Made by a program: the position numbers and the translations under genes. From Actinomycetes bacterium (GTDB lineage: Bacteria > Actinomycetota > Thermoleophilia > Gaiellales > F1-60-MAGs149): a stretch of 64,000 nucleotides of DNA. Of this stretch, positions 1 to 64,000 are shown in pieces. The DNA is taken from contig JANYCN010000072.1 in NCBI GenBank assembly GCA_025360225.1, positions 1-64,000 of the forward strand. Direction: 5' to 3'. The stretch's first letter is position 1. Every line of letters starts with the position of its first letter. Below the pieces are notes generated by a model. The model was not told where the DNA came from and did not search any database. It saw nothing but the letters and a program-made list of their open reading frames with translations.

Positions 1-301
1 GAGCGGGAGCGTTGCGCGTCGCGCAGGGCTTGCTGATCGCGGGCGTGCTGGATAGCACGCCCGCTCGCACGCGTGTCAAGGCGAAGGCCTTGACACGCTA
101 GGTGCAAGCGGCGCACGATGTTCCTGCGAAGCCCACGTTCCGGCACGCAGAGCGGGCCGGATCGTGGCCGCCGGAGCTGGCTGAAAGAGCCATCCGACGG
201 GTGGCGCAGCTGGGCGGGGTAGCCACCCGCAGGGTGGCGCAGCGGCCAGCGCAGGACGATCCAGGCGCGCGAATGACCACGCTTTGACAATCAGACCACT
301 A
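1..301. repeat. MITE-like inverted-repeat element, copy A (left end cut by window edge)
   Basis: This non-coding stretch is the reverse complement of the element at 6459-6735, with the first ~45 bp lying outside the window. It ends in the inverted-repeat terminus ACAATCAGACCAC followed by TA. Inside are two strong hairpins: GCGGGCGTGCT-GGAT-AGCACGCCCGC and GCGTGTCAAGGC-GAAG-GCCTTGACACGC. The middle is longer than in copy B, with extra copies of a CGGGTGGCGCAG-like motif. The track ORFs here are low-complexity and non-homologous to one another, so I treat the element as non-coding. A TA duplication at the ends would fit a Tc1/IS630-type mobilising transposase, but that is inference. Confidence 0.8.
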
Positions 302-305
302 GGTG

Positions 306-674
306 CTACCGCCTCGGCGGTCTCGGCTTCTTCGCCGGCTTCGGCGGCAACGCGCCGACGTGTGCGAGCGCTGCGGCAACCCACGGTCTGGCCTTGTCGG
401 GTTCGCCGTTCCAGCTCGCCGGCAGCGCGGCGTAGCCACCCATCGGACGTTCCGACGGGCCGAACGGTCCCGACCCATCGATCGCCAGCAGGCGTTCGCG
501 GTCAGCTTCGGCGAGCCGCACGCCGATGCTCGACCCGAACAGACCCATGAACATGTTGTCGTTCACGAACGCGCCGACGTTGCCGAACATCGGCTTCGCG
601 ACGACGCGAGGGTCGTCCGGCACGAGCGCGGCAAAGCGTGCCCGGTCGTCCACTGTCGGGCGGGGAACCTCCAC
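306..674 (-). CDS. TfoX/Sxy N-terminal domain protein
   Basis: A 122-aa protein matching the stand-alone TfoX N-terminal domain family: the segment VVAKPMFGNVGAFVNDNMF is the typical 'K.MFGG.g.fv...mf' core, followed by the conserved region around GGYAALPASW. The Pro/Lys/Arg-rich tail (PKPAKKPRPPRR) is common in actinobacterial members. The family is named after the competence regulator TfoX, but single-domain members have no established role. The GTG start is supported by a TAGCAT -10 box 6 nt upstream, implying a leaderless mRNA. The stop codon lies 4 bp from the end of the repeat element. Confidence 0.8.
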   Translation of the reverse strand: MEVPRPTVDDRARFAALVPDDPRVVAKPMFGNVGAFVNDNMFMGLFGSSIGVRLAEADRERLLAIDGSGPFGPSERPMGGYAALPASWNGEPDKARPWVAAALAHVGALPPKPAKKPRPPRR

Positions 675-705
675 GCGCCAATGCTACTACGCCGCCCTCG
701 ACGCG

Positions 706-2175
706 TCAGGCGCGCGAGCGCAGGGCGTCGAGGAGGCTCTTGTCCAGCTCGCGGCGCCAGCGCAGCACGCCGATCGCGGCGACCGTTCCAGCCGCAGCAC
801 CGGCGATCAGCGTCGGCGCCGGGCCGAGACCGACGAGGGCGATCGCCGCCTCGACCAGCGCTGCAGCTCCACCTGCCGCGACGCCGGTGAACGCTGATCG
901 CGCGAGGAGTCCCTTCTCGACGCCGATCAGGCGCGAGCACAGGACGAGATGTCCGCCGGCGTACACGATGAACGCCGCGTCGGTTGCGATCGCCGGTCCG
1001 ACGACGCCGAGCACGGGGATCAGGAGGAGGTCGCCGACGACGTTCACCGCGACCGTTGCGAGCCCGACCAGCACCTGTGCTCGACGGGTGCCGAGGTAGT
1101 TCAACGAGAGCGACATCAGCGGCGTCGCGCCGAGCAGGGCGGTGTACGGGAGGATCGTGCGCAGCACGTCTGCTGATCGTCCGAACGATGCGCCGAGCGC
1201 GACGGCGATCACCGGCGCGGCGAGCGGCACGGCGGCAACGCCGATGGCGATGTAGAGGGCGGTCACCGCACGCAGCGCACGGTTGAACAGGATCCGGCGT
1301 GCGGCCGGGTCGGCGATCGACGCCATCCGCGGCGCGAGCGCGGCGGCGACGGGCATCGCGAGCAGCTGTAGAGCACCGTTGATGCGCATCGGCGCGTCGT
1401 AGATGCCGACCGCCTGAGGGCCGCGCAGCGCGCCGAGCAAGAGCTGGTCGACCGCGACGAAGCAGGTCCACGGCAGCTGCGCGAGCCAGATCAGGCGGGC
1501 GGAGCGCACGATCGCGCCCCAGCGCGGGATCGCTTTGACGTCAACGGGCGCCGCCGTGCGTCGCGTCACGAGCAGGAGGCCGACGACGAGGCTCGCGCTG
1601 TAGCCGAGGCCGGTCGCGAGCACTGCCTCGCCGGCGCCACCGCCAAGGATCACGACGAGGACGACGATCAGCGCGAGCTCGCCGAGACCTTTCGCGAGCG
1701 ACGCTAGCACGTTGCCACGGGCGATCCGCAGCGCGACGAGCAGCCCTGCGAGCGTCGTGAACAGCTCTGCGGCGATGAGCAGAACACCCGCCGCCCGGAT
1801 CGATCCGCCGTTCGCGTTTGATCCGCCAAAGAGGCGGGAGACCCAGGGCGCGGTGAGCACGAGGAGCGCACCGACCGGCAGCGTTAGCGCGAGCTTGAGC
1901 CGGATGCACGATCGCGCGATCGCGCGCGCCGTCCCCTCGTCGGGATGGACGAGCGCGACCGCCCGTCCGGCGGCGCCGCTGATGCCGAGCTCGCTGACGC
2001 TTCCGATGGTGGCGGCGATCGACAGGGCTAGGGCGTACACGCCGTAGCGCGTCGGGCCGAGCGTGCGACCGAGGATCACGGTGATGATCGCTGTTGCCGT
2101 CGCGCCGAGGACGCGCCCGGTGAGGATCAGGAGGGCGTCGCCGCCGAACGAGCTCGGCCGTCTTCTGTCCGACAA
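706..2175 (-). CDS. polysaccharide flippase (MATE/Wzx-type membrane protein)
   Basis: About 489 aa with roughly 12-14 hydrophobic segments, beginning with GGDALLILTGRVLG and the ILGRTLGPTRYGVYALA region typical of oligosaccharide flippases (RfbX/Wzx, PST family), which translocate lipid-linked glycan units across the membrane. The track ORF begins inside the upstream kinase gene. I place the start at a TTG at 2175, directly after the stop of the kinase at 2180, which gives a 4-bp gap consistent with an operon. It lies downstream of the Wzz/BY-kinase and near a glycosyltransferase and a deacetylase, supporting a role in exopolysaccharide or capsule export. The exact start is uncertain; a downstream start is possible. 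Confidence 0.8.
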   Translation of the reverse strand: MSDRRRPSSFGGDALLILTGRVLGATATAIITVILGRTLGPTRYGVYALALSIAATIGSVSELGISGAAGRAVALVHPDEGTARAIARSCIRLKLALTLPVGALLVLTAPWVSRLFGGSNANGGSIRAAGVLLIAAELFTTLAGLLVALRIARGNVLASLAKGLGELALIVVLVVILGGGAGEAVLATGLGYSASLVVGLLLVTRRTAAPVDVKAIPRWGAIVRSARLIWLAQLPWTCFVAVDQLLLGALRGPQAVGIYDAPMRINGALQLLAMPVAAALAPRMASIADPAARRILFNRALRAVTALYIAIGVAAVPLAAPVIAVALGASFGRSADVLRTILPYTALLGATPLMSLSLNYLGTRRAQVLVGLATVAVNVVGDLLLIPVLGVVGPAIATDAAFIVYAGGHLVLCSRLIGVEKGLLARSAFTGVAAGGAAALVEAAIALVGLGPAPTLIAGAAAGTVAAIGVLRWRRELDKSLLDALRSRA

Positions 2176-2179
2176 GCTG

Positions 2180-3754
2180 TTACGACGCGCGGTCGCGGGC
2201 GGAGGGAGCGCTCGCGCTGCGCATCGCCTCCTCGACCGGTGCGACGTCGCGTCGCGTCGCGCCGATGTAGACGATCCCGCGTGGCCGCACGCCATAGCGG
2301 CCGAGGACCGCGGTGAGCGTGCGCAGCGCCGGCAGCGAGCTGCGTCCGCGCATCACGGTGATGAACACGTCGTCGACGACGGTCGCGATCGGTAGCGCAT
2401 CAGCGATCAGCCCGAGCGGGGGTGCGTCGAAGATCACGAAGTCGACGTCGCGGTCGCTTGCGGCCTCGATCAGCGCCCGGATCGGGCCGACGGAGAAGGC
2501 GTCCTCGCCCTCGCGGGCGCCGTGCGGGGTGAACACGAGCACCTCGAGGCGGCCGCCGAACTCGCTCGGCGTGACGATCGATCGTTCGAGGGTCGCCTCG
2601 CCGCGTAGCACCTCGACGACGCCGGTGGTGGACGCCGCGCCGAGAGCCTCGCCGATGTTTGGATGCCGGAAGTCGGCGTCGACGAGCAGCACCCGCTGGC
2701 CGGACTCGACGAGCGCGACTGCGGTGTTCAGGGCGCAGGTCGTCTTCCCCTCCGCAGGCGACGCGCTCGTGAAGAGCAGCGACCGCGGCTCGTCGAGGTC
2801 GCGGCGGAGAACGACGACGTTCTGGCGCAGCGTGCGGAACGCCTCCGCCGCTGCGAGCTCGTTCTCCCGGTCGACGATCAGGCCCTGGGTTCCGCGGCGG
2901 CCGAGCGGGATGCGGGCGAGCAGCGGCAGGTTGAAGCTCTCCGTCAGCTGCCCTTCGTTGCGGACGCGCTGGTCGGAGAGGTCGGTCAGCGCGACGATCA
3001 CGAAGGCAAGGGCGAGTCCGATGAGGAGCGCGACAGGGGCGATGATCGCGATCCCCGGCGTCGTTGGCTTCTGGGGAACGGCAGCCGCCGCCTGGAGGTG
3101 GATCGTCGGGTCGGGGGCGCCGAGCAGCGCGCTGGCCTGGGCAAGGCGTGCTTGTGCGGCCTGGATGTCCGCCGTGGCGGTCGGGGCAAGGGCGTTGCGC
3201 TCCTTCGTGATCTCGGCCACGACGGCGGTGACCTGGACCTGGAAACGCGCGCTCATCACGGTCGTCGTCGCATGCGCGAAGGCGTCGGCGATCTGCGCGG
3301 CTCGCTCGGCAGACGGGTCGGTGGCATCGATCGTGACGAGGTAGCTCTGGCCCTGTGGAGCGGCAGCGACGACCTTCAACAGCCCTGGCACGCTCGTGGT
3401 TGTCGCGAGCGTCCGCCGCGCCTCGGCCGCGACCTCGGGTGTCGCGACGATCCGAGAGACGGTCTCGACGTCCCGCGTCAGGCCACCACCGCCACCGATC
3501 AGGCCAGGAAACTCCTGGTAGGCGGGGTTGCCGTTGGGGACCGAGCTGACGAGCAGGAGGGACTCGGCGGTGTAGCTCTTCGGCGCCAGCTGCCAGAAGC
3601 CGACGCCGGCGCCGACGGTGACCGCCACGATCGCCAGCACGAGGAGCCAGCGCTCGAGCGCGAGCGACAGGTAGCGACGCAGCAAGGAGGAGGCGCTCGT
3701 CGTTCCGGCGCGCTCAAGGTTAGAGCCACGGGGGCGGCCGGGATCGACGCTCAT
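2180..3754 (-). CDS. Wzz chain-length determinant fused to BY-kinase-type ATPase
   Basis: 524 aa. An N-terminal membrane segment (about residues 36-55) is followed by a Wzz extracytoplasmic domain, a second membrane segment (GIAIIAPVALLIGLALAF), then a cytoplasmic P-loop kinase with Walker A ASPAEGKTT, Walker A' VLLVDADFRHP and Walker B FVIFDAPP. This layout is that of polysaccharide co-polymerases that set chain length for Wzy-dependent polymers. The C-terminus lacks the tyrosine cluster usually phosphorylated in BY-kinases. The ATG at 3754 is chosen over the longer track ORF because upstream residues shadow the deacetylase gene and a TAGGCT -10 box lies 7 nt before this ATG (leaderless). 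Co-transcribed with the flippase. Confidence 0.88.
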   Translation of the reverse strand: MSVDPGRPRGSNLERAGTTSASSLLRRYLSLALERWLLVLAIVAVTVGAGVGFWQLAPKSYTAESLLLVSSVPNGNPAYQEFPGLIGGGGGLTRDVETVSRIVATPEVAAEARRTLATTTSVPGLLKVVAAAPQGQSYLVTIDATDPSAERAAQIADAFAHATTTVMSARFQVQVTAVVAEITKERNALAPTATADIQAAQARLAQASALLGAPDPTIHLQAAAAVPQKPTTPGIAIIAPVALLIGLALAFVIVALTDLSDQRVRNEGQLTESFNLPLLARIPLGRRGTQGLIVDRENELAAAEAFRTLRQNVVVLRRDLDEPRSLLFTSASPAEGKTTCALNTAVALVESGQRVLLVDADFRHPNIGEALGAASTTGVVEVLRGEATLERSIVTPSEFGGRLEVLVFTPHGAREGEDAFSVGPIRALIEAASDRDVDFVIFDAPPLGLIADALPIATVVDDVFITVMRGRSSLPALRTLTAVLGRYGVRPRGIVYIGATRRDVAPVEEAMRSASAPSARDRAS

Positions 3755-3764
3755 CTGACCAAGC

Positions 3765-4562
3765 CTACAGCAGCGATCCAGCCTTACCAGGCGCCCTGAC
3801 GCCGCGGACGTGTCGTTCGAGGGCGTGTACGAGCGGCGAGCGGCGCAGAGCGAGGCTCGCCGGTGCCACCTTGGCGCGTAGCCGCCACCCGTCGTCGGTG
3901 GCGTAGAGCCCGACGCGGGGTCGCTGTAACGGCGCATCGACCGGATGGGAGCCCGAGAGCGTGCAGGCCACGCTGAAGCCGGCAGCGCGTGCGGCAGCGA
4001 CGACACGGGCGTCGTGCCGACCGAACGGGTAGGCCAACGACGTGCACGTGCCGATCTCGTCGGCGATCCGCTCGAGCGATCCCGCGAGCTCGGTCGCGAG
4101 CGTCTCGTCGTCGAGCGTCGGCAGGGACGGGTGCGTGAGCGAGTGCGCGCCGATCTCCCACCCGCGGTCGTGCAGCCCCCGCAGCTCGTCCCAGGTGAGC
4201 GAGCGCAGCTCCGCGCGGTAGGGGGTGGCGTGCCAGCGTGCGACCTCGGGCCAGTCGAGCACCTGCCCGTCGCCGTAGGCGCCGAGCGCGAAGACCGTTC
4301 CGGGGAAGCCGACACGGGCGAGCACCTCCGCGCCGTCGAGCACGGAGGCGAAGGCGTCGTCGAACGTGACGACAACCACGCGACGTGGCAGCGTCCGTGC
4401 GAGGCGGTGCCTCTCGGCCTCGCTGATCGTCATCCCGACGTAGCCGCGCGCCGCGAGATGAGAGAGCTGACGCTCGAGCAGGGCAGGGGAGACGGCGAGC
4501 GGCGACGCCCACGTGGCCGAGACGGCGTGGTAGCAGAGGACGAGCGGGCGCACCGCTCGCAT
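3765..4562 (-). CDS. polysaccharide deacetylase family protein (NodB domain)
   Basis: 265 aa, carbohydrate esterase family 4. It opens with VLCYHAVS, has the catalytic/metal aspartate motif VTFDDAF, and the metal-binding HSLTH (H-S-x-x-H) motif, then the YPFGRHD region. These enzymes remove N-acetyl groups from chitin-like polymers or peptidoglycan. No signal peptide is visible, so it may act in the cytoplasm or on lipid-linked precursors. The start at 4562 (MRAVRPLVLCYH) is chosen because the 35 residues upstream in the track ORF are arginine-rich and overlap the divergent glycosyltransferase promoter. It ends 11 bp before the Wzz/kinase start. Confidence 0.85.
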   Translation of the reverse strand: MRAVRPLVLCYHAVSATWASPLAVSPALLERQLSHLAARGYVGMTISEAERHRLARTLPRRVVVVTFDDAFASVLDGAEVLARVGFPGTVFALGAYGDGQVLDWPEVARWHATPYRAELRSLTWDELRGLHDRGWEIGAHSLTHPSLPTLDDETLATELAGSLERIADEIGTCTSLAYPFGRHDARVVAAARAAGFSVACTLSGSHPVDAPLQRPRVGLYATDDGWRLRAKVAPASLALRRSPLVHALERHVRGVRAPGKAGSLL

Positions 4563-4609
4563 CGTAGTGTCCGACCGACGCCGGCGCCCGGTCGGCGTAG
4601 GCTTCGTGT

Positions 4610-5782
4610 GTGGCCCAACGGATCGCCGTGTACGTCGACGCGCCCTTCCACGTGCTGGACGGCCCACCGCGCGTGGTGACGAGCGTGTCGCCGTTTCTGC
4701 ACTTCGCCTGCGCGGTCATACACACCTTTCCGTCCAGCGTGGTGATCGGTCGAACGTCGCACGTGTTGGCGCCGAAGCCGGTCGTGCTTGACGACCCGCC
4801 GCGGCTCGTGGAGCTGCCCTACTACGCGAACCTGCGTCAGGTCGGCCGCGTCGTCGCGGGCCTTCCGCGGACGATCGCCATCGTGTGGCGTGCTCTGGAC
4901 GAGCTTGACGTCGTCTGGGTGTTCACCGGCGGGCCGATGGCGCTCGTGATCGCCACGCTGGTGCGGCTGCGCCGCCGTCGACTTGTGCTTGGGGTGCGAC
5001 AGCAGACGGCGTCGTACTGGCGCCACCGCCTGCGCGGTCGTCGCGAACGGATCGCGCTCGGCCCGGCGCTCGCGATCTCCTGGCTCACCGACCTCGTCGG
5101 TCGTGGCGTAGACCGGACGGTCGTCGGCGACGGCGAGAGGGAGCGGCGCCGTGCGGCTGGTGGTCGGGTGCTCGAGATGACGATCCTGCTCGTGCGCGAC
5201 GCGCAGGTCGCGACGGCCGTTCGTGCGCTCCCGCCGGCCGGCGCACCGGTCTCGCTCCTGACGGTCGGCCGGATCGACGCGGAGAAGAACCCCTTGTTGG
5301 TCGTCGACCTGGTCGAGCGCCTCGAACGGGACGCGCCGGGACGCTTTCACCTGACGTGGGTTGGGGCGGGTCGGATGCTCGCGGAGGTGACGGCCGAGAT
5401 CGCCACCCGTGGTCTCGCTGGCGCTGTGACGATGGTCGGCTACGAGGCGTTCGGTGACGCCCTGCTTGCGCGCTATCGGGCTGCCGACGTGTTCGTCCAC
5501 GTCTCCCATACCGAGGGCGTCCCGCAGGTCGTGCTCGAGGCGCTTGCGTGCGCGACGCCGGTCGTCGCCACCGCTGTCGGCGGTGTCGCTGCCGCGGTCG
5601 ACGATGGAGCGGCGGCGCTGCTCGTTCCCCCGAGCGACCTCGACGCGCTGGTGGGCGCGATCGGCGCGACCCTCGCCGACCTGGATGCAACCGCCGAGCG
5701 TGTCGAGCGCGGGCTCGACGTCGCCCGGCGCCACACGCTCGAGGCCGCCGTGGCGCGGACGAGCGCGTTCCTCCGCGTGTAG
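4610..5782 (+). CDS. family 4 glycosyltransferase (GT-B fold)
   Basis: 390 aa. The C-terminal half has the GT4 donor-binding pattern: LLTVGRIDAEKNP, then VFVHVSHTEGVPQVVLEALACATPVVAT, i.e. the E-x7-E motif, and VGGVAAAVDDGAAALLVPP. The N-terminal acceptor domain is divergent. It probably transfers a nucleotide-sugar residue to a lipid-linked glycan for the polymer handled by the neighbouring flippase and co-polymerase. The GTG start has a TAGGCT box 6 nt upstream, so the transcript is probably leaderless and divergent from the deacetylase (47 bp between starts). Sugar specificity cannot be read from sequence. Confidence 0.88.
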   Translation: MAQRIAVYVDAPFHVLDGPPRVVTSVSPFLHFACAVIHTFPSSVVIGRTSHVLAPKPVVLDDPPRLVELPYYANLRQVGRVVAGLPRTIAIVWRALDELDVVWVFTGGPMALVIATLVRLRRRRLVLGVRQQTASYWRHRLRGRRERIALGPALAISWLTDLVGRGVDRTVVGDGERERRRAAGGRVLEMTILLVRDAQVATAVRALPPAGAPVSLLTVGRIDAEKNPLLVVDLVERLERDAPGRFHLTWVGAGRMLAEVTAEIATRGLAGAVTMVGYEAFGDALLARYRAADVFVHVSHTEGVPQVVLEALACATPVVATAVGGVAAAVDDGAAALLVPPSDLDALVGAIGATLADLDATAERVERGLDVARRHTLEAAVARTSAFLRV

Positions 5783-5951
5783 GGCTTCTTGCTTCAGCGG
5801 AGGCGGCCGCCCCACCCGAGGGCGGAGGTCTCTCCCGTCCGATGCGACAGCACCGATGTTCGGCGTTGATCCCTCCCTGCTTCCGACCCGATTCGATTGA
5901 ACGTGTCCCTATCGGAAGCACCCAGATGCACGACTGTGCCATACCGCGGTC

Positions 5952-6178
5952 ATGACGACGAGAGTCACCGTCGCGCTCGACGACGAGATCTGCGGGCTGC
6001 CCGCATCGCGGCTGCGCGCGCCGGGGTGCGTGACTCCGACGTCGTGGAGCGTGCGCTGCGCTCCTACCTCGGGCTCGAGGTCGTCGCTGAGAATCGTGCA
6101 ACGAACGACCTCGATGAGGACGCGGCGAACGCGCTCGTGGGCGAGGAGCTCCGCGAGGCGCGACGCGACCGCGCGTGA
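5952..6178 (+). pseudogene. frameshifted ribbon-helix-helix antitoxin remnant
   Basis: The first frame begins MTTRVTVALDDEI, typical of an RHH antitoxin strand-helix start. It then shifts into a second frame reading ARIAAARAGVRDSDVVERAL and ending NALVGEELREARRDRA. Joined, these look like a ~75-aa CopG/VapB-type antitoxin. The break lies near position 5990, around gagatctgcgggctgcc. The stop overlaps the start of the next, also broken, PIN gene by the GTGA arrangement usual for VapBC-like operons. The 169 bp between the glycosyltransferase and this remnant hold nothing I recognise. Confidence 0.65.
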
Positions 6179-6458
6179 TCCGCGTCGTCGTCGATGTCGG
6201 CGTGGTCATCTCGGCGATGATCCCGCCGGGCGCGGAACACCGGCACCGGTGTTCGACCACTGGACGGACGGCGCGTTCGACCTCGTCGTCTCGCCGGCGT
6301 GGTAGCGAGAGCTCGGCGAGGTGCTCGAACGACCACGGATCCGTGCCCGGATCAGACTGAACCAGGGTGCGCGGCTGATCGATGCGAGCGCGCGTGGGGC
6401 CGTCGTTGTGGCCGACGTCTCACCCGTTCCCGTTCGGACTCCCGACCCCGACGACGAC
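6175..6458 (+). pseudogene. decayed PIN-domain toxin, truncated by repeat element
   Basis: The start VIRVVVDVGVVISAMIPPG resembles the first strand of VapC-like PIN ribonucleases, where VVDTNVLVSA is expected (TN has become VG). The frame shifts around 6240 into PVFDHWTDGAFDLVVSPAW, then an in-frame TAG, then RELGEVLERPRIRARI and PVRTPDPDDD, which matches the acidic TPDPDDD site late in PIN domains. Immediately after DPDDD the sequence becomes the terminus of repeat copy B, so the C-terminal third is missing. Frameshift, nonsense codon and insertion all indicate a dead toxin. Confidence 0.65.
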
Positions 6459-6735
6459 CAGTGGTCTGATTGTGAGATGGCGTGGTCATTCGCGCGCCTG
6501 GATCGTCCTGCGCTTGTCGGCTCTGCCACCCGTCGGGTGGCTCTACCAGCCAGCTGCGGCTTCGCGGGAACGTCGCGCGCCGCTTGCACTTAGTGTGTCA
6601 AGGCCTTCGCCTTGACACGCGTGCGAGCGGGCGTGCTATCCAGCACGCCCGCGATCAGCAAGCCCTGCGCGACGCGCGACGCTCCGGCTCGCTCCAGACA
6701 CCCGATGACCATGTCATTTGCCAATCAGACCACTA
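6459..6735. repeat. MITE-like inverted-repeat element, copy B (full length)
   Basis: A 277-bp element bounded by GTGGTCTGATTGTGAGATGG on the left and ACATGGTCAT-type sequence ending CCAATCAGACCAC on the right, i.e. imperfect inverted termini of about 30 bp, with TA just outside the right end and CA at the left. The interior contains the hairpins GTGTCAAGGC-CTTC-GCCTTGACAC and GCGGGCGTGCT-ATCC-AGCACGCCCGC. It is the inverted partner of copy A. The left edge sits in the PIN toxin remnant; the right edge supplies the stop codon of mrp. No convincing coding frame is present. Confidence 0.85.
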
Positions 6736-7845
6736 GCCGACGACGTTCAGGCGCTTCGACATGCGCTGCACCGGATCGACGGAACCGCGGGCGATCTTGC
6801 GGGCGATCGCGGCGATCTCAACGGCGGCTGGCGATGTCGGGTCGGACACCATCAGTGGCGTGCCGTCGTCGCCGCCGGCGCGAACGGCCGGCTCGAGCGG
6901 CACCTGGCCGAGAAGCGGTGCCCCGGTCTTCGCGGCGAGCGCTGCGCCGCCGCCGGCGCCGAACACGTCGTCACGCTCACCGCAGCACGGGCAGACGCGG
7001 TAGCTCATGTTCTCCACGACGCCGAGCATCGACATCTTCATCCGGTGCGCCACCGCAGCGGCGCGCTCGGCAACGCGCTGGGCGGACGGGTTCGGTGTCG
7101 TCACGATCAGCGCCTCGGCGCGGGGCAACAGCTGCCCGAGCGAGATCGCGACGTCGCCTGTCCCGGGTGGCATGTCGACGAGGATGTAGTCGAGTCCGCC
7201 CCAGTAGACGTCACACATGAACTGCTCGAGCGCCCGGTGCAGCATCGGGCCGCGCCACATCACGGCGCCCTCCTCCTCGAGGAAGAAGCCGATCGACATG
7301 ACGCGCAGGTCATGGGCGACCGGTGGCACGATCAGCCCATCCATGGTGATCGGGCGCTGGTTGATACCGAGCATGCCGGGGATCGAGAAGCCGTAGATGT
7401 CGGCGTCGATGATGCCGACCTCGTGGCCCTGCTGCTGCAGCGCCGACGCGACGTTGACGGTGAGCGAGGACTTGCCGACGCCGCCCTTGCCGGACCCGAT
7501 CGCGATGACGCGCGTGCGGGCATCGAACGTAGGAGTCTTCGTCTCGGTCTGCCGGCCGCCACGCAAGCGCTCGGACAGCGCACCACGCTCCGTGTCGCTC
7601 ATGTGGGTGAACGACACCGCGACGCTCGTCACGCCGTCGACGCGCCGCAGCTCCGCGGCGATGTCGCCCTCGATCTTCGCCTTCAGGGGGCAGCCGGGGA
7701 CGGTGAGCGCGATCAGCACCGCAACGGCACCGTCGTCGCTGATCTCGACGTCGCGCACCATCTCGAGCTCGGTCAGGCTCTTGCGCAGCTCGGGGTCCTG
7801 GACGCGTGCGAGGGCCGCGTCGACGGCTTCGGCGGACGGCTTCAC
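6733..7845 (-). CDS. mrp: Mrp/NBP35-family Fe-S cluster carrier ATPase
   Basis: 370 aa. The N-terminal ~85 residues form a MIP18/DUF59-like domain (ARVQDPELRKSLTELEMV). The P-loop domain has the deviant Walker A GSGKGGVGKSS of the Mrp/MinD group and DMPPGTGDVAISL. The conserved CPCC-type motif (YRVCPCCGERD) would bind the bridging Fe-S cluster. Mrp proteins assemble and hand over Fe-S clusters to apoproteins in the cytoplasm. The GTG start has a TACGCT -10 box 7 nt upstream (leaderless). The TAG stop is formed by the last bases of repeat copy B. A 21-bp gap separates it from the DUF1015 gene upstream. Confidence 0.93.
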   Translation of the reverse strand: MKPSAEAVDAALARVQDPELRKSLTELEMVRDVEISDDGAVAVLIALTVPGCPLKAKIEGDIAAELRRVDGVTSVAVSFTHMSDTERGALSERLRGGRQTETKTPTFDARTRVIAIGSGKGGVGKSSLTVNVASALQQQGHEVGIIDADIYGFSIPGMLGINQRPITMDGLIVPPVAHDLRVMSIGFFLEEEGAVMWRGPMLHRALEQFMCDVYWGGLDYILVDMPPGTGDVAISLGQLLPRAEALIVTTPNPSAQRVAERAAAVAHRMKMSMLGVVENMSYRVCPCCGERDDVFGAGGGAALAAKTGAPLLGQVPLEPAVRAGGDDGTPLMVSDPTSPAAVEIAAIARKIARGSVDPVQRMSKRLNVVG

Positions 7846-7866
7846 GTGGTGCAGCGTAGCGGGGTT

Positions 7867-9090
7867 CTACCGGCAGTCAGCGAGGTCGTAGAACACGAAG
7901 CCGTCGACGGTCTTCGGGAAGAAGTAGGTCGTCTTCGGCGGCATCGCGCGACCCTCAAGCGCCGCCGCCTCGATCTGGGCGATGGTTGGTGCGCGCACGA
8001 GCACGGCGACGGTGTCGGCGGCGACCAGCGCCTGCGCCTCGTCTGCGCGCTGCACGTAGCGGATCCGGTCGGTCGAGGCGACGGCGGCGGGGTCGAGCGA
8101 GGCGATCGGCGTGAGGAACGCTTCCTGGCACAGCACGGCATCGATGCCGGGTGCAGATGAGGAGGCGAGCAGTGCCGGCAGGCCGGGGCGGAGCACGACG
8201 AACGCCGCTCGATCGCCGACGCCTGCGAGCGATTCCTCGGCGTCGGTGACCTCGGTGACCGTCAGGCCGGCGCGCGCGAACGTCCCGCCGAGGTCCGCGA
8301 TCACCGTTGTCGGGATCCCCGAGACGACGCGGTGGGTCGGGTAGATCGAGAGCTCGTCGTCCGCGCTGGACAGGTACATCAGCACCCAACCTGCCGGGTC
8401 ATGTGGCCCTGCGCCAGTCTCCTCGGCGTAGCGCAGCGCCGTTCCGTAGCGGTGGTGGCCATCGGCAATCAGGACCGTCGAGCGGGCGAGAGCTGCGGCG
8501 ATCGTCTCGTTGTCGCCGGGCAGGCGCCACAGGCGGTGACGCGTCCCGTCGTCGTCGGTGACGTCGATCTCGGCGACGCCGCGGCGGCTTCCCGCGAGCG
8601 CTGCTTCGGCCGCGCCGTCGGGGTCGCGGTACACGCCGAACACGGGGGAGAGCTGTGCGCGGGTCGCGCGAAGGAGCGCGAGGCGGTCCTCGATCGGCTC
8701 GATACGGGTGCGCTCGTGCGGGAGCACGATCCGCTGGTCGTACGGCTCGATGCCGACGAGGGCGATGAGGCCGCGCCGCGTACGGCGCACGCCGTCTGGT
8801 CCCTCGTACTCCTGCTCGACGGCGTACACGCACGGCTCGTCGTCAAGGCGCAGCACGCCCGCCGCGCGCCAGGCGCAGAGCCGGTCGCGGGCGTCGTCGC
8901 AACCCTCCTCCGGCAGAATCAGGTGCACGACGTTGTGCGGGCTCCGAGCGGCGAGACGGGCCCGCAACTCGGGGCTGATCACGTCGAACGGCGGCGCCAC
9001 GACGTCGGCAAACGCGACGTGGTTGCCGTCGAAGTGGAGCGCACGAAACGGCCGTAGCCGGGCCCCCGAGACGGTTACCGGCTCGCCCAT
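7867..9090 (-). CDS. DUF1015 family protein
   Basis: 407 aa. The opening LRPFRALHFD and VVAPPFDVISPELRARLAARSPHNVVHLILPE are the hallmark of DUF1015 proteins, as is the central IADGHHRYGTALRYAEE motif and the NETIAAAL region. The family is widespread in bacteria and often near serine/glycine metabolism genes, but no reaction is established. Length is typical. The ATG is supported by TACGAT 6 nt upstream (leaderless). It is probably co-transcribed with mrp. The +strand neighbour begins 85 bp away in the divergent direction. Confidence 0.88.
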   Translation of the reverse strand: MGEPVTVSGARLRPFRALHFDGNHVAFADVVAPPFDVISPELRARLAARSPHNVVHLILPEEGCDDARDRLCAWRAAGVLRLDDEPCVYAVEQEYEGPDGVRRTRRGLIALVGIEPYDQRIVLPHERTRIEPIEDRLALLRATRAQLSPVFGVYRDPDGAAEAALAGSRRGVAEIDVTDDDGTRHRLWRLPGDNETIAAALARSTVLIADGHHRYGTALRYAEETGAGPHDPAGWVLMYLSSADDELSIYPTHRVVSGIPTTVIADLGGTFARAGLTVTEVTDAEESLAGVGDRAAFVVLRPGLPALLASSSAPGIDAVLCQEAFLTPIASLDPAAVASTDRIRYVQRADEAQALVAADTVAVLVRAPTIAQIEAAALEGRAMPPKTTYFFPKTVDGFVFYDLADCR

Positions 9091-9175
9091 CGCCCAATCG
9101 TACTACGCCCGCTTCGATTGACGGGTTGCCCGCCTCAGGGCGCTCCCTCTCTCAGCCGACGTAGAATCTACACTC

Positions 9176-10027
9176 GTGCGAGTGACCGCTGGCGAGAAGA
9201 CCTGGGTGCGCGACCTCGAGCCGGGCTCGCTCGTCGACTCGACGTTTGCGGTGTTGCGCAAGGAGCGCCGACGCGGGCGCACCGGCTCGACCTTCCTCTC
9301 GCTCGAGCTGGCCGATCGCACCGGGCGCGTGCACGGGATGGTGTTCGACGACGCGGTGGTGCTCGACGGTCGCTTCGACCAGGGCGACACCGTGCGGGTG
9401 CTCGGGTCGGTCGAGGAGTTTCGCGGCAAGGCGCAGATCGTCGTGCGGGGCGTCGAGCGGGTGGCGCCCGGTGACCCGTTGCTGTACGTGCCCGGCGCGC
9501 GGCGCGACACCGAGGACCTCGAGGGGTTTCTCGAGTTCCTCATCGCGGAGATCGCCGATACGACCCTGCGGGCGCTCGTCGAGGCGGTGTACCGCGATGG
9601 ACGTTTCCGCGCGCTCTTCCGGCAGGCACCGGTCACCGCGGAAGGTCACCACGCCGTCGCGGGGGGTGCCATCCAGCACACCGTCGCCGTCGCCACCGTG
9701 TGCCGTGAGGTCGCACAGCTGCACCCGCGGGTCGACGAGTCCGTCCTCGCGGCTGCTGCGCTGACCTTCTGCATCGGCGCCGCCGACGCCTTCCTGCCCG
9801 GCGCCGCGATCCAGCTTGGTGAGGAGGGGCGTCTCCTGGGGATCGCGCACCTGTCGACCCGGCGCGTGGAGCGCGAGGCGGTGCGGCTGCGCACGCCGCG
9901 GGAGCGGCTCCTGCCGCTCGTGCACTGCATAAGCGGCCAACGGGCACGCACACGCGAGGCTCTCGCGCTGCACGCGGCGGTCGCTCTGGACGCCGCTGTC
10001 AGCGACGGCCACGGTCCGACGGCGTAG
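9176..10027 (+). CDS. YhaM-like OB-fold/HD protein with degenerate HD site
   Basis: 283 aa. The N-terminal ~110 residues form an OB fold (FLSLELADRTGRVHGMVFD...GDTVRVLGSVEEFRGKAQI). The rest aligns to the HD domain of YhaM-type 3'-5' exoribonucleases: HHAVAGGAIQHTVAVATV, then EGRLLGIAHLS. However, where active members have a HD pair (LLHDIGK) this protein reads LTFCIGA, and where they have a late His pair (SHHG) it reads HCISGQR. Two sets of metal ligands are thus missing, so I expect a nucleic-acid-binding protein without nuclease activity. The GTG start is supported by TAGAAT 8 nt upstream. nadE follows 10 bp later. Confidence 0.75.
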   Translation: MRVTAGEKTWVRDLEPGSLVDSTFAVLRKERRRGRTGSTFLSLELADRTGRVHGMVFDDAVVLDGRFDQGDTVRVLGSVEEFRGKAQIVVRGVERVAPGDPLLYVPGARRDTEDLEGFLEFLIAEIADTTLRALVEAVYRDGRFRALFRQAPVTAEGHHAVAGGAIQHTVAVATVCREVAQLHPRVDESVLAAAALTFCIGAADAFLPGAAIQLGEEGRLLGIAHLSTRRVEREAVRLRTPRERLLPLVHCISGQRARTREALALHAAVALDAAVSDGHGPTA

Positions 10028-10037
10028 AGTTCGACCC

Positions 10038-11709
10038 GTGCTGCGGCTCGCGCTCGTCCAGGCCGACCTCACCGTTGGTGACATCGGCGGCAACGTCGAC
10101 CTGCTCGCGCGGAGGCTCACCGACGCAGCGGCGGCCGGCGCCGACCTCGCCCTTGCGCCCGAGCTGGCGATCTCGGGCTACCCGCCAGAGGACCTGCTGT
10201 TTCGTCCAGCGTTCCTCGACGCGTGTAGGCGCGGGGCGCAGGAGCTTGCGCGCCGCGTCACGGTGCCGACCCTCGTCGGCTGTCCCTGGCTCGACGGCGA
10301 CCGCGTACGCAACGCGGCGTTGCTCCTGCGTGACGGGCGTATCGCTGCGCGCTACGACAAGCGACAGCTGCCGAACTACGGCGTCTTCGACGAGGAACGA
10401 ACCTTCGCCGCTGGCGACGCCGACCTCGGCGTCGACCTCGCTGGGGCGCTCTGTGCCGTCACGATCTGCGAGGACATCTGGGTCCCGGAGAGCCCGTCGT
10501 CGACGGTCGCTCGTCGCGGCGCGACGGTCATCCTGAACCTCTCAGCGTCGCCGTTCGAGGTGGGGAAGGGAGCGGCGCGCGAGGAGATGCTGCGGACGAG
10601 GGCACGCGACGGGATGGCCTTCATCGCCTACTGCAACCTCGTCGGCGGACAGGACGAGCTGGTGTTTGACGGGCGGAGCGTGGTGATCGGCCCGGACGGC
10701 GAGGTGCTCGCTCGAGCAGGAGCGTTCCGCGAGGAGGTGCTGGTCTGTGACGTTGACGTGACGGCGGCTCTCGGCGCTCGGCTCCGCGATGCCCGGCTGC
10801 GGCGCGGTGCTCCAACGCCGCCGCTCGTTGCCTCCGTCACCCTTCCGACGGTCGACGTGCGACCGTCCCTTCCCCGCGCCGTCGCTGCACCGCTCTCCGA
10901 CGAGGCCGACCTGTGGGGCGCGCTCTGCCTCGGGCTCGGCGACTACGTGTGCAAGAACCGCTTCGAGCGTGTGCTGCTCGGCCTCTCTGGCGGGATCGAC
11001 TCCGCGCTCGTCGCAGCGCTCGCCGCTGACGCGATCGGCGCCGACCGCGTCGAGACGGTCTCGCTGCCGACCCGGTTCAACGTCTCTGCGACGCGCGACG
11101 ATGCCGCGCTGGTCGCCGAGCGCCTTGGCGTCGCGTTCCGCGAGCTCGCGATCGAGGACCTCCGCACCTCGTTCCTCTCGGAGCTGCCCGACACGTCGGG
11201 CCTGGCGGGCGAGAACCTGCAGGCACGCATCCGCGGCGTCCTGCTGATGACGATCTCGAACCAGCACGGCCAGCTCGTCCTGACGACGAGCAACAAGTCG
11301 GAGACGGCGGTCGGCTACTCGACGTTGTACGGTGACTCGGCGGGAGGGTTCGCGCCGATCAAGGACGTGCCGAAGACGATGGTGTTCCGGCTTGCGCGCT
11401 GGCTGAACGAGGTGGCCGGGTTCGAGCGGATCCCGGTGTCGATCATCGACAGGCCGCCAAGCGCGGAGCTGCGCGATGAGCAGCGTGACGACCAGAGCCT
11501 GCCGCCATACGACGTGCTCGACCCGATCCTCGAGGCCTACGTGGAGCACGACCTGTCGCCCGAGGAGATCGTCGCCCGCGGGCTCGGGTCGGACGAGGTC
11601 GTGCGGCGGATCGCGCGCCTCGTCGACCTCGCCGAGTACAAGCGGCGTCAGGCGCCGCCGGGGTTGAAGCTGCAGCCGAAGGCGTTCGGCCGTGACCGGC
11701 GCGTGCCGA

Positions 11710-11729
<20 letters not shown>
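10038..11729 (+). CDS. nadE: glutamine-dependent NAD+ synthetase
   Basis: 563 aa, two domains. The N-terminal nitrilase-fold glutaminase (about 1-260) carries RYDKRQLPNYGVFDE (catalytic Lys region) and VTICEDIW with the nucleophilic Cys. The C-terminal synthetase has the PP-loop LSGGIDSALVAALAADAIG and the conserved TSNKSE...GYSTLYGDSAGG segment. It converts deamido-NAD+ to NAD+ using ATP and glutamine-derived ammonia. Length and architecture are those of the bacterial type-2 enzyme. The GTG start has TAGAGT 7 nt upstream, so it may have its own leaderless transcript. Its 3' end overlaps mntH tail-to-tail by 20 bp. Confidence 0.96.
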
Positions 11730-13017
<1,288 letters not shown>

Positions 13018-13026
13018 CCGTTCGTA

Positions 13027-13042
13027 TTCTAGGCGTTCCTAA
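13027..13042. promoter_or_regulatory. candidate DtxR/MntR-type operator over the mntH promoter
   Basis: On the minus strand the sequence reads TTAGGAACGCCTAGAAT. It matches the TTAGG...GCCTA part of DtxR/IdeR-type boxes and overlaps the mntH -10 hexamer TAGAAT. The divergent adh -10 (TACCAT) lies about 5 bp away. Binding is inferred from sequence only. Confidence 0.45.
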
Positions 13043-13060
13043 ACCAGTACCATCCGGGCG

Positions 13061-14167
13061 ATGAAGATTCGCGCCGCTGTCCTCGAGGAGTTCGGCAAGC
13101 CGCTCGTCGTCCAGACCGTCGACCTTGCCGAGCCGCGCGCCGGCGAGGCGCTCGTACGGATCGAGGCCTGCGGGGTGTGCCACACCGATCTGTACACCGC
13201 GTCGGGAGCAGACCCGACGGGGTACACCGCGTGCGTGCTCGGGCACGAGGGCGCCGGCGTCGTCGAGCGGGTCGGGGATGGCGTCACGTCGCTCGTGCCG
13301 GGCGACCACGTGATCACGCTGTTCGCGCCCGAGTGCGGCGAGTGCCTGCACTGCCGGTCGCCTCGGACGAACCGTTGCATCGCGATCCGCGAGCAGCAGG
13401 GCCTCGGCTACCTGCCCGACGGCACCTCGCGGCTCAGCAGGGCAGGCGAGCCACTGCGGCACTTCATGGGTACCTCCACCTTCGCTGAGTACGCGGTGCT
13501 GCCCGCGATCGCGCTCGCGAAGATCAGCCCCGAGGCGCCGCTTGATGGCGCAAGCATCTTCGCCTGCGGGCTGTCGACCGGGCTTGGCGCTGCGATGTTC
13601 ACTGCCAAGGTCGAGGAGGGATCAACGGTCGCGGTGTTCGGCTGCGGCCTCGTTGGCCTTGGCGCCGTCGCCGGTGCGCGGCTCCAGGGCGCGGAGCGGA
13701 TCATCGCCGTCGACCTGGCAGAGGGGCGCCTCGCGATGGCACGCGCGCACGGCGCGACGGACACGATGCTCGCCGGTGAGGACGTCGTGCAGGCGATCCG
13801 CGATCTGACCGGTGGCTACGGCGCTGACTACACCTTCGAGGCGACAGGAAACGTCGGCGTGATGCGCCAGGCGGTCGAGGCGGCCCGCGAGGCGTGGGGG
13901 CTCGCGACGATGATCGGGGTCGCCGGCAAGGGCGAGCTGCTCGAGGTGATCCCACGATTCCTGATCACTGGCCGGCGTGTCACCGGATCGTCGTTCGGCG
14001 GCGTGAAGGGGCGAACGCAGGTGCCGCTGCTCGTCGATCGCTGGCTCGCTGGCGAGATCGACGTCGCCTCGATGCTGTCCCACCGGCTGCCGTTAGAGGG
14101 TGTAAACGAGGCGTTCGTGTTGATGGAGCGCCAGGACGGGATCCGCACGATCCTGGAGATGCGCTGA
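13061..14167 (+). CDS. class III-type zinc alcohol dehydrogenase (possible thiol-formaldehyde dehydrogenase)
   Basis: 368 aa. Catalytic zinc ligands are seen in EACGVCHTDLY and LGHEGAGVVE. The structural zinc lobe is CGECLHCRSPRTNRC. The Rossmann motif is FGCGLVGLGAVAGA. The FMGTSTFAEYAVLP and GLSTGLGAAM segments are typical of class III enzymes, which oxidise thiol-hydroxymethyl adducts. The immediate overlap with an MBL-fold gene resembles the actinobacterial mycothiol-dependent formaldehyde dehydrogenase (MscR) arrangement, so that role is plausible but unproven. The ATG has TACCAT 7 nt upstream (leaderless). Ordinary alcohol dehydrogenase activity cannot be excluded. Confidence 0.85.
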   Translation: MKIRAAVLEEFGKPLVVQTVDLAEPRAGEALVRIEACGVCHTDLYTASGADPTGYTACVLGHEGAGVVERVGDGVTSLVPGDHVITLFAPECGECLHCRSPRTNRCIAIREQQGLGYLPDGTSRLSRAGEPLRHFMGTSTFAEYAVLPAIALAKISPEAPLDGASIFACGLSTGLGAAMFTAKVEEGSTVAVFGCGLVGLGAVAGARLQGAERIIAVDLAEGRLAMARAHGATDTMLAGEDVVQAIRDLTGGYGADYTFEATGNVGVMRQAVEAAREAWGLATMIGVAGKGELLEVIPRFLITGRRVTGSSFGGVKGRTQVPLLVDRWLAGEIDVASMLSHRLPLEGVNEAFVLMERQDGIRTILEMR

Positions 14168-14907
14168 TGATCATCGAGCGCGCCGAGCACCCGGGGTGGT
14201 TGTCGAACGCGTTCCTCGTCGCCGATCGCGAGGGCGGGCACGGTGTGTTGATCGACTCGAACGGGGTCGAGGAGCCGCTGCTCGAGCACGCTGCGCGCCT
14301 CGCGATCACGATCACGCACGTGCTCGTCACGCATGGCCACGGCGATCACGTTGTCCGGGTGGCGGAGCTCGCTGCCCGGTTTGGCGTGCCGGCGCTGGCG
14401 CACCCGCTCGCGGCAGAGGTGAGCGGCGTCACCGGGATGCTCGTCGACGGCGATGTCGTCCGGTCTGGATCCCTGACGATCGAGGCGATCGCCGTTCCCG
14501 GCCACTGTCCCGACCAGCTCGCGCTGCTCGTGGACGGCACCGACTGCTTCACCGCCGACTGCCTGTTTGCCGGGACGGTCGGCGGGACGATGGGCGGCGG
14601 CCCGGACGGGTACGACGCGCAGCGACGATCGATCATGGAGCGGCTGCTGACGCTGCCGCCGACGACCAGGATCCATCCCGGTCACTGCCACCCGACGACG
14701 GTTGGCGCTGAGCTTGAGCACAACCCGTTCGTGCGGCAGTGGCGCGGTGTCGACGCCGAGGGCGCGGAGCCGTGCACGGTGCGCGGCGAGGCCGCGACGC
14801 TCGTCCTCTTCGGACCCGACTACGACGGAACCCACAAGGCCCGGGTACGCTTCGGCGATGGGCGCGAGGCGATCGTCGGGGGCTCGCAGGTGGTTCGCGG
14901 GGGCTAG
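14167..14907 (+). CDS. MBL-fold metallo-hydrolase
   Basis: 246 aa. The metal-binding motif THGHGDH (HxHxDH) occurs at about residue 60, with further ligands in AVPGHCPDQ, FTADCLF and HPGHCHPTT. The fold is that of glyoxalase II-like thioesterases. The ATG overlaps the adh stop as TGATG, giving tight translational coupling. By analogy with actinobacterial adh-MBL pairs it may hydrolyse the formyl-thiol product of the upstream dehydrogenase; this is inference. The track ORF starting at 13894 includes a shadow of adh and is not the true start. Confidence 0.88.
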   Translation: MIIERAEHPGWLSNAFLVADREGGHGVLIDSNGVEEPLLEHAARLAITITHVLVTHGHGDHVVRVAELAARFGVPALAHPLAAEVSGVTGMLVDGDVVRSGSLTIEAIAVPGHCPDQLALLVDGTDCFTADCLFAGTVGGTMGGGPDGYDAQRRSIMERLLTLPPTTRIHPGHCHPTTVGAELEHNPFVRQWRGVDAEGAEPCTVRGEAATLVLFGPDYDGTHKARVRFGDGREAIVGGSQVVRGG

Positions 14908-15670
14908 CGTCGCCCTTGCGCTCGTGGTCGCCGCACCGGCCGCGCTGACGGCGGGCGACCAGCCGCTCGTGTTACCGAACGTGCTGCCGTCTCGGACGCT
15001 TCGCGTGCCGATCCTCATGTACCACCGGATCGATCGTGCGCGGCCTGGCGAACCAGCGATGACGCGGTCGCTCACCGTTTCGCTCGCCGACTTCACGGCG
15101 CAGGTGCGCTGGCTGCACGCGCACCGCTACCACGCGATCACGCAGCTGCAGCTCTTCGAGGCGTTAGAGCAGGGCGCGGCGCTTCCATCGCGACCGGTGA
15201 TGATCACCTTCGACGACGGCTACGCCGACATCCTCCCCGCCGCCACGGTGCTGCACGGGCTCTCGATGCCGGCGACGGCGTACGTGATCACCGACCGGAT
15301 CGGCTCGAAGGCGGGGTTCCTCTCGTGGGCGCAGCTCCGTGAGCTTGAGGTGCTGGGCTTTGACATCGGCTCCCACACCGTCGACCACATGTCGCTGCCG
15401 ACCCTGTCTGACTCGCAGATCCACCACGAGCTCGGTCACTCGCGCGCCATCCTCGAACATCGTCTCGGGCATCCGGTGCAGTGGTTCTGCTACCCCGCCG
15501 GGCGCTTCAACGATCGCGTTGTCGCTGCCGTTCGCGCTGCTGGCTACGTTCTCGCGACGACGACGGTCGGCGGCGTTGAGCAGTCGGCGGAGCACCCGTT
15601 GCGCTTGCGTCGCGTGCGCGTGTCGCACGCGCTCGGCGTCGGCGGTCTCGCGGGATTGCTCGGCGCCTGA
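14858..15670 (+). CDS. secreted polysaccharide deacetylase (NodB domain)
   Basis: 270 aa. The start at 14858 gives a signal peptide: an Arg-rich head (MGARRSSGARRW) then AGASVALALVVAAPAALTAG. The CE4 domain follows with VPILMYHRI, the metal/catalytic motif ITFDDGYAD, and SHTVDHM (H-x3-H), then CYPAGRFN. It likely deacetylates peptidoglycan or surface glycan outside the membrane. It overlaps the MBL gene by 50 bp in another frame, unusual but required to retain the signal sequence. Alternatives start within the hydrophobic segment. Confidence 0.82.
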   Translation: MGARRSSGARRWFAGASVALALVVAAPAALTAGDQPLVLPNVLPSRTLRVPILMYHRIDRARPGEPAMTRSLTVSLADFTAQVRWLHAHRYHAITQLQLFEALEQGAALPSRPVMITFDDGYADILPAATVLHGLSMPATAYVITDRIGSKAGFLSWAQLRELEVLGFDIGSHTVDHMSLPTLSDSQIHHELGHSRAILEHRLGHPVQWFCYPAGRFNDRVVAAVRAAGYVLATTTVGGVEQSAEHPLRLRRVRVSHALGVGGLAGLLGA

Positions 15671-15719
15671 CACCGCTTCGGTGTCACGCGACGCCCGGGT
15701 GATCGCGTACCGTTCATCC

Positions 15720-16457
15720 ATGTCCCGGCGACCCGTCATCGGTATCACCCTCGAGCTCCACGACTCGATGCTCCTTCACGTCGAGCGCGGTCTGCGGGTG
15801 CCGCTGGAGGAGGCCGGTGCGCTGGTGATCGCCCTGCCGCGTGACACGCCGCTTCGCGAGGTGGAGTCGGTCCTGGCGATGGTCGACGGCTTGGTGCTGT
15901 CGGGTGGCGCGGACGTCGACCCCGAGCATTACGGGCATGACCGGCACGCGTTGACGGAGACGGTGCCACCAGCGCACGACCTGTTCGAGATCGGCATCGC
16001 GCGCGCGGCGCTCGGCGGTGGCGTGCCGATCCTCGGGGTCTGTCGGGGCGCGCAGGTGCTGGCGGTCGCGGACGGCGGCACGCTCACCCAGGACATCCCC
16101 GTCCAGCACGAGGGCGCGCACAGCCACTCGACCTCGTGGCGTGACACGTCGCTCGACCCGCCGGGCGAGCACTGGCACGACGTGGTCGCCGAGCCCGGGT
16201 CGCTCGTTGAACGGTGCCTGATGGGCGGCCCGAGCCGGGTGAACAGCTATCACCACCAGTGCGTGCGGACGGTGGGCGCGCAGATGAAGGCATCCGCCTG
16301 GGCGAACGATGGCGTGATCGAGGCGACGGAGCGGCGCGACGGCCCGTTCGCGATGGGGCTGCAGTGGCACAACGAGCTGATGTGGCGTCACGACGAGCGG
16401 TACCTGCGACCGCACCGCATGCTCGCTGACGCGGCGTGGCGGCATGCCGCTCGCTAA
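15720..16457 (+). CDS. class I glutamine amidotransferase-like hydrolase (PuuD/peptidase C26 family)
   Basis: 245 aa. The nucleophile elbow is LGVCRGAQ, the oxyanion region LSGGADVDP, and the catalytic His/Glu lie in LQWHNELM (WHPE in most members). These match gamma-glutamyl-GABA hydrolases and related gamma-glutamyl hydrolases, which cleave gamma-glutamyl amides. There is no other putrescine catabolism gene nearby, so the substrate is unknown. The ATG at 15720 is supported by TACCGT 6 nt upstream. The 127 residues upstream in the track ORF overlap the deacetylase and are shadow. Confidence 0.86.
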   Translation: MSRRPVIGITLELHDSMLLHVERGLRVPLEEAGALVIALPRDTPLREVESVLAMVDGLVLSGGADVDPEHYGHDRHALTETVPPAHDLFEIGIARAALGGGVPILGVCRGAQVLAVADGGTLTQDIPVQHEGAHSHSTSWRDTSLDPPGEHWHDVVAEPGSLVERCLMGGPSRVNSYHHQCVRTVGAQMKASAWANDGVIEATERRDGPFAMGLQWHNELMWRHDERYLRPHRMLADAAWRHAAR

Positions 16458-17019
16458 CCCGCCGCTCGCGGCGCGCATCGCGCTCGCGATTGGACGGGTC
16501 GCGCAGGCCCAGCGGACGGCGCTGCAGGCGATCGCTACAGAGCGCGGCTTGAGCCCGCTGCAGATCCAGATCCTCGACGTGCTGGCGGCGGGTGAGCCAC
16601 CGGTGCCGCGGACACAGGCGATCGCGCGCGAGCTCGGCGTTGGTCAGCCGACGTTGACGGAGTCGATCAACGCCCTGCAGGAGAAGGGGCTGGTCAGCCG
16701 CACGTTCGACCCGATCGACCGCAGACGGACGACGATCGCTCTGACGGACGCGGGCGCGACGACGATCGCGGATCTCGGAGCGCTGCCGACTGCCTTGGAG
16801 GAGGCGATCACCAGTCTCCCGCCGACCGTCCAGGAGCAGCTGCTCGAAGGCGTCGTCGGCGTCGTTGACGCGCTTCACGCAGCCGGTGTGATCTCCGCCG
16901 CGCGCACCTGCACGAGCTGCGCGCACCTCGAACCGACGGAGAGCCGCTGCCGGCACTACCGGGTTCCGATCCGCCGCCGTGACGTTCGCGTCGACTGCCC
17001 GGCGCACGCCGAGGGGTAG
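16444..17019 (+). CDS. MarR-family regulator with C-terminal cysteine cluster
   Basis: 191 aa. The winged-helix part has LSPLQIQILDVLAAG, a recognition helix region around GVGQPTLTESINALQEKGLV, and the wing DPIDRRRTTIALTDAG. The C-terminal ~40 residues carry CTSC-x12-C-x13-C-type cysteines (TCTSCAH ... RCRHY ... DCPAH), suggesting a bound metal or a redox switch, a feature absent from classical MarR. It overlaps the amidotransferase gene by 14 bp, so it may be co-expressed with it and respond to a thiol-reactive or metal signal. Target genes are not identifiable. Confidence 0.85.
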   Translation: MPLANPPLAARIALAIGRVAQAQRTALQAIATERGLSPLQIQILDVLAAGEPPVPRTQAIARELGVGQPTLTESINALQEKGLVSRTFDPIDRRRTTIALTDAGATTIADLGALPTALEEAITSLPPTVQEQLLEGVVGVVDALHAAGVISAARTCTSCAHLEPTESRCRHYRVPIRRRDVRVDCPAHAEG

Positions 17020-17176
17020 CGGGTGACCACCGCGTGTTTCGACCTGCTCCCGCTGACCGATGCCCTCCCCGACTCGAAAGCGGCGGCACGCATGACGGGA
17101 GAGGCTTCCGCTGCCCGGAGCAGCCCTCTCACACCGGCGCTGTAACAGACGGACGTGCTCGAGGCATGAACGGGTG

Positions 17177-17731
17177 ATGACCACCGACGCCGAACTGATC
17201 GATCGCTCCCTGACGGACGCCGAGGCGTTCGGGGAGCTCTACGACCGCCACCACGTGGCCCTCGTTGCATGGGCGAGCCGGGCGTGTGGCGACCGCGAGG
17301 TTGCGCGCGAGGTCGTCGCCGAGACCTTCGCGCAGGCCTTCGTCGCTCGCCGCCGCTACCGGCCGCACCCGTCGGGCTCCGCGCTCCCGTGGCTGTTCGG
17401 GATCGCGCACAACCTGGTGCGAAGGATGCGACGAACGCAACGGATCGACACGGCCGCTCGCACCCGGCTCGGTATCCCGACTGACCTCGTCGTCGACATC
17501 GCCGACGAGGTGGACGAGCGCCTCGCGCTCGACCAGTTCGCTGCGGATCTCGCGACCGCGATGCGCGCCCTTCCATCGGCGCAACGCGAGGCGCTGCTCC
17601 TGCGTTACCGCGACGACCTGCCGTTCGATGCCGTTGCTGAGAAGCTCGGCTGCACGCCCGTCAACGCTCGCGTTCGCGTCACCCGCGCGCTCGCGACGCT
17701 CCGCCTCGGACTGGAGGATCGATCCTCATGA
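17177..17731 (+). CDS. ECF-type RNA polymerase sigma factor
   Basis: 184 aa from the ATG (a GTG directly precedes it). Region 2 includes FGELYDRHHVALVAWASRACGDREVAREVVAETFAQAF and the -10-recognition segment ALPWLFGIAHNLVRRMRR. Region 4 is ALPSAQREALLLRYRDDLPFDAVAEKLGCTPVNARVRVTRALATLR. It is a group 4 sigma factor. The following gene overlaps by 4 bp (ATGA) and encodes a membrane-anchored protein, the usual spot for a cognate anti-sigma factor. No leaderless -10 box is seen before it; it may be autoregulated. The 157 bp upstream hold only a possible 40-codon ORF. Confidence 0.92.
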   Translation: MTTDAELIDRSLTDAEAFGELYDRHHVALVAWASRACGDREVAREVVAETFAQAFVARRRYRPHPSGSALPWLFGIAHNLVRRMRRTQRIDTAARTRLGIPTDLVVDIADEVDERLALDQFAADLATAMRALPSAQREALLLRYRDDLPFDAVAEKLGCTPVNARVRVTRALATLRLGLEDRSS

Positions 17732-18318
17732 ACGACTTCCGCACCGCCCTCCTCAACGCCGCCGAACGCGAGCTCGCACGTCCCGCGCGTCGCGGGCCAC
17801 GGCGGCGCACCGTGCTCCTCGCCGTAGCGGCTCTCAGCGTTTCGTCCGTCGCAGCCGGCGCCGCGAGCGGCCTGTTCACGCTCACCGATGGGTCGACAGG
17901 CGAGCTGATTCCGCTCCAGTGCAAAAGCAACGCCGACGGGACGATCACCTTGACGATGCCCGGCGAAAGCAGCACGATTCACCTTCCCGCACCCCACTGT
18001 CCGACCGATCCCGGCGCCCGCATCGTCACCGACGCGGCAGGGCGCGCGATCAAGCCGGATGCCGAGATGGGAGCCGTCGGCGTCGGCGGTGCCTTCTCCT
18101 TTAACGTCTTCGGGGTGGCGAGCGACGGTCGGCACGTGGTCATCGCGACGTCCGATCCGAAGAACCTCGGCAAGACGGCGAAGGAGCTCGGGCTGCCAAC
18201 GCTCGGCGCTCCCAGCACACCGTCGGATGGCGTCGGCGCAACCGGCCCCTCCCCATCCGGCGGCGGGGCATCCGTCGTCGAGTCAGGCTCGGCGACGGTC
18301 ACCGCTCAGACACCGTAG
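17728..18318 (+). CDS. membrane-anchored protein co-transcribed with ECF sigma factor
   Basis: 196 aa, not matched to a named family. A short basic cytoplasmic head (about 25 residues) precedes one membrane segment (TVLLAVAALSVSSVAAGAAS). The rest is predicted outside: a compact domain with two cysteines (LQCKSN, APHCPTD) and a Ser/Gly/Pro-rich tail. It overlaps the sigma gene by ATGA. The cytoplasmic part is too short and lacks the HxxxCxxC zinc motif of ZAS anti-sigma factors, so if it regulates the sigma factor it does so unconventionally. It could instead be an effector of the regulon. Confidence 0.7.
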   Translation: MNDFRTALLNAAERELARPARRGPRRRTVLLAVAALSVSSVAAGAASGLFTLTDGSTGELIPLQCKSNADGTITLTMPGESSTIHLPAPHCPTDPGARIVTDAAGRAIKPDAEMGAVGVGGAFSFNVFGVASDGRHVVIATSDPKNLGKTAKELGLPTLGAPSTPSDGVGATGPSPSGGGASVVESGSATVTAQTP

Positions 18319-18332
18319 GGAGATCTCCGAGC

Positions 18333-18365
18333 GATCAGCTACCGCCCGCTCAGCGGTAGCTGATC
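18333..18365. terminator. bidirectional hairpin between convergent genes
   Basis: Perfect 13-bp inverted repeat GATCAGCTACCGC / GCGGTAGCTGATC with a 7-nt loop. No T-run follows. It sits 15 bp after the + strand gene and includes the stop and last codons of the - strand VOC gene, so it can serve both transcripts. Confidence 0.7.
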
Positions 18366-18730
18366 AGCTCGAGCAGCGCTCCGTCAGGATCGCGGAGGTA
18401 CACCGACGTCCCCTGGCCAGCGGCGCCCGACCGCGGCGCGTCCTCGAGGATTGGCTCGACCCCCCGCGCCCGTAGGTGCGCCGCCGCCTCCTGCGCCGTG
18501 CCGTCCCACACGAAGCAGACGTCCGCTGACCCCGGGCGAGGCACGTGACGCGGCAGCGGGAACGGCGAGGAACCGGGTGGGTGGACGTGGATCGCGACGC
18601 CACCGATGCGGAATCGGAGCCGGCCGAACGGGAGCTCGTCAACCGTCGCGCCAAGCACATCGCGGTAGAAGACGGCGGCTCGTGTACCGTCCGACACCTT
18701 GATCACGACGTGGTCGAGCCCTACGATCAC
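18350..18730 (-). CDS. VOC/glyoxalase-family protein
   Basis: 126 aa. The fold is recognisable from GLDHVVIKVSDGTRAAVFYRDVLGA, the central GVAIHVHPPG strand, and VYLRDPDGALLELISY, where H and E would be metal ligands. VOC proteins range from lyases to resistance determinants and the substrate is unknown. The GTG start at 18730 overlaps the stop of the upstream 88-aa gene as GTGA, making the two translationally coupled. The final codons form one arm of a terminator hairpin. Confidence 0.85.
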   Translation of the reverse strand: MIVGLDHVVIKVSDGTRAAVFYRDVLGATVDELPFGRLRFRIGGVAIHVHPPGSSPFPLPRHVPRPGSADVCFVWDGTAQEAAAHLRARGVEPILEDAPRSGAAGQGTSVYLRDPDGALLELISYR

Positions 18731-18993
18731 GTCAGACCCTGACGCGCCTCCCGTACAAGCGCGACGCACTCCGGGTAGATCGTCGTGATCGCCGCGCGTA
18801 GCTGCGTGGCCTGTTCCTCGGGCGTGCCGGCCGGCGTGATCCGGGCGATGGCAGCAGTCGTCATCTGCACCGCGAGGTGGATGGCGTTGTCGGCGAACGC
18901 CACCGACTGGCTGTGCTGCGCCTGTGCTGCCATGTCGCCGAGCGCCCTCTGGAACGACTCCGGATCGAACCCGAACCCGCCAAACCCTTCCAT
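18727..18993 (-). CDS. small conserved-looking hypothetical protein
   Basis: 88 aa, not recognised. It starts with a Gly/Phe-rich head (MEGFGGFGFDPESF) followed by mostly alpha-helical sequence. A clear ribosome-binding site AGGAGG lies 5 nt before the ATG at 18993, which favours this over the GTG one codon earlier. Its GTGA overlap with the VOC gene indicates an operon. The amphipathic helical content might suit a small oligomeric protein, but I would not assign a role. Confidence 0.6.
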   Translation of the reverse strand: MEGFGGFGFDPESFQRALGDMAAQAQHSQSVAFADNAIHLAVQMTTAAIARITPAGTPEEQATQLRAAITTIYPECVALVREARQGLT

Positions 18994-19010
18994 CACGACC
19001 TCCTGTCCGC

Positions 19011-19709
19011 CTACCGCGTCAGGGTAGCGGAGACGATCGTGACGGACTGGCTCGGCGCGTCGCCGCCGCCCGCGCCGGTGCCGAGCGCGTCGATGCGGGC
19101 GATCGTCGCGAGCGTCTCCGCATCGGACGAGTGCGCGAGCACGGCGTACTGCGGCGGCAAACCTTCGCCTTGGGTGCCGGAGATGACAAAGAACTGCGAA
19201 CCGGCAGCGCCGTCCTTCTCGGCCTGGGTCTTCGCCATCGCCAGGTCGCCAAGCTTGTAGTGGTAATCAGCCGGCGGCGCCTGCACGACCGAGTATCCCG
19301 GTCCGCCGCCGCCGGTGCCCTGCGGGTCGCCGCCCTGCAGCACGAAACCCTGGATCACGCGGTGAAAGGTGAGCCCGTCGTAGAAGTGGTCGGCAACCAG
19401 ACCGGCGACGGAGTCGGCAACGACACCGCCGAGCTTCGTATCGAGCACGAACGTCATCCGTCCACAGCTCGTCACCATCACGATCTTCGCGCCGTCCGCC
19501 GCGATCGGTGCCTTCGGCGCTGCCGTGTAGCTCTTCGGGCTCGCCGGCGCGGTCGGCGTGACCGTCTCGCATGCCGCCGGGACCGAGACCGGCGTCGATG
19601 CCTGCGGCCCAGCTGTCGACGTGGGAGGCGCCGTGGTGCCCGAGGTCGAGCTGCCGCACCCGACAAGCACGAGCGCGATCAGGGCAACGGCGGGGGTGGT
19701 GTGGCGCAT
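19011..19709 (-). CDS. lipoprotein peptidyl-prolyl cis-trans isomerase (cyclophilin)
   Basis: 232 aa. The signal peptide ends in a lipobox (ALVLVGC), followed by a Ser/Thr/Pro linker. The cyclophilin domain has FYDGLTFHRVIQGFVLQGGDP, the core active-site block with the catalytic Arg, and later SQFFVISG. It would catalyse prolyl isomerisation of exported proteins at the outer face of the membrane. The ATG overlaps the stop of the M42 peptidase gene (TGATG), so the two are co-transcribed. The segment usually holding the substrate Trp/His is divergent. Confidence 0.92.
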   Translation of the reverse strand: MRHTTPAVALIALVLVGCGSSTSGTTAPPTSTAGPQASTPVSVPAACETVTPTAPASPKSYTAAPKAPIAADGAKIVMVTSCGRMTFVLDTKLGGVVADSVAGLVADHFYDGLTFHRVIQGFVLQGGDPQGTGGGGPGYSVVQAPPADYHYKLGDLAMAKTQAEKDGAAGSQFFVISGTQGEGLPPQYAVLAHSSDAETLATIARIDALGTGAGGGDAPSQSVTIVSATLTR

Positions 19710-20785
19710 CAGCGGTTCCAGTCGTCGGTCGGGGTGAGCGTGGTCAGCAGCGTCGCGATCAGATCGGCAGCGGCGTCGAGATCGGCCAGGCTACAGACCT
19801 CGACGGGGCTGTGCATGTGGCGCAGCGGGATCGAGACGAGGGCGGCGGCCGATCCGGAGAGCGCGTCGAGCGCGCCGTTCACGTCGGTGTAGGTCGAATC
19901 CTCGACGTGCATCGCCTCGACCTGCACGGCGATCCTGTGCTCGTCGGCGACGGACGCGAGCCGCTCGTACAGGCCTGGATGCAGACCAACGCCGCGCGTC
20001 AACACCGGGCCATGTCCGACGCGGATGCGCCCCGTGGTGCCGCGATCGATGCCGGGCACGTCGCTCGCGTGCGTCACGTCGACGACGATCGCGACCGCCG
20101 GCGCCACGGCGTGCGCCATCGCCCGCCCGCCGTCCATCAGCGTCTCCTCCAGCACCGGCGCACCGGCAACGACCGGCACGGCGACGCCGGACAGCGCGGC
20201 GCGTCGAACCGCCTCGGCGACGACCCATGCGCCGGTGCGGTTATCCAGCGCCCGCGACGCGAGGCGGTCGTTCGCGAGCTCGACCGGAGGGCTGTCGATG
20301 ACGACCGTGTCGCCGATCGCGACGATCGTCCGTGCCTCGGCGGCGTTCCGTGCGCCGACGTCGAGCCACAGCTCGTTGATCGTCGTTGCGTGCGTCAGGT
20401 CGGCGCCGCCCATCAGGTGACGCGGCCCCTTGCCGATCACGCCCGGCACGATCCCATCGCGCGTGCGCACCAGCACCCGCTGTCCGACGAGGACCTGTGC
20501 ATCCCACGTGCCGATCGCGCGGACACGGAACAGGCCGTCGCTGTCCTCGTCGTCGTCGAGCACCTGCGTCACGATCAACGCGATCTCGTCGATGTGGCCC
20601 ATGAGCAGCGTTGCAGGGCCCTTCGCCGGTCCGATCCGCGCGAACGAGTTGCCGAGCCGGTCGCCGGAAACCTTCGCGAACGTCTCGCAGTAGCCGCGCC
20701 AGACGCGTGCCGCCGGCTCCTCGTGACCCGACGGTCCGTGGGCGCGCAGCAGGGCGTCGAGGAACGATCGTGCCGAAGGATCCAT
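19709..20785 (-). CDS. M42-family metallo-aminopeptidase/endoglucanase-like
   Basis: 358 aa. Likely co-catalytic metal ligands are His in LLMGHIDEI, Asp in SRALDNRTG, the Glu pair in PVLEETL, Asp in VDVTHASD and His in IPLRHMHSPVEV. The opening LDALLRAHGPSGHEEPAARVW is also family-typical. M42 enzymes are cytoplasmic dodecameric aminopeptidases, although some are annotated as glucanases. The ATG at 20785 is preceded by TAGCGT at 7 nt, which rules out the longer track ORF extending into fabF. Its promoter overlaps that of fabF. Confidence 0.9.
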   Translation of the reverse strand: MDPSARSFLDALLRAHGPSGHEEPAARVWRGYCETFAKVSGDRLGNSFARIGPAKGPATLLMGHIDEIALIVTQVLDDDEDSDGLFRVRAIGTWDAQVLVGQRVLVRTRDGIVPGVIGKGPRHLMGGADLTHATTINELWLDVGARNAAEARTIVAIGDTVVIDSPPVELANDRLASRALDNRTGAWVVAEAVRRAALSGVAVPVVAGAPVLEETLMDGGRAMAHAVAPAVAIVVDVTHASDVPGIDRGTTGRIRVGHGPVLTRGVGLHPGLYERLASVADEHRIAVQVEAMHVEDSTYTDVNGALDALSGSAAALVSIPLRHMHSPVEVCSLADLDAAADLIATLLTTLTPTDDWNR

Positions 20786-20792
20786 GCACCAG

Positions 20793-20802
20793 ACGCTACC
20801 AT
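20793..20802. promoter_or_regulatory. overlapping divergent -10 boxes of M42 peptidase and fabF
   Basis: TACCAT (20797-20802, +) is 8 nt before the fabF GTG; TAGCGT (20798-20793, -) is 7 nt before the peptidase ATG. The two hexamers share 2 bp and the start codons are only 25 bp apart, so polymerase binding in the two directions should be mutually exclusive. Confidence 0.55.
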
Positions 20803-20810
20803 CAACGTTC

Positions 20811-22052
20811 GTGGAGCACGTTCGCGTCGTCATCACGGGGATCGGTGCGATCACGCCGGTCGGCCTCAACACCACGGACACGTGGGCGGCGCTGCTCGCC
20901 GGGCAGACCGGCATTGGCGACCTGACGCTGTTCGATGGCTCGCGCATCGGCTGTGCCGTCGCCGCCGAGGCAACGGGGTTCGAGGTCGCCGCAGTCGTCG
21001 ACCGGCGCGATGCACGACGGATGGATCGCTGCAGCGTCCTCGCCGTCGCCGCCGCGCGCGAGGCGTGGGCGAACGCCGGAGCGCCGAACCTCCCGCCCGA
21101 CCGTGTCGGGGTCGTGCTTGGCACCGCCGTCGGTGGGCTCGCGACCATGACCGAGCAGGCCCTGCTGCTCGCCGAGCGTCCCGACCGGTTGTCGCCGCAC
21201 TTCATCCAGAACATGCTCGTCGACACGCCAACGAGCTACATCGCCACTGACCTCGGCATCCGCGGCCCGAACTTCGCCGTCGTCTCGGCCTGCGCGACGG
21301 GTGCCCACTCGATCGGCGTCGCGGCCGAGATGGTGCGCCGCGGCGAGGCCGACGCGATCCTCGCCGGCGGCGCCGAGGCGGGCCTCAGCGAGCTGTTGAT
21401 GGGCGGGTTCGCCGTTATGCGCGCGCTCGGCTCGCCTCGGCCCGGGGAGGGCCCGGCGTCCGCGTCGCGACCGTTTGACGCGACCCGCAACGGCTTCGTC
21501 CTCGGCGAGGGCGCGGTGCTCCTGGTGCTCGAGCGCGAGGTCGACGCGCTCGCCCGCGGCGCCTCGATCATCGCCGAGCTGGTCGGCTACGGCGCGTCGA
21601 ACGACGCCCACCACATCACCGCGCCGCACCCGGACGGGATCGGCGTGATGGAGATGATGCGCTCCGCGATCGAACGCGCCGGGCTCAAGCCCGACGCGAT
21701 TGGCTACGTCAACGCTCACGGCACCTCGACGCCCCTCAACGACGCCGCTGAGACCGCCGCGATCCGGGCCGTGTTCGGCGAGCACGCCGGGTCGCTCGCG
21801 GTGTCGTCGACGAAGTCGATGACGGGCCACCTGATGGGAGCTGCCGGGGCGCTCGAGACGGCCGTCTGCGCCCTCGCGGTGCGCGATGGGATCGTGCCGC
21901 CGACGATCAACCTGCGCGACCGCGATCCTGCGTGCGACCTCGACTACGTGACGGAGGGCGCTCGTGCGATCGCCGGGCTCACCTACGCGTTGTCCAACTC
22001 GATGGGTCTCGGCGGACACAACGGGTGCACGCTCGTGCGCCGTTACGGCTGA
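20811..22052 (+). CDS. fabF: beta-ketoacyl-ACP synthase II (KAS II)
   Basis: 413 aa. The thiolase-fold triad is intact: Cys in VSACATGAHSIG, His in NAHGTSTPLNDAAE and His in KSMTGHLMGAAG. It extends acyl-ACP chains by decarboxylative condensation with malonyl-ACP in fatty acid synthesis. There is no acpP or other fab gene alongside. The GTG at 20811 (VEHVRVVITGIGAITPVG) is chosen over the ATG at 20784 because TACCAT lies 8 nt upstream and homologues begin near this point. Confidence 0.93.
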   Translation: MEHVRVVITGIGAITPVGLNTTDTWAALLAGQTGIGDLTLFDGSRIGCAVAAEATGFEVAAVVDRRDARRMDRCSVLAVAAAREAWANAGAPNLPPDRVGVVLGTAVGGLATMTEQALLLAERPDRLSPHFIQNMLVDTPTSYIATDLGIRGPNFAVVSACATGAHSIGVAAEMVRRGEADAILAGGAEAGLSELLMGGFAVMRALGSPRPGEGPASASRPFDATRNGFVLGEGAVLLVLEREVDALARGASIIAELVGYGASNDAHHITAPHPDGIGVMEMMRSAIERAGLKPDAIGYVNAHGTSTPLNDAAETAAIRAVFGEHAGSLAVSSTKSMTGHLMGAAGALETAVCALAVRDGIVPPTINLRDRDPACDLDYVTEGARAIAGLTYALSNSMGLGGHNGCTLVRRYG

Positions 22053-22059
22053 ACCGGCG

Positions 22060-22665
22060 TTGGTCGAGCGGTTCGACACCCTTGCAGGCCCGGCGCGCGC
22101 CGAGCTGAAGGAGCGCGGGTCGCGGTTCCTCGCGCTCGCCGTTCCCGTTGCCTGTCGCGTAGAGGCCGACGGCTTCCATGCCACCCAGACGGCCGCGTAC
22201 CGGGATGCGACCCACGTCGTGCCGGCCTTCACGCTTCACGACGGCACGGCGTGGGCGAGCGACGCCGGTGAGCCAGGCGGCAGCGCCGGCGCGCCGATGC
22301 TGCAGGCGCTCGTCGGCGCCGGCGTGCTCGACGTCGTCGCCGTCGTCGTGCGCTGGTACGGCGGCACGAACCTCGGCATCGGCGGCCTCGTGCGTGCCTA
22401 CGGCGGCGTGCTCGCGCTCGCGCTTGCCGATGCGCCGCGTCGAACGGTCGTCCGCACGACCAGGGTCAGGATGGTGTTCGCGCACGAGCGCACGTCGGCG
22501 GTGCTACGGGCCGTCGCAACGCACGGCGGGTCACAGGTCGAGCACGGCTTCGCGGGCGCGCTCGCGACCTGCTCCGTGACGCTTCCCGCTCATGGTCTGG
22601 CTGCCTTCAGCGTCCTCCTTGCGGATGCAACCCAGGGTGCGGTACGGCCGCAGGTGCTCGCTTGA
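22060..22665 (+). CDS. YigZ/IMPACT family protein
   Basis: 201 aa. The family signature is clear: ASDAGEPGGSAGAPMLQAL and VVVRWYGGTNLGIGGLVRAYGG. The N-terminal UPF0029 domain is followed by a ferredoxin-like C-terminal domain. The bacterial function is not settled; eukaryotic IMPACT modulates translation-stress signalling. The true start is probably TTG at 22060, 7 bp after the fabF stop; the longer track ORF is a shadow of fabF. The stop overlaps the next gene's TTG start (TTGA). Confidence 0.88.
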   Translation: MVERFDTLAGPARAELKERGSRFLALAVPVACRVEADGFHATQTAAYRDATHVVPAFTLHDGTAWASDAGEPGGSAGAPMLQALVGAGVLDVVAVVVRWYGGTNLGIGGLVRAYGGVLALALADAPRRTVVRTTRVRMVFAHERTSAVLRAVATHGGSQVEHGFAGALATCSVTLPAHGLAAFSVLLADATQGAVRPQVLA

Positions 22666-23426
22666 CGCCCGAGCAGATCGCGATCGAGGCGCTCGGCCTG
22701 GAGGGGCCGCTGACGCTGCTTCGCGCATCGGGGTCAGCCGTGTTCCGCTGTGGTGCCGGCATCGTGCGGGTCGCCACGGGCGGCGGCGCGGCGGTCGAGG
22801 TCGCCCGCCAGCTGCACGCCGCAGGTGCACCGGTCGCGGCGCTTCTGGCGGGCCCGGTCGGGGTTGACGGGTTCCTCGTGACGCTCTGGCAGGACCTTCC
22901 CGACGACGGGACGCTCGACGGCGCCGCGGTAGGCCGCGCGCTGCGGCGCTTCCACGATGCCGGCACCGGTGTGAAGGCTCCGACGTGGGAGCCGGTCGCC
23001 TGGCTCGACGGTTGGCTTGACGTCGCCGCTGATCCTGCGATCGCCCGGCAGGTTCGCGAACGCGTCCGCGCGGGCGCGGCGCTGCTCGTCGGCCCGTCCG
23101 TCCTTCTGCACACCGACGCGCATCGCGGCAACCTGCGCATCGTCGCCGGCGAGGCGTCCCTCGTCGACCTCGAGCAGGTCGCGATCGGACCGAGCACGTA
23201 CGACTTCGCCGCGCTCGAGGTGACGGAGCGCCGCTTCAACGGCAATGGCGGGGTCGTCGACGCGGTGATCGAGGCCTACGGCGGCGACCGCGACGGCCTT
23301 GCTGCGGCGGTCGCGTTGCGCGAGGCGCTCGCCGTCGGCTTCGTCCTCGGGCTCGGTCACGTGGACGTTGCCCGGGAACGCCTCGCACAGCTCGACGACC
23401 GCTCCGCTCGTTGGCGACCATACTGA
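22662..23426 (+). CDS. aminoglycoside phosphotransferase-fold small-molecule kinase
   Basis: 254 aa. The catalytic loop reads LLHTDAHRGNLRI (HxDxxxxN) and the metal-binding segment SLVDLEQVAIGPSTYDFA replaces the usual IDWE/D. These features place it in the APH/choline kinase superfamily, smaller than true resistance enzymes. The substrate is unknown. The start TTG overlaps the yigZ stop. It sits in a fabF-yigZ-kinase-aat run of tightly packed genes and is probably a metabolic rather than resistance kinase. Confidence 0.72.
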   Translation: MTPEQIAIEALGLEGPLTLLRASGSAVFRCGAGIVRVATGGGAAVEVARQLHAAGAPVAALLAGPVGVDGFLVTLWQDLPDDGTLDGAAVGRALRRFHDAGTGVKAPTWEPVAWLDGWLDVAADPAIARQVRERVRAGAALLVGPSVLLHTDAHRGNLRIVAGEASLVDLEQVAIGPSTYDFAALEVTERRFNGNGGVVDAVIEAYGGDRDGLAAAVALREALAVGFVLGLGHVDVARERLAQLDDRSARWRPY

Positions 23427-23431
23427 GACGC

Positions 23432-24058
23432 GTGGACGAGCTACCGGCAGACCTGCAACCCGACTTCCTCGTGGCGGCCTACCGCAACGGCTACTTCCCG
23501 ATGGACGATGGGCCCGACGCAACCGACGAGGTGCGTTGGTACGAGCCCGACCCGCGGGCGGTGCTCCCGCTGCAACGCGTCACGGTCGGCCGCACCCTCG
23601 CGCGCACGCTGCGCAACCACCCCTTCGACCTGCGCACGAACGGCGCGTTCGAGCAGGTCGTCCGGGCCTGCGCACGTCCGCGTGATGGCGAGGACGGCGT
23701 GTGGATCTCCGAACGCTTCGTCCAGGCGTACTGCGCGTTGCACGAGCGTCGCAACGCCCGCTCGTTCGAGGCGTGGCTCGACGGTGAGCTCGTCGGCGGG
23801 CTCTATGGCGTGCAGATCGGGCGCGCCTTCTTCGCCGAGAGCATGTTCCACACCGCACGCGACGCCGGGAACGTGGTGCTCTGCTGGAGCGCCGCCTACC
23901 TGGCGGAACGCGGCACGCTGCTCTACGACGTGCAGTTCGTCTCCGACCACCTCCAGCGACTCGGCGTTGTCGAGATCCCGCTCGCGGAGTACCGCAGGCG
24001 CCTCTCCGCGGCGACCGATCTGAAGCTGCTGTCGCGCGAGGAAATGGCCGCCGGATAG
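23432..24058 (+). CDS. aat: leucyl/phenylalanyl-tRNA--protein transferase
   Basis: About 208 aa. Signature blocks are FLVAAYRNGYFPM, RWYEPDPRAVLPL, GGLYGVQIGRAFFAESMFH and LLYDVQFVSDHLQRLGVVEIP. The enzyme moves Leu or Phe from tRNA to proteins with N-terminal Arg or Lys, making them ClpS/ClpAP substrates in the N-end rule pathway. A GTG at 23432 gives the normal N-terminus; the TTG at 23411 in the track would overlap the kinase by 16 bp. The family is uncommon in many Actinobacteria. Confidence 0.92.
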   Translation: MDELPADLQPDFLVAAYRNGYFPMDDGPDATDEVRWYEPDPRAVLPLQRVTVGRTLARTLRNHPFDLRTNGAFEQVVRACARPRDGEDGVWISERFVQAYCALHERRNARSFEAWLDGELVGGLYGVQIGRAFFAESMFHTARDAGNVVLCWSAAYLAERGTLLYDVQFVSDHLQRLGVVEIPLAEYRRRLSAATDLKLLSREEMAAG

Positions 24059-24075
24059 TCCAGGCGCGGCCCCGG

Positions 24076-24621
24076 TCAGTTCACCGACGGGTCGTCTGGC
24101 ATGCGGGCCAGCAACGCCAGACGGCCACCCTGGCGTTCGAGCACCCGCGCCCAGAGGTTGTGCAGGTCGACGCCGAACACGTCGTCGGCGATCGGTGTTG
24201 CGAGGATCCACGCCCCCTGCTCGATCTCTTCCTCGAGCTGTCCAGCGCCCCAGCCGCTGTAACCGGCGTACAGCCGTACTGCTGCGACCGACCCGGTCAG
24301 GTCGCCAGCGTCGGCGGAGACGAAGCCGATCGAGCCGAACGCCGGGGAGCCGCCGGCGTCGGCGTCGATGAAGTCGGCGAGCGCCACGACCCCACCGACC
24401 TCCACCGGCCCACCCTCGTGCACGCGCTCGCCGTCGGCCATGAGGTGGCTGAGCGAGGGCACCGCATCGGCCGCGCGGGTCTCCGTTGGTCGGTCGAGAA
24501 CCACGCCCATCGCGCCCTCCGGGCCGTGCTCGCAGAGCAGCACGACGGCGCGTCGGAAGTTCGGGTCGCGCAGGAACGGAGCGGCGACCAGAAGCGTTCC
24601 ACGCAGCGAGGTGAAGGGCAT
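24076..24621 (-). CDS. YqgE/AlgH family protein
   Basis: 181 aa. The family pattern is present: LRGTLLVAAPFLRDPNFRRAVVLLCEHGPEGAMGVVLDRP, GGPVEVGGVV, and YAGYSGWGAGQLEEEIEQGAWI. AlgH/YqgE (DUF179) proteins are small cytoplasmic proteins of unsettled function. The ATG at 24621 is the natural N-terminus (MPFTSLRGTLLVA); the 664-aa track ORF is mostly a shadow of fumC. It is divergent from fumC with only 27 bp between starts. Confidence 0.92.
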   Translation of the reverse strand: MPFTSLRGTLLVAAPFLRDPNFRRAVVLLCEHGPEGAMGVVLDRPTETRAADAVPSLSHLMADGERVHEGGPVEVGGVVALADFIDADAGGSPAFGSIGFVSADAGDLTGSVAAVRLYAGYSGWGAGQLEEEIEQGAWILATPIADDVFGVDLHNLWARVLERQGGRLALLARMPDDPSVN

Positions 24622-24648
24622 TCCCGTGGGCGATAGTAGCCTCCCGGC

Positions 24649-26049
24649 ATGACGACGTATCGCAGTGAGACCGACTCGATGGGTGCGATCGATGTGGCGA
24701 GCGACCGCTACTGGGGGGCGCAGACGCAACGCTCGATCGGAAACTTCCCGATCGGTGTCGACCGTTTCCGGTTCACGCGGCCGATGATCCGCGCTCTCGG
24801 CGTGTTGAAGAAGGGTGCGGCGCTGGCGAACGGCGACCTCGACCAGCTGCCGGCGGAGCGCGTCGCGCTGATCGTCCAGGCCGCCGATGAGGTGATCGCG
24901 GGCACCCTCGACGAGCACTTCCCCCTGGTCGTGTTCCAGACCGGGTCGGGAACGCAGTCGAACATGAACGCGAACGAGGTGATCTCGAACCGCGCGATCG
25001 AGATCGCTGGTGGCACGATCGGCTCGAAGGCTCCCGTGCACCCGAACGACGACGTGAACCGCGGCCAGTCGTCGAACGACACGTTCCCGACGGCGATGTA
25101 CATCGCGGCGGTCGAACAGCTCGAGGACGTGCTGATCCCGGCGGTGACCGAGCTGCGGGACACGCTGGATGGGAAGGCGAAGGCGTTCGCGTCGATCGTC
25201 AAGATCGGGCGCACGCACCTGCAGGACGCGACGCCGATCACGCTCGGTCAGGAGATCTCGGGCTGGGTTGAGCAGATCGACCAGGCGATCGCCGGCGTGC
25301 GCCGCAACGCTGACCCGCTGTGCGAGCTCGCGATCGGCGGCACGGCTGTCGGCACCGGGCTGAACGCGCACCCGGAGTTCGGCGACCGCGCTGCCGCCTA
25401 CTTCGCGCAGGAGACCGGGAAGCCGTTTCGCGCCGCGACGAACAAGTTCGCCGCGCTCGCCGCGCACGACGCGCTCGTCACGGCGTCGGGCTCGGTGCGC
25501 ACGCTCGCCGGCGCGTTGATGAAGATGGCGAACGACGTGCGCTGGCTTGCGTCCGGTCCCCGTTGTGGGATCGGTGAGATCGCGATCCCGGAGAACGAGC
25601 CGGGCAGCTCGATCATGCCGGGGAAGGTCAACCCGACCCAGTGCGAGGCGTTGACGATGGTGTGCGTGCAGGTCTTCGGCAACGACGCTGCGGTCGCCTT
25701 TGGTGGCTCGCAGGGCAACTTCGAGCTGAACGTCTACAAGCCGGTGATGATCCACAACCTTCTCGAGTCGATAACGCTGCTCGCCGATTCTTGCAAGGCG
25801 TTCAACGATCACTGTGCCGCCGGCATCGAACCGGTGCACGCGCGCATCGAGGAGCACCTGAACGCGTCGCTGATGCTCGTCACGGCGCTCAATCGTCACA
25901 TCGGCTACGACAACGCCGCCGCGATCGCGAAGAACGCGCACAGGAAGGGCATCAGCCTGCGCGACTCCGCGCTCGCCTCCGGCCTCGTCACGGAGGAGCA
26001 GTACGCCGCCTGGGTCGTCCCCGTCGACATGACCCACCCGTCGGCGTGA
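24649..26049 (+). CDS. fumC: class II fumarate hydratase
   Basis: 466 aa. The fumarase/aspartase signature [15 protein letters not shown] contains the catalytic Ser loop. Also present are [15 protein letters not shown] and [16 protein letters not shown] with the catalytic His. It interconverts fumarate and malate in the TCA cycle as a homotetramer without Fe-S. Length is normal. TAGCCT lies 6 nt before the ATG, consistent with a leaderless transcript. The 3' flank is occupied by repeat copy C. Confidence 0.96.
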
Positions 26050-26095
26050 CGGACGGCTGTCCCGCTTCAAACCATCTGGCAGGCCGGTTATGAAC

Positions 26096-26242
26096 TAGTG
26101 GTCTGATTGTCAAATGGCATGGTCATTGGGTGTCTGGAGCTTCGCAGCTCGCTGGCAGAGCCACCCGACGGGTGGCCGAGCCGACAAGCGCAGGACGATC
26201 CAGGCAGTCGGATGACCACGCCATCTCACAATCAGACCACTA
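26096..26242. repeat. MITE-like inverted-repeat element, copy C (internally deleted)
   Basis: A 147-bp element bounded by TA-GTGGTCTGATTGT and ACAATCAGACCAC-TA, with extended imperfect termini (CAAATGGCATGGTCAT / ATGACCACGCCATCTCA). It shares GGGTGTCTGGAGC at one end and GACAAGCGCAGGACGATCCAGG at the other with copy B, but lacks the central hairpins. This looks like a deletion derivative. It lies between fumC and the cyclase gene, 12 bp from the latter's stop codon. Confidence 0.85.
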
Positions 26243-26254
26243 GGCTAAGGCTAA

Positions 26255-26950
26255 CTACGGCGCGAGGGCGAGAACGCGCGCCGGGACGCCTGAGCCGTCG
26301 TACAGCAGCGGCGCGCCGACGACGATCCACGCGCCGCGCGCCGGCACCCGCTCGACGCCGATGAGGCCCTCGAGGTGCCAGATCCCGGCCGGCAGCGTGT
26401 AGTAGTGCACGGGGAACGCTGACTCGTTACCGGGATCGATGCCGAGGGTGTCGATGCCGAGGCCGACGACGCCGCGCTCGCCGACGAGGAGCTTCGCCGC
26501 GTCGAGGCCGATTCCCGGGAAGCTCGTGCCGTTCGCGACGCTGCCGACGTAGCGCTCGCCGTCGTTCACGAAGCGGTCCCAGCCGGTCGCAACGAGGACC
26601 GCGCTGCCGGTCGCGATCGTACCGTCGCGCTCCTCGAGCTCCTCGACGTCGGCCGCTGACAGGCGCCACGTCGGATCGTCGCCGACGCGGTCGCGAACGT
26701 CGAGCACCGCGACGGGGCGCACGAGGCGCTCAGCGGGGATCTCGTGCACCATCGCGCCGCCATCGGCGAAGTGGGCGGGAGCGTCGAGGTGCGTGCCGGA
26801 GTGCTCGAAGAACCGCACCGCTCGGGCGTAGTACCCGCTCTCGGCGTGCGTCGCCATCGTCGTCGCCTCGGGCGAGAACGTCCCGGGCCAGTGCACGGTC
26901 GAGGGGCCGAGGGGCTGGCTGAGGTCGATCACGCGGGCGTTCGCAAGCAT
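26255..26950 (-). CDS. cyclase-family metal-dependent hydrolase (kynurenine formamidase-like)
   Basis: 231 aa. The family motif HSGTHLDAPAHF supplies the metal ligands, and the N-terminal VIDLSQPLG...WPG pattern is typical. Relatives include bacterial kynurenine formamidase (KynB), isatin hydrolase and uncharacterised cyclases. No kynurenine pathway gene is nearby, so the substrate is open. A ribosome-binding site (CAGGAG) precedes the ATG by 7 nt, so this gene is leadered. It is divergent from the secreted protease gene. Confidence 0.87.
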   Translation of the reverse strand: MLANARVIDLSQPLGPSTVHWPGTFSPEATTMATHAESGYYARAVRFFEHSGTHLDAPAHFADGGAMVHEIPAERLVRPVAVLDVRDRVGDDPTWRLSAADVEELEERDGTIATGSAVLVATGWDRFVNDGERYVGSVANGTSFPGIGLDAAKLLVGERGVVGLGIDTLGIDPGNESAFPVHYYTLPAGIWHLEGLIGVERVPARGAWIVVGAPLLYDGSGVPARVLALAP

Positions 26951-27007
26951 CGGGAGGCTCCTGCTCGGGGTTTCCTTGGTGGCGAAAGGAGTGTAGGGTG
27001 GTGGGCG

Positions 27008-28285
27008 ATGCGTTCGCTCGCCGTTGTGCTCGTCACGCTCGGAACGCTCGGTGGCGCATCATCGGCCGGGGCGATCGTCGGCGGTGCGGGCGCCGGGCCG
27101 ACCGACTCCTACCCGTTCATGGCAGCGCTCGTCGACCACCAGAGCGCGTCGGCGTATGACGGGTTCTTCTGCGGCGGCTCGCTCGTCGCGCCGATGCTCG
27201 TGCTGACGGCGGCGCACTGCGTGGCCGCTCGCACCGCCGCGCCGGGCTCGATCGACGTCGTCCTTGGCCGGACGAGCCTCGCCGCCAGCGTCGGTGAGCG
27301 GATCGCCGTGACCGACGTGATCGTCAACCCCTCGTTCGACGCCACCCTGCTTACCGGCGACGTCGCGGTGCTCCAGCTCGCCCGGCCCGCGGCAGAGGTG
27401 CCGATCGCGCTCGCCGGGTCGCCTCCCGCCGTGGGCGTCACGACGATGCTGCTCGGCTGGGGGAACCTCACGGGCCTTGGCGGCACCGCCTCCTACCCGA
27501 CGACGCTGCAGCGCCTCGACGCGCCAGTGCTCGACGCTTCGGCCTGCGACCTCTACTCCCAGTTTCGCACCGCGTTCGAGCTCTGCGCAGGCGATCTGAC
27601 GGCGCTCCACGGCGCGTGCGACGGGGACAGCGGCGGCCCGCTCGTCACCGGCGACGCCGCAGCCTCGTGGCAGCTCGTCGGCACCGTCAGCTACGCGACC
27701 GCCCCGTGCGCCCAGGCCAACGCGCCACCGGTGTTCCAACGCGCCGACGTCGTCGTGCCGTTCCTCGACCTGCAGCGGCCACCTGGGGTGCGCGCCCTCG
27801 TCGCTGACGACCTGCGCGATGGCCGGATCCGCCTGCACTGGTCGGCCCGGCCAGGCGCCCTACCGGCCGACCACGTCATCGTCGTCGTCGCAGGCAGAAC
27901 GGCGATCACGCCGAGCGTGACGGCCACCAGCGTCGTGCTCACCGGGCTGCCGCACGACCGTCCCGTCGACGTCGCGCTGACGATCGGCAACGCGACCTAC
28001 GGCGAGGCCCAAGCAGGGGCGACGGTCGTCATCGTCGGCCGCCCACAGGTCGCATCACCACCGCGGGTGACGGTGCGCGCGGGCGTCGCCCGATGCACCC
28101 TCACCTGGCGAGGGATCCTGCCGATCCACAGGTCAACCCGCTGGCTGATCGACGGCCGCCGCGGGCCATCGACCGCGACGCTCCGCGTCGGCGGGCTGCG
28201 TGGACATCGCGTCGCCTGCGTCGTCACGGCAAGGAACGGCGATGGATCGCGCGCCGTCCAGTCCACCGCGACGCGGCTACGATAG
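27008..28285 (+). CDS. secreted trypsin-like serine protease (S1) with fibronectin III-like tail
   Basis: 425 aa. A signal peptide (MRSLAVVLVTLGTLGGASSAGA) leads to the mature start IVGGAGAG, as in chymotrypsin-fold proteases. The triad is His in LTAAHCVA, Asp in LLTGDVAVLQL and Ser in CDGDSGGPL; disulfide cysteines flank them. After about residue 255 two beta-rich regions follow (VRALVADDLRDGRIRLHWSA; RVTVRAGVARCTLTWRG), resembling FnIII-type modules. The S1 fold is sparse in bacteria but common in Actinobacteria. The ATG is supported by TAGGGT 8 nt upstream; the longer ORF in the track is antisense to the cyclase. Confidence 0.92.
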   Translation: MRSLAVVLVTLGTLGGASSAGAIVGGAGAGPTDSYPFMAALVDHQSASAYDGFFCGGSLVAPMLVLTAAHCVAARTAAPGSIDVVLGRTSLAASVGERIAVTDVIVNPSFDATLLTGDVAVLQLARPAAEVPIALAGSPPAVGVTTMLLGWGNLTGLGGTASYPTTLQRLDAPVLDASACDLYSQFRTAFELCAGDLTALHGACDGDSGGPLVTGDAAASWQLVGTVSYATAPCAQANAPPVFQRADVVVPFLDLQRPPGVRALVADDLRDGRIRLHWSARPGALPADHVIVVVAGRTAITPSVTATSVVLTGLPHDRPVDVALTIGNATYGEAQAGATVVIVGRPQVASPPRVTVRAGVARCTLTWRGILPIHRSTRWLIDGRRGPSTATLRVGGLRGHRVACVVTARNGDGSRAVQSTATRLR

Positions 28286-28330
28286 AGGATCACGACCCTC
28301 CGAGGCGAAGTGGTGAAGGGAGGACGACGT

Positions 28331-29140
28331 ATGGCACCACGCGCGATCTGGAGCGGCGCAATCTCGTTCGGGCTCGTGAACGTGCCCGTCAAGCTGTACT
28401 CGGCAACGAGGTCGCTCGACGTGCGCTTCAACCAGCTGCACGCCGCCGACGGCGCGCGGATCCGCCAGAAGCGTGTGTGCGCGCTCGACGGCGTCGAGGT
28501 CGCGGCCGAGGAGATCGTCAAGGGGTATGAGATCTCACCTGACCGCTACGTCACGATCAGCCAGGCCGAGCTTGACAGCGTGCAGGCGAAGGCGACCCGG
28601 CAGATCGAGATCGAGGAGTTCGTCGAGCTGGCCGAGATCGACCCGCTGCACTTTGAGAGCTCCTACTACCTCGTGCCGGAGAAGCTCGCGGTGAAGTCCT
28701 ACGCCATCCTCCACCGCGCGATGAGCGACACCTCGCGCGTCGCGATCGGCCGTGTCGTGCTGCGCTCGAAGGAGTACCTCGCAGCGATCCGCCCGCTCGG
28801 CGAGACGCTGACGATGGCGACGATGCGGTTCGCCGATGAGATCGTCGGCCGCGATCAGCTGGCCGGCTTGCCGGACGCGGCGACGGAGGTGTCCGAGCGC
28901 GAGCTCGTGATTGCCCGCCAGCTCGTCGAGTCGCTCAGCGCGCCGTTCACGCCCGAGCGCTACCGCGACACGTACCGCGAGGCGGTGCTTGCGATGATCG
29001 AGCGTAAGGCGGATGGCGAGGTCGTCGTCTCGGCGCCGGAGAACGCCGCGCCGGCGAAGGCCGTCGACCTGATGGCGGCGCTTGAGGCGTCGCTCGCCGC
29101 TGCGAAGGCGCGGAAGGCCCCAATCGCCGTCGAGGCCTGA
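28331..29140 (+). CDS. ku: Ku homodimer subunit (non-homologous end joining)
   Basis: 269 aa. The bacterial Ku core begins APRAIWSGAISFGLVNVPVKLYSAT, followed by VCALDGVEVAAEEIVKGYE and the SYYLVPEKLAVKSYAILHRAM region; the C-terminal tail is Ala/Lys-rich. Ku threads onto DNA ends and recruits LigD. The ATG at 28331 has AGGA 6 nt upstream, which I prefer over the GTG at 28310. A promoter-like TACGAT precedes the leader. The stop overlaps the next gene (CTGA), forming a Ku-LigD(Pol) operon. Confidence 0.95.
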   Translation: MAPRAIWSGAISFGLVNVPVKLYSATRSLDVRFNQLHAADGARIRQKRVCALDGVEVAAEEIVKGYEISPDRYVTISQAELDSVQAKATRQIEIEEFVELAEIDPLHFESSYYLVPEKLAVKSYAILHRAMSDTSRVAIGRVVLRSKEYLAAIRPLGETLTMATMRFADEIVGRDQLAGLPDAATEVSERELVIARQLVESLSAPFTPERYRDTYREAVLAMIERKADGEVVVSAPENAAPAKAVDLMAALEASLAAAKARKAPIAVEA

Positions 29141-30033
29141 CGCTGGCTGCGGCGGCGCGCACGCTGGTCACGGTCGACGGCCGCGAGCTCTCCCTGTCGA
29201 ACCTCGACAAGGTGCTGTATCCCGAGAGCGGGTTCACGAAGGGCGCGGCCGTCGACTACGCGGCGCGCATCGCGCCGGTGCTGGTGCCGCACCTTGCGGG
29301 GCGAGCGCTGACGATGAAGCGCTACCCGAACGGCGTGACCGCGCAGCACTTCTACGAGAAGCGCTGCCCATCCCACGCCCCGCCCTGGGTGGCGCGCACC
29401 GAAGGCGACCTCCCCTACGTCGTCGCGAACGAGGTCGCGACGCTCGTGTGGCTCGCGAACCTGGCCTGTCTCGAGCTGCACCCGTCGTTGGCCCTCGCGG
29501 ACGATCCCGAGACGCCGACGGTGCTGGCGTTCGACCTCGACCCCGGCCCGCCCGCCGACGTGATCGATTGTGCCCGTCTCGCGCTCGACCTGCGCGGCAT
29601 GCTCGACGGGCTCGGGCTCGCCTGCCATGCGAAGACGTCCGGGTCGAAGGGGATGCAGGTGTACGTGGCGCTGAACACGCCGACGACGTTCGCGGCGACA
29701 CGCTCGTTCGCGAAAGCGGTCGCGGAGACGCTCGAACAGGTGTTTCCGGAACGCGTCGTCTCGTCGATGGCGAAGGAGCGCCGTGTCGGTCGGGTGTTCG
29801 TCGACTGGGCCCAGAACGCTGCAAGCAAGACGACGATCGCCGCCTACTCGTTGCGGGCGATGGCGCGTCCGACCGTATCAACGCCAATCTCCTGGGACGA
29901 GGCCGCGCTAGCCGTCGCGGCGCGTGATCCGACGCTGCTTGCCTTCGACTCGGCCTCCGTGCTCGACCGGATCGAACGCCACGGCGACCTCTTCGCCGAC
30001 GTCCTGACGCAGCGCCAGTCGCTTCCAGGCTGA
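29137..30033 (+). CDS. ligD: LigD polymerase/primase domain protein (stand-alone, CTG start?)
   Basis: About 298 aa if started at the CTG overlapping the Ku stop. The conserved N-terminus (VDGRELSLSNLDKVLYPESG) lies upstream of the first GTG at 29212 and no ATG/GTG/TTG exists in frame before it, so a CTG start is needed to include it. The archaeo-eukaryotic primase fold shows the catalytic AFDLDPGP motif, KTSGSKGMQVYV and RVFVDWAQNAASKTTIAAYS. It fills gaps and adds ribonucleotides at broken ends in NHEJ. No ligase or nuclease domain follows, so ligation must come from a protein encoded elsewhere. Confidence 0.85.
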   Translation: MTLAAAARTLVTVDGRELSLSNLDKVLYPESGFTKGAAVDYAARIAPVLVPHLAGRALTMKRYPNGVTAQHFYEKRCPSHAPPWVARTEGDLPYVVANEVATLVWLANLACLELHPSLALADDPETPTVLAFDLDPGPPADVIDCARLALDLRGMLDGLGLACHAKTSGSKGMQVYVALNTPTTFAATRSFAKAVAETLEQVFPERVVSSMAKERRVGRVFVDWAQNAASKTTIAAYSLRAMARPTVSTPISWDEAALAVAARDPTLLAFDSASVLDRIERHGDLFADVLTQRQSLPG

Positions 30034-30086
30034 GCGGGTCGCCTGGCCGCTGGCGCCGAGCGGAGAGGTGGAGTAGGCTCCGCGGC

Positions 30087-30716
30087 ATGGAGCGTGCGAC
30101 CCGCAGCCGCGATGACTGGACGCTGATCCGCATGGAGACGCCCGACCGGCCTGGTGGTCTCGCGGTGCTGACGCGCCTCCTTGCTGCCTGCGGCGTCGAC
30201 ATCCTCTCGATCGAGGTGCTCAGCCACCGCGATGGGCTCGCCACCGCTGACGTGCTCGTGCACGGCGGTGATCTCGATCGCGCGCTGCGGGCTCTCGACG
30301 CCGACGTCCGGCTGCTCGGTCGCCGCTCGCACGGCGTGCTGCCCGACCCCGGGCTGGCGATGGCCGAGGCCTCGGCGCTGGTGGTCGATGAGCGAACGGC
30401 CGACGCCCTCCTCGACGCAGCGCTGCGGCTCGTCGATGCAGGCATCGGCGCGGTCTACCAGGTCGACGAGAACGGCGAGCTTCAGAGCGTCGCGGAAACC
30501 TCGTCCGGGCTGCGCCTGCTCGCCGAGGAGGCAGCCAGTTCGGGCGCGCCCGTCCTGCGCGAGGAGTCCGCCGGCTCGGCCGTCGCGATCCCCGTCGCCG
30601 AGGACGGCGCCACGCTGATCGTCGCGCTCGCGCGGACGCTCACCTTCCCCTTCCAGGACGCCGAGATCGACCGCGTCGACGCGCTCACATCGCTTGCAAT
30701 GCGGCTCCTGCCGTAG
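30087..30716 (+). CDS. ACT-domain protein with C-terminal GAF-like region
   Basis: 209 aa. The N-terminal ~75 residues are an ACT domain: TLIRMETPDRPGGLAVLTRLLAACGVDILSIEVLSH, which normally binds amino acids. The remaining part (ADALLDAALRLVDAGIGAVYQVDENGELQSVAETSSGLRL ... AVAIPV) reads like a degenerate GAF sensor fold. No enzymatic domain is visible, so it may be a ligand-sensing regulatory protein. TAGGCT lies 7 nt before the ATG. The methyltransferase that follows has its own promoter. Confidence 0.65.
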   Translation: MERATRSRDDWTLIRMETPDRPGGLAVLTRLLAACGVDILSIEVLSHRDGLATADVLVHGGDLDRALRALDADVRLLGRRSHGVLPDPGLAMAEASALVVDERTADALLDAALRLVDAGIGAVYQVDENGELQSVAETSSGLRLLAEEAASSGAPVLREESAGSAVAIPVAEDGATLIVALARTLTFPFQDAEIDRVDALTSLAMRLLP

Positions 30717-30736
30717 TTCGCTGGTACGATCGTGCG

Positions 30737-31696
30737 GTGGAGAAGGCCTCCGAAACGCTGCGCACGACGGACCGTGTCGCGGCCGTCCCTCCGAAGGTCG
30801 ACGTGGCGTGCCCGCTCTGCGGCGCCGATCGGTACGTCGTCCGCTTCCCCGACCGTTTCGAGGGCCGGCCGCTCGACCCTGACGTGCACTACACGTCAAC
30901 CTCAAACGCTTACGGCCAGCACGGACGCATCGTCAAGTGCCGCTCGTGCTCGCTCGTGTACATGAACCCGCGCCCGCACCAGCAGTCGGTGCAGGACAAC
31001 TACGCGGCGGTCGAGGACACGCGTTACGTCGAGGAGGAGCAGGGCCGCGTCGAGACGTTCACCGAGAGCCTCGAGCACCTCTCGCGTTTCGTGCCGAGCG
31101 GCCGCCTGCTCGACGTTGGCTGCCACATCGGCACCTTTCTCGAGGTTGCCGAGTCGGCGTTCGGCTACGAGGTCTCGGGCGTCGAGCCTTCCCGTTGGGC
31201 TGCGGCGATCGCCCGCGAGCGGATCAACGGTTCGGTGCACTGCGGACCGATCGAGGACGCGCCGATCGTCGAAGGCGGCTACGACGTCGTCACGCTCTGG
31301 GACGTGATCGAGCACCTGCCCGACCCCGCGATCGACATCCGCGCGATCTTCGGCGCGCTCCGCCCGGGCGGCATCTTCGCCGTCTCGACGATGGACGTCG
31401 AGTCCTGGTTCGCACGCATCATGGGACGGCGCTGGCCGTGGTACATGCAGATGCACCTCGTCTACTTCTCGCGCGCGACGCTCAGCGAGATGCTGCGCCG
31501 CGAAGGCTTCGTGATCGACGACGTGGTCCTCCACACCCGGCGCGTGCGGGTGTCCTACCTGATCTCCCGCCTCGACGCCTACGCGCCGTTCATCTCGAAG
31601 CCGCTCGCGGCCCTCGCGCGTCGCCTGAAGGTTGCTGACCGCACGATCGGCGTGAAGCTCGGTGACATCTTCACCGTGATCGCCCGGAAGCCCTGA
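30737..31696 (+). CDS. class I SAM-dependent methyltransferase with N-terminal zinc finger
   Basis: 319 aa. Two CxxC pairs, CPLCGAD and VKCRSCSLVYMNPRP, form a zinc-binding head. The Rossmann core has RLLDVGCHIGTFLEVAE (motif I), GVEPS (acidic ribose contact), and VVTLWDVIEHLPDP (post I/II). This arrangement matches sugar or lipid-linked glycan C-methyltransferases and related enzymes. The C-terminal part, HLVYFSRATLSEMLRREGF, is standard for the Methyltransf_23 group. The GTG start has TACGAT 6 nt upstream. Substrate unknown; a glycan is a guess from the zinc head. Confidence 0.87.
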   Translation: MEKASETLRTTDRVAAVPPKVDVACPLCGADRYVVRFPDRFEGRPLDPDVHYTSTSNAYGQHGRIVKCRSCSLVYMNPRPHQQSVQDNYAAVEDTRYVEEEQGRVETFTESLEHLSRFVPSGRLLDVGCHIGTFLEVAESAFGYEVSGVEPSRWAAAIARERINGSVHCGPIEDAPIVEGGYDVVTLWDVIEHLPDPAIDIRAIFGALRPGGIFAVSTMDVESWFARIMGRRWPWYMQMHLVYFSRATLSEMLRREGFVIDDVVLHTRRVRVSYLISRLDAYAPFISKPLAALARRLKVADRTIGVKLGDIFTVIARKP

Positions 31697-31716
31697 CGGA
31701 CGCCCCACGGCCGGCG

Positions 31717-31959
31717 TCAACGGCTCCAGGAGCAGGTCGCAACGAGGTCGCGCGTCGCGCAGGTGACGCAGGACGGGGCATCGTCGGCGGTGAGCACGAC
31801 GAGGTCGTAGCGCACCCGCTGGCCACACGATCGGCACTCGACGAGCTCCAGCTCGCCCGCCGCCACCAGGAGGCTGAATCGCCCTCGGGGTCGGGCGAAG
31901 CGATCGCCTCGGGTGCGACGGATCGTCTCCGCCAGCCTTCCACCGGTTCCTTCAGACAT
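31717..31959 (-). CDS. small zinc-ribbon protein
   Basis: 80 aa, not a named family. It contains two CxxC knuckles, VECRSCGQRV and PSCVTCATRD, separated by about 20 residues, a typical zinc ribbon. The basic N-terminal segment (IRRTRGDRFARPRGR) could contact nucleic acid. It is convergent with the methyltransferase gene (20-bp gap). Coding is supported by the paired cysteines and GC-biased third positions, but the start is uncertain. The 110 bp between it and xylB hold nothing I recognise. Confidence 0.55.
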   Translation of the reverse strand: MSEGTGGRLAETIRRTRGDRFARPRGRFSLLVAAGELELVECRSCGQRVRYDLVVLTADDAPSCVTCATRDLVATCSWSR

Positions 31960-32069
31960 CGCGGCTCTCCGATCGTACGGGCGCCGTGCTGCGCCCGGGT
32001 GTACCAGGATCAGATCGCGATCGGCCGGCGAGCTTGTGCGAGTACGCCGCGAGGTGACGGAAGGAATCG

Positions 32070-33524
32070 TCAGGTTGGGTCGAGCAGGAGGCGTGCGTGC
32101 TCGTGGACGTCGGCAATGCGCGCGAGCACCCGATCGTCGCGCTGCCCGGCCGGAAGCACCAGCTCGCGCTCGCCGCTCCAGCGCCGCGCGATCGCCACGG
32201 GATCCTCGCCCGTGAGCAGCGCCGCGGCCTGCGCGGCCGCGCCGTAGGCGACCAGTTCCTGCTCCGCGGCGAGCACCACAGCTCGACCGGTGAGGCGGGC
32301 GACGACCGCCCGCCAGGCGGCTCCACGCGCGCCGCCCCCGACCAGGACGACCGGGGCGTCGTCGTCGAGAGGGGACGCGCGCCGACCGATCTCGTCGAGC
32401 GCCGTCACGAGCGAGGCGACGGCGCCCTCGTAGGCTGCCATCAGGATCGCCCCGGGCGTCGTCGAGTGGCGCAGCCCGGTGATCAGCCCGGCTGCCAGCG
32501 GGTGGTCGGGGGTCCGTTCACCGTCGAGGTAGGGGAGCACGACGACGCCCTCCGATGGCTCGACGACCTCGATCCCGATCCCGAGCAGGCTGGCAAGACG
32601 ATCGATCGCGAGCGTCGCGTTGAGCGTGCACGCGAGCGGCAGGTAGCCGCCCGAGGCATCGGCGAACCCGGCGACGACGCCCGACGGGTCGGCCGTGGGC
32701 GATGTGCTCCTGGCGAACACCGTGCCGGAGGTTCCGAGCGAGATCACCGGCGCGCCCGGGGCGATCCCCAGCCCGAGCGCCGCCGCCGCGTTGTCGCCCG
32801 CTCCGACACCGACCGGGATCCCGGACCGCAGCCCGGTCGCCCCCGCCGCCACGACGCCGACGACGCCTGCCTGCTCGCGCTCGGAGAGCACCCGGGGGAG
32901 CGCCGAGCGGTCAAGCTCCACGAGCGGGTGTCCGAGGACCTGGTCGACGTAGCGACCGGTCACGGCCGACCACCACGCCGTGCCCGATGCATCGCTGCGA
33001 TCGGTCACGGCCTCGCCGCACAGCCGCTCCGTCAGGTGGTCGTGCGGGAGCCTGACTCCGGCGATCGCCGCGGCGACGCGCGGCTCGCAGCGACGGAGCC
33101 AGGCGAGCTTCGCCGCCGTGAAGCTCGCGACCGGCACGACTCCGACCGCGTCGGCCCACCAGTCGACACCGAAGGCCTCGCGCAGCGCGAGCGCATCGGG
33201 AGCGGCCCGAGTGTCGTTCCAGAGGATGGCTGGCCGGAGCGGTGCGCCACCTGCATCCTGGACCACGAGCCCGTGCTGCTGCCCGGCGATCGAGATCGCC
33301 GCGATCGACGATCCCCGGCCGGTGCGACCGACGGCGGTCGCAAAGGCCTGCCACCACAGGGCCGGATCGGTCTCGCGGGCGCCATCGCTCCCGGTCACGA
33401 GATGCCGAGCGTCGCCCCGGGAGACGACCACCCCGCTCGCGACGTCGACGACCACGACCTTCGTGGACTGGGTCGACGAGTCGACGCCGGCGACGAGCGC
33501 TGATGGGTGCGACGAGCGGATCAT
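32070..33524 (-). CDS. xylB: xylulokinase
   Basis: 484 aa, FGGY family. Phosphate-1 motif VAGVDSSTQSTKVVVVD, the substrate region AGQQHG with ILWNDTRA, the catalytic GVGAGDNAAAALG block, and ISLGTSGTVFA are present. It phosphorylates D-xylulose to xylulose-5-phosphate. Two in-frame ATGs exist; 33524 is preferred because the upstream one (33539) would place the xyl operator inside the coding region. It is divergent from xylA with 57 bp between starts, sharing a control region that contains an imperfect copy of the xylR operator. Confidence 0.94.
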   Translation of the reverse strand: MIRSSHPSALVAGVDSSTQSTKVVVVDVASGVVVSRGDARHLVTGSDGARETDPALWWQAFATAVGRTGRGSSIAAISIAGQQHGLVVQDAGGAPLRPAILWNDTRAAPDALALREAFGVDWWADAVGVVPVASFTAAKLAWLRRCEPRVAAAIAGVRLPHDHLTERLCGEAVTDRSDASGTAWWSAVTGRYVDQVLGHPLVELDRSALPRVLSEREQAGVVGVVAAGATGLRSGIPVGVGAGDNAAAALGLGIAPGAPVISLGTSGTVFARSTSPTADPSGVVAGFADASGGYLPLACTLNATLAIDRLASLLGIGIEVVEPSEGVVVLPYLDGERTPDHPLAAGLITGLRHSTTPGAILMAAYEGAVASLVTALDEIGRRASPLDDDAPVVLVGGGARGAAWRAVVARLTGRAVVLAAEQELVAYGAAAQAAALLTGEDPVAIARRWSGERELVLPAGQRDDRVLARIADVHEHARLLLDPT

Positions 33525-33545
33525 TTGTCTAACAGGCATACTAAT
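33523..33545. promoter_or_regulatory. imperfect xyl (ROK repressor) operator between xylB and xylA
   Basis: ATTTGTCT-AACAGGC-ATACTAAT: 8-bp arms with the same 7-nt spacer as the perfect site at 35975. Comparing the right arm's reverse complement with the left arm gives 6/8 identities. The ATTTGTC half is identical in both sites. It abuts the xylB start and lies just upstream of xylA, so one site may control both. Confidence 0.65.
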
Positions 33546-33581
33546 GTCCCGAAGGAACGTGCAGGCCCCAAGGAGCCCATC

Positions 33582-34751
33582 ATGAGTGATCGCTACGCAC
33601 CGGTGCCGGAAGACCGCTTCGTCTTCGGCCTCTGGACAGTCGGCAACCCGGGTAGAGATACGTGGGGTGGAGCGACGCGACCCGTGATCGCACCCGACGA
33701 GATCGTCCGGCGGCTTGGCGATCTCGGCGCGCACGGCGTCTGCTTCCACGACAACGACCTGATCCCGTTCGACGCCACGCCGGCCGATCGCGAGGCAATC
33801 CTCGGACGGTTCCGGAAGGCTCTCACGGAGACCGGGCTTCGGGTGACGATGGCGACGACGAACCTGGCGTTCCACCCGGCGTTCAAGGATGGCTCGTTCA
33901 CCGCGAACGATCCGGCCGTGCGCCGGTTCGCGATCGCGAAGTCGCTGCGCGCGATCGACCTCGGTGCCGAGGTCGGGGCCAGCACGTACGTCTTCTGGGG
34001 TGGCCGCGAGGGCGCCGAGATCCACGCCTCGAAGCCCGTCGGGCCGGCGCTCGATCGCTACCGGGAGGCGATCGACTTCCTCGCCGACTACGTGGTCGAC
34101 CGCGGCTACGGGATGCGGTTCGCGATCGAGCCGAAGCCCAACGAGCCTCGTGGCGACCTGTTCCTGCCGACCGTCGGGCACGCGCTGCACTTCATCGAGA
34201 CGCTCGCGCGACCCGAGATGGTCGGGGTGAACCCCGAGGTCGCGCACGAGACGATGGCCGGCCTGAACTTCGTCCACGCCGTCGGTCAGGCGCTGTGGGC
34301 GAACAAGCTCTTCCACATCGACCTCAACTCCCAGCGGATCGGACGCTACGACCAGGACTACCGCTTCGGGCAGGAGGACATCAAGGAGCTTCTGTTCCTC
34401 GTCAAGCTGCTCGAGGAGTCCGGCTACGACGGGCCGCTGCACTTCGACTCGCACGCGCTGCGAGCCGAGAGCGCCGAGGGCGTGTGGGACTTCGCCCGGG
34501 GCTCGATGCGGACGTACCTGATCCTGCGAGAGAAGGCGACGCGGCTCGCGGCCGATCCCCGCTACATCGCCCTCTGCGCCGAGGCGCAGGTCCCCGAGCT
34601 CTCGCTTCCGACCGTTCCTGAAGGCTTCTCCGGTGAGGCGGTCACGAGGCTCCTCGAGGAGCACCACGATCCCGACGCCCTCGCCGCGCGCGTCGTTGCG
34701 AACGAGCGGCTCGACCAGCTCGTGACCGAGCACCTACTCGGAACGGCCTGA
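33582..34751 (+). CDS. xylA: xylose isomerase
   Basis: 389 aa, group I size typical of Actinobacteria. Active-site blocks: HGVCFHDNDLIPFDA (catalytic His), TYVFWGGREGAE, AIEPKPNEPRGD (metal Glu and Lys), HETMAGLNF, and LFHIDLNSQ. It converts D-xylose to D-xylulose using two divalent cations. The ATG at 33582 has an AAGGAG site about 8 nt upstream. The upstream extension in the track crosses the operator and is discarded. xylR starts 7 bp after the stop, so both form one transcript. Confidence 0.96.
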   Translation: MSDRYAPVPEDRFVFGLWTVGNPGRDTWGGATRPVIAPDEIVRRLGDLGAHGVCFHDNDLIPFDATPADREAILGRFRKALTETGLRVTMATTNLAFHPAFKDGSFTANDPAVRRFAIAKSLRAIDLGAEVGASTYVFWGGREGAEIHASKPVGPALDRYREAIDFLADYVVDRGYGMRFAIEPKPNEPRGDLFLPTVGHALHFIETLARPEMVGVNPEVAHETMAGLNFVHAVGQALWANKLFHIDLNSQRIGRYDQDYRFGQEDIKELLFLVKLLEESGYDGPLHFDSHALRAESAEGVWDFARGSMRTYLILREKATRLAADPRYIALCAEAQVPELSLPTVPEGFSGEAVTRLLEEHHDPDALAARVVANERLDQLVTEHLLGTA

Positions 34752-34757
34752 GGTTCC

Positions 34758-35975
34758 GTGGCGCCCGTGACCGCCGACCAGACGACGGTTCGCGACGCGA
34801 ACCTCGGCGTGGTTCTCCGCCACGTCCGCGACGGCGGGGCGATCTCCCGCGCGCGGATTGCGGCCGAGACCGGGCTCAACAAGTCCACGGTCTCGAGCCT
34901 TGTCGGGGAGCTGATCGAGCTCGAGGTGCTCACCGACACGGGCCTCGACGAGCGGCCCGGGAGCGTCGGACGTCCGGCCGCCACCGTCGCGCTCTCGGGG
35001 CGCCACGCGGCAGTCGGGATCGAGATCAACGTCGACTACATCACGGTCGCGGTCGAGGACCTCGCCGGGGAGACGGTCTCCGAGCGCCAGATCTGGCGCG
35101 ACCTGCGCGGCGCGCCGCCCGGGCCGGTGCTGGACGAGCTGGCGGTGATCGTCGGCGGAGAGCTCGCCGGGGCATGCGCGAGCGGTCGGCTGCCGTACGG
35201 GCTCGGGATCGCGCTCCCCGGACTCGTCGACACGGCGTCGGGCGTCCTCCTCCGCGCGCCGAACCTGCGCTGGGACGGGGCCGCGATCGGGCGTGAGCTG
35301 GCGAGCCGCCTCGAGCCGCTGCGCGCGATCCGCGTCGAGAACGAGTCCAACCTCGCCGCGCTCGCGGAGCTCTGGCACGGCGAGCAGCCCCGTCCGCGGA
35401 ACTTCATCCTCGTCTTCGGTGAGATCGGCGTCGGCGGTGGCGTGGTGATCGACGGCTCGCTGTTCCGCGGCGCGCACGGGTTCGCAGGCGAGTTCGGACA
35501 CGTGACCGTCGCGCCGCACGGCGACCGCTGCGGGTGCGGCGCCAACGGCTGCCTCGAGACGCTCGCCGGCCTCGAGGTGATCGCCCGCCGCGCCGGGCTC
35601 GCGCTCTCGGTCGGGGAGCGGAACCCGAGCCTCTCGGCCGAGCTCCGGACACGCGCGGCGGCAGGCGAGGCCCGGACGATCGACAGCCTCGACGTCGCGG
35701 GAGTCGCGATTGGGATGGCGCTCGGCACGGCCAGCAACCTCCTCGACCTCGACGCGGTGGTGCTCGGCGGGGCCTTCGCCGAGCTGGCGCCGTGGCTCGT
35801 TGGCCCGATCGAGCGCGAGCTTCGGACGCGGTTCATGGCGGCACGCTGGTCGCCGTTCCGGGTCGTCGCCTCCTCGATCACGGACGGGCCGGTGCGGGGG
35901 GCCGCGGCGATCGTCCTGCGCGACATCTTCGACAATCCGCGAGTGGCACTTGACAGCGTCGGCTCCGCACGCTAA
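34758..35975 (+). CDS. xylR: ROK-family transcriptional repressor (XylR-type)
   Basis: 405 aa. The N-terminal winged helix (VLRHVRDGGAISRARIAAETGLNKSTVSSLVGELIELEVL) precedes a ROK sugar-kinase-like domain with PGLVDTASGVLL, the GEIGVGGGVVIDG motif and the zinc site CGCGANGCLET. It sits between xylA and xylFGH, and both flanks carry the same ATTTGTC dyad, so local repression relieved by xylose is a strong inference. The ROK glucokinase-like catalytic Asp region is replaced by a binding site in regulators. The stop overlaps the first base of the downstream operator. Confidence 0.92.
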   Translation: MAPVTADQTTVRDANLGVVLRHVRDGGAISRARIAAETGLNKSTVSSLVGELIELEVLTDTGLDERPGSVGRPAATVALSGRHAAVGIEINVDYITVAVEDLAGETVSERQIWRDLRGAPPGPVLDELAVIVGGELAGACASGRLPYGLGIALPGLVDTASGVLLRAPNLRWDGAAIGRELASRLEPLRAIRVENESNLAALAELWHGEQPRPRNFILVFGEIGVGGGVVIDGSLFRGAHGFAGEFGHVTVAPHGDRCGCGANGCLETLAGLEVIARRAGLALSVGERNPSLSAELRTRAAAGEARTIDSLDVAGVAIGMALGTASNLLDLDAVVLGGAFAELAPWLVGPIERELRTRFMAARWSPFRVVASSITDGPVRGAAAIVLRDIFDNPRVALDSVGSAR

Positions 35976-35997
35976 TTTGTCGTGTCAACCGACAAAT
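35950..35997 (+). promoter_or_regulatory. xylFGH promoter with perfect ROK operator
   Basis: A near-consensus promoter, TTGACA (35950) - 17 bp - TAATTT (35973), lies in the last codons of xylR. The operator ATTTGTCG-TGTCAAC-CGACAAAT (35975-35997) overlaps the -10 and start point, with perfect 8-bp arms. Repressor binding here would block polymerase. A GGAGGAG site precedes the xylF ATG. Confidence 0.85.
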
Positions 35998-36010
35998 GTG
36001 GAGGAGACAC

Positions 36011-37132
36011 ATGAATAGGTCAGCAGTGCGCTGGTTCGCCACCCTGGCGATCGCCGGCATCGCGGTCGTCGCATCAGCGTGCGGCAGCTCGGACACGGCC
36101 ACGCCCACGGGCTCGACGCCCGCGCCGGGCACCGGCGCCGGGTCCGGCGGCGGCAAGGTCGGCGTGATCCTGCCCGACACGAAGTCGTCGATCCGCTGGG
36201 AGTCGTTCGACAAGCCCCTCCTCACCAAGGCGTTCGCGGACGCCGGCGTGACGGCGGACATCCAGAACGCCGAGGGCGACAAGGTCAAGATGGCGACGAT
36301 CGCCGACCAGATGATCACGAGCGGCGTCAAGGTCCTGATCATCGTCAACCTCGACTCGCCGAGCGCCGTGGCGATCGAGACGAAGGCGGCCGCTGCCGGC
36401 GTCAAGACGCTTGACTACGACCGCCTCACGCTCGGCGGCAACGCCGAGGCGTACGTCTCGTTCGACAACGAGGTCGTTGGCCAGCTCCAGGGCACGGGCC
36501 TCGTCAAGTGCCTGACCGACAAGGGCGTCGCGAACCCGCGCGTCGTCGAGCTGAACGGCTCGCCGACCGACAACAACGCGACGCTCTTCAAGAAGGGCTA
36601 CGACTCGATCCTGCAGCCGCTCTACGACGCCGGCACCTACACCAAGGTCGCCGACCAGAGCGTGCCGGACTGGGACAACCAGAAGGGCGGCGTGATCTTC
36701 GCCCAGATGCTGCAGGCGGCCGGCGGCAAGATCGACGGCGTGCTGGCGGCGAACGACGGTCTCGGCGGCGCCGCGATCGCCGAGCTGAAGAAGCAGAACC
36801 TGCAGATCCCCGTAACCGGCCAGGACGCGACACCGGAGGGCCTCCAGGCGATCCTGCGCGGCGACCAGTGCATGACGGTCTACAAGGCGGTCACCAGTGA
36901 GGCCAAGGCCGTCGCCGATGCGGCGATCGCGCTCCTCTCCGGGAAGGCGCCCGCAACGAACAAGACGCTCAAGGACTCGGTCAGCGGCCGCGACGTCCCG
37001 AGCGTCCTGTTGGCGCCGGTCGCGATCTACAAGGCCAACGTCAAGGACGTGATCGCTGACGGCTTCGTCACGAAGGCCCAGGTCTGCGTCGCAGATCTCG
37101 CCCAGGCGTGCACGGACGCTGGCATTTCCTGA
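36011..37132 (+). CDS. xylF: xylose ABC transporter substrate-binding lipoprotein
   Basis: 373 aa. The signal peptide ends in a lipobox (VVASAC). A Thr/Pro/Gly linker leads to a periplasmic-binding type I fold with KVGVILPDTKSSIRWESFDKP, IVNLDSPSAVAIETKAAAAG, and VLAANDGLGGAAIAEL; these match D-xylose-binding XylF more than ribose RbsB. It captures xylose outside the membrane and delivers it to XylH. The ATG at 36011 has GGAGGAG spaced 5 nt. A 13-bp hairpin follows the gene and likely raises xylF transcript level over the distal genes. Confidence 0.94.
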   Translation: MNRSAVRWFATLAIAGIAVVASACGSSDTATPTGSTPAPGTGAGSGGGKVGVILPDTKSSIRWESFDKPLLTKAFADAGVTADIQNAEGDKVKMATIADQMITSGVKVLIIVNLDSPSAVAIETKAAAAGVKTLDYDRLTLGGNAEAYVSFDNEVVGQLQGTGLVKCLTDKGVANPRVVELNGSPTDNNATLFKKGYDSILQPLYDAGTYTKVADQSVPDWDNQKGGVIFAQMLQAAGGKIDGVLAANDGLGGAAIAELKKQNLQIPVTGQDATPEGLQAILRGDQCMTVYKAVTSEAKAVADAAIALLSGKAPATNKTLKDSVSGRDVPSVLLAPVAIYKANVKDVIADGFVTKAQVCVADLAQACTDAGIS

Positions 37133-37148
37133 CCAGATAGGCGATGAT

Positions 37149-37185
37149 GGGGCGCCTCGCTCGCAGCCGCGAAGCGAGGCGCCCC
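37149..37185 (+). terminator. intercistronic hairpin between xylF and xylG
   Basis: Perfect 13-bp stem GGGGCGCCTCGCT / AGCGAGGCGCCCC with an 11-nt loop, 16 bp after the xylF stop and followed by a short T-containing stretch (TTCGCCGTTT). As xylG has no visible promoter before it, the hairpin probably acts as a partial terminator or 3' RNA stabiliser, giving excess binding protein. Confidence 0.75.
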
Positions 37186-37207
37186 TTCGCCGTTTCGGAG
37201 CCGAGCC

Positions 37208-37996
37208 ATGAGCCCTGCAAAGGATGATGCGCCGATCCTCGCGATCCGTGGCGCGAACAAGAGCTTCGGGGCGATCCACGTGCTCCACGACGTCGACTTC
37301 GCCGTCTACCCCGGACAGGTGACGGCCCTCGTCGGCGACAACGGCGCCGGCAAGTCGACGCTCGTAAAGTGCATCTCGGGCGTCTACTCGTTCGACGGCG
37401 CGGACGTCGAGTTCGCCGGCAACCCGGTCACGATCTCCGGGCCGCGCGACGCCGCACACCTCGGGATCGAGGTGGTGTACCAGGACCTCGCGCTCTGCGA
37501 CAACCTCGACATCGTTCAGAACATGTTCCTCGGCCGCGAGCGCCGCACCGGTGCAACGCTCGACGAGTCGTCGATGGAGAAGCTCGCGCGGAACACGCTG
37601 GCCGACCTCTCCGTCCGCACCGTCAAGTCCGTCCGCCAGTCCGTTGCGAGCCTCTCCGGCGGCCAGCGCCAGACCGTCGCGATCGCGAAAGCGGTCCTGT
37701 GGGACTCGAAGGTCGTGCTGCTCGACGAGCCCACTGCGGCGCTCGGCGTCGCGCAGACCCGTAACGTGCTCGATCTCGTGCGGAAGATGGCCGACCAGGG
37801 CCTCGGCGTCGTGATCATCAGCCACAACATGAACGACGTGTTCGAGGTCGCCGACCGGATCGTGGCGCTCTACCTCGGTCGCGTCGCCGCGGAGGTGCGC
37901 ACGACGGAGTCGACGCGCGCGCAGGTCGTCGAGCTGATCACGTCCGGCCGTTCCGGCGACCTCGGGCTCGCCCGCGCCGACCAGGTGCAGATCTGA
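37208..37996 (+). CDS. xylG: sugar ABC transporter ATPase (single domain)
   Basis: 262 aa with one ABC domain: Walker A VGDNGAGKSTLVKC, signature SLSGGQRQTVAIAKA, Walker B VVLLDEPTAALG and switch His in VIISHNM. Classical XylG/RbsA ATPases have two fused ABC domains (~500 aa); this is the half-size form seen in fructose/xylose CUT2 systems of some Actinobacteria and Rhizobia, so it must homodimerise. It energises xylose import. The stop overlaps xylH as TGATG. Confidence 0.92.
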   Translation: MSPAKDDAPILAIRGANKSFGAIHVLHDVDFAVYPGQVTALVGDNGAGKSTLVKCISGVYSFDGADVEFAGNPVTISGPRDAAHLGIEVVYQDLALCDNLDIVQNMFLGRERRTGATLDESSMEKLARNTLADLSVRTVKSVRQSVASLSGGQRQTVAIAKAVLWDSKVVLLDEPTAALGVAQTRNVLDLVRKMADQGLGVVIISHNMNDVFEVADRIVALYLGRVAAEVRTTESTRAQVVELITSGRSGDLGLARADQVQI

Positions 37997-39306
37997 TGAG
38001 GGGGTTCTCGATGGCACAGGCAGCGGACGAGCCGCCGACCGGCGGCGCGGCCGTCGCGCGCAACGACTTCAGCATCGACTCCGAGCAGCTCGGGCTCGGG
38101 GCGTCGCTGCAGCGGCTCGTCTTCCGCAAGGGCACCGACCTCGGCGCCGCTCCGGCGCTGCTCGGGCTGATCTCGCTGACGCTGCTGTTCGGCCTCAGCG
38201 CAGACCGGTTCATCTCGAAGGGGAACTTCGCGAACCTGCTGACGCAGGCGACCTGGCTGATGCTGCTGGCGGTGGCCGTCACGTTCGTGCTGCTGCTCGG
38301 CGAGATCGACCTCTCCGCGGGCTACACAGCCGGGCTGTGCGTCGTCGTGACGGCATACCTGCTGGCACCGCCGCACAACGTCACGCCGTGGGTCGCGATC
38401 CCGGCCGGGTTCGTCGTCGGCGCGACGATCGGCGTGATCACGGGCCTGCTCGTGGCCCGAGTGGGCATCCCGGCCTTCGTCGTGACCCTCGCGTTCTTCA
38501 TGACCTGGCAGGGCGTGGTCCTGATCATTGCGAAGGACGGCGGCACGATCCCGATCACGAACGACCTGATCATCGCCTTCGTGAACCGATCGATGCGACC
38601 GCTGTTCGGCTGGATCCTGCTGGTCCTGATCGCCGGCGGCTACCTCGTCTCGGCCCTGCGGAAGGCGCAGCTCCGGACCCGCAACGGGCTCCCCGCCGAG
38701 CTCCGCTCCCTGATCCTAATCAAGGCCGGCATGCTGGCCCTTGGCTGGGGAGCGATGACCTACGTGCTGAACCAGAACCGGGCCTTCGCCGGCGCGACCG
38801 CGCCTCTCGAAGGCGTCCCGATCGCCGTCCCGGTCGTGGTGGCGATCGTCGTCACGCTGCACTTCCTGCTCGAGCGAACCAGCTGGGGTCGCCACGTGTA
38901 CGCGGTCGGCGGCAACGTCGAGGCTGCCCGGCGCGCAGGCATCTCGGTGACCTGGATCAAGATGAGCTGCTTCATCATGTGCGGCCTCGTGGCCTGCGTC
39001 GCCGGGCTCGCGCTCGGCTCGCAGCTCAACTCGGTCTCACCGCAGACGGGCGGCAACGACACGCTGCTCCGTGCCGTCGGCGCTGCCGTGATCGGCGGCG
39101 TGTCGCTGTTCGGCGGACGCGGCAAGCTGATCTACCCGATCATCGGCGGGCTCGTCGTCGCGATGATCGACAACGGGCTCGGGCTCCTCGGCACCGTCGC
39201 TCAGATCGACTTCACGGCGTCCGGGCCACGGTTCATCGTGCAGGGCCTGGTGCTGCTCTTCGCCGCAACGATCGACGCGCTCTCACGGAAACGGTCGGTC
39301 GGCTAG
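37996..39306 (+). CDS. xylH: xylose ABC transporter permease
   Basis: 436 aa, a CUT2-family permease with about 10-12 membrane segments. Recognisable blocks are LLGEIDLSAGYTAGLC, AFFMTWQGVVLIIAKDGGTIPI and YAVGGNVEAARRAGI, followed by GGVSLFGGRGKLIYPIIGGLVVA, as in XylH. The length with the extra N-terminal region fits xylose rather than ribose permeases. The ATG overlapping the xylG stop is used; a second ATG five codons later is also possible. Last gene of the operon. Confidence 0.93.
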   Translation: MRGFSMAQAADEPPTGGAAVARNDFSIDSEQLGLGASLQRLVFRKGTDLGAAPALLGLISLTLLFGLSADRFISKGNFANLLTQATWLMLLAVAVTFVLLLGEIDLSAGYTAGLCVVVTAYLLAPPHNVTPWVAIPAGFVVGATIGVITGLLVARVGIPAFVVTLAFFMTWQGVVLIIAKDGGTIPITNDLIIAFVNRSMRPLFGWILLVLIAGGYLVSALRKAQLRTRNGLPAELRSLILIKAGMLALGWGAMTYVLNQNRAFAGATAPLEGVPIAVPVVVAIVVTLHFLLERTSWGRHVYAVGGNVEAARRAGISVTWIKMSCFIMCGLVACVAGLALGSQLNSVSPQTGGNDTLLRAVGAAVIGGVSLFGGRGKLIYPIIGGLVVAMIDNGLGLLGTVAQIDFTASGPRFIVQGLVLLFAATIDALSRKRSVG

Positions 39307-39313
39307 CTGGGGG

Positions 39314-39613
39314 TCAGGGCCCGTACGACCCGACGATCGTCGCGTCCGACGCCTGGGGCGGCTCGTCGCAGCGTGCGCCGATCCCGGCCGTGAAGGCCTG
39401 AAACGCGGGCAGGTCGAGGAGCGGGTTCGGCCCCGCCTCCGGGTCGAGGGAGGCGATGTGGAGGAACGAGACGCCGTCCGCGAGCCGGTAGGTGGCGTAG
39501 CGGATGCCGGCCGGTGCCAGCTCGTGGAGCTCCCGGTAGACCTGCAGCACGAGCTGCTCGTTCTCGGCGACGCGATCGGGCTTCACACGGTATCGGACGA
39601 CGACGTCGGGCAT
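39314..39613 (-). CDS. small hypothetical protein (dimeric ferredoxin-fold-like)
   Basis: 99 aa. The pattern VVRYRVKPDRVAENEQLVLQVYRELHEL...YATYRLADGVSFLHIASL resembles a ~100-aa alpha/beta barrel of the ABM/EthD type, where it would bind a small substrate, but I cannot assign a function. The start at 39613 (MPDVVVRYRV) is chosen because GAGGAG lies 6 nt upstream; the eight extra residues in the track ORF extend past that site. Convergent with xylH (7 bp) and divergent from the arsR gene. Confidence 0.7.
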   Translation of the reverse strand: MPDVVVRYRVKPDRVAENEQLVLQVYRELHELAPAGIRYATYRLADGVSFLHIASLDPEAGPNPLLDLPAFQAFTAGIGARCDEPPQASDATIVGSYGP

Positions 39614-39679
39614 CGGAGCGCTCCTCGTTTGTCCCATCCGCTCACGCCTGAGCGACGAATGGTAACATTGACGCTACAC

Positions 39680-39970
39680 ATGGTACACGCCCTCGATGCG
39701 CTTGGAAGCCCGGTCCGGCGTGAGATCCTGACCGCGCTCCGGACGACACCGCTGGCCGTTGGACAGCTCGCTAAGCGGTTCCCGGTGAGCCGACCCGCGA
39801 TCTCCCGTCACCTCCGGCTCCTCGAGGACGCCGGGCTCGTGGAGCACCGGACGGACGGCACGCGCAGCGTCTACCAGGTCAGGGTCCAGGGCTTCGGCGC
39901 CGTCCGCGACTACCTCGACGGGTTCTGGGACGTCGCGCTGTCACGGCTCGAGGAGCTGGCGGAGGAGTGA
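39680..39970 (+). CDS. ArsR/SmtB-family regulator
   Basis: 96 aa. The winged helix starts ALDALGSPVRREILTALRTTPLAVGQLAKRF and has the recognition segment VSRPAISRHLRLLEDAGLVEHRTDGTRSVY. It lacks CxC metal motifs, so it is probably of the metal-independent type that pairs with SRPBCC proteins. The ATG at 39680 fits the family N-terminus; an ATG at 39659 is possible. The stop overlaps the following SRPBCC gene by 4 bp (ATGA-type), the normal two-gene module, here broken by an insertion. Confidence 0.85.
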   Translation: MVHALDALGSPVRREILTALRTTPLAVGQLAKRFPVSRPAISRHLRLLEDAGLVEHRTDGTRSVYQVRVQGFGAVRDYLDGFWDVALSRLEELAEE

Positions 39971-40568
39971 TCGAGCGCAGCGTTCACCTCCGCTGTCACC
40001 GTGCCCGTGCGTTCCAGCTGTTCACCGAGCAGGCGGGCGACTGGTGGCCCCGTGACCTGCGCCACACGAGCGACCACCGGAGCGAGATCAAGATGCTGGT
40101 GCTGCGTCCGGTGATTGCTGTGCTGCTCGTCGGTGAGGGGCAAGGCTGGCAAGCGACGGCGAGGGAGCTTGCCGGGGCAAGTGACCGAGCTGGAGCGCTG
40201 CTCGCCCGGCCATGACGGGCGAGGTTCCAGCCGCCGCTCCGCAGCCCCGTCGATCAGTACAGCAATCCCCGGACGCTGCACGAACCGAGGGCCGGTTCTT
40301 CGAGCGGGCGGAGGATGGGGCAGAGGTCGAGCTCGGCCGGGTCACGACGTGGGCGCCACCTGACCGGATCGACCTCGACTTCTATCCGGGCACGGACGCC
40401 GACCATCCGACCCTCGTGAGCGTGCGCTTCTCGGATGAGGGCGACGGGACCATGGTGCACGTCACGCACCACCCTGGCCCCGCGAGCGTTGCGCTGTGGG
40501 ACGAGCGCGTCGGCTCGTACGTCCGGTCCTGGTCGCTGGTCCTCGCGGCGATCGAGGAACGAACATGA
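39967..40568 (+). pseudogene. AHSA1/SRPBCC gene split by a MITE-like element
   Basis: The N-terminal part (RAFQLFTEQAGDWWPRDLRH) and C-terminal part (EGRFFERAEDGAEVELGRVTTW...HVTHHPG) are consecutive pieces of one SRPBCC domain. Between them lies a 183-bp inverted-repeat element. The two remaining ORFs (39967-40215 and 40212-40568) are in different frames and touch as ATGA, so two peptides might still be made, but the hydrophobic cavity of the fold is divided. Other members of this ArsR-linked family are about 150 aa and uninterrupted. Confidence 0.8.
40099..40281. repeat. 183-bp MITE-like element with 31-bp terminal inverted repeats
   Basis: The left end begins GTGCTGCGTCCGGTGATTGC and the right end, read on the other strand, GTGCAGCGTCCGGGGATTGC; over 31 bp the two match at 27 positions. 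The interior has further dyads, such as CTCGCCCG..CGGGCGAG and GCAAGC..GCTTGC. There is no transposase-sized ORF and no clear target duplication. It is unrelated in sequence to copies A-C. Confidence 0.75.
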
Positions 40569-40596
40569 TGGTCAGATTATTGTTACCATACCGCCC

Positions 40597-41016
40597 ATGC
40601 CTCGATTCTCCACGACAGCGACGATCGCCGCGACGCCCGACGCGGTGTGGGCACTCCTGACCGACGCGCCCGGGTACCCGACCTGGAATCCGACCGTGGA
40701 GCGCGTCGACGGCGCGATCGTGCCGGGCGGCCGCATCACCGTGCGGGCCCGGGTCAGCCCGGGGAGGGCGTTTCCCGTGAAGGTGACGACGTTCGATCCT
40801 CCCGCGCGGGTGGTCTGGACCGGCGGGATGCCGCTCGGGCTGTTCCGCGGTGTGCGGACGTTCACGCTGACCCCAGACGACGGCTCCGTCCGGTTCTCGA
40901 TGGAAGAGGTCTACAGCGGACCGCTCACACCGCTCATCGGCCGTACGATCCCCGACCTTCAACCAGCGTTCGACGCGTTCGCGGTTGCGCTCAAGGAGCG
41001 CGCAGAGGCTCGGTGA
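40597..41016 (+). CDS. SRPBCC-family protein
   Basis: 139 aa. The START-like fold is visible from TTATIAATPDAVWALLTDAPGYPTWNPTVERVDG and the late helix PDLQPAFDAFAVALKERAEA. Such proteins bind hydrophobic ligands or act in lipid/polyketide metabolism; ligand unknown. TACCAT lies 7 nt before the ATG (leaderless). This promoter contains TGTTACCAT, the reverse complement of the ATGGTAACA found upstream of the nearby arsR gene, hinting at shared regulation. It is convergent with the ABC-F gene, with a 1-bp gap. Confidence 0.82.
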   Translation: MPRFSTTATIAATPDAVWALLTDAPGYPTWNPTVERVDGAIVPGGRITVRARVSPGRAFPVKVTTFDPPARVVWTGGMPLGLFRGVRTFTLTPDDGSVRFSMEEVYSGPLTPLIGRTIPDLQPAFDAFAVALKERAEAR

Positions 41017-41017
41017 T

Positions 41018-42637
41018 CTACCGCGCGCGCGTCGCCGCGTCCGGGCGACGTTCGTCCCAAACCGGCCCCGGGGCCTCGTACACCCGCCCGTCGGCGCCGA
41101 ACACGATGTAGCGATCGAACCCACGGGCGAACCAGCGATCATGGGTGACGGAGACGACCGTGCCTTCAAACGCCTCGAGGCCATCCTCCAGCGCCTCGGC
41201 GCTTTCGAGGTCGAGGTTATCGGTCGGCTCGTCGAGCAGCAACATCGTTGCACCGCCCAGCTCGAGCAGCAGCACCTGCAGACGTGCCTGCTGGCCGCCA
41301 GAGAGCGTCTCGAAGCGCTGCTCTGACTGGTGTGCGAGGCCATACCGGGTGAGCGTGCTCATGCCGGCGCCGCGGTCGAGGGCGCCGGTGCGCATCACGA
41401 TGTCGAGCGGCGTTCGCCCGGCGTAGGTCGCCACGTCGTGGGTCTGGGCGAAGTAGCCGGGCACGACGCGGGCGCCGAGCCGCCAGCTTCCCGCGTGGTG
41501 GACTCCGTCGTCGCCGGCGAGCAGGCGTAGGAAGTGGCTCTTCCCTGACCCGTTGGCGCCAAGCACCAGCACCCGCTCGCCGTAGAAGACCTCAAGGTCG
41601 AACGGCCTCATCAGGCCGACGAGCTCGAGGCGTTCACACGTCAAGGCGCGCACCCCGGTGCGCCCTCCCTTGAGGCGCATCTTGATCGTCTGGTCCTTCG
41701 GCGGCTCCGGTGGCGGTCCGATCTCCTCGAACTTACGCAACCGCGTCTGCATCGCGCGGTAGCGGCTCGCCATGTCGGGCGAGATCGATGCCTGAACGCG
41801 GAGCGTCGTGACGAGGTCCTTCAGTCGCCTGTGCTCCTCGTTCCACCGACGCAATAGCTCCTCCAGCCGCTCGATGCGGTCGCGGCGCGCGTCGTGATAG
41901 GTCGCGAACCCGCCGCCGTGCGTCCACGTCGAGCGTGCTTCGACGGTCACGATCCGCTTCGCCGAGGCGGCGATCAGCTCGCGGTCGTGCGAGACGAACA
42001 GCACGGTCTTCGCCGTCTCCTGCAGACGCTCCTCGAGCCACCGCTTGCCGGGCACGTCGAGGTAGTTGTCCGGCTCGTCGAGCAACAGGACCTCGTCGGC
42101 GCCGCGCAGTAGCGCCTCAAGCACGAGCCGCTTCTGCTCGCCGCCGGAGAGCGTTCCGGCCCGGCGGTCGCGCACGACGTCGAACGGCAGCGCGAGCGCC
42201 TCGCGACAGCACGTCTCCCACAGCACCTCGGCCTCCCAGCCGCCGACGTCCGTCCAGTCCGCGATCGCCTCGGCATACGCCATCTGCGCGTCGTCGGTCG
42301 CGTCCGCCGCGACACGACGCTCTGCGGCGACGAGCGCGACGCTTGCGACCTTGACCGCCGGTGGGGCAACGGAGGCGAGGAGCTCGCGGATCGTCGTCGC
42401 GTCGCGAACAGACCCGACGAGCTGCCGCATCACGCCGAGCCCGCCCGACCGCACGATCGCTCCCTCGCTCGGCTCGATGTCGCCGGCGATCAGGCGCAGC
42501 ATCGTCGTCTTTCCCGTGCCGTTCGCGCCAAGCAGCGCCACCTTCGCTCCGTCGCCGACCCGGAACGAGACCTCGTAGAGCAGGCAGCGGCCGTCCGGCA
42601 GGAAGTAGGAGATCCGGGAGAGCTCGACGTGACCCAA
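41018..42637 (-). CDS. ABC-F family ATPase
   Basis: 539 aa with two ABC domains and no membrane segment. Domain 1 has Walker A LLGANGTGKTTMLR and signature TLSGGEQKRLVLEALL with LLLDEPDNYLD; domain 2 has VLGANGSGKSHFLRLLAG, LSGGQQARLQVLLL and LLLDEPTDNLD. The linker between them is charged and helical, as in ribosome-associated ABC-F proteins (EttA, Uup, or antibiotic-resistance types). The second Walker A has Ser-His in place of Ser-Thr. The TTG start is preceded by TAGCCT at 9 nt. The role is probably translation-related; subclass not determined. Confidence 0.92.
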   Translation of the reverse strand: MGHVELSRISYFLPDGRCLLYEVSFRVGDGAKVALLGANGTGKTTMLRLIAGDIEPSEGAIVRSGGLGVMRQLVGSVRDATTIRELLASVAPPAVKVASVALVAAERRVAADATDDAQMAYAEAIADWTDVGGWEAEVLWETCCREALALPFDVVRDRRAGTLSGGEQKRLVLEALLRGADEVLLLDEPDNYLDVPGKRWLEERLQETAKTVLFVSHDRELIAASAKRIVTVEARSTWTHGGGFATYHDARRDRIERLEELLRRWNEEHRRLKDLVTTLRVQASISPDMASRYRAMQTRLRKFEEIGPPPEPPKDQTIKMRLKGGRTGVRALTCERLELVGLMRPFDLEVFYGERVLVLGANGSGKSHFLRLLAGDDGVHHAGSWRLGARVVPGYFAQTHDVATYAGRTPLDIVMRTGALDRGAGMSTLTRYGLAHQSEQRFETLSGGQQARLQVLLLELGGATMLLLDEPTDNLDLESAEALEDGLEAFEGTVVSVTHDRWFARGFDRYIVFGADGRVYEAPGPVWDERRPDAATRAR

Positions 42638-42694
42638 CGCGTCTGAAGGCTACCGGGTGGGTGTAGCGCGCCCGATGCCTACGATACCGACGAC

Positions 42695-43444
42695 GTGACC
42701 GGCCTCCAGACTGCCGCGACGGGTGCAATCGCCGGGAGCACGATCCTCCTCGGTATGCCGATCGTTCGCCTGAAGATGCTCGGCAGCCGCGGCCGTGCGT
42801 TCCTCGGCGCGCTGTCGGTCGGCGTCCTGCTCTTCCTGTTCACCGACGTCGTGTCGAAGTCTGGTGGCGTGATCGAGGTGCCGCTCGTCGCCGCACGGCA
42901 CGGACGCTTCCTGGCGCTCGCGGTGCTGTTCCTCGCCGGGCTCGCCGTCGCACCGATCGTCCTCGCGAAGGCATCGAAGCCAGGGGCGAAGGACTCCGTG
43001 CTCCGGCTCGGGATGATGGTCGCGATCGCGATCGGCATCCACAACCTCGCCGAGGGACTCGCGATCGGCGTCGCCTCACGCCAGGGCGAGGTCGCCCTCG
43101 CTGGCACGCTCGTCGCTGGCTTTGCGCTCCACAACGTCACCGAGGCGTTCGGGATCGTCGGGCCGCTCGGTGATCGTCGACCGTCGTGGACGTGGCTGCT
43201 GGTCGCCGGCCTGGTCGCCGGCTCGCCGACCTTCCTCGGGTCGATCATCGGCTACCACATGACCGCCCAACCGCTCCAGGTCGCGTCCCTCGGTCTCGCA
43301 GCCGGGGCGATCGCCTACGTGATGGCCGAGATCGGCCAGTCCGTCGTCCGCCGCGCCTCGCGCGAGCTCGTCCTGATCGGCACGCTCGCTGGCTTCATCG
43401 CTGGTATCGCGACGGACTGGATCCTCGTCGCGACAGGTGCGTAG
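42695..43444 (+). CDS. ZIP-family metal transporter
   Basis: 249 aa with about eight membrane segments. The ZIP metal-site helices are seen: GIHNLAEGLAIGVASRQGE (HNxxEG) and ALHNVTEAFGI (HNxxE). No His-rich loop is present between TM3 and TM4. It would import Zn2+ or other divalent cations. The start is GTG at 42695 (VTGLQTAATGAIAGSTILLG). It is divergent from the ABC-F gene, 57 bp apart, and a second metal importer in the window besides mntH. Confidence 0.88.
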   Translation: MTGLQTAATGAIAGSTILLGMPIVRLKMLGSRGRAFLGALSVGVLLFLFTDVVSKSGGVIEVPLVAARHGRFLALAVLFLAGLAVAPIVLAKASKPGAKDSVLRLGMMVAIAIGIHNLAEGLAIGVASRQGEVALAGTLVAGFALHNVTEAFGIVGPLGDRRPSWTWLLVAGLVAGSPTFLGSIIGYHMTAQPLQVASLGLAAGAIAYVMAEIGQSVVRRASRELVLIGTLAGFIAGIATDWILVATGA

Positions 43445-43482
43445 GACGGGATTAGACTTCGAGCACCCCAGTGGAGGTTCGT

Positions 43483-44781
43483 ATGCGCCGCACCCTTCTC
43501 CTCGCCATCGCGTTGCTCTGCTCCGCCGTCTCCGTCGCCCTGGCAAACCCGCCGTTCGTGATCGTCGATGTGAGCTCGACGAACTCTGGTCCGGGCGCGG
43601 TCGGCGGACGTCAATGGTCGGTGTTGCTCGCCAACCTCCCGGGTGGGGACACGTCGATCACACAGCCGATCGACTCCTTTGATCAGGCGAAGCTCGCAGG
43701 CCCGCCGGCAACGCCGGCCACCTGCTCGAAGGACGCGCTTGCGACCTGTGCCGGGACGATGACCTACTTCGACGGTTCAGCGTTCCTCACCGGCCCGCTC
43801 GTCTTTCCGGCGTCCACGGGCTGTCCTCCTGGCGTCTCCGTGCACCTGGCCGTCGCCCCGGCACCGGTCGGATTCGTATCGGCCCCCATCGCGACCGCGA
43901 TCCTGAGCCCGGTTGATCCGACGTCCCAAACACCGCCGTTCTGCGTCAACGTCCGCTTCTCAATGAGCCAGACGGAGATGCTGGCACAGGTGCCGACCGG
44001 GGCTATGGAAGGCGCCATGGCGCTCCAGCGCGCGTTCAACATCAACCTTCACGACTGGGCCGCTGCGAGTGGCGCCGGCTCGCTGTTCACGAACAACCCG
44101 TCGTCGGCCGTCGAGCGAACGGTTTCGGCCAGCGTCGATGGCGCCGCGCCGACGACCGCGACGGTGACGGAGAGCGTCGGTGGCCTGACGTCGATCCTTG
44201 TCGCACCCTACGCACATCGGGTGACTTACGGATCCAGGTTGAGCCTGTACGCGTCGGTCTACCGCGCACCCGGCACGTCCCCAGGTGACTCCGCGTGGAT
44301 TCAGACCTACTCTGATCCGATCTCGTCCCGGTTCCTGCCGTCGCTCTTTTTCACTGCCGTCGGCAACCAGACGCTCACGAACGCGTACGGCGTCGTGACG
44401 CTTGAGAGCGAGCCGCTCACGAAGCGGACGACGCTGCAGGTGGCGAGCGCGCTTGTAACCCCGACGGCCGTGGTCGGCGCGACGGTCGCATCCGGGCCGA
44501 TCGGCCCGATCGAGGTCGTGGCGGCGAACCCGACGATCCGGGGTCTGAAGGTCAGCGCCCGTCGCGGGGGGCGCTACAACGTGACGTTCTCGACCACGGT
44601 CGCCGCCGGCCTCACCGTCACCGTCCGAGCCGCCCGATCGAGCAGCCTCTCGAAGGTCTCCAGCGGTGCGCCCCTAACGTTCACCTTCCGGAACCTGAAG
44701 ATCCGGAAGGGCGCCGAGCTCGTCGTGATCGCTGGCGCGCAAGGAGTGACGCCCGGCTCGATGCGTCGGGCGTTGCGGTAA
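43483..44781 (+). CDS. secreted hypothetical protein
   Basis: 432 aa, not recognised. A signal peptide (RRTLLLAIALLCSAVSVALA) precedes a long beta-rich, Ser/Thr/Gly-rich body with four cysteines in the first third (ATCSKDALATCAG, TGCPPG, PFCVNV). The last ~95 residues form an Ig-like/FnIII-like strand pattern (GLKVSARRGGRYNVTFSTTVAAGLTVTVRAA), a common C-terminal surface module. A GGAGG site 6 nt before the ATG and a TAGACT box further upstream suggest a leadered transcript. Likely a surface or matrix protein. Confidence 0.75.
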   Translation: MRRTLLLAIALLCSAVSVALANPPFVIVDVSSTNSGPGAVGGRQWSVLLANLPGGDTSITQPIDSFDQAKLAGPPATPATCSKDALATCAGTMTYFDGSAFLTGPLVFPASTGCPPGVSVHLAVAPAPVGFVSAPIATAILSPVDPTSQTPPFCVNVRFSMSQTEMLAQVPTGAMEGAMALQRAFNINLHDWAAASGAGSLFTNNPSSAVERTVSASVDGAAPTTATVTESVGGLTSILVAPYAHRVTYGSRLSLYASVYRAPGTSPGDSAWIQTYSDPISSRFLPSLFFTAVGNQTLTNAYGVVTLESEPLTKRTTLQVASALVTPTAVVGATVASGPIGPIEVVAANPTIRGLKVSARRGGRYNVTFSTTVAAGLTVTVRAARSSSLSKVSSGAPLTFTFRNLKIRKGAELVVIAGAQGVTPGSMRRALR

Positions 44782-44811
44782 ACCGGTCGCGCGATGCGCG
44801 CGCCGCTGGTG

Positions 44812-45435
44812 TCAGTACAGCCCCTCGCCCTTGCGGTAGCGCTCGGCCCGCTCCCTGTCGTACTGCTCGGCGTCGATCCTGCCGGCGTTCAGCGACGCCA
44901 TGATCGCGCCCGCCGAGGGCAGCTCGCTGCGGTCGATGTGCCGGGCCGGGTTCCAGAGGTCAGACCGGATGAAGGCCTTCGAGCACTGCGTGTAGGCCTC
45001 CTCGATCTCGACGAGGATGCCGAGCCGCGGGGGCTTGCCGTCGACCGCGCTCGGCGCAAGGAGGTCGGGGTCGTCGACGAGGCGCGCCCGCCCGTTCACG
45101 CGGAACGTGTCGTCGACGCCGGGGATCAGGAACAGGAGCCCGACGCGCGGGTTCGCGAGGATGTTGCGCAGCGAGTCGGCGATCCGGTTGCCCGGGCGCT
45201 CTGGCATCAGCAGGGTGCGGTCGTCGACGATCCGCACGAAGCCGGGCGGGTCGCCAAGTGGGCTGACGTCGCACGATCCATCTGGCGCCGAGGTGGCGAG
45301 GCAGCAGAACGGTGAGCGTTCGATGAACCGTCTCGTCAGGTCGTTCAGCTGGCCCGCGGTCTTTGAGAGGACGATCGGCTGCGCGTCACCACCGATCAGC
45401 TCGCGGAGACGCTGCTCGGTGCGGACGTCGCCCAT
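44812..45435 (-). CDS. pyridoxamine 5'-phosphate oxidase-fold flavoprotein
   Basis: 207 aa. The split-barrel core is RFIERSPFCCLATSAPDGSCDVSPLGDPPGFVRIVDDRTLLMPERPGNRIADSLRNILANPRVGLLFLIPG, matching MSMEG_1061-type FMN-binding PNPOx-like proteins. The C-terminal RYRKGEGLY tail is family-typical. It begins at 45435, overlapping the stop of the FAH gene (TGATG), so it belongs to the aromatic cluster. A flavin reductase for HpaB is missing from the cluster; this protein is a weak candidate for that task. Confidence 0.85.
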   Translation of the reverse strand: MGDVRTEQRLRELIGGDAQPIVLSKTAGQLNDLTRRFIERSPFCCLATSAPDGSCDVSPLGDPPGFVRIVDDRTLLMPERPGNRIADSLRNILANPRVGLLFLIPGVDDTFRVNGRARLVDDPDLLAPSAVDGKPPRLGILVEIEEAYTQCSKAFIRSDLWNPARHIDRSELPSAGAIMASLNAGRIDAEQYDRERAERYRKGEGLY

Positions 45436-46265
45436 CAGGCCTCGGCGACCACGGCGTTGCGCAGCGTCGGACACCCCGTCACGTCGATCTCGACGACGTC
45501 GCCCGGCACCAGGTAGCGCTTCGGCGTCCGTCCGTCGCCCACGCCGCCCGGGGTGCCGGTGATCAGCACGTCGCCGGGCTCGATCGTCGTCGCCATCGAG
45601 ACGTAGGCGATCAGCTCCTCGATCCCGAAGATCAGGTTCCGCGTGTTCGAGGACTGGAGGATCTCGCCGGAGACGGTCGTCCGCACGTCGAGCGAGTCGA
45701 GGTCGACGCCAGCGGCGTTCACCAGGCACGGGCCGATCGGCCCGAACGTGTCGAACGACTTCCCGAGGGTGAACTGCCGTAGCGGTGTCTCGAGCTGCGC
45801 GCGCCGGCCGGAGACGTCGTTGAAGGCGCAGTAGCCGCCGACGCGGGTGCGGGCGTCGGCGACCGTGGCCCGCGAGAAGCGCTCCGCGAACACGATCGCA
45901 AGCTCGCCCTCGTAGTCGGGTCGGGTCTCCTCCCGCGGCAGCACGATGTCGCCGCCATGCCCGATCAGCGAGGACGGCCACTTCGCGAAAAGCACCGGCA
46001 CCTCGGGGATCGCGAGCTCCGACTCCTTGGCGTGGTCGCGGTAGTTCAGTCCGATGCAGAGCACCTTCGTTGGCACGGTTGGCGGCAACAGCGTGACGTC
46101 GGCGAGCGCGTGGACCGGGCCGCCGGCGGCCGCGACGTGTGCCCAGCCGGCGGTGTCGGGGATGAACCCCCGCGGCCCGGCGGCACCGGCGTCGCGCACT
46201 GCCTCGCCGTCGAGCCGGCCGATCCGCACCTCGCCACCGTGAAGGAACCGGACAGCCTGGCTCAT
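45435..46265 (-). CDS. fumarylacetoacetate hydrolase (FAH) superfamily protein
   Basis: 276 aa. The FAH core is present: VLCIGLNYRDHAKES, LPREETRPDYEGELAIVF (metal-binding Glu pair), CAFNDVSGR and DVLITGTPGGVG. The family includes hydrolases, decarboxylases and isomerases of aromatic meta-cleavage pathways (HpaG/HpcE halves). It overlaps the lipoyl-domain gene by 4 bp upstream and the PNPOx gene downstream, in a minus-strand operon diverging from the hpaD-hpaB operon. Which step it catalyses is not certain; ring-cleavage product hydrolysis or decarboxylation are the main options. Confidence 0.88.
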   Translation of the reverse strand: MSQAVRFLHGGEVRIGRLDGEAVRDAGAAGPRGFIPDTAGWAHVAAAGGPVHALADVTLLPPTVPTKVLCIGLNYRDHAKESELAIPEVPVLFAKWPSSLIGHGGDIVLPREETRPDYEGELAIVFAERFSRATVADARTRVGGYCAFNDVSGRRAQLETPLRQFTLGKSFDTFGPIGPCLVNAAGVDLDSLDVRTTVSGEILQSSNTRNLIFGIEELIAYVSMATTIEPGDVLITGTPGGVGDGRTPKRYLVPGDVVEIDVTGCPTLRNAVVAEA

Positions 46266-46507
46266 GACGTCTCCTCGATCCGTGCGATGGGCGTACCGAC
46301 CGGGACGGTCGTGCCCGGCGTGACGAGGATCTCGACGAGCGTGCCCGACGCGGGCGACTCGACCTCGGCGTTCACCTTCTCGGTCTCCACCTCGCACACG
46401 ACGCCGCCTGCTACGACGGCATCACCGACCGCGCAGAGCCACCGCGTCAGCGTGCCCTCGTCCATCTGTGCGCCCCATCGGGGCATCGTCATGTCAACCG
46501 TCGCCAT
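46262..46507 (-). CDS. stand-alone lipoyl/biotinyl attachment domain protein
   Basis: 81 aa. The domain runs the full length: VDMTMPRWGAQMDEGTLTRWLCAVGDAV, then VETEKVNAEVESPASG with the modifiable Lys in the beta-hairpin, as in E2 components of 2-oxoacid dehydrogenases. There is no catalytic or subunit-binding domain. TACCGT lies 6 nt before the ATG. It is the first gene of the minus-strand operon with FAH and PNPOx. Its partner is unclear since no E1, E2 or E3 gene is present. Confidence 0.88.
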   Translation of the reverse strand: MATVDMTMPRWGAQMDEGTLTRWLCAVGDAVVAGGVVCEVETEKVNAEVESPASGTLVEILVTPGTTVPVGTPIARIEETS

Positions 46508-46600
46508 GCGTGCACGGTACTACGCGTGGCTCGCGGGCTGACGGTGCCCGAGGTGTCGGGCGCCGTCAGCCTGCTGCGCTTGACAGCGCCCGCGCGCTTC

Positions 46601-46613
46601 GGATAATGTATCC
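46601..46613. promoter_or_regulatory. palindromic operator candidate before the FAH-hpaD-hpaB operon
   Basis: GGATA-ATG-TATCC is a perfect 13-bp dyad that contains the presumed -10 box TAATGT of the + strand operon, 8 nt before the start at 46618. Short dyads of this sort with TATCC half-sites are typical for GntR-type repressors, but no regulator gene lies nearby. Confidence 0.5.
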
Positions 46614-46617
46614 AATC

Positions 46618-47478
46618 ATGAAACGTGTCCGCGTGCAACACAACGGCAAGGCGCGCTGGGGCGAGGTTCGCGCCGACAGCGTCCACCTCGACGACGGCGA
46701 CGTCCTTGACGCGTCGAGCGTCAGCTGGCTCGCTCCCGTTGAGCCGTCGAAGATCATCGCCGTGCACCTCACCTACCGCTCGCGGCTCGAGGAGTACAAG
46801 GTTGCCCGCATGCCAGCGGAGCCCTCCTACTTCATGAAGCCGCCAACGACCCTGAACGGGCACCGCGGCGTGATCCGCCGCCCGCACGGCACCCGCTGGC
46901 TCAACTACGAGGGCGAGCTCGCCGTCGTCGTTGGCCGGTCGATGAAGGGCGTTCGGCGTGAGGACGTCCACGGCTACGTCGCCGGGTTCGCCCCCGCCAA
47001 CGACGTCGGCCTGCACGACTTCCGCCACGCCGACCGCGGCTCGATGCTGCGCGTCAAGGGCCAGGATGGATTCCTGCCGATCGGGCCGGCGGTGACCAGC
47101 ATCGATGAGTGGACGCCTGATGATGGCTACACGCTGACGACGACCGTCAACGGCGCCGTCGTGCAGCACGCAACCAGTGACGACCTGATCTGGAACTGGC
47201 GCTACCAGCTCGCCGACCTCTGCCGGCTGATCACCCTCGAGCCCGGTGACGTCGTCCTCACGGGGACGCCCGCGAACAGCCGGCCGATGGCGGTCGGCGA
47301 CGACGTTGCCGTCGAGATCTCGGGGCTCGGCCGCGTCGAGAGCACCGTCGTCGACTGGGACGTCGACCTCACCGGCCCCGGCGACCAGCCGGAGACGAGC
47401 GCGAACACCCTGCACGTTGCCCTCGCGATCCCCGAGGAGGAGGCCGAGCGAATGGTGCGCGAGGGGAGCGTTCCGTGA
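46618..47478 (+). CDS. FAH-superfamily isomerase/decarboxylase (HpaG-like)
   Basis: 286 aa. Core motifs: KIIAVHLTYRSRLEEY, NYEGELAVVVGRSMKGV, GFAPANDVGLHDFR and PGDVVLTGTPANSR. This resembles single-domain homologues of 5-carboxymethyl-2-oxo-hex-3-ene-1,7-dioate decarboxylase/HHDD isomerase. The typical HpaG is a tandem fusion; here the two FAH proteins are separate genes in divergent operons. It leads the + strand operon with an overlap of 4 bp (GTGA) into hpaD. Confidence 0.87.
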   Translation: MKRVRVQHNGKARWGEVRADSVHLDDGDVLDASSVSWLAPVEPSKIIAVHLTYRSRLEEYKVARMPAEPSYFMKPPTTLNGHRGVIRRPHGTRWLNYEGELAVVVGRSMKGVRREDVHGYVAGFAPANDVGLHDFRHADRGSMLRVKGQDGFLPIGPAVTSIDEWTPDDGYTLTTTVNGAVVQHATSDDLIWNWRYQLADLCRLITLEPGDVVLTGTPANSRPMAVGDDVAVEISGLGRVESTVVDWDVDLTGPGDQPETSANTLHVALAIPEEEAERMVREGSVP

Positions 47479-48401
47479 TCGCGCTGCGGAAGATCGACCA
47501 CGTCTGTTTGCGCGTCGCCGACGTTGCCGACGCCGCTCGTCGATACTGCCTGCAGTTCGGTCTGACGGTGCGCGAGGTGTCACCGGATCGGGCGCTGCTC
47601 GCGTGCGACTACGAGCCGTACAGCCTCGAGCTCGCGCCAGGAGACGATCCGTCGCTGCTCGGCTACGACCACTGCGCCTGGCAGCTACGACGCTCGTGCA
47701 GCCTCGACGCAGCTCGCGCGCACCTGACCGCCGTCCGCTGGGCCTTCGAGGATCGGGACGACCTGATCGTCGTTCGTGACACCGAGGGCTTCGCGCACCA
47801 CCTCTTGCCCTTCTGTGAGGACGAGAATCGGCGTCCCGCGATCGCACGCCAGACCGCCAGCCTGCCGGGTTTGCGCCCCCGCAAGCTCGGCCACATCAAC
47901 CGGCTGACCGCTGACATGCCGGCCGCCACCGCGTTTTACACCGCGGTGCTCGGCATGGAGGTCGCCGACCATCTCGGCGACGCCGGCACCTGGCTGCACA
48001 CCGGCCCTGAGCACCACCAGATGGCGCTCGTCAACGTCGGCCGCGCGCACTTCCACCATCTCGCGTTCGACTACTACGACTTCGGCACGCTCCGCTCGCT
48101 GTTCGACAACCTCGCCCAGCACGGGCGCTGGCTCGGCTGGGGCCCCGTCCGGCACGGCATTGGCCAGAACATCTGTGGCTACGCACGCATCACGGAGGAG
48201 CCGCTGTTCGTCGAGTGCTACGTCGACATGGAGATCCTCGAACCCGAGCATCAGCCTCGGAATTGGCCGGACGACCGGTTCAGCTCGAACACCTGGGGGC
48301 CGCTCCCGCCGCGCTCCTACTTCCGCTTCGACGCCGCTGCGGTGGAGTCCGAGCGCGAGTCGCGCGAGACGCGCGGCATCCCCCTTCCCCCGCTCTTTTA
48401 G
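47475..48401 (+). CDS. hpaD: extradiol ring-cleavage dioxygenase (3,4-dihydroxyphenylacetate 2,3-dioxygenase-like)
   Basis: 308 aa, type I (VOC) extradiol dioxygenase with two repeats. The iron facial triad in the second repeat is His in LGHINRLTADM, His in HFHHLAFDYYD and Glu in FVECYVDMEI. It would open a catecholic ring next to the hydroxyls using Fe2+ or Mn2+. The HpaB-type hydroxylase and an HpaE-type dehydrogenase nearby suggest homoprotocatechuate as substrate, although other catechols are possible. GTG start, coupled to the FAH gene. Confidence 0.87.
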   Translation: MIALRKIDHVCLRVADVADAARRYCLQFGLTVREVSPDRALLACDYEPYSLELAPGDDPSLLGYDHCAWQLRRSCSLDAARAHLTAVRWAFEDRDDLIVVRDTEGFAHHLLPFCEDENRRPAIARQTASLPGLRPRKLGHINRLTADMPAATAFYTAVLGMEVADHLGDAGTWLHTGPEHHQMALVNVGRAHFHHLAFDYYDFGTLRSLFDNLAQHGRWLGWGPVRHGIGQNICGYARITEEPLFVECYVDMEILEPEHQPRNWPDDRFSSNTWGPLPPRSYFRFDAAAVESERESRETRGIPLPPLF

Positions 48402-48412
48402 GAGACACGCAC

Positions 48413-49843
48413 ATGGCACGCACCGGCCAGCAGTACCTGGACGACCTCGCACGCGACGCCCGTGAGATCTGGCTCGACGGGGAGAAGATCACCCACCCGC
48501 TCGAGCACCCGCAGCTCGTGGAAGGGGCGCGTTCGATCGCCCGCGTCTACGACCTGCAGCACGAGCACGCCGACGAGGTGCTGTTCCCGTCGCCGCTCAC
48601 GGGCGAGCCGGTGAACGTGTCGCACATCATCCCGACCACCCTCGCCGACCTCCAGCGGCGCCGGCGCTCGTTCGAGATCACCGCCGCCTCGACCGGCGGG
48701 ATGATGGGACGCACGCCGGACTACCTGAACGTCACCTTCGCCTGCTTCGCCGGCGCATCGTCGGTCTGGGCCCGGCGCGGCAACGAGCAGGGTGCCGCGA
48801 ACGTCGTCGCGTACCACGAGCTGATGCGCGACCGCGACCTTTCGACGACGCACTCGATCATGAACCCGCAGGTCGACCGCTCGAAGCCCGAGGCCGACCA
48901 GGCGATGGGCGAGGTCTCGCTCCACAAGATCGGCGAGACGGAGAGCCACATCACCGTCCGAGGCGCCCGCATGCTCGCCACCCTCGCGCCGTTCGCCGAC
49001 GAGCTCTCCGTCTACCCCGGCTCGGACATCCGCCCGCAGGACGGGCGCTACGCGCTCGCCTTCGCGATCCCGATGTCGACGCCCGGTCTGAAGTTCATCT
49101 GTCGCGATAGCTACACGAAGCAGCGAAGCCGCGTCGACTACCCGCTCAGCTCGCGCTTCGATGAGCAGGACGCCGTCGTGATCTTCGATGACGTCGAGAT
49201 CCCCAAGAGCCGCGTCTTCCTCGACGGCGACACGGTGGGCTACTCGGAGGTGATCTCCGACACCGGCTGGCGCGGGCACATCATGCACCAGGCCTTCACG
49301 CGGGCCTGGGTGAAGCTCAGCTTCGCCTTCGGGATGGGGCACCTGATCGCCAACACCACGGGCGTCGTGCGCTTCGACCACGTCCAGGAGAAGCTCGGCC
49401 AGATCTGGAGCATGGCGGAGCTCACGCGGTCGGCGATCGTCGCTGCCGAGGCGGGCGCCCGCACCGACCAGCACGGGGTCTTCTACCCCGACGACCGCCC
49501 GTTCCTCGCGCTGCGGGGCGAGATGCCGAAGTGGCTGCCGCGCTGTCATGAGATCCTGCAGCTGATCGGCGGTGCCGGCTTCATGGCGACGCCGTCGGAA
49601 GCCGACATGCGCGGTCCGCTGAAGGACGAGATCGCGAAGTACTACCAGGCGGGTGGAGCCGATGCAGAGCGGCGGATCAAGCTGTTCCGTCTCGCGTGGG
49701 ACTACGTCGGCTCTGACCTCGGATCGCGCTCAGAGCTGTACGAGCGCTTCTACCTGTCAGACTCCTGGCGGATGACCGCGCTGGCCTACACGCTGTCCGA
49801 CAAGACGTTCCCGACGAGCCTGGTGGAGCAGTTCATTGGCTGA
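48413..49843 (+). CDS. hpaB: 4-hydroxyphenylacetate 3-monooxygenase, oxygenase component
   Basis: 476 aa, HpaB family of FADH2-dependent aromatic hydroxylases. The N-terminal RTGQQYLDDLARDAREIWLDGEKI is the family hallmark, as are the THSIMNPQVDRSKPEADQ segment and HVQEKLGQIWSMAEL. It hydroxylates phenolic substrates ortho to the existing OH, needing reduced flavin from a partner reductase (HpaC), which is absent here. A GGAGA site precedes the ATG by about 8 nt. It forms one operon with hpaD upstream and the acetoacetate decarboxylase-like gene overlapping downstream. Confidence 0.92.
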   Translation: MARTGQQYLDDLARDAREIWLDGEKITHPLEHPQLVEGARSIARVYDLQHEHADEVLFPSPLTGEPVNVSHIIPTTLADLQRRRRSFEITAASTGGMMGRTPDYLNVTFACFAGASSVWARRGNEQGAANVVAYHELMRDRDLSTTHSIMNPQVDRSKPEADQAMGEVSLHKIGETESHITVRGARMLATLAPFADELSVYPGSDIRPQDGRYALAFAIPMSTPGLKFICRDSYTKQRSRVDYPLSSRFDEQDAVVIFDDVEIPKSRVFLDGDTVGYSEVISDTGWRGHIMHQAFTRAWVKLSFAFGMGHLIANTTGVVRFDHVQEKLGQIWSMAELTRSAIVAAEAGARTDQHGVFYPDDRPFLALRGEMPKWLPRCHEILQLIGGAGFMATPSEADMRGPLKDEIAKYYQAGGADAERRIKLFRLAWDYVGSDLGSRSELYERFYLSDSWRMTALAYTLSDKTFPTSLVEQFIG

Positions 49844-50657
49844 CCTGCATGGTTTCTCCCTCCCGCGCACGCCCGAGGGGCGCTCGTCGCTCGTCCCTTC
49901 GCCTCCCTGGCACTACGCCGGGGAGATGCTGGTGATCGAGTACTGGTGCGACCCTGCGGCAGCCGCGCGGGCGCTACCGCCCGGGATCGCACCGCACCCG
50001 ACCGACCCGGGCCGGGCCGCGGCGCTGTTCGTGGACTGGCAGAGCTGCACGACCGGCCAGGACGAGCTGGTCGACCCGTCGCGGAGCCAGTACAAGGAGT
50101 TCTTCGTCGTCCTGAACGGCGTGATCGGCGACCGCGAGGTGACGACCTGCCCACACATCTGGGTCGATCGCGACTTCGCGCTCGTGCGCGGCTGGATCCA
50201 GGGGTTCCCGAAGAAGCTCGGCTCGGTCTGGATGACGCGGACGTTCGGGCTCGGCAACCTCGCCGATCCAGGGATCCGCTCCGGTTCCCGGTTCGGTGCG
50301 ACGGCGGCCGCGAACGACCGGCGGATCGCCGAGGGTACCGTCACCCTCGAGCACGTCTCGCCAGGTGGACCGACGCACAACGATCCACCGCTCGTGAACG
50401 TGCGCCACTTCCCGCGCCTCGCTGCCGGTCATCACGACGATCCGGCCGTCCACGAGCTCGTCGGCTCGCGCAGCCACACCCGCAGCGTCTCGGAGATCTG
50501 GGAGGGGTCGGCGACGCTGTCGTTCTCAGCCGCGCCAAACGAGGAGCACACAGCGATTGCGCCGGTGCGCGTCGGTCGCGGCTTCCGTCTCGCGTTCGCC
50601 TACACCGTCGACGATCTCGAGATGGTGCAGCAGGTCAGCGGTCGCGTGGGTGGGTGA
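49836..50657 (+). CDS. acetoacetate decarboxylase-family protein
   Basis: 273 aa. The ADC superfamily shows GEMLVIEYWCDPAAAARALPPG, the active-site region VRGWIQGFPKKLGSVWMTR with the Schiff-base Lys pair (PKK) and the EFFVVLNG strand. Members include true acetoacetate decarboxylases and aldolase-dehydratase enzymes acting on 2-oxo acids. In a meta-cleavage operon it may decarboxylate or dehydrate a ring-cleavage intermediate, replacing missing hpa functions. The TTG start overlaps hpaB by 8 bp. Its 3' end overlaps the convergent gene by 23 bp. Confidence 0.82.
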   Translation: MADLHGFSLPRTPEGRSSLVPSPPWHYAGEMLVIEYWCDPAAAARALPPGIAPHPTDPGRAAALFVDWQSCTTGQDELVDPSRSQYKEFFVVLNGVIGDREVTTCPHIWVDRDFALVRGWIQGFPKKLGSVWMTRTFGLGNLADPGIRSGSRFGATAAANDRRIAEGTVTLEHVSPGGPTHNDPPLVNVRHFPRLAAGHHDDPAVHELVGSRSHTRSVSEIWEGSATLSFSAAPNEEHTAIAPVRVGRGFRLAFAYTVDDLEMVQQVSGRVGG

Positions 50658-51183
50658 GGTGCCCGACGATCGCGACGATCAGCAGCCCCAGGGCGCCAAT
50701 CGTCACGGTTTTTTGGACGAACGACACGAACCGCAGCCACCCGTCGAGCGCGTCCAATCGGAGCACGGTGACCAGCGCGAGCACCGCCGAGACGACCAGC
50801 CAGACGACCGATCCGTTGAGGGCATTCGCGCTGTTCGGAGGCTTCGGGGCGACCGCCGGAACGTCACTCTCGAGGAACGGTGCAGGCTCACCCGGATGGA
50901 TCTTCGCGTGGATCAGCAGGCGCCGTCGACCGGCGGTGCGGATGACCAACGCGCGTGCGTCATCGCTGATCCGCGCCGGCGAGCCGCTGAACGGCAGGCC
51001 GGCATCGAAACGCAGGGACGACCCGTTGAAGGCGATGACCGTCTCGTGCGCGTCGGGGACGACCAGGTACACCGTCGCCGGCGTCAGGGCGATCGCAGCC
51101 TCGCGCCAACGTCCCTCGTGCTCGGCGAGCGCAACGTAGCTCTCGGACACGTCGGCGGCGTAGCGACCGAGGTGGGCGTTCAT
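50635..51183 (-). CDS. membrane-anchored hypothetical protein
   Basis: 182 aa from the ATG at 51183 (an upstream start at 51243 would extend it). A soluble N-terminal domain of ~110 residues (DVSESYVALAEHEGRWREAAIALTPATVYLVVPD) is followed by two membrane segments near the C-terminus (VVWLVVSAVLALVTVLRL; TVTIGALGLLIVAIVGHL). No family recognised. It is transcribed against the surrounding aromatic operon and overlaps the ADC-like gene tail-to-tail, so it may be an unrelated insertion in the cluster. Confidence 0.65.
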   Translation of the reverse strand: MNAHLGRYAADVSESYVALAEHEGRWREAAIALTPATVYLVVPDAHETVIAFNGSSLRFDAGLPFSGSPARISDDARALVIRTAGRRRLLIHAKIHPGEPAPFLESDVPAVAPKPPNSANALNGSVVWLVVSAVLALVTVLRLDALDGWLRFVSFVQKTVTIGALGLLIVAIVGHLTHPRDR

Positions 51184-51263
51184 CGTTACAAGCAAGACTG
51201 GAGCGATGGCCGGCCAACCTATCACAGTCGTCGGACCGTTCACACGCAGCGAGGAGCACGGTG

Positions 51264-52040
51264 ATGGACAGGGTTGCGCTGGTTACGGGGGGCGGTACGG
51301 GGATCGGAGCGGACGTCTGTCGCCTTCTCGCGGCGCGCGGTTACCGCGTCGCGGTGAACGGGCGACGACCTGGCCCGATCACCGACGTAGCTGCAGCGGT
51401 TGGCGGCGTCGCAGTTGCCGGCGACGGCGGCGTTCCCGCCGAGGCCGAACGGATCGTGGCGGAGACCGTGGCCGCGTTCGGTGGTCTGGATTGCCTGGTG
51501 CTGAACGCCGGCATCGCCCGCTCGGGCACGATCCTCGAGCAGACGCCGGAGAGCTGGCGTCAGGTGATGCACGCGAACGTCGACGCGGCGTTCCTCACCG
51601 CGCGCGCTGCGATGCCGCACCTGATCGAGCGTCGCGGCACCGTCGTCGCGGTCGCCTCGAAGGCCGGCATCACAGCTGGCTCGGCGTCGTCCGCCTACTG
51701 CACCTCGAAGGCGGCGATGATCATGCTGGTGAAGTCGATCGCGATCGACTTCGGGCCGATGGGCGTGCGCGCGAACGCGGTCTGTCCGGCCTGGATCCGC
51801 ACGGCGATGGCCGATGGATCGATGGACGAGCTGGCTCGTGACCACGGGTGGACTCGCGAGGAGGCCTACGCCTACGCGAACCGTCTCGTGCCGCAGCGGC
51901 GCGCCGGTTCGGTCGCGGAAGCCGCCGCGACGGTCGTGTGGCTCGCATCGGACGAGGCGGGATACGTGAACGGCGTCGCCCTCCCGGTCGACGGCGGCGC
52001 AGCCGTTGTCGACGTCGGGATGGCCTGGGAGGACGCCTGA
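51264..52040 (+). CDS. short-chain dehydrogenase/reductase
   Basis: 258 aa, classical SDR. NAD(P)-binding TGGGTGIG at the N-terminus, NAG as LNAGIA, and the catalytic Ser and Y-x3-K in AYCTSKAA; the C-terminus DGGAAVVDVG is usual. The ATG at 51264 follows a GTG by one codon; GAGGAG about 10 nt upstream serves either. It overlaps the aldehyde dehydrogenase gene as TGATG. In the cluster it might oxidise or reduce an alcohol/ketone intermediate of aromatic breakdown; the substrate is not predictable. Confidence 0.9.
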   Translation: MDRVALVTGGGTGIGADVCRLLAARGYRVAVNGRRPGPITDVAAAVGGVAVAGDGGVPAEAERIVAETVAAFGGLDCLVLNAGIARSGTILEQTPESWRQVMHANVDAAFLTARAAMPHLIERRGTVVAVASKAGITAGSASSAYCTSKAAMIMLVKSIAIDFGPMGVRANAVCPAWIRTAMADGSMDELARDHGWTREEAYAYANRLVPQRRAGSVAEAAATVVWLASDEAGYVNGVALPVDGGAAVVDVGMAWEDA

Positions 52041-53488
52041 TGGCGCTCGTTGCTGGCGTCGACGTCTCGACCGATCACTACGTCAACGGGCGTCGTCTCG
52101 CGAGCGCCGTGACCTTCGAGGACCGCTCGCCGCTCGACGGGTCGTTGCTCGCGAACGTCTCCCGCGGGGACGCGGCGACGGCCGACGCGGCGATCGGGGC
52201 CGCCGCTACCGCATTCCCCTCCTGGGCGGCGCTTGGGCCCGCGGATCGCGCCGTCTACCTGCGACGCCTCGCCGACCTGATCGACGCGAACGTCGAGCGG
52301 ATCGCGGCCGTCGAGTGCGTCGACATGGCGATGCTCCACGAGTCTCTCCGTCTCCGCGTGATCGCGCGCGGTGCCCGCAACTTCCGCGCCTACGCCGACC
52401 TGGCGGCCGCGTACGTCGAGCGGGCCTGGGAGTCGAACGGCACCCGCAACCGCGTCGTCCGCATGCCTGCCGGCCCGGCGGTGGTGATCACGCCCTGGAA
52501 CGCGCCGTTCATGCTCTCGACGTGGAAGTGCGCACCCGCGCTCGCCGCTGGCTGCACGGTCGTCCTGAAGCCGGCGGAGTGGTCGCCGCTCTCGTGCTCG
52601 CTGCTCGCCGACCTCGCTGAGGAGGCTGGCCTGCCGCCCGGCGTGTTCAACGTGGTGCAGGGGATCGGCGAGGAGGTTGGTGCGGCGCTCGTCTCCGATC
52701 CGCGCGTACGTCGCGTCAGCTTCACCGGCTCGCCCGCGACGGCGCGACAGATCGGCGTCGCCGCTGCGCGCAACCTGGTGCCGTTCACCGCCGAGCTTGG
52801 TGGCAAGAACCCGTTGATCGTGTTTGCCGACGCCGACCTCGACGCCGCCGCGAGGAAGGCTGCCGGGCAGTACGACGACAGCGGGCAGGTCTGCCTCTCC
52901 GGCACCCGGCTGCTGGTAGAAGCGTCGGTGCGTGAGCGGTTCCTCGAACGGTTCCACCACCACACCGACCAGCACGTGCTCGGCGACTCGCGTGACCCCG
53001 AGACGACGATCAGCCCACTGATCCATCCTGATCACCTGGCGCACGTGGCCGGCTTCGTCGAGCGCGCCCGCGCCGCTGGAGACGAGGTCGTCCGCGGTGG
53101 CCGCGTCTGGCGTGAGGGCGGCCTCTGGTACGAGCCGACGCTGATCTTCCCCCGCTCAAACGACGCGGAGATCGTGCAGAACGAGGTGTTCGGGCCGGTC
53201 CTGACCTTCCAGACCTTCCGCGACGAGACGGAGGCGATCGACCTCGCGAACAGCACCCGTTACGGCCTCTCGGGGATCGTCTACACGGGGAGCGAGGAGC
53301 GAGCGAACCGCGTCGGTCGCGCCGTGCGTGCCGGCACGGTGTGGGCGAACTGCTTCCTGATCCGCGACCTGACCGCGCCGTTCGGTGGGATCGGGATCTC
53401 CGGCCTCGGGCGCGAGGGTGGCGACTACGCACTTGACTTCTGCAGCGACCTGAAGACCCTCCAGATTCTCGATGGGAGCACGACGTGA
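52040..53488 (+). CDS. hpaE: aldehyde dehydrogenase (HpaE/CHMS dehydrogenase-like)
   Basis: 482 aa. The catalytic Cys is in DDSGQVCLSGTRLL and the general-base Glu in ELGGKNPL; the NAD-binding TPWNAPFMLSTWKCAPALAAG and SFTGSPATARQI blocks are intact. The sequence style (PWNAPFMLSTWK; RYGLSGIVYTG) is that of 5-carboxymethyl-2-hydroxymuconate semialdehyde dehydrogenases, the step after HpaD cleavage. General aldehyde dehydrogenase activity cannot be excluded. It is coupled to the SDR upstream and to the GFA gene downstream by GTGA. Confidence 0.87.
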   Translation: MALVAGVDVSTDHYVNGRRLASAVTFEDRSPLDGSLLANVSRGDAATADAAIGAAATAFPSWAALGPADRAVYLRRLADLIDANVERIAAVECVDMAMLHESLRLRVIARGARNFRAYADLAAAYVERAWESNGTRNRVVRMPAGPAVVITPWNAPFMLSTWKCAPALAAGCTVVLKPAEWSPLSCSLLADLAEEAGLPPGVFNVVQGIGEEVGAALVSDPRVRRVSFTGSPATARQIGVAAARNLVPFTAELGGKNPLIVFADADLDAAARKAAGQYDDSGQVCLSGTRLLVEASVRERFLERFHHHTDQHVLGDSRDPETTISPLIHPDHLAHVAGFVERARAAGDEVVRGGRVWREGGLWYEPTLIFPRSNDAEIVQNEVFGPVLTFQTFRDETEAIDLANSTRYGLSGIVYTGSEERANRVGRAVRAGTVWANCFLIRDLTAPFGGIGISGLGREGGDYALDFCSDLKTLQILDGSTT

Positions 53489-53901
53489 GCGAGCACCACG
53501 AGGGCGGCTGCCACTGCGGCGCCGTGACCTTCACGATCGGCGGGGCGATCCGCGACGTCACCGTCTGCCACTGCAGCATCTGCCGCAACCTCCACGGCGG
53601 TGCCGCCGCCTACAGCCAGTGCCGCGCGGCTGACCTCGCGATCGCCGGCGAGGCGTTGCGCTGGTACGCCTCCGGGGTAGGATCGGAGTACGGCTTCTGC
53701 CCGGAGTGCGGCTCGAGCCTGTTCTGGCGTCGGAACGACGGGATGGTCTCGTTCAGCGCCGGCGCCCTGCGCGGCGAGCACGGGATCCGCACGACCCACC
53801 ACATCTGGGTCGGGTCGGCCGGCAGCTACGAGGATCTCTCGAGGGCCCGCCCACAGCACGAGACGGACAGCGCGTCGGCGCTCGTGGCCCGAGACGGGTG
53901 A
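53485..53901 (+). CDS. GFA-family (glutathione-dependent formaldehyde-activating-like) zinc protein
   Basis: 138 aa. The zinc ligands typical of GFA proteins are seen: GGCHCGAVTF, VCHCSICRN and CPECGSSLFW. The family was named for Gfa but most members have no proven activity. It is the last gene of the SDR-ALDH-GFA run and starts with GTG overlapping the ALDH stop. It may help handle a thiol-bound aldehyde or simply bind zinc. The C-terminal ~20 residues are acidic and less conserved. Confidence 0.88.
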   Translation: MSEHHEGGCHCGAVTFTIGGAIRDVTVCHCSICRNLHGGAAAYSQCRAADLAIAGEALRWYASGVGSEYGFCPECGSSLFWRRNDGMVSFSAGALRGEHGIRTTHHIWVGSAGSYEDLSRARPQHETDSASALVARDG

Positions 53902-53914
53902 GGAGCGAGCGTCG

Positions 53915-54076
53915 CTGAACGAGTACGCACCGGCGCTGCTACACCGCTGGCCTGCGGGTGAGCGGCACGCGCGGATCGATGGCTCGCTCGCCTTCATCGA
54001 TCTGAGCGGGTTCACGGCGCTCACGGAGGCGCTTGCGGCGCGCGGCCGCGTCGGCGCAGAGGAGACCCAGCGCGTC
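53915..54076 (+). pseudogene. N-terminal fragment of a class III adenylate/guanylate cyclase
   Basis: Frame 53915 onward reads LNEYAPALLHRWPAGERHARIDGSLAFIDLSGFTALTEALAARGRVGAEE. FIDLSGFTALTE is the first strand of class III nucleotide cyclase domains, containing the metal-binding Asp, and the preceding part matches the usual leader of actinobacterial two-cyclase-domain proteins. After about residue 55 the homology ends abruptly and the rest of the ~1000-residue protein is missing. No good start codon is in frame. A truncated remnant. Confidence 0.65.
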
Positions 54077-54140
54077 GTGTGGTCCTTCTTCGCAGTTCCC
54101 CCTTCACGTCGCCGGCTCCCGGCGGGACATCTTGAAGCCC

Positions 54141-54169
54141 TTGACCGCTGTTCGTCGCGGTGCTACCGT
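54141..54169 (+). promoter_or_regulatory. strong sigma-A-type promoter for the small transcript
   Basis: TTGACC - 17 bp - TACCGT. The -35 matches 5/6 of consensus, the spacer is optimal and the -10 has the TAnnnT form. Start of transcription expected at A54175 or A54176. Confidence 0.75.
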
Positions 54170-54199
54170 TCTCTAACGCGGAAAGGAGGTGGTCCAGAC

Positions 54200-54238
54200 T
54201 TGCAAGGTCTTGTGGCTAGTGGAGGTACTCGCTCGTAG
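54200..54238 (+). CDS. possible 12-residue micro-ORF after a super-strong RBS
   Basis: TTG start 9 nt after AAAGGAGGT, coding (M)QGLVASGGTRS then TAG; the stop lies at the base of a GGGG/CCCC hairpin. Too short for homology. An alternative GTG frame (54189) would overlap the RBS and continues ~200 codons of Arg-rich sequence, which I do not believe. Translation is suggested only by RBS strength and spacing. Confidence 0.3.
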   Translation: MQGLVASGGTRS

Positions 54239-54422
54239 GGGCGAAACCCCTGAACCGACGGGGAATCGCAGAGCCAGCGTTGGCGCGGCCGCCGGTCGGC
54301 CAGCGCCCCTGCGAAATACCGCAGTGCCAGGAACGGGCGTCGCCGCACCACGTGTGCGCGGCGCCCGTTCTCGTCCTGCCGGCGTGGTCGACCGAACGCT
54401 CCCTTCTGTCCGGGCTGGTGCC

Positions 54423-54445
54423 AAGCCTGGATCCAATCCAGGCTT
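54423..54445. terminator. hairpin between small transcript and arsC-like gene
   Basis: Perfect 10-bp stem AAGCCTGGAT / ATCCAGGCTT with a 3-nt loop. The - strand gene's TAA stop falls at its edge, so it can terminate both convergent transcripts. Confidence 0.65.
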
Positions 54446-54797
54446 ACGGGGAGAGCAGGGCTCGGATCCGTTCCTTCGGCCGGCCGATGATTGCGCGGCC
54501 GTCGTGGACGACGATAGGGCGTTGCAGGAGCGCGGGCCGCGCGAGGAGCAGCTCGACGACCGGGCCAGGTGTGACGTAGTCTGCTTCGTCGAGCGCGAGC
54601 TTCTTGAACAGCGAGTCCTTGCGGACGAGGTCGGCGACCGGGTCCTCCAGGGCGGCGACGATCGCCTCGAGCACCTCGCGGGTCGGGCGGTCCTTCATGT
54701 AGTCGACGACGTCGAACTCGACGCCCAGCTCCTCAGCGATCGTGAGGGCGCTCACGGACGAGCCTCAATGACGGTTGTGAAAGATCGTTGTTGACAT
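54444..54797 (-). CDS. ArsC/Spx-family thioredoxin-fold reductase, candidate selenoprotein (in-frame UGA at catalytic Cys)
   Basis: The track ORF (54755, 103 aa) lacks the first strand and active site. Extending to the ATG at 54797 restores MSTTIFHNRH-[TGA]-GSSVSALTIAEELGVEF; ArsC proteins read TIYHNPxCxxSRxAL here, so the TGA falls exactly on the catalytic Cys (U-x-x-S retained). Total length 117 aa fits the family, as does QRPIVVHDGRAIIGRP at the end. Eight nt after the TGA is CGTGAG-CGCC-CTCACG, with a G in the second loop position, resembling a bacterial SECIS. A TAGAAT -10 lies 7 nt before the ATG (leaderless). A plain nonsense mutation is the alternative; nothing else in the gene is broken. 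Confidence 0.75.
54741..54756 (-). promoter_or_regulatory. SECIS-like hairpin downstream of the UGA
   Basis: In the mRNA: CGUGAG-CGCC-CUCACG, a perfect 6-bp stem with a 4-nt loop, beginning 9 nt after UGA; the apical loop begins at nucleotide 15 and its G is at 16. Bacterial SECIS elements need a short stem-loop just 3' of UGA with a G among the first two loop bases, so this fits at the lower limit of distance. Confidence 0.55.
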
Positions 54798-54883
54798 GGG
54801 ATCCATTCTAGCGACGATCCATTCGGTTCAATAGCCTTCGCGATTCGATCCTTGAGGATCGTTGTGGTGATACCGTTCGTTCG
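54798..54883. promoter_or_regulatory. divergent promoter region of arsC-like gene and gltB
   Basis: 86 bp. The - strand has TAGAAT (54810-54805), 7 nt before the arsC-like ATG, with TTGAAC 15 bp upstream. The + strand has TACCGT (54871-54876), 7 nt before the gltB ATG. Between them lie a direct repeat GATCCATTC (54800 and 54816, 16 bp apart) and the palindrome GATCC-TTGA-GGATC, possible regulator sites. Confidence 0.6.
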
Positions 54884-57800
54884 ATGACCGGCCTGTATGA
54901 CCCTCGCTTCGAGCACGACGCCTGTGGCCTCGGCGCGCTCGTGCAGCTTGACGGAGTGGCGTCGCACGGCCTCGTCGCGAGCGCGATCGAGGTGCTCGCG
55001 AACATGGACCACCGTGGCGCGAGCGGGGCCGACCCGGAGACCGGTGACGGTGCCGGGATCCTGACGCAGATCCCCGATGCGTTCCTGCGCGCCGCCGTCC
55101 GACGCGAGCTCGGTGTCGACCTGCCGGCCCCGGGCGACTACGCCGTCGGGATGGCGTTCCTGCCACGCGACCCGGCGATGCGTCTGCGTTGCGAGGAGCT
55201 GTTCGTCCGCATCTGCGTCGAGGAGGGGCACCGGGCGCTCGGCTGGCGCGACGTCCCCGTCGCCCCTGCAGCGATCGGAGCGCTCGCGCGCGATTCCGAG
55301 CCGGTCGTACGTCAGCTGCTCGTCGAGCGACGGGGCGGGGATGGCGAGACGTTTGGGCGCAAGCTCTACGTCATCCGCCGCCGCGTCGAGAAGGAGGCGG
55401 CCGCGAGCGGTGTCGCCATGAGCGCCTTCTCGGTCGTCTCGCTCTCCCACCGCACTGTCGTGTACAAGGGCCTCCTGCGCGCGACGCAGCTGTCCGCCTA
55501 CTACAGCGACCTGCGTGATCCGGCCTTCGCCTCGGCGATCGCGCTGGTGCACTCGCGCTTCTCGACGAACACGCTCGGCACGTGGGACCTCGCGCATCCG
55601 TTCAACTACCTGTGCCACAACGGCGAGATCAACACGGTGCGCGGCAACCACGCATGGCTCACCGCCCGCGAGCCGCAGCTGCGCTCGGAGCGCTTCGGTG
55701 GCGACCTCCAGAAGCTGTTCCCGATCGCCGATGAGCGGTGGTCTGACTCAGCGGTTCTTGATGCGGTGGTCGAGCTGCTCGTCCACGGCGGTCGCTCCCT
55801 GCCGCACGCGCTCGCGATGCTCGTGCCACCGGCCTGGACCGACCCGTCCCTCGACCTGCCGGACGCCGTGCGCGCGTTCCACGAGTACCACGCGTCACTG
55901 ACCGAGCCGTGGGACGGGCCGGCGGCGCTGCTGGCAACGGACGGCGTGCGCGTCTGCGCGATGCTCGACCGCAACGGGCTGCGACCGGGCCGCTTCGTGC
56001 GCACCAGGGGCGGCCTCGTCGTCGTCGCATCCGAGGCCGGCGTGCTCGACCTGCCAGCCGCAGAGATCGTCGAGGCCGGCCGGCTCGAGCCTGGTCGGAT
56101 GCTCGTGCTCGACACCGAGTCGGCTCGTGTGATCCGCGACGACGAGGTGAAGCGCGTCCTCGCGCGTCGCCAGCCCTACCGCCAGTGGCTCGACGCGGAG
56201 AAGCTGTTCCTTGACGATCAGCGACCACGCACGGTTGAACCGATCGCTCCGGACGAGCTGGTACGGCTCCAACGCGCGTTCTCCTACACGCGCGAGGACC
56301 TGCGGATGGTGATCGCGCCGATGGCTCGCGACGGCGTCGAGGCGACCGGCTCGATGGGCGACGACGCACCGCTCGCAGCGCTCTCCGAGCGCCCGAAGCT
56401 GCTGTCGGCGTACTTCAAGCAGCACTTCGCCCAGGTCACCAACCCGCCGATCGACCCGCAGCGGGAGGCGCTCGTGATGAGCCTTCGCACGACGGTCGGC
56501 GCGATCGGCAACCTCCTCGACGAGACGCCGGAGCACTGCCGACGCGTCGCGATGGCTGGGCCGATCCTGCAGTCCGGCGAGCTCGCAAAGCTCCGTCACC
56601 TCGACAGCCGGTTTCGCACCGAGACGCTCTCGACGCTCTATCCGATCGCCGAGGGGGCGGCGGGGATCGAGCACGCCGTCGACGCGCTGTGCCGCGATGC
56701 CTCGCGCCTCGTGTGGGACGGCACCGCGATTATCGTGCTGTCAGACCGCGGCGTGAACGCCGAGCTGGCGCCGATCTCGCCGCTCCTCGCCACCGCCGCC
56801 GTGCACAGCCACCTCGTCCGCGAGGGAGCCCGCACGATGTGCGGCCTCGTCGTCGAGTCGGGCGAGCCGCGCGAGGCGATGCACTTCGCGCTGCTGATCG
56901 GCTACGGCGCCGCGGCGGTCAACCCGTACCTCGCGCTCGAGTCGCTGCGGGCGCTGCACGCCGATGGCGAGCTCGGCGAGCTGACGCTCGGCGAGGCGCG
57001 CGAGCGCTACGTCAAAGCAGTCGGCAAGGCGCTGTTGAAGGTCTGCTCGAAGATGGGGATCTCGACGATCCAGAGCTACCGCGGCGCGCAGATCTTCGAG
57101 GCGATCGGTCTCGGTCGCAGGCTCGTCGACCGGTACTTCACCGGCACCGTCTCCCGGGTTGGCGGCCTCGAGATCGGCGACCTGCACGATGAGATCGCCG
57201 AGCGCCACCTCGCCGCGTTCGGTCAGCCCGACGCGCCAGAGCTCGACGGCGGTGGCGAGCTCCAGTTCCGCCAGGACGGCGAGCACCACGCCTGGAACCC
57301 CACCTCGATCGTCGCGCTGCAACGCGCCGTCCGGGATCGCTCCGCGCCGTCCTTCGCAGAGTTCGCCGGCTCGATCGACCGCTCGAACCGGCTGCAGACG
57401 CTGCGCGGGCTGCTCGAGCTCGTTCCGGCCGCGGAGCCGATCGCGCTCGAGGAGGTCGAGGGTTCTGACACGATCGTGCGGCGGTTCGCTACGGGCGCGA
57501 TGAGCCTCGGCTCGATCTCCCCGGAGACGCACGAGACGCTGGCGATCGCGATGAACCGCCTCGGCGGGCGCTCGAACACCGGTGAGGGTGGCGAGGATCC
57601 GGCGCGTTCGGTGGCGGACGCCAACGGTGACCTTCGCCGCTCGGCGATCAAGCAGGTGGCGAGCGCGCGTTTTGGCGTGACGACGCCGTACCTCGTCGAT
57701 GCCGACCAGCTGCAGATCAAGGTCGCACAGGGCGCGAAGCCGGGGGAGGGTGGGCAGCTGCCGGGCTACAAGGTCGACGCGCACATCGCCTGGCTCCGTC

Positions 57801-59335
57801 ACTCGACTCCGGGGGTGACGCTGATCTCGCCGCCGCCGCACCACGACATCTACTCGATCGAGGATCTCGCGCAGCTGATCCACGACCTGAAGTCGGTGAA
57901 CCCGGCGGCGGAGATCTCCGTCAAGCTCGTCGCCGAGGCCGGCGTTGGCACGATCGCCGCCGGTGTCGTCAAGGCAAAGGCCGAGCACGTCGTGATCGCC
58001 GGCCACGATGGCGGAACGGGCGCTTCGCCGATCTCCTCGCTCAAGCACGCCGGGTTGCCATGGGAGCTCGGGCTGGCGGAGGCACAGCAGGTGCTGGTGC
58101 GAAACGGCCTGCGGTCGCGCGTCCGGCTGCAGGTTGACGGCGGGCTGCGCACTGGACGTGACGTCGTCATCGGCGCGCTGCTTGGCGCCGAGGAGTTCGC
58201 CTTCTCGACCGCGCCGCTCGTCGCCCTCGGGTGCGTGATGATGCGCGTCTGCCATCTGAACACGTGCCCGGTCGGGATCGCGACGCAGGATCCCGAGCTC
58301 CGTCGACGCTTCGCCGGCACCCCCGAGCAGGTCGTGCGCTACATGCTGTTCGTCGCCGAGCAGGTGCGCGAGCTGATGGCGCTCGTCGGGATCCGTCGCT
58401 TCGACGACCTCGTCGGGCGAGCCGACCTGTTGCGGCCCGCCGCGACCGATCGCTGGCCGTGGTTGCATAGCATCGACCTGGCGCCGTTGCTCGAGCGCGT
58501 GCCGGGCGAGCAGCGACGCGGCGAGGGGCAGGATCACGGACTGGATGACGTCATCGACCGTCGCTGGATCGCCGCGCTCGATGCTGCTGCCCTTGACGGC
58601 CCGGTCGTGATCGTTGACCGCGTCACGAACGTCGACCGCAGCGTCGGCGCGTTGCTCGCCGGCCACGTCCAACGCACCCGGCCTGGTGCCGCGATCGAGC
58701 TGCACCTGACCGGCACGGGCGGGCAGAGCCTCGGCGCTTTCGCCGTCGGCGGGATGGCGATCGACCTCGTCGGCGTCGCCAATGACTACCTAGGCAAGGG
58801 CCTGTCGGGTGGTCGGATCGTCGTGCGGCCGCCCGCCGACGCCGGGTACGTGCCGGAGGACAACGTCATCGTCGGCAACGTCGCGCTCTACGGCGCCACC
58901 GGCGGTGAGGCGTTCCTGCGCGGGCGCGCCGGTGAGCGTTTCTGCGTGCGCAACTCGGGCGCTTCCGCCGTCGTCGAGGGGATCGGCGACCACGGCCTCG
59001 AGTACATGACGGGCGGCGTCGTCGTGATCTGCGGCGAGACGGGTCGAAACCTCGCCGCGGGGATGTCCGGCGGCGTCGCGTACGTGCTCGACAGCGGCCG
59101 GCCGATCGGCGAGCGGCTGAACCCCGAGATGGTGACGGTCGAGGAGCTCGTCGAGGACGATCTCGCCCTTCTCGGCGCGTTGCTCGAGCGACACGTTGAG
59201 CTGACCGCCAGCACGGTTGCGGCAGGCCTGCTCGCTGACCGCGCGGCGCTGCCGGACCGGTTCCTGAAGCTGATGCCAAACGACCTGCGTCGGGTGCTCG
59301 ATGCGATCGCCGAGCATGCCGAGGTGGCGTCATGA
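54884..59335 (+). CDS. gltB: glutamate synthase (NADPH-type) large subunit
   Basis: 1483 aa, the standard size. After a short propeptide (YDPRFEHDA) the Ntn-amidotransferase nucleophile follows in DACGLGALVQ. The FMN/synthase domain holds GEGGEDPARS and QLPGYKVDAHIAWLRHSTPGVTLISPPPHHDIYS, with the 3Fe-4S cysteines in MRVCHLNTCPVGIATQ. The C-terminal GXGXG beta-helix domain is present (SGGRIVVRPP, MTGGVVVICGETGRN). It makes two glutamates from glutamine and 2-oxoglutarate with GltD. The ATG is leaderless with TACCGT 7 nt upstream. It overlaps gltD by ATGA. Confidence 0.97.
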   Translation: MTGLYDPRFEHDACGLGALVQLDGVASHGLVASAIEVLANMDHRGASGADPETGDGAGILTQIPDAFLRAAVRRELGVDLPAPGDYAVGMAFLPRDPAMRLRCEELFVRICVEEGHRALGWRDVPVAPAAIGALARDSEPVVRQLLVERRGGDGETFGRKLYVIRRRVEKEAAASGVAMSAFSVVSLSHRTVVYKGLLRATQLSAYYSDLRDPAFASAIALVHSRFSTNTLGTWDLAHPFNYLCHNGEINTVRGNHAWLTAREPQLRSERFGGDLQKLFPIADERWSDSAVLDAVVELLVHGGRSLPHALAMLVPPAWTDPSLDLPDAVRAFHEYHASLTEPWDGPAALLATDGVRVCAMLDRNGLRPGRFVRTRGGLVVVASEAGVLDLPAAEIVEAGRLEPGRMLVLDTESARVIRDDEVKRVLARRQPYRQWLDAEKLFLDDQRPRTVEPIAPDELVRLQRAFSYTREDLRMVIAPMARDGVEATGSMGDDAPLAALSERPKLLSAYFKQHFAQVTNPPIDPQREALVMSLRTTVGAIGNLLDETPEHCRRVAMAGPILQSGELAKLRHLDSRFRTETLSTLYPIAEGAAGIEHAVDALCRDASRLVWDGTAIIVLSDRGVNAELAPISPLLATAAVHSHLVREGARTMCGLVVESGEPREAMHFALLIGYGAAAVNPYLALESLRALHADGELGELTLGEARERYVKAVGKALLKVCSKMGISTIQSYRGAQIFEAIGLGRRLVDRYFTGTVSRVGGLEIGDLHDEIAERHLAAFGQPDAPELDGGGELQFRQDGEHHAWNPTSIVALQRAVRDRSAPSFAEFAGSIDRSNRLQTLRGLLELVPAAEPIALEEVEGSDTIVRRFATGAMSLGSISPETHETLAIAMNRLGGRSNTGEGGEDPARSVADANGDLRRSAIKQVASARFGVTTPYLVDADQLQIKVAQGAKPGEGGQLPGYKVDAHIAWLRHSTPGVTLISPPPHHDIYSIEDLAQLIHDLKSVNPAAEISVKLVAEAGVGTIAAGVVKAKAEHVVIAGHDGGTGASPISSLKHAGLPWELGLAEAQQVLVRNGLRSRVRLQVDGGLRTGRDVVIGALLGAEEFAFSTAPLVALGCVMMRVCHLNTCPVGIATQDPELRRRFAGTPEQVVRYMLFVAEQVRELMALVGIRRFDDLVGRADLLRPAATDRWPWLHSIDLAPLLERVPGEQRRGEGQDHGLDDVIDRRWIAALDAAALDGPVVIVDRVTNVDRSVGALLAGHVQRTRPGAAIELHLTGTGGQSLGAFAVGGMAIDLVGVANDYLGKGLSGGRIVVRPPADAGYVPEDNVIVGNVALYGATGGEAFLRGRAGERFCVRNSGASAVVEGIGDHGLEYMTGGVVVICGETGRNLAAGMSGGVAYVLDSGRPIGERLNPEMVTVEELVEDDLALLGALLERHVELTASTVAAGLLADRAALPDRFLKLMPNDLRRVLDAIAEHAEVAS

Positions 59336-60726
59336 CCGATCCCCGCGGCTTCCTCGAGCTGCGCCGCCGCGTCGCGCCGTACCGTCCCGTCGGTGCACGC
59401 CGCAGCGACTGGGGCTACGTCGGCGAGCCTGCCGAGCCATCTCTCGTGCGTGAGCAGGCGCGACGGTGCATGGACTGTGGCGTCCCGTTCTGCCACACCG
59501 GTTGCCCGCTCGGCAACCTGATCCCCGACTGGAACGACCTCGTCGAGCGCGATCGCTGGGCTCCGGCTGGCGAGCGCCTGCACGCGACGAACAACTTCCC
59601 CGAGTTCACCGGTGCCCTGTGTCCAGCGCCGTGCGAGGAGGCGTGCGTCGTGGCGCTCGGCGACGAGGCGGTGACGATCAAGCAGGTCGAGCTCGCGATC
59701 GCCGAGCGCGCGTGGGATGACGGCGGCGTCCTCCCCCGGCCGCCGGCGAGGGAGACCGGTCGACGCGTGGCGATCGTCGGCTCCGGCCCCGCGGGCCTCG
59801 CCGCCGCCCAGCAGCTCCGACGTGCCGGCCACGCCGTCGTCGTCCTCGAACGGGACGAGGCGCCGGGCGGGCTGCTGCGCTTTGGCATCCCCGACTTCAA
59901 GCTCGACAAGGCGCTCGTCGATCGCCGGGTGGCGCAGATCGTCGTGGAAGGCGTCGAGATCCGCACCGGCGAGAACGTCGCTAACGTCGCCACGCTCCGG
60001 GCATCGTTCGACGCCGTCGTCCTCGCGACGGGAGCGCAGCGCCACCGCGACCTCGCTCTTGCGGGTCGCGACCTCGCGGGCATCGAGCTCGCGATGCCAT
60101 ACCTCGTGGCGCGCAACCGCGGCGAACGCTCGGCGCCGGGCGCGCGCGTCGCGATCATCGGTGGCGGCGACACCTCCGCTGACTGCCTCGGCACGGCGAT
60201 CCGCGAGGGCGCTGCGGCCGTCGTCGAGATCGCGCACGGCCCGACGCCGCCGACGCACCGCCAGCCGCAACGCACCTGGCCGGAGTGGCCATCGCTCCTG
60301 CGCACGTACGCGGCGCACCTCGAGGGCGGCGAGCGGGAGCACGCGCTCGAGCCGCTCGCCTTCCTCGGCGATGCTGACGGACACGTCAAGGCGATCCACG
60401 CCCGACGCCTCTCGTTCCCTGGCTACGACGGCGTCGGCCCGCGACCGCTAGCCGCACGCGGCGAGGAGGTCGAGATCGCCTGCGAGCGGGTCCTGATCGC
60501 CGTCGGCTTCATGGGGGTCGAGCAGGATGCCGTCTATGACGGCGTGACGCTGACGGCTCGCTCGACCGTCGCGGTCGACGCGGACCGTGCGACGTCGCTG
60601 CCTGGCGTGTTCGCCGCCGGGGACTGCGTGCGGGGCGCTGACCTCGTCGTCACGGCGATCGCCGAGGGTCGCTCTGTTGCCGCTGCCGTCTCGGCGTTTC
60701 TAGCCGCCGTGCCCGCAGACGCGTAG
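59332..60726 (+). CDS. gltD: glutamate synthase small subunit
   Basis: 464 aa. The N-terminal Fe-S segment has CMDCGVPFCHTGCPLGNLIPDWN and, later, CPAPCEEACV, together providing the 4Fe-4S ligands. FAD- and NADPH-binding Rossmann motifs are VAIVGSGPAGLAAAQQL and VAIIGGGDTSADCLG; the C-terminal TSLPGVFAAGDCVRGADLVVTAI completes the FAD site. It supplies electrons from NADPH to GltB. The ATG overlaps the gltB stop. Its last 27 bp overlap the convergent lipoprotein gene. Confidence 0.97.
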   Translation: MTDPRGFLELRRRVAPYRPVGARRSDWGYVGEPAEPSLVREQARRCMDCGVPFCHTGCPLGNLIPDWNDLVERDRWAPAGERLHATNNFPEFTGALCPAPCEEACVVALGDEAVTIKQVELAIAERAWDDGGVLPRPPARETGRRVAIVGSGPAGLAAAQQLRRAGHAVVVLERDEAPGGLLRFGIPDFKLDKALVDRRVAQIVVEGVEIRTGENVANVATLRASFDAVVLATGAQRHRDLALAGRDLAGIELAMPYLVARNRGERSAPGARVAIIGGGDTSADCLGTAIREGAAAVVEIAHGPTPPTHRQPQRTWPEWPSLLRTYAAHLEGGEREHALEPLAFLGDADGHVKAIHARRLSFPGYDGVGPRPLAARGEEVEIACERVLIAVGFMGVEQDAVYDGVTLTARSTVAVDADRATSLPGVFAAGDCVRGADLVVTAIAEGRSVAAAVSAFLAAVPADA

Positions 60727-61140
60727 GCCCAGGCGGCGGGCGATGGCGTTCGCGGCGAGGCTTGCGTTGCGGTGGCCGGCGACGTAGGCCTCGATCTGGG
60801 CCGCGTTGCCTCCTTTGGCGACCTGCGCGAGGCCGTCGGCGGTTGCGACGAGCTGGTCAAGCGCCGCGTGGAGCTGGCGCACCACCGCGACGTCCGCCGG
60901 GGCGGCCGGCACGGCGATCACTGCCGCGACCTCCGCGTGCAGCAGACGTGCGGCGCTCGCGGAATAGGTGGCGGTGTCCGGCAGGCTCTGCGGTCGCGGT
61001 AGCGCCTTGATCTTCGCGTTCGCAGTGGAGCACGCAGCGTCGGCCTGCTTCACCCAATCCGCCCGCGTCGGCGGTGTGTCGCCGCAGGCGGCGAGCACTG
61101 CGGCGATCGTGGCGACTGCGACGGTCCAGGTTCGGTGCAC
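60700..61140 (-). CDS. putative lipoprotein of unknown function
   Basis: 146 aa. A signal peptide with lipobox (IAAVLAAC) is followed by a helical domain with cysteines (DAACSTANAKI; LRVCGHGG), which may form a disulfide. The pattern DWVKQADAACSTANAKIKALP occurs in many small actinobacterial lipoproteins of unknown role. The GTG start (VHRTWTVAVATI) lies 16 bp from the divergent mutS2 start, and the gene overlaps gltD by 27 bp at its 3' end. Function not assignable. Confidence 0.75.
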   Translation of the reverse strand: MHRTWTVAVATIAAVLAACGDTPPTRADWVKQADAACSTANAKIKALPRPQSLPDTATYSASAARLLHAEVAAVIAVPAAPADVAVVRQLHAALDQLVATADGLAQVAKGGNAAQIEAYVAGHRNASLAANAIARRLGLRVCGHGG

Positions 61141-61156
61141 CCGTGATACTTCGACG

Positions 61157-63502
61157 GTGGACGCCCACAGCCTTCAGGTGCTGGAGTTCGACCGCGTCGT
61201 TCGGCTCGTCGTGGAGGCGACGGCGTTCGACGGCGGCCGGGAGCTTGCGAAGGTGATGGAGCCATCTGCTGACGTGGACCGCGTTCGTCTGCTGCAGGAG
61301 GAGACGGGCGAGGCGCTGGCGCTGCTGGAGCGCGACCCGCCCCGCCTCGCTGGCGCCCACGACGTGCGCGCTGCCGCCCAGCTCGCCCTGCGCGGCGGCC
61401 TTCTCCGGCCAGACGCGCTCGCCGCGATCGCCGAGACCGGGTCGTGCGCCGTCGACGTGCGGCGGACGGTCGGCGAGCGCGACGACGTGCCACGGCTCGG
61501 TGGTGTTGTCGCGGTGATCGCACCCGGGCTCGAGCTGCTCGCGCGCCGGATCGAGCAGGCCGTCGAGCTTGACGGCTCTGGCGTACGGGACGACGCCTCA
61601 CCGGCGCTGCGGCGGCTGCGGCGCGAGGTCGCCGCGGCACGCATCCGGTCGGTCGAGCGGCTGCGGCACCTCGCGTCGTCGTTGAAGCCGCACCTGCAGG
61701 AGGACTTCGTCACCGAGCGTGGCGGGCGGCCGGTGCTTGCCGTGCGCTCGTCGGCGCGGGGCGCGGTTCCCGGGATCGTGCACGACACCTCCGGGTCGGG
61801 CCAGACGCTGTTCGTCGAGCCGTTTGCGCTGGTCGAGGCGCAGAACGCGATTCGCGAGCTCGAGGCGGCGGAGCGCGAGGAGGTCGAACGCATCCTCGCT
61901 GAGCTGTCGGCGCACGTGCGCGCCCACGCTCACGACCTTGTCGCGGCGGTCGACGCGCTCGCCCACCTCGACCTGGTGCTTGCGCGCGGCACCGTCTCCC
62001 ACGCCTGGGGCGGATGCTCCGTCGTCATCGCCAACGATGTCGAGCTCGTCGAAGCCCGACACCCGCTGCTTGATCCGGCGACAGCGGTGCCGATCGACCT
62101 CCCGCTGCGCAGCGTCCGCGCCGTGGTGATCAGCGGGCCGAACACGGGCGGCAAGACGGTCGGTCTGAAGACGCTCGGGCTGCTCGCGCTCGCCCACCAG
62201 TCGGGGCTTCGGCCGCCGGCGCGCAGCGCGCGTCTGCCGGTGTTCGATGCGGTGCTCGCGGACATCGGTGACGAGCAGTCGATCGCGATGAGCCTGTCGA
62301 CCTTCTCCGGTCACGTCAGGAACCTGGTGCGGATCCAGGAGGCCGCTGGTCGCCGCTCGCTCGTGCTGCTCGACGAGATCGCCGCTGGCACCGATCCGCA
62401 CGAAGGCGCGGCGCTCGCCCGGGCCTACCTGTCCCACCTCGTCGAGCACGGCGCGCTCGTGCTGGCGACGACCCACTATCCGGAGCTGAAGGAGTGGGCG
62501 AGCACGACGGACGGCGTCGTCAACGGTGCCGTTGGGTTCGATCCGGAATCGCTTGCGCCGACGTACGTCGTGACGCTCGGTCGCCCGGGCGCATCGCACG
62601 CCATCCAGATCGCGCAGCGGCTCGGACTCGCCTCTGGCGTTGTCGCGGCCGCGCGCGCCGACGTCGAGCCAGCGCGCCTCGCTGTGGCCGACCTGCTGGC
62701 CGAGGCCGCAACGGCGGAGCACGCTGCGAGCGGCGCGCGAGCTGCTGCCGAGCGTGCCCGTAACCAGGCGGAAGGCGCGCTCGCGGACGTGGCGCGGCGT
62801 GAGCGTGAGCTGTCGGCAGCGATCGAGGCGGTGCGCGCTGGCGCGCAGGCCGAGCGTGATCGGGCACGCGTCGATGCCGAGCGCGACCTCGCCGTGTACC
62901 GGCGCGAGATCGACGCGTTGCGCTCCGAGATCCGCGAGGCGCGCCGTGCCCCGAGCGAGCCGGTGCGTGATCGGCGGCTCGGCGCCGCGGATCAGGGAAT
63001 CCGTCGTGCGGCGGACGTCCTTGCCTCGGCCCTCGTCGCGCCGGACGTGCCGATGACCGGGCCGCTCGGTGTGGGCGACCCGGTGATCGCGCCGACCTTG
63101 GGCGTGCGCGGCACGATCGTCGCGATCGAGGACGGGCAGGCGGAGGTGCATGGCGGCACGCTGCGCATCAGGGTCGACCTTGACCGGCTGCGGCCCGATC
63201 CGAACGGCGCGCGACGCTCAATCGATCCCGAGACTCCTGTCGTCGTGCGTGCCGCCGCACCGAGCTCGGTCGGATACTCGATTGACCTGCGTGGGAAGAC
63301 GGCAGATGAGGCGCGCGAGGAGGTGCGCCGCTTCGTCGACTCCGCACACCTCGCCGGGAGCCGCGAGGTTGAGATCATCCACGGGCGCGGCACGGGCGCG
63401 GTGCGCAAGGCGGTGCGCGACGAGCTCGCGCGGCACCCGATGGTGGATGCGGCGACCTCAGCAAGCGCCGATGGCGCGACGAGGGCGAGGATCTCGGGGT
63501 AG
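61157..63502 (+). CDS. mutS2: endonuclease MutS2
   Basis: 781 aa. The start at GTG 61157 gives VDAHSLQVLEFDRVVRLVVEATAFDGG, the family N-terminus. The ATPase domain has ISGPNTGGKTVGLKTLGLLALA, GDEQSIAMSLSTFSGH and LLDEIAAGTDPHEGAALA. A helical coiled-coil (EAATAEHAASGARAAAERARNQAEG...) precedes the KOW-like and C-terminal Smr nuclease domain (IDLRGKTADEAREEVRRFVD; IIHGRGTGAVRKAV). MutS2 suppresses homologous recombination or rescues collided ribosomes depending on species. It lacks the mismatch-recognition domain of MutS. The upstream part of the track ORF is antisense to the lipoprotein. Confidence 0.95.
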   Translation: MDAHSLQVLEFDRVVRLVVEATAFDGGRELAKVMEPSADVDRVRLLQEETGEALALLERDPPRLAGAHDVRAAAQLALRGGLLRPDALAAIAETGSCAVDVRRTVGERDDVPRLGGVVAVIAPGLELLARRIEQAVELDGSGVRDDASPALRRLRREVAAARIRSVERLRHLASSLKPHLQEDFVTERGGRPVLAVRSSARGAVPGIVHDTSGSGQTLFVEPFALVEAQNAIRELEAAEREEVERILAELSAHVRAHAHDLVAAVDALAHLDLVLARGTVSHAWGGCSVVIANDVELVEARHPLLDPATAVPIDLPLRSVRAVVISGPNTGGKTVGLKTLGLLALAHQSGLRPPARSARLPVFDAVLADIGDEQSIAMSLSTFSGHVRNLVRIQEAAGRRSLVLLDEIAAGTDPHEGAALARAYLSHLVEHGALVLATTHYPELKEWASTTDGVVNGAVGFDPESLAPTYVVTLGRPGASHAIQIAQRLGLASGVVAAARADVEPARLAVADLLAEAATAEHAASGARAAAERARNQAEGALADVARRERELSAAIEAVRAGAQAERDRARVDAERDLAVYRREIDALRSEIREARRAPSEPVRDRRLGAADQGIRRAADVLASALVAPDVPMTGPLGVGDPVIAPTLGVRGTIVAIEDGQAEVHGGTLRIRVDLDRLRPDPNGARRSIDPETPVVVRAAAPSSVGYSIDLRGKTADEAREEVRRFVDSAHLAGSREVEIIHGRGTGAVRKAVRDELARHPMVDAATSASADGATRARISG

Positions 63503-63791
63503 GGCAGAGCGCATGTAGATACTCGTTCAATCCCCTCCGCCGGGTAGGGGTTGCTCGACCGTCGCGCTTCCGCTGATGACCGGCTTTCCGTCGCGCCGTC
63601 GCGAGAAGAGGCTGGCCGGCTTGCTCTGCCGCGGCTCGTGACCGAGCCGAAGAACAGCTTGTCCGAGAGTGTCCTGTGGCGGTGGACGAACTCGAGGTGC
63701 CGCGAGTCGAGCGGCCGGTCACGTGCCCTCGATGCGCTGGCTCGCCCTGCGGAAGAACTCCAGCGGCTCCGGGTGGTCGATGTCGACGCCG
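63503..63791. other. gene-poor, probably decayed sequence
   Basis: No intact gene. On the - strand a ~60-residue open stretch (HLEFVHRHRTLSDKLFFGSVTSRGRASR) and another (IDHPEPLEFFRRASQRIEGT, then a stop) look like former coding sequence in different frames, but I recognise no family. A CCCCTCCGCCGGGTAGGGG hairpin (63532-63550) after mutS2 may be its terminator. Confidence 0.4.
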
Positions 63792-64000
63792 TTCTCCTCG
63801 CCGCGCGAGCCGGACGATCTCCGCGCCCGGGTGGAGCCCGTCGTCTGACGTAGGCGCGAGCAGGCCGGCGGTGAGCAGGCCGGCGGTGAGCAGGGCCTCC
63901 AGCATTCGCTGGTGCGCGCGGCTGCCCCGCATCGCGCGCCGCCGCCGAGACGGTCAGCCCAGACGTCGCCGCGACCGCGCGCAGGATGGCGGCGGCCTTC
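63792..64000 (-). pseudogene. broken IclR-family regulator N-terminus (continues past window)
   Basis: From the window edge the - strand reads KAAAILRAVAATSGLTVSAAARDAG, the helix-turn-helix start of IclR regulators. After a frameshift it continues HQRMLEALLTAGLL...SDDGLHPGAEIVRLA, matching the recognition helix and the 'GxYRLGPELxxLA' wing. A 15-bp tandem duplication (63858-63887) repeats LLTAG inside the helix. Frameshift plus duplication mean it is not functional; the true start lies beyond 64000. Confidence 0.6.

Follow-up and report, generated by a model that had tools for sequence, protein, structure and literature searches.

A short IS630-type MITE very probably splits an ArsR-linked AHSA1 gene in an uncultured actinomycete

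We analyzed a 64,000-nucleotide stretch of contig JANYCN010000072.1, hereafter called the window, in which a 183-bp element lies between the two halves of an AHSA1/SRPBCC gene. The insert is very probably a non-autonomous, RUP-like MITE mobilised by an IS630 element (Tc1/mariner superfamily), which was inserted at a CTAG-like site and thereby split and inactivated AHSA1. The locus presents a regulator-linked gene of an uncultured actinomycete that has been interrupted by an IS630-type MITE, and the transposon that likely drives this MITE was identified.

The interrupted AHSA1 gene and its uninterrupted orthologue

The features of the locus are summarized in Table 1. Pfam searches matched the ArsR protein to the HTH_20 and HTH_5 profiles, and the stop codon of its gene overlaps the start codon of AHSA1 as GTGA. 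The AHSA1 profile and the adjacent ArsR gene are both present. The C half of AHSA1 passes the PF08327 cut-off, as does an intact orthologue; the 42-aa N half is too short for a profile match of its own. An intact second SRPBCC gene (40598-41016; Polyketide_cyc2, E 5.8e-21) is located directly downstream of the broken one.

Table 1 Features of the split ArsR-AHSA1 locus and its MITE in the window.
Feature	Coordinates	Strand	Evidence or remark
ArsR-type winged-helix regulator gene	39659..39970	+	PF12840 E 7.3e-16, PF01022 E 6.3e-15
AHSA1/SRPBCC 5' part, including the final TG before the MITE	39967..40098	+	DNA alignment to the orthologue up to GATGCT
AHSA1/SRPBCC 3' part	40282..40568	+	PF08327 E 5.6e-5, over cut-off; 52/93 identity to the orthologue
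ORF1, AHSA1 N-terminal fragment, GTG 39967 to TGA, 82 aa	39967..40215	+	runs 38 codons into the element
ORF2, ATG 40212 inside the element to TGA, 118 aa	40212..40568	+	
MITE, short form, type A ends on both sides	40099..40281	.	inverted repeat, genome copies, module map
Left terminal inverted repeat, type A	40099..40129	+	27/31 against the right repeat; 20/23 against the L087 IS630 3' end
Right terminal inverted repeat, type A	40251..40281	-	20/23 against the L087 IS630 3' end
Left arm module, common to B- and C-ended sister elements	40135..40172	+	97% to the arm consensus
GTGACCGAGCTGGAGCGC segment, also in B and C elements and one D element (L009)	40181..40198	+	
Right arm module with 8-bp hairpin (CTCGCCCG/CGGGCGAG), ATGA overlap in its loop	40201..40245	+	
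Presumed left target TA copy, now TG	40097..40098	.	adjoins GTGC; from junctions of other copies
Presumed right target TA copy, now GA	40282..40283	.	from junctions of other copies

The uninterrupted orthologue was found in a relative of the same order (locus L032, JANYJX010000007.1, Actinomycetes bacterium isolate GL140_4_metabinner_37). Its gene order is that of the window, namely a small gene on the opposite strand, ArsR, and AHSA1, with the same GTGA overlap, and its AHSA1 is a single uninterrupted open reading frame of 143 aa. Between the window and L032, ArsR was identical at 74/96 positions, the N half of AHSA1 at 25/42, and the C half at 52/93. In the DNA alignment, the left part ends at GATGCT and the right part restarts at CGAG, and the element is missing from L032. 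Removal of 185 bp (40097-40281) gave a single frame equal in length to the AHSA1 gene of L032 and matching it codon for codon; across the junction, the rejoined protein reads ...HRSEIKM-RT-EGRFFERAEDG..., and that of L032 reads ...PRSEILM-LA-SGRFWERATDG.... The empty site was read from this orthologue, which is about 56-60% identical; the insertion site there is CTCG.

The genome of the window (3.24 Mb, 89 contigs) contained 34 matches to the 183-bp element, and no match was found in the 60 relatives searched. After matches were merged by eye, approximately 29 distinct loci carried A, B, or C arms or ends. These copy numbers are lower bounds, as they were counted from the loci around matches in a fragmented assembly whose contigs are often broken at repeats. 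Another full copy, L008, has the ends of the window copy and was identical to it at 118/128 aligned bases (92%), but has lost 46 bp internally. Because copies exist elsewhere in the genome, the orthologue lacks the element, and the joined flanks restore the frame, we regard the 183 bp as an insertion. A preliminary description of this DNA had proposed a MITE-like insert between the halves of one AHSA1 gene behind ArsR. The syntenic orthologue, its match to the rejoined protein, and the genome copies all bear this out, and neither an orthologue that conserves the insert as coding sequence nor a lack of copies and empty sites was encountered.

The coordinates and repeat counts of that description also held: the element has 31-bp terminal repeats matching at 27/31 positions when written out, and a repeat-finding tool extended them to 35 nt with 86% complementarity. 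Its order is end, left arm, GTGACCGAGCTGGAG, right arm, end. It has the size and terminal repeats of a MITE and contains fragments of open reading frames only, with no transposase gene. The region 40096-40283 folds at -119.2 kcal/mol, compared with -88.8 kcal/mol (sd 4.7) for dinucleotide shuffles (z = -6.5, 0/200). At the target site, the left side of the window copy reads CTGG and the right side GCAC-GA, and the orthologue has CTCG. The two target ends of the window copy, TG and GA, differ from each other. Sister junctions are mostly CTA or CTC, and a duplication of 2 bp is indistinguishable here from one of 4 bp. TG and GA may represent a mutated TA duplication.

An IS630 element as the likely driver

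Searching with the type A end led to three contig ends (L078, L079, and L082) that share one sequence beginning CTAGTGCAGTGTCCGGTGTTTGGTGTGCTGAT. A fourth contig end, L087, begins CTAGTGCAGTGTCCGGTGATTGGTGT. The first three are copies of one end of an insertion sequence and L087 is its other end, and all four stand at CTAG. The L087 end runs straight into an open frame terminating in IFTSRNDLTEKLESFITTYNQTAQPFAWTYAGKPLTI. In tblastn searches, this frame showed 50-56% to annotated IS630 family transposases of Streptomyces and Kitasatospora plasmids; the identification rests on tblastn because the 37-aa transposase C-terminus gave no match in Pfam or NCBIfam. The type A repeats agreed with the L078, L079, L082, and L087 ends at 19-21 of 23 bases, and none of 200,000 shuffles reached 20, whereas B, C, and D ends agreed with them at 8-11 of 23. 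The window copy and L008 each have two type A ends, and L007 has one.

A DDE_3 (IS630) profile search of the same genome found nothing, and a full IS630 body is absent from the assembly. If the assembler collapsed a multi-copy insertion sequence, this would explain both why contigs end there and why DDE_3 gave no match. The insertion sequence end had no exact match in the named genomes scanned. The CTAGTGCAGTGTCCGG ends likely belong to this IS630 driver, the complete body of which was not recovered, and an IS630 of the L087 type in the same genome is the likely driving transposon of the window MITE, judging from end sequences. Two intact IS630 elements elsewhere have ends of the same style as type A. 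L090, an annotated IS630, has CTAGTGCTGCACCG on both sides and begins CTAGTGCTGC..CCG; L153, which encodes a DDE_3 protein, is bounded on either side by CTAGTGGTTCATCCTGC and begins CTAGTGG. L090 is part of a Streptomyces sp. NBC_01718 plasmid (21608-25709), where its IS630 is flanked by two copies of an IS701-family element in inverted orientation.

ISY100 and IS630 duplicate TA (PMC2170065), and IS630 prefers the TA in CTAG, according to the title of Tenzen and Ohtsubo 1991 as cited in PMC2170065. Both elements resemble the window MITE in ends like type A and in the TA duplication presumed for it, and the CTAG preference of IS630 is comparable to its CTAG-like site, but they are autonomous and encode a transposase, whereas the MITE encodes none. 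In the proposed course of events, the IS630 transposase would mobilise the MITE in trans, and the MITE would enter the AHSA1/SRPBCC gene, which follows the gene of its ArsR regulator, at a site resembling CTAG. Insertion would probably duplicate TA, add 185 bp, and break the frame. The function of AHSA1 would be lost through the insertion; against such a loss, its C half still keeps frame and codon bias.

The nearest working analogue is RUP of Streptococcus pneumoniae, a comparison that concerns the way of working. RUP is attributed to IS630-Spn1 and, like the window MITE, is short and palindromic and has ends matching an IS630 of its own genome; it uses a TA target, as is presumed for the window MITE. 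Its sequence probably differs; the window MITE is G+C-rich and actinobacterial, and its family combines optional inner modules with ends of several kinds. In pneumococcus, a kinase gene split by a RUP insertion was annotated as two CDSs (PMC3049150; PMC2229807).

Reading frames of the split gene and other explanations

The stop codon of ORF1 and the start codon of ORF2 overlap as ATGA in the hairpin loop GCCATGA of the right arm of the element. The L008 copy has the same bases in this loop; therefore, the ATGA is element sequence and not an adaptation. No Shine-Dalgarno sequence was found before ORF2 in the window sequence. The GC3 values of the two AHSA1 halves were 0.88 and 0.87, in contrast to 0.68 and 0.56 for the element frames, indicating flanks that once were coding sequence and have decayed only to a limited extent; the contrast says nothing of present function. 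Neither half of AHSA1 would form a complete SRPBCC fold. The split gene is more likely a pseudogene, and for annotation ORF1 and ORF2 represent one broken gene. The preliminary description had seen a new two-cistron arrangement in the ATGA overlap. The overlap exists as described, but we found no sign of ORF2 translation, and the ATGA derives from the element hairpin loop.

It is improbable that the split gene still functions, either as two translationally coupled polypeptides that together form one SRPBCC domain or with ORF2 as a new protein. The ATGA overlap and the retained frame of the C half, with its GC3 of 0.87, are what such a gene would have, and MITEs have made ORF fusions in other bacteria (PMC2229807). 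On the other hand, the ATG of ORF2, with no Shine-Dalgarno sequence before it, belongs to the element, the parts of one domain would be separated and would carry 38 and approximately 24 added residues encoded by the element, and an open frame of 93 codons in DNA of 70% G+C is a weak sign of selection. We therefore prefer the reading as a gene inactivated by a MITE.

An origin of the mobility in another transposase of the same genome, IS5-like (L069) or IS701-like (L070/L071), is still less probable. Within the assembly, DDE_Tnp_1 matched at these loci only, and the visible IS701-like end is also near CTAG, but the visible IS5- and IS701-like ends are unlike the type A repeats, whereas IS630 ends resemble them. 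The IS5- and IS701-like fragments were rejected as drivers for this reason. That the 183 bp is a structured RNA or a lineage-specific coding piece, with no insertion at all, is hardly credible. It would account for the strong folding of the region, and one weak Rfam match, to MIR1437, was obtained, but this match, at 29 bits, was far under the cut-off (gathering score 168), and neither the repetition of the sequence in the genome nor the orthologue and the restored frame agree with it. An IS630-driven MITE insertion thus accounts best for the locus.

The transposase fragments named above (L069 in G000:C26, L070 in C35, and L071 in C87) are located at contig ends, and the IS5-like one is apparently inside a D element.

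A mosaic family of MITEs

The window copy represents the short form within a mosaic family of MITEs, in which common inner arms and optional hairpin modules are combined with differing terminal repeats. A module scan over the loci gave the general order end, left arm, m2, m3, GTGACCGAGCTGGAG, m4, m5, right arm, end, where m2 to m5 are optional hairpins. The ends were of type A on both sides in the window copy and L008, and of type B on both sides in L015, L020, L025, L028, L093, and L098. Hybrids were found in L007 (A/C) and L021 (C/B). L018 has C at both ends in part, its degraded side being judged by eye. The ends are dissimilar among types; the left arm matched one consensus at 84-100% in most A-, B-, and C-ended copies, mostly at 84-89% in B-ended and at 95-100% in C-ended ones.

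A further type, D, with ends CTAGTGGTCTGATTG, is represented in the window at 1-302, about 6461-6733, and 26096-26243. It was scored at 40 or more places in the genome, with 117 distinct ends in the loci fetched, and many contigs start or stop in it. The preliminary description had called the 183-bp element unrelated to this MITE. The window copy itself does lack the D core, and its terminal repeats differ from those of type D, but the statement fails at the level of the family. A core of 71-77 bp containing m2 and m3 is common to type D and to B/C elements, sisters with the same arms as the window copy, at 96-99% identity, and the D copy in L009 contains the 15-bp GTGACCGAGCTGGAG segment and m4. 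Both kinds of element are located at CTAG-like sites and have ends beginning GTG. C-T-(A/C) precedes 82/117 distinct D ends, and TA or GA are the usual right-hand bases. D copies have also entered A, B, and C copies or lie directly against them (L029, L077; L002, L012, L107; L026, L010), and in L029 and L077 they adjoin stubs of type A ends.

We tentatively propose a mosaic system in which the same inner hairpin modules are combined with four or more kinds of terminal repeat (A-D), and in which every kind presumably serves as signal for an IS630-type transposase of its own. Exchange of ends would keep the passenger core spreading after the loss of a transposase, and the A/C (L007) and C/B (L021) elements would be intermediates or themselves mobile. 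This reading has somewhat less than an even chance of being correct. A single gene-splitting insertion is ordinary and known from other bacteria; the hybrid-ended family is the less usual aspect. Common cores with different ends, including hybrids, allow one to ask how non-autonomous elements switch transposase.

Modular elements are known elsewhere. BOX of S. pneumoniae and S. suis is modular, and in S. suis the end sets A/C and E/F surround the same boxB modules (PMC3049150); unlike the window MITE, it has not been attributed to IS630. Correia/NEMIS of Neisseria has two size forms that differ by an inner block, TA at its ends, and ORF fusions (PMC2229807), but differs from the window MITE in sequence and host. 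As far as titles and abstracts on IS630-linked MITEs with CTAG or in actinobacteria tell, the mosaic family may have been described earlier.

The base adjoining D ends is A in 69/117 and C in 36/117 (CTA|G or CTC|G). The two sides of a D copy often differ in this base, one having A and the other C, which could be due to CTAG loss or to the way in which ends are joined. CTAG is depleted in the window, with 16 sites, 4 of them at MITE junctions, compared with approximately 60 expected from trinucleotides.
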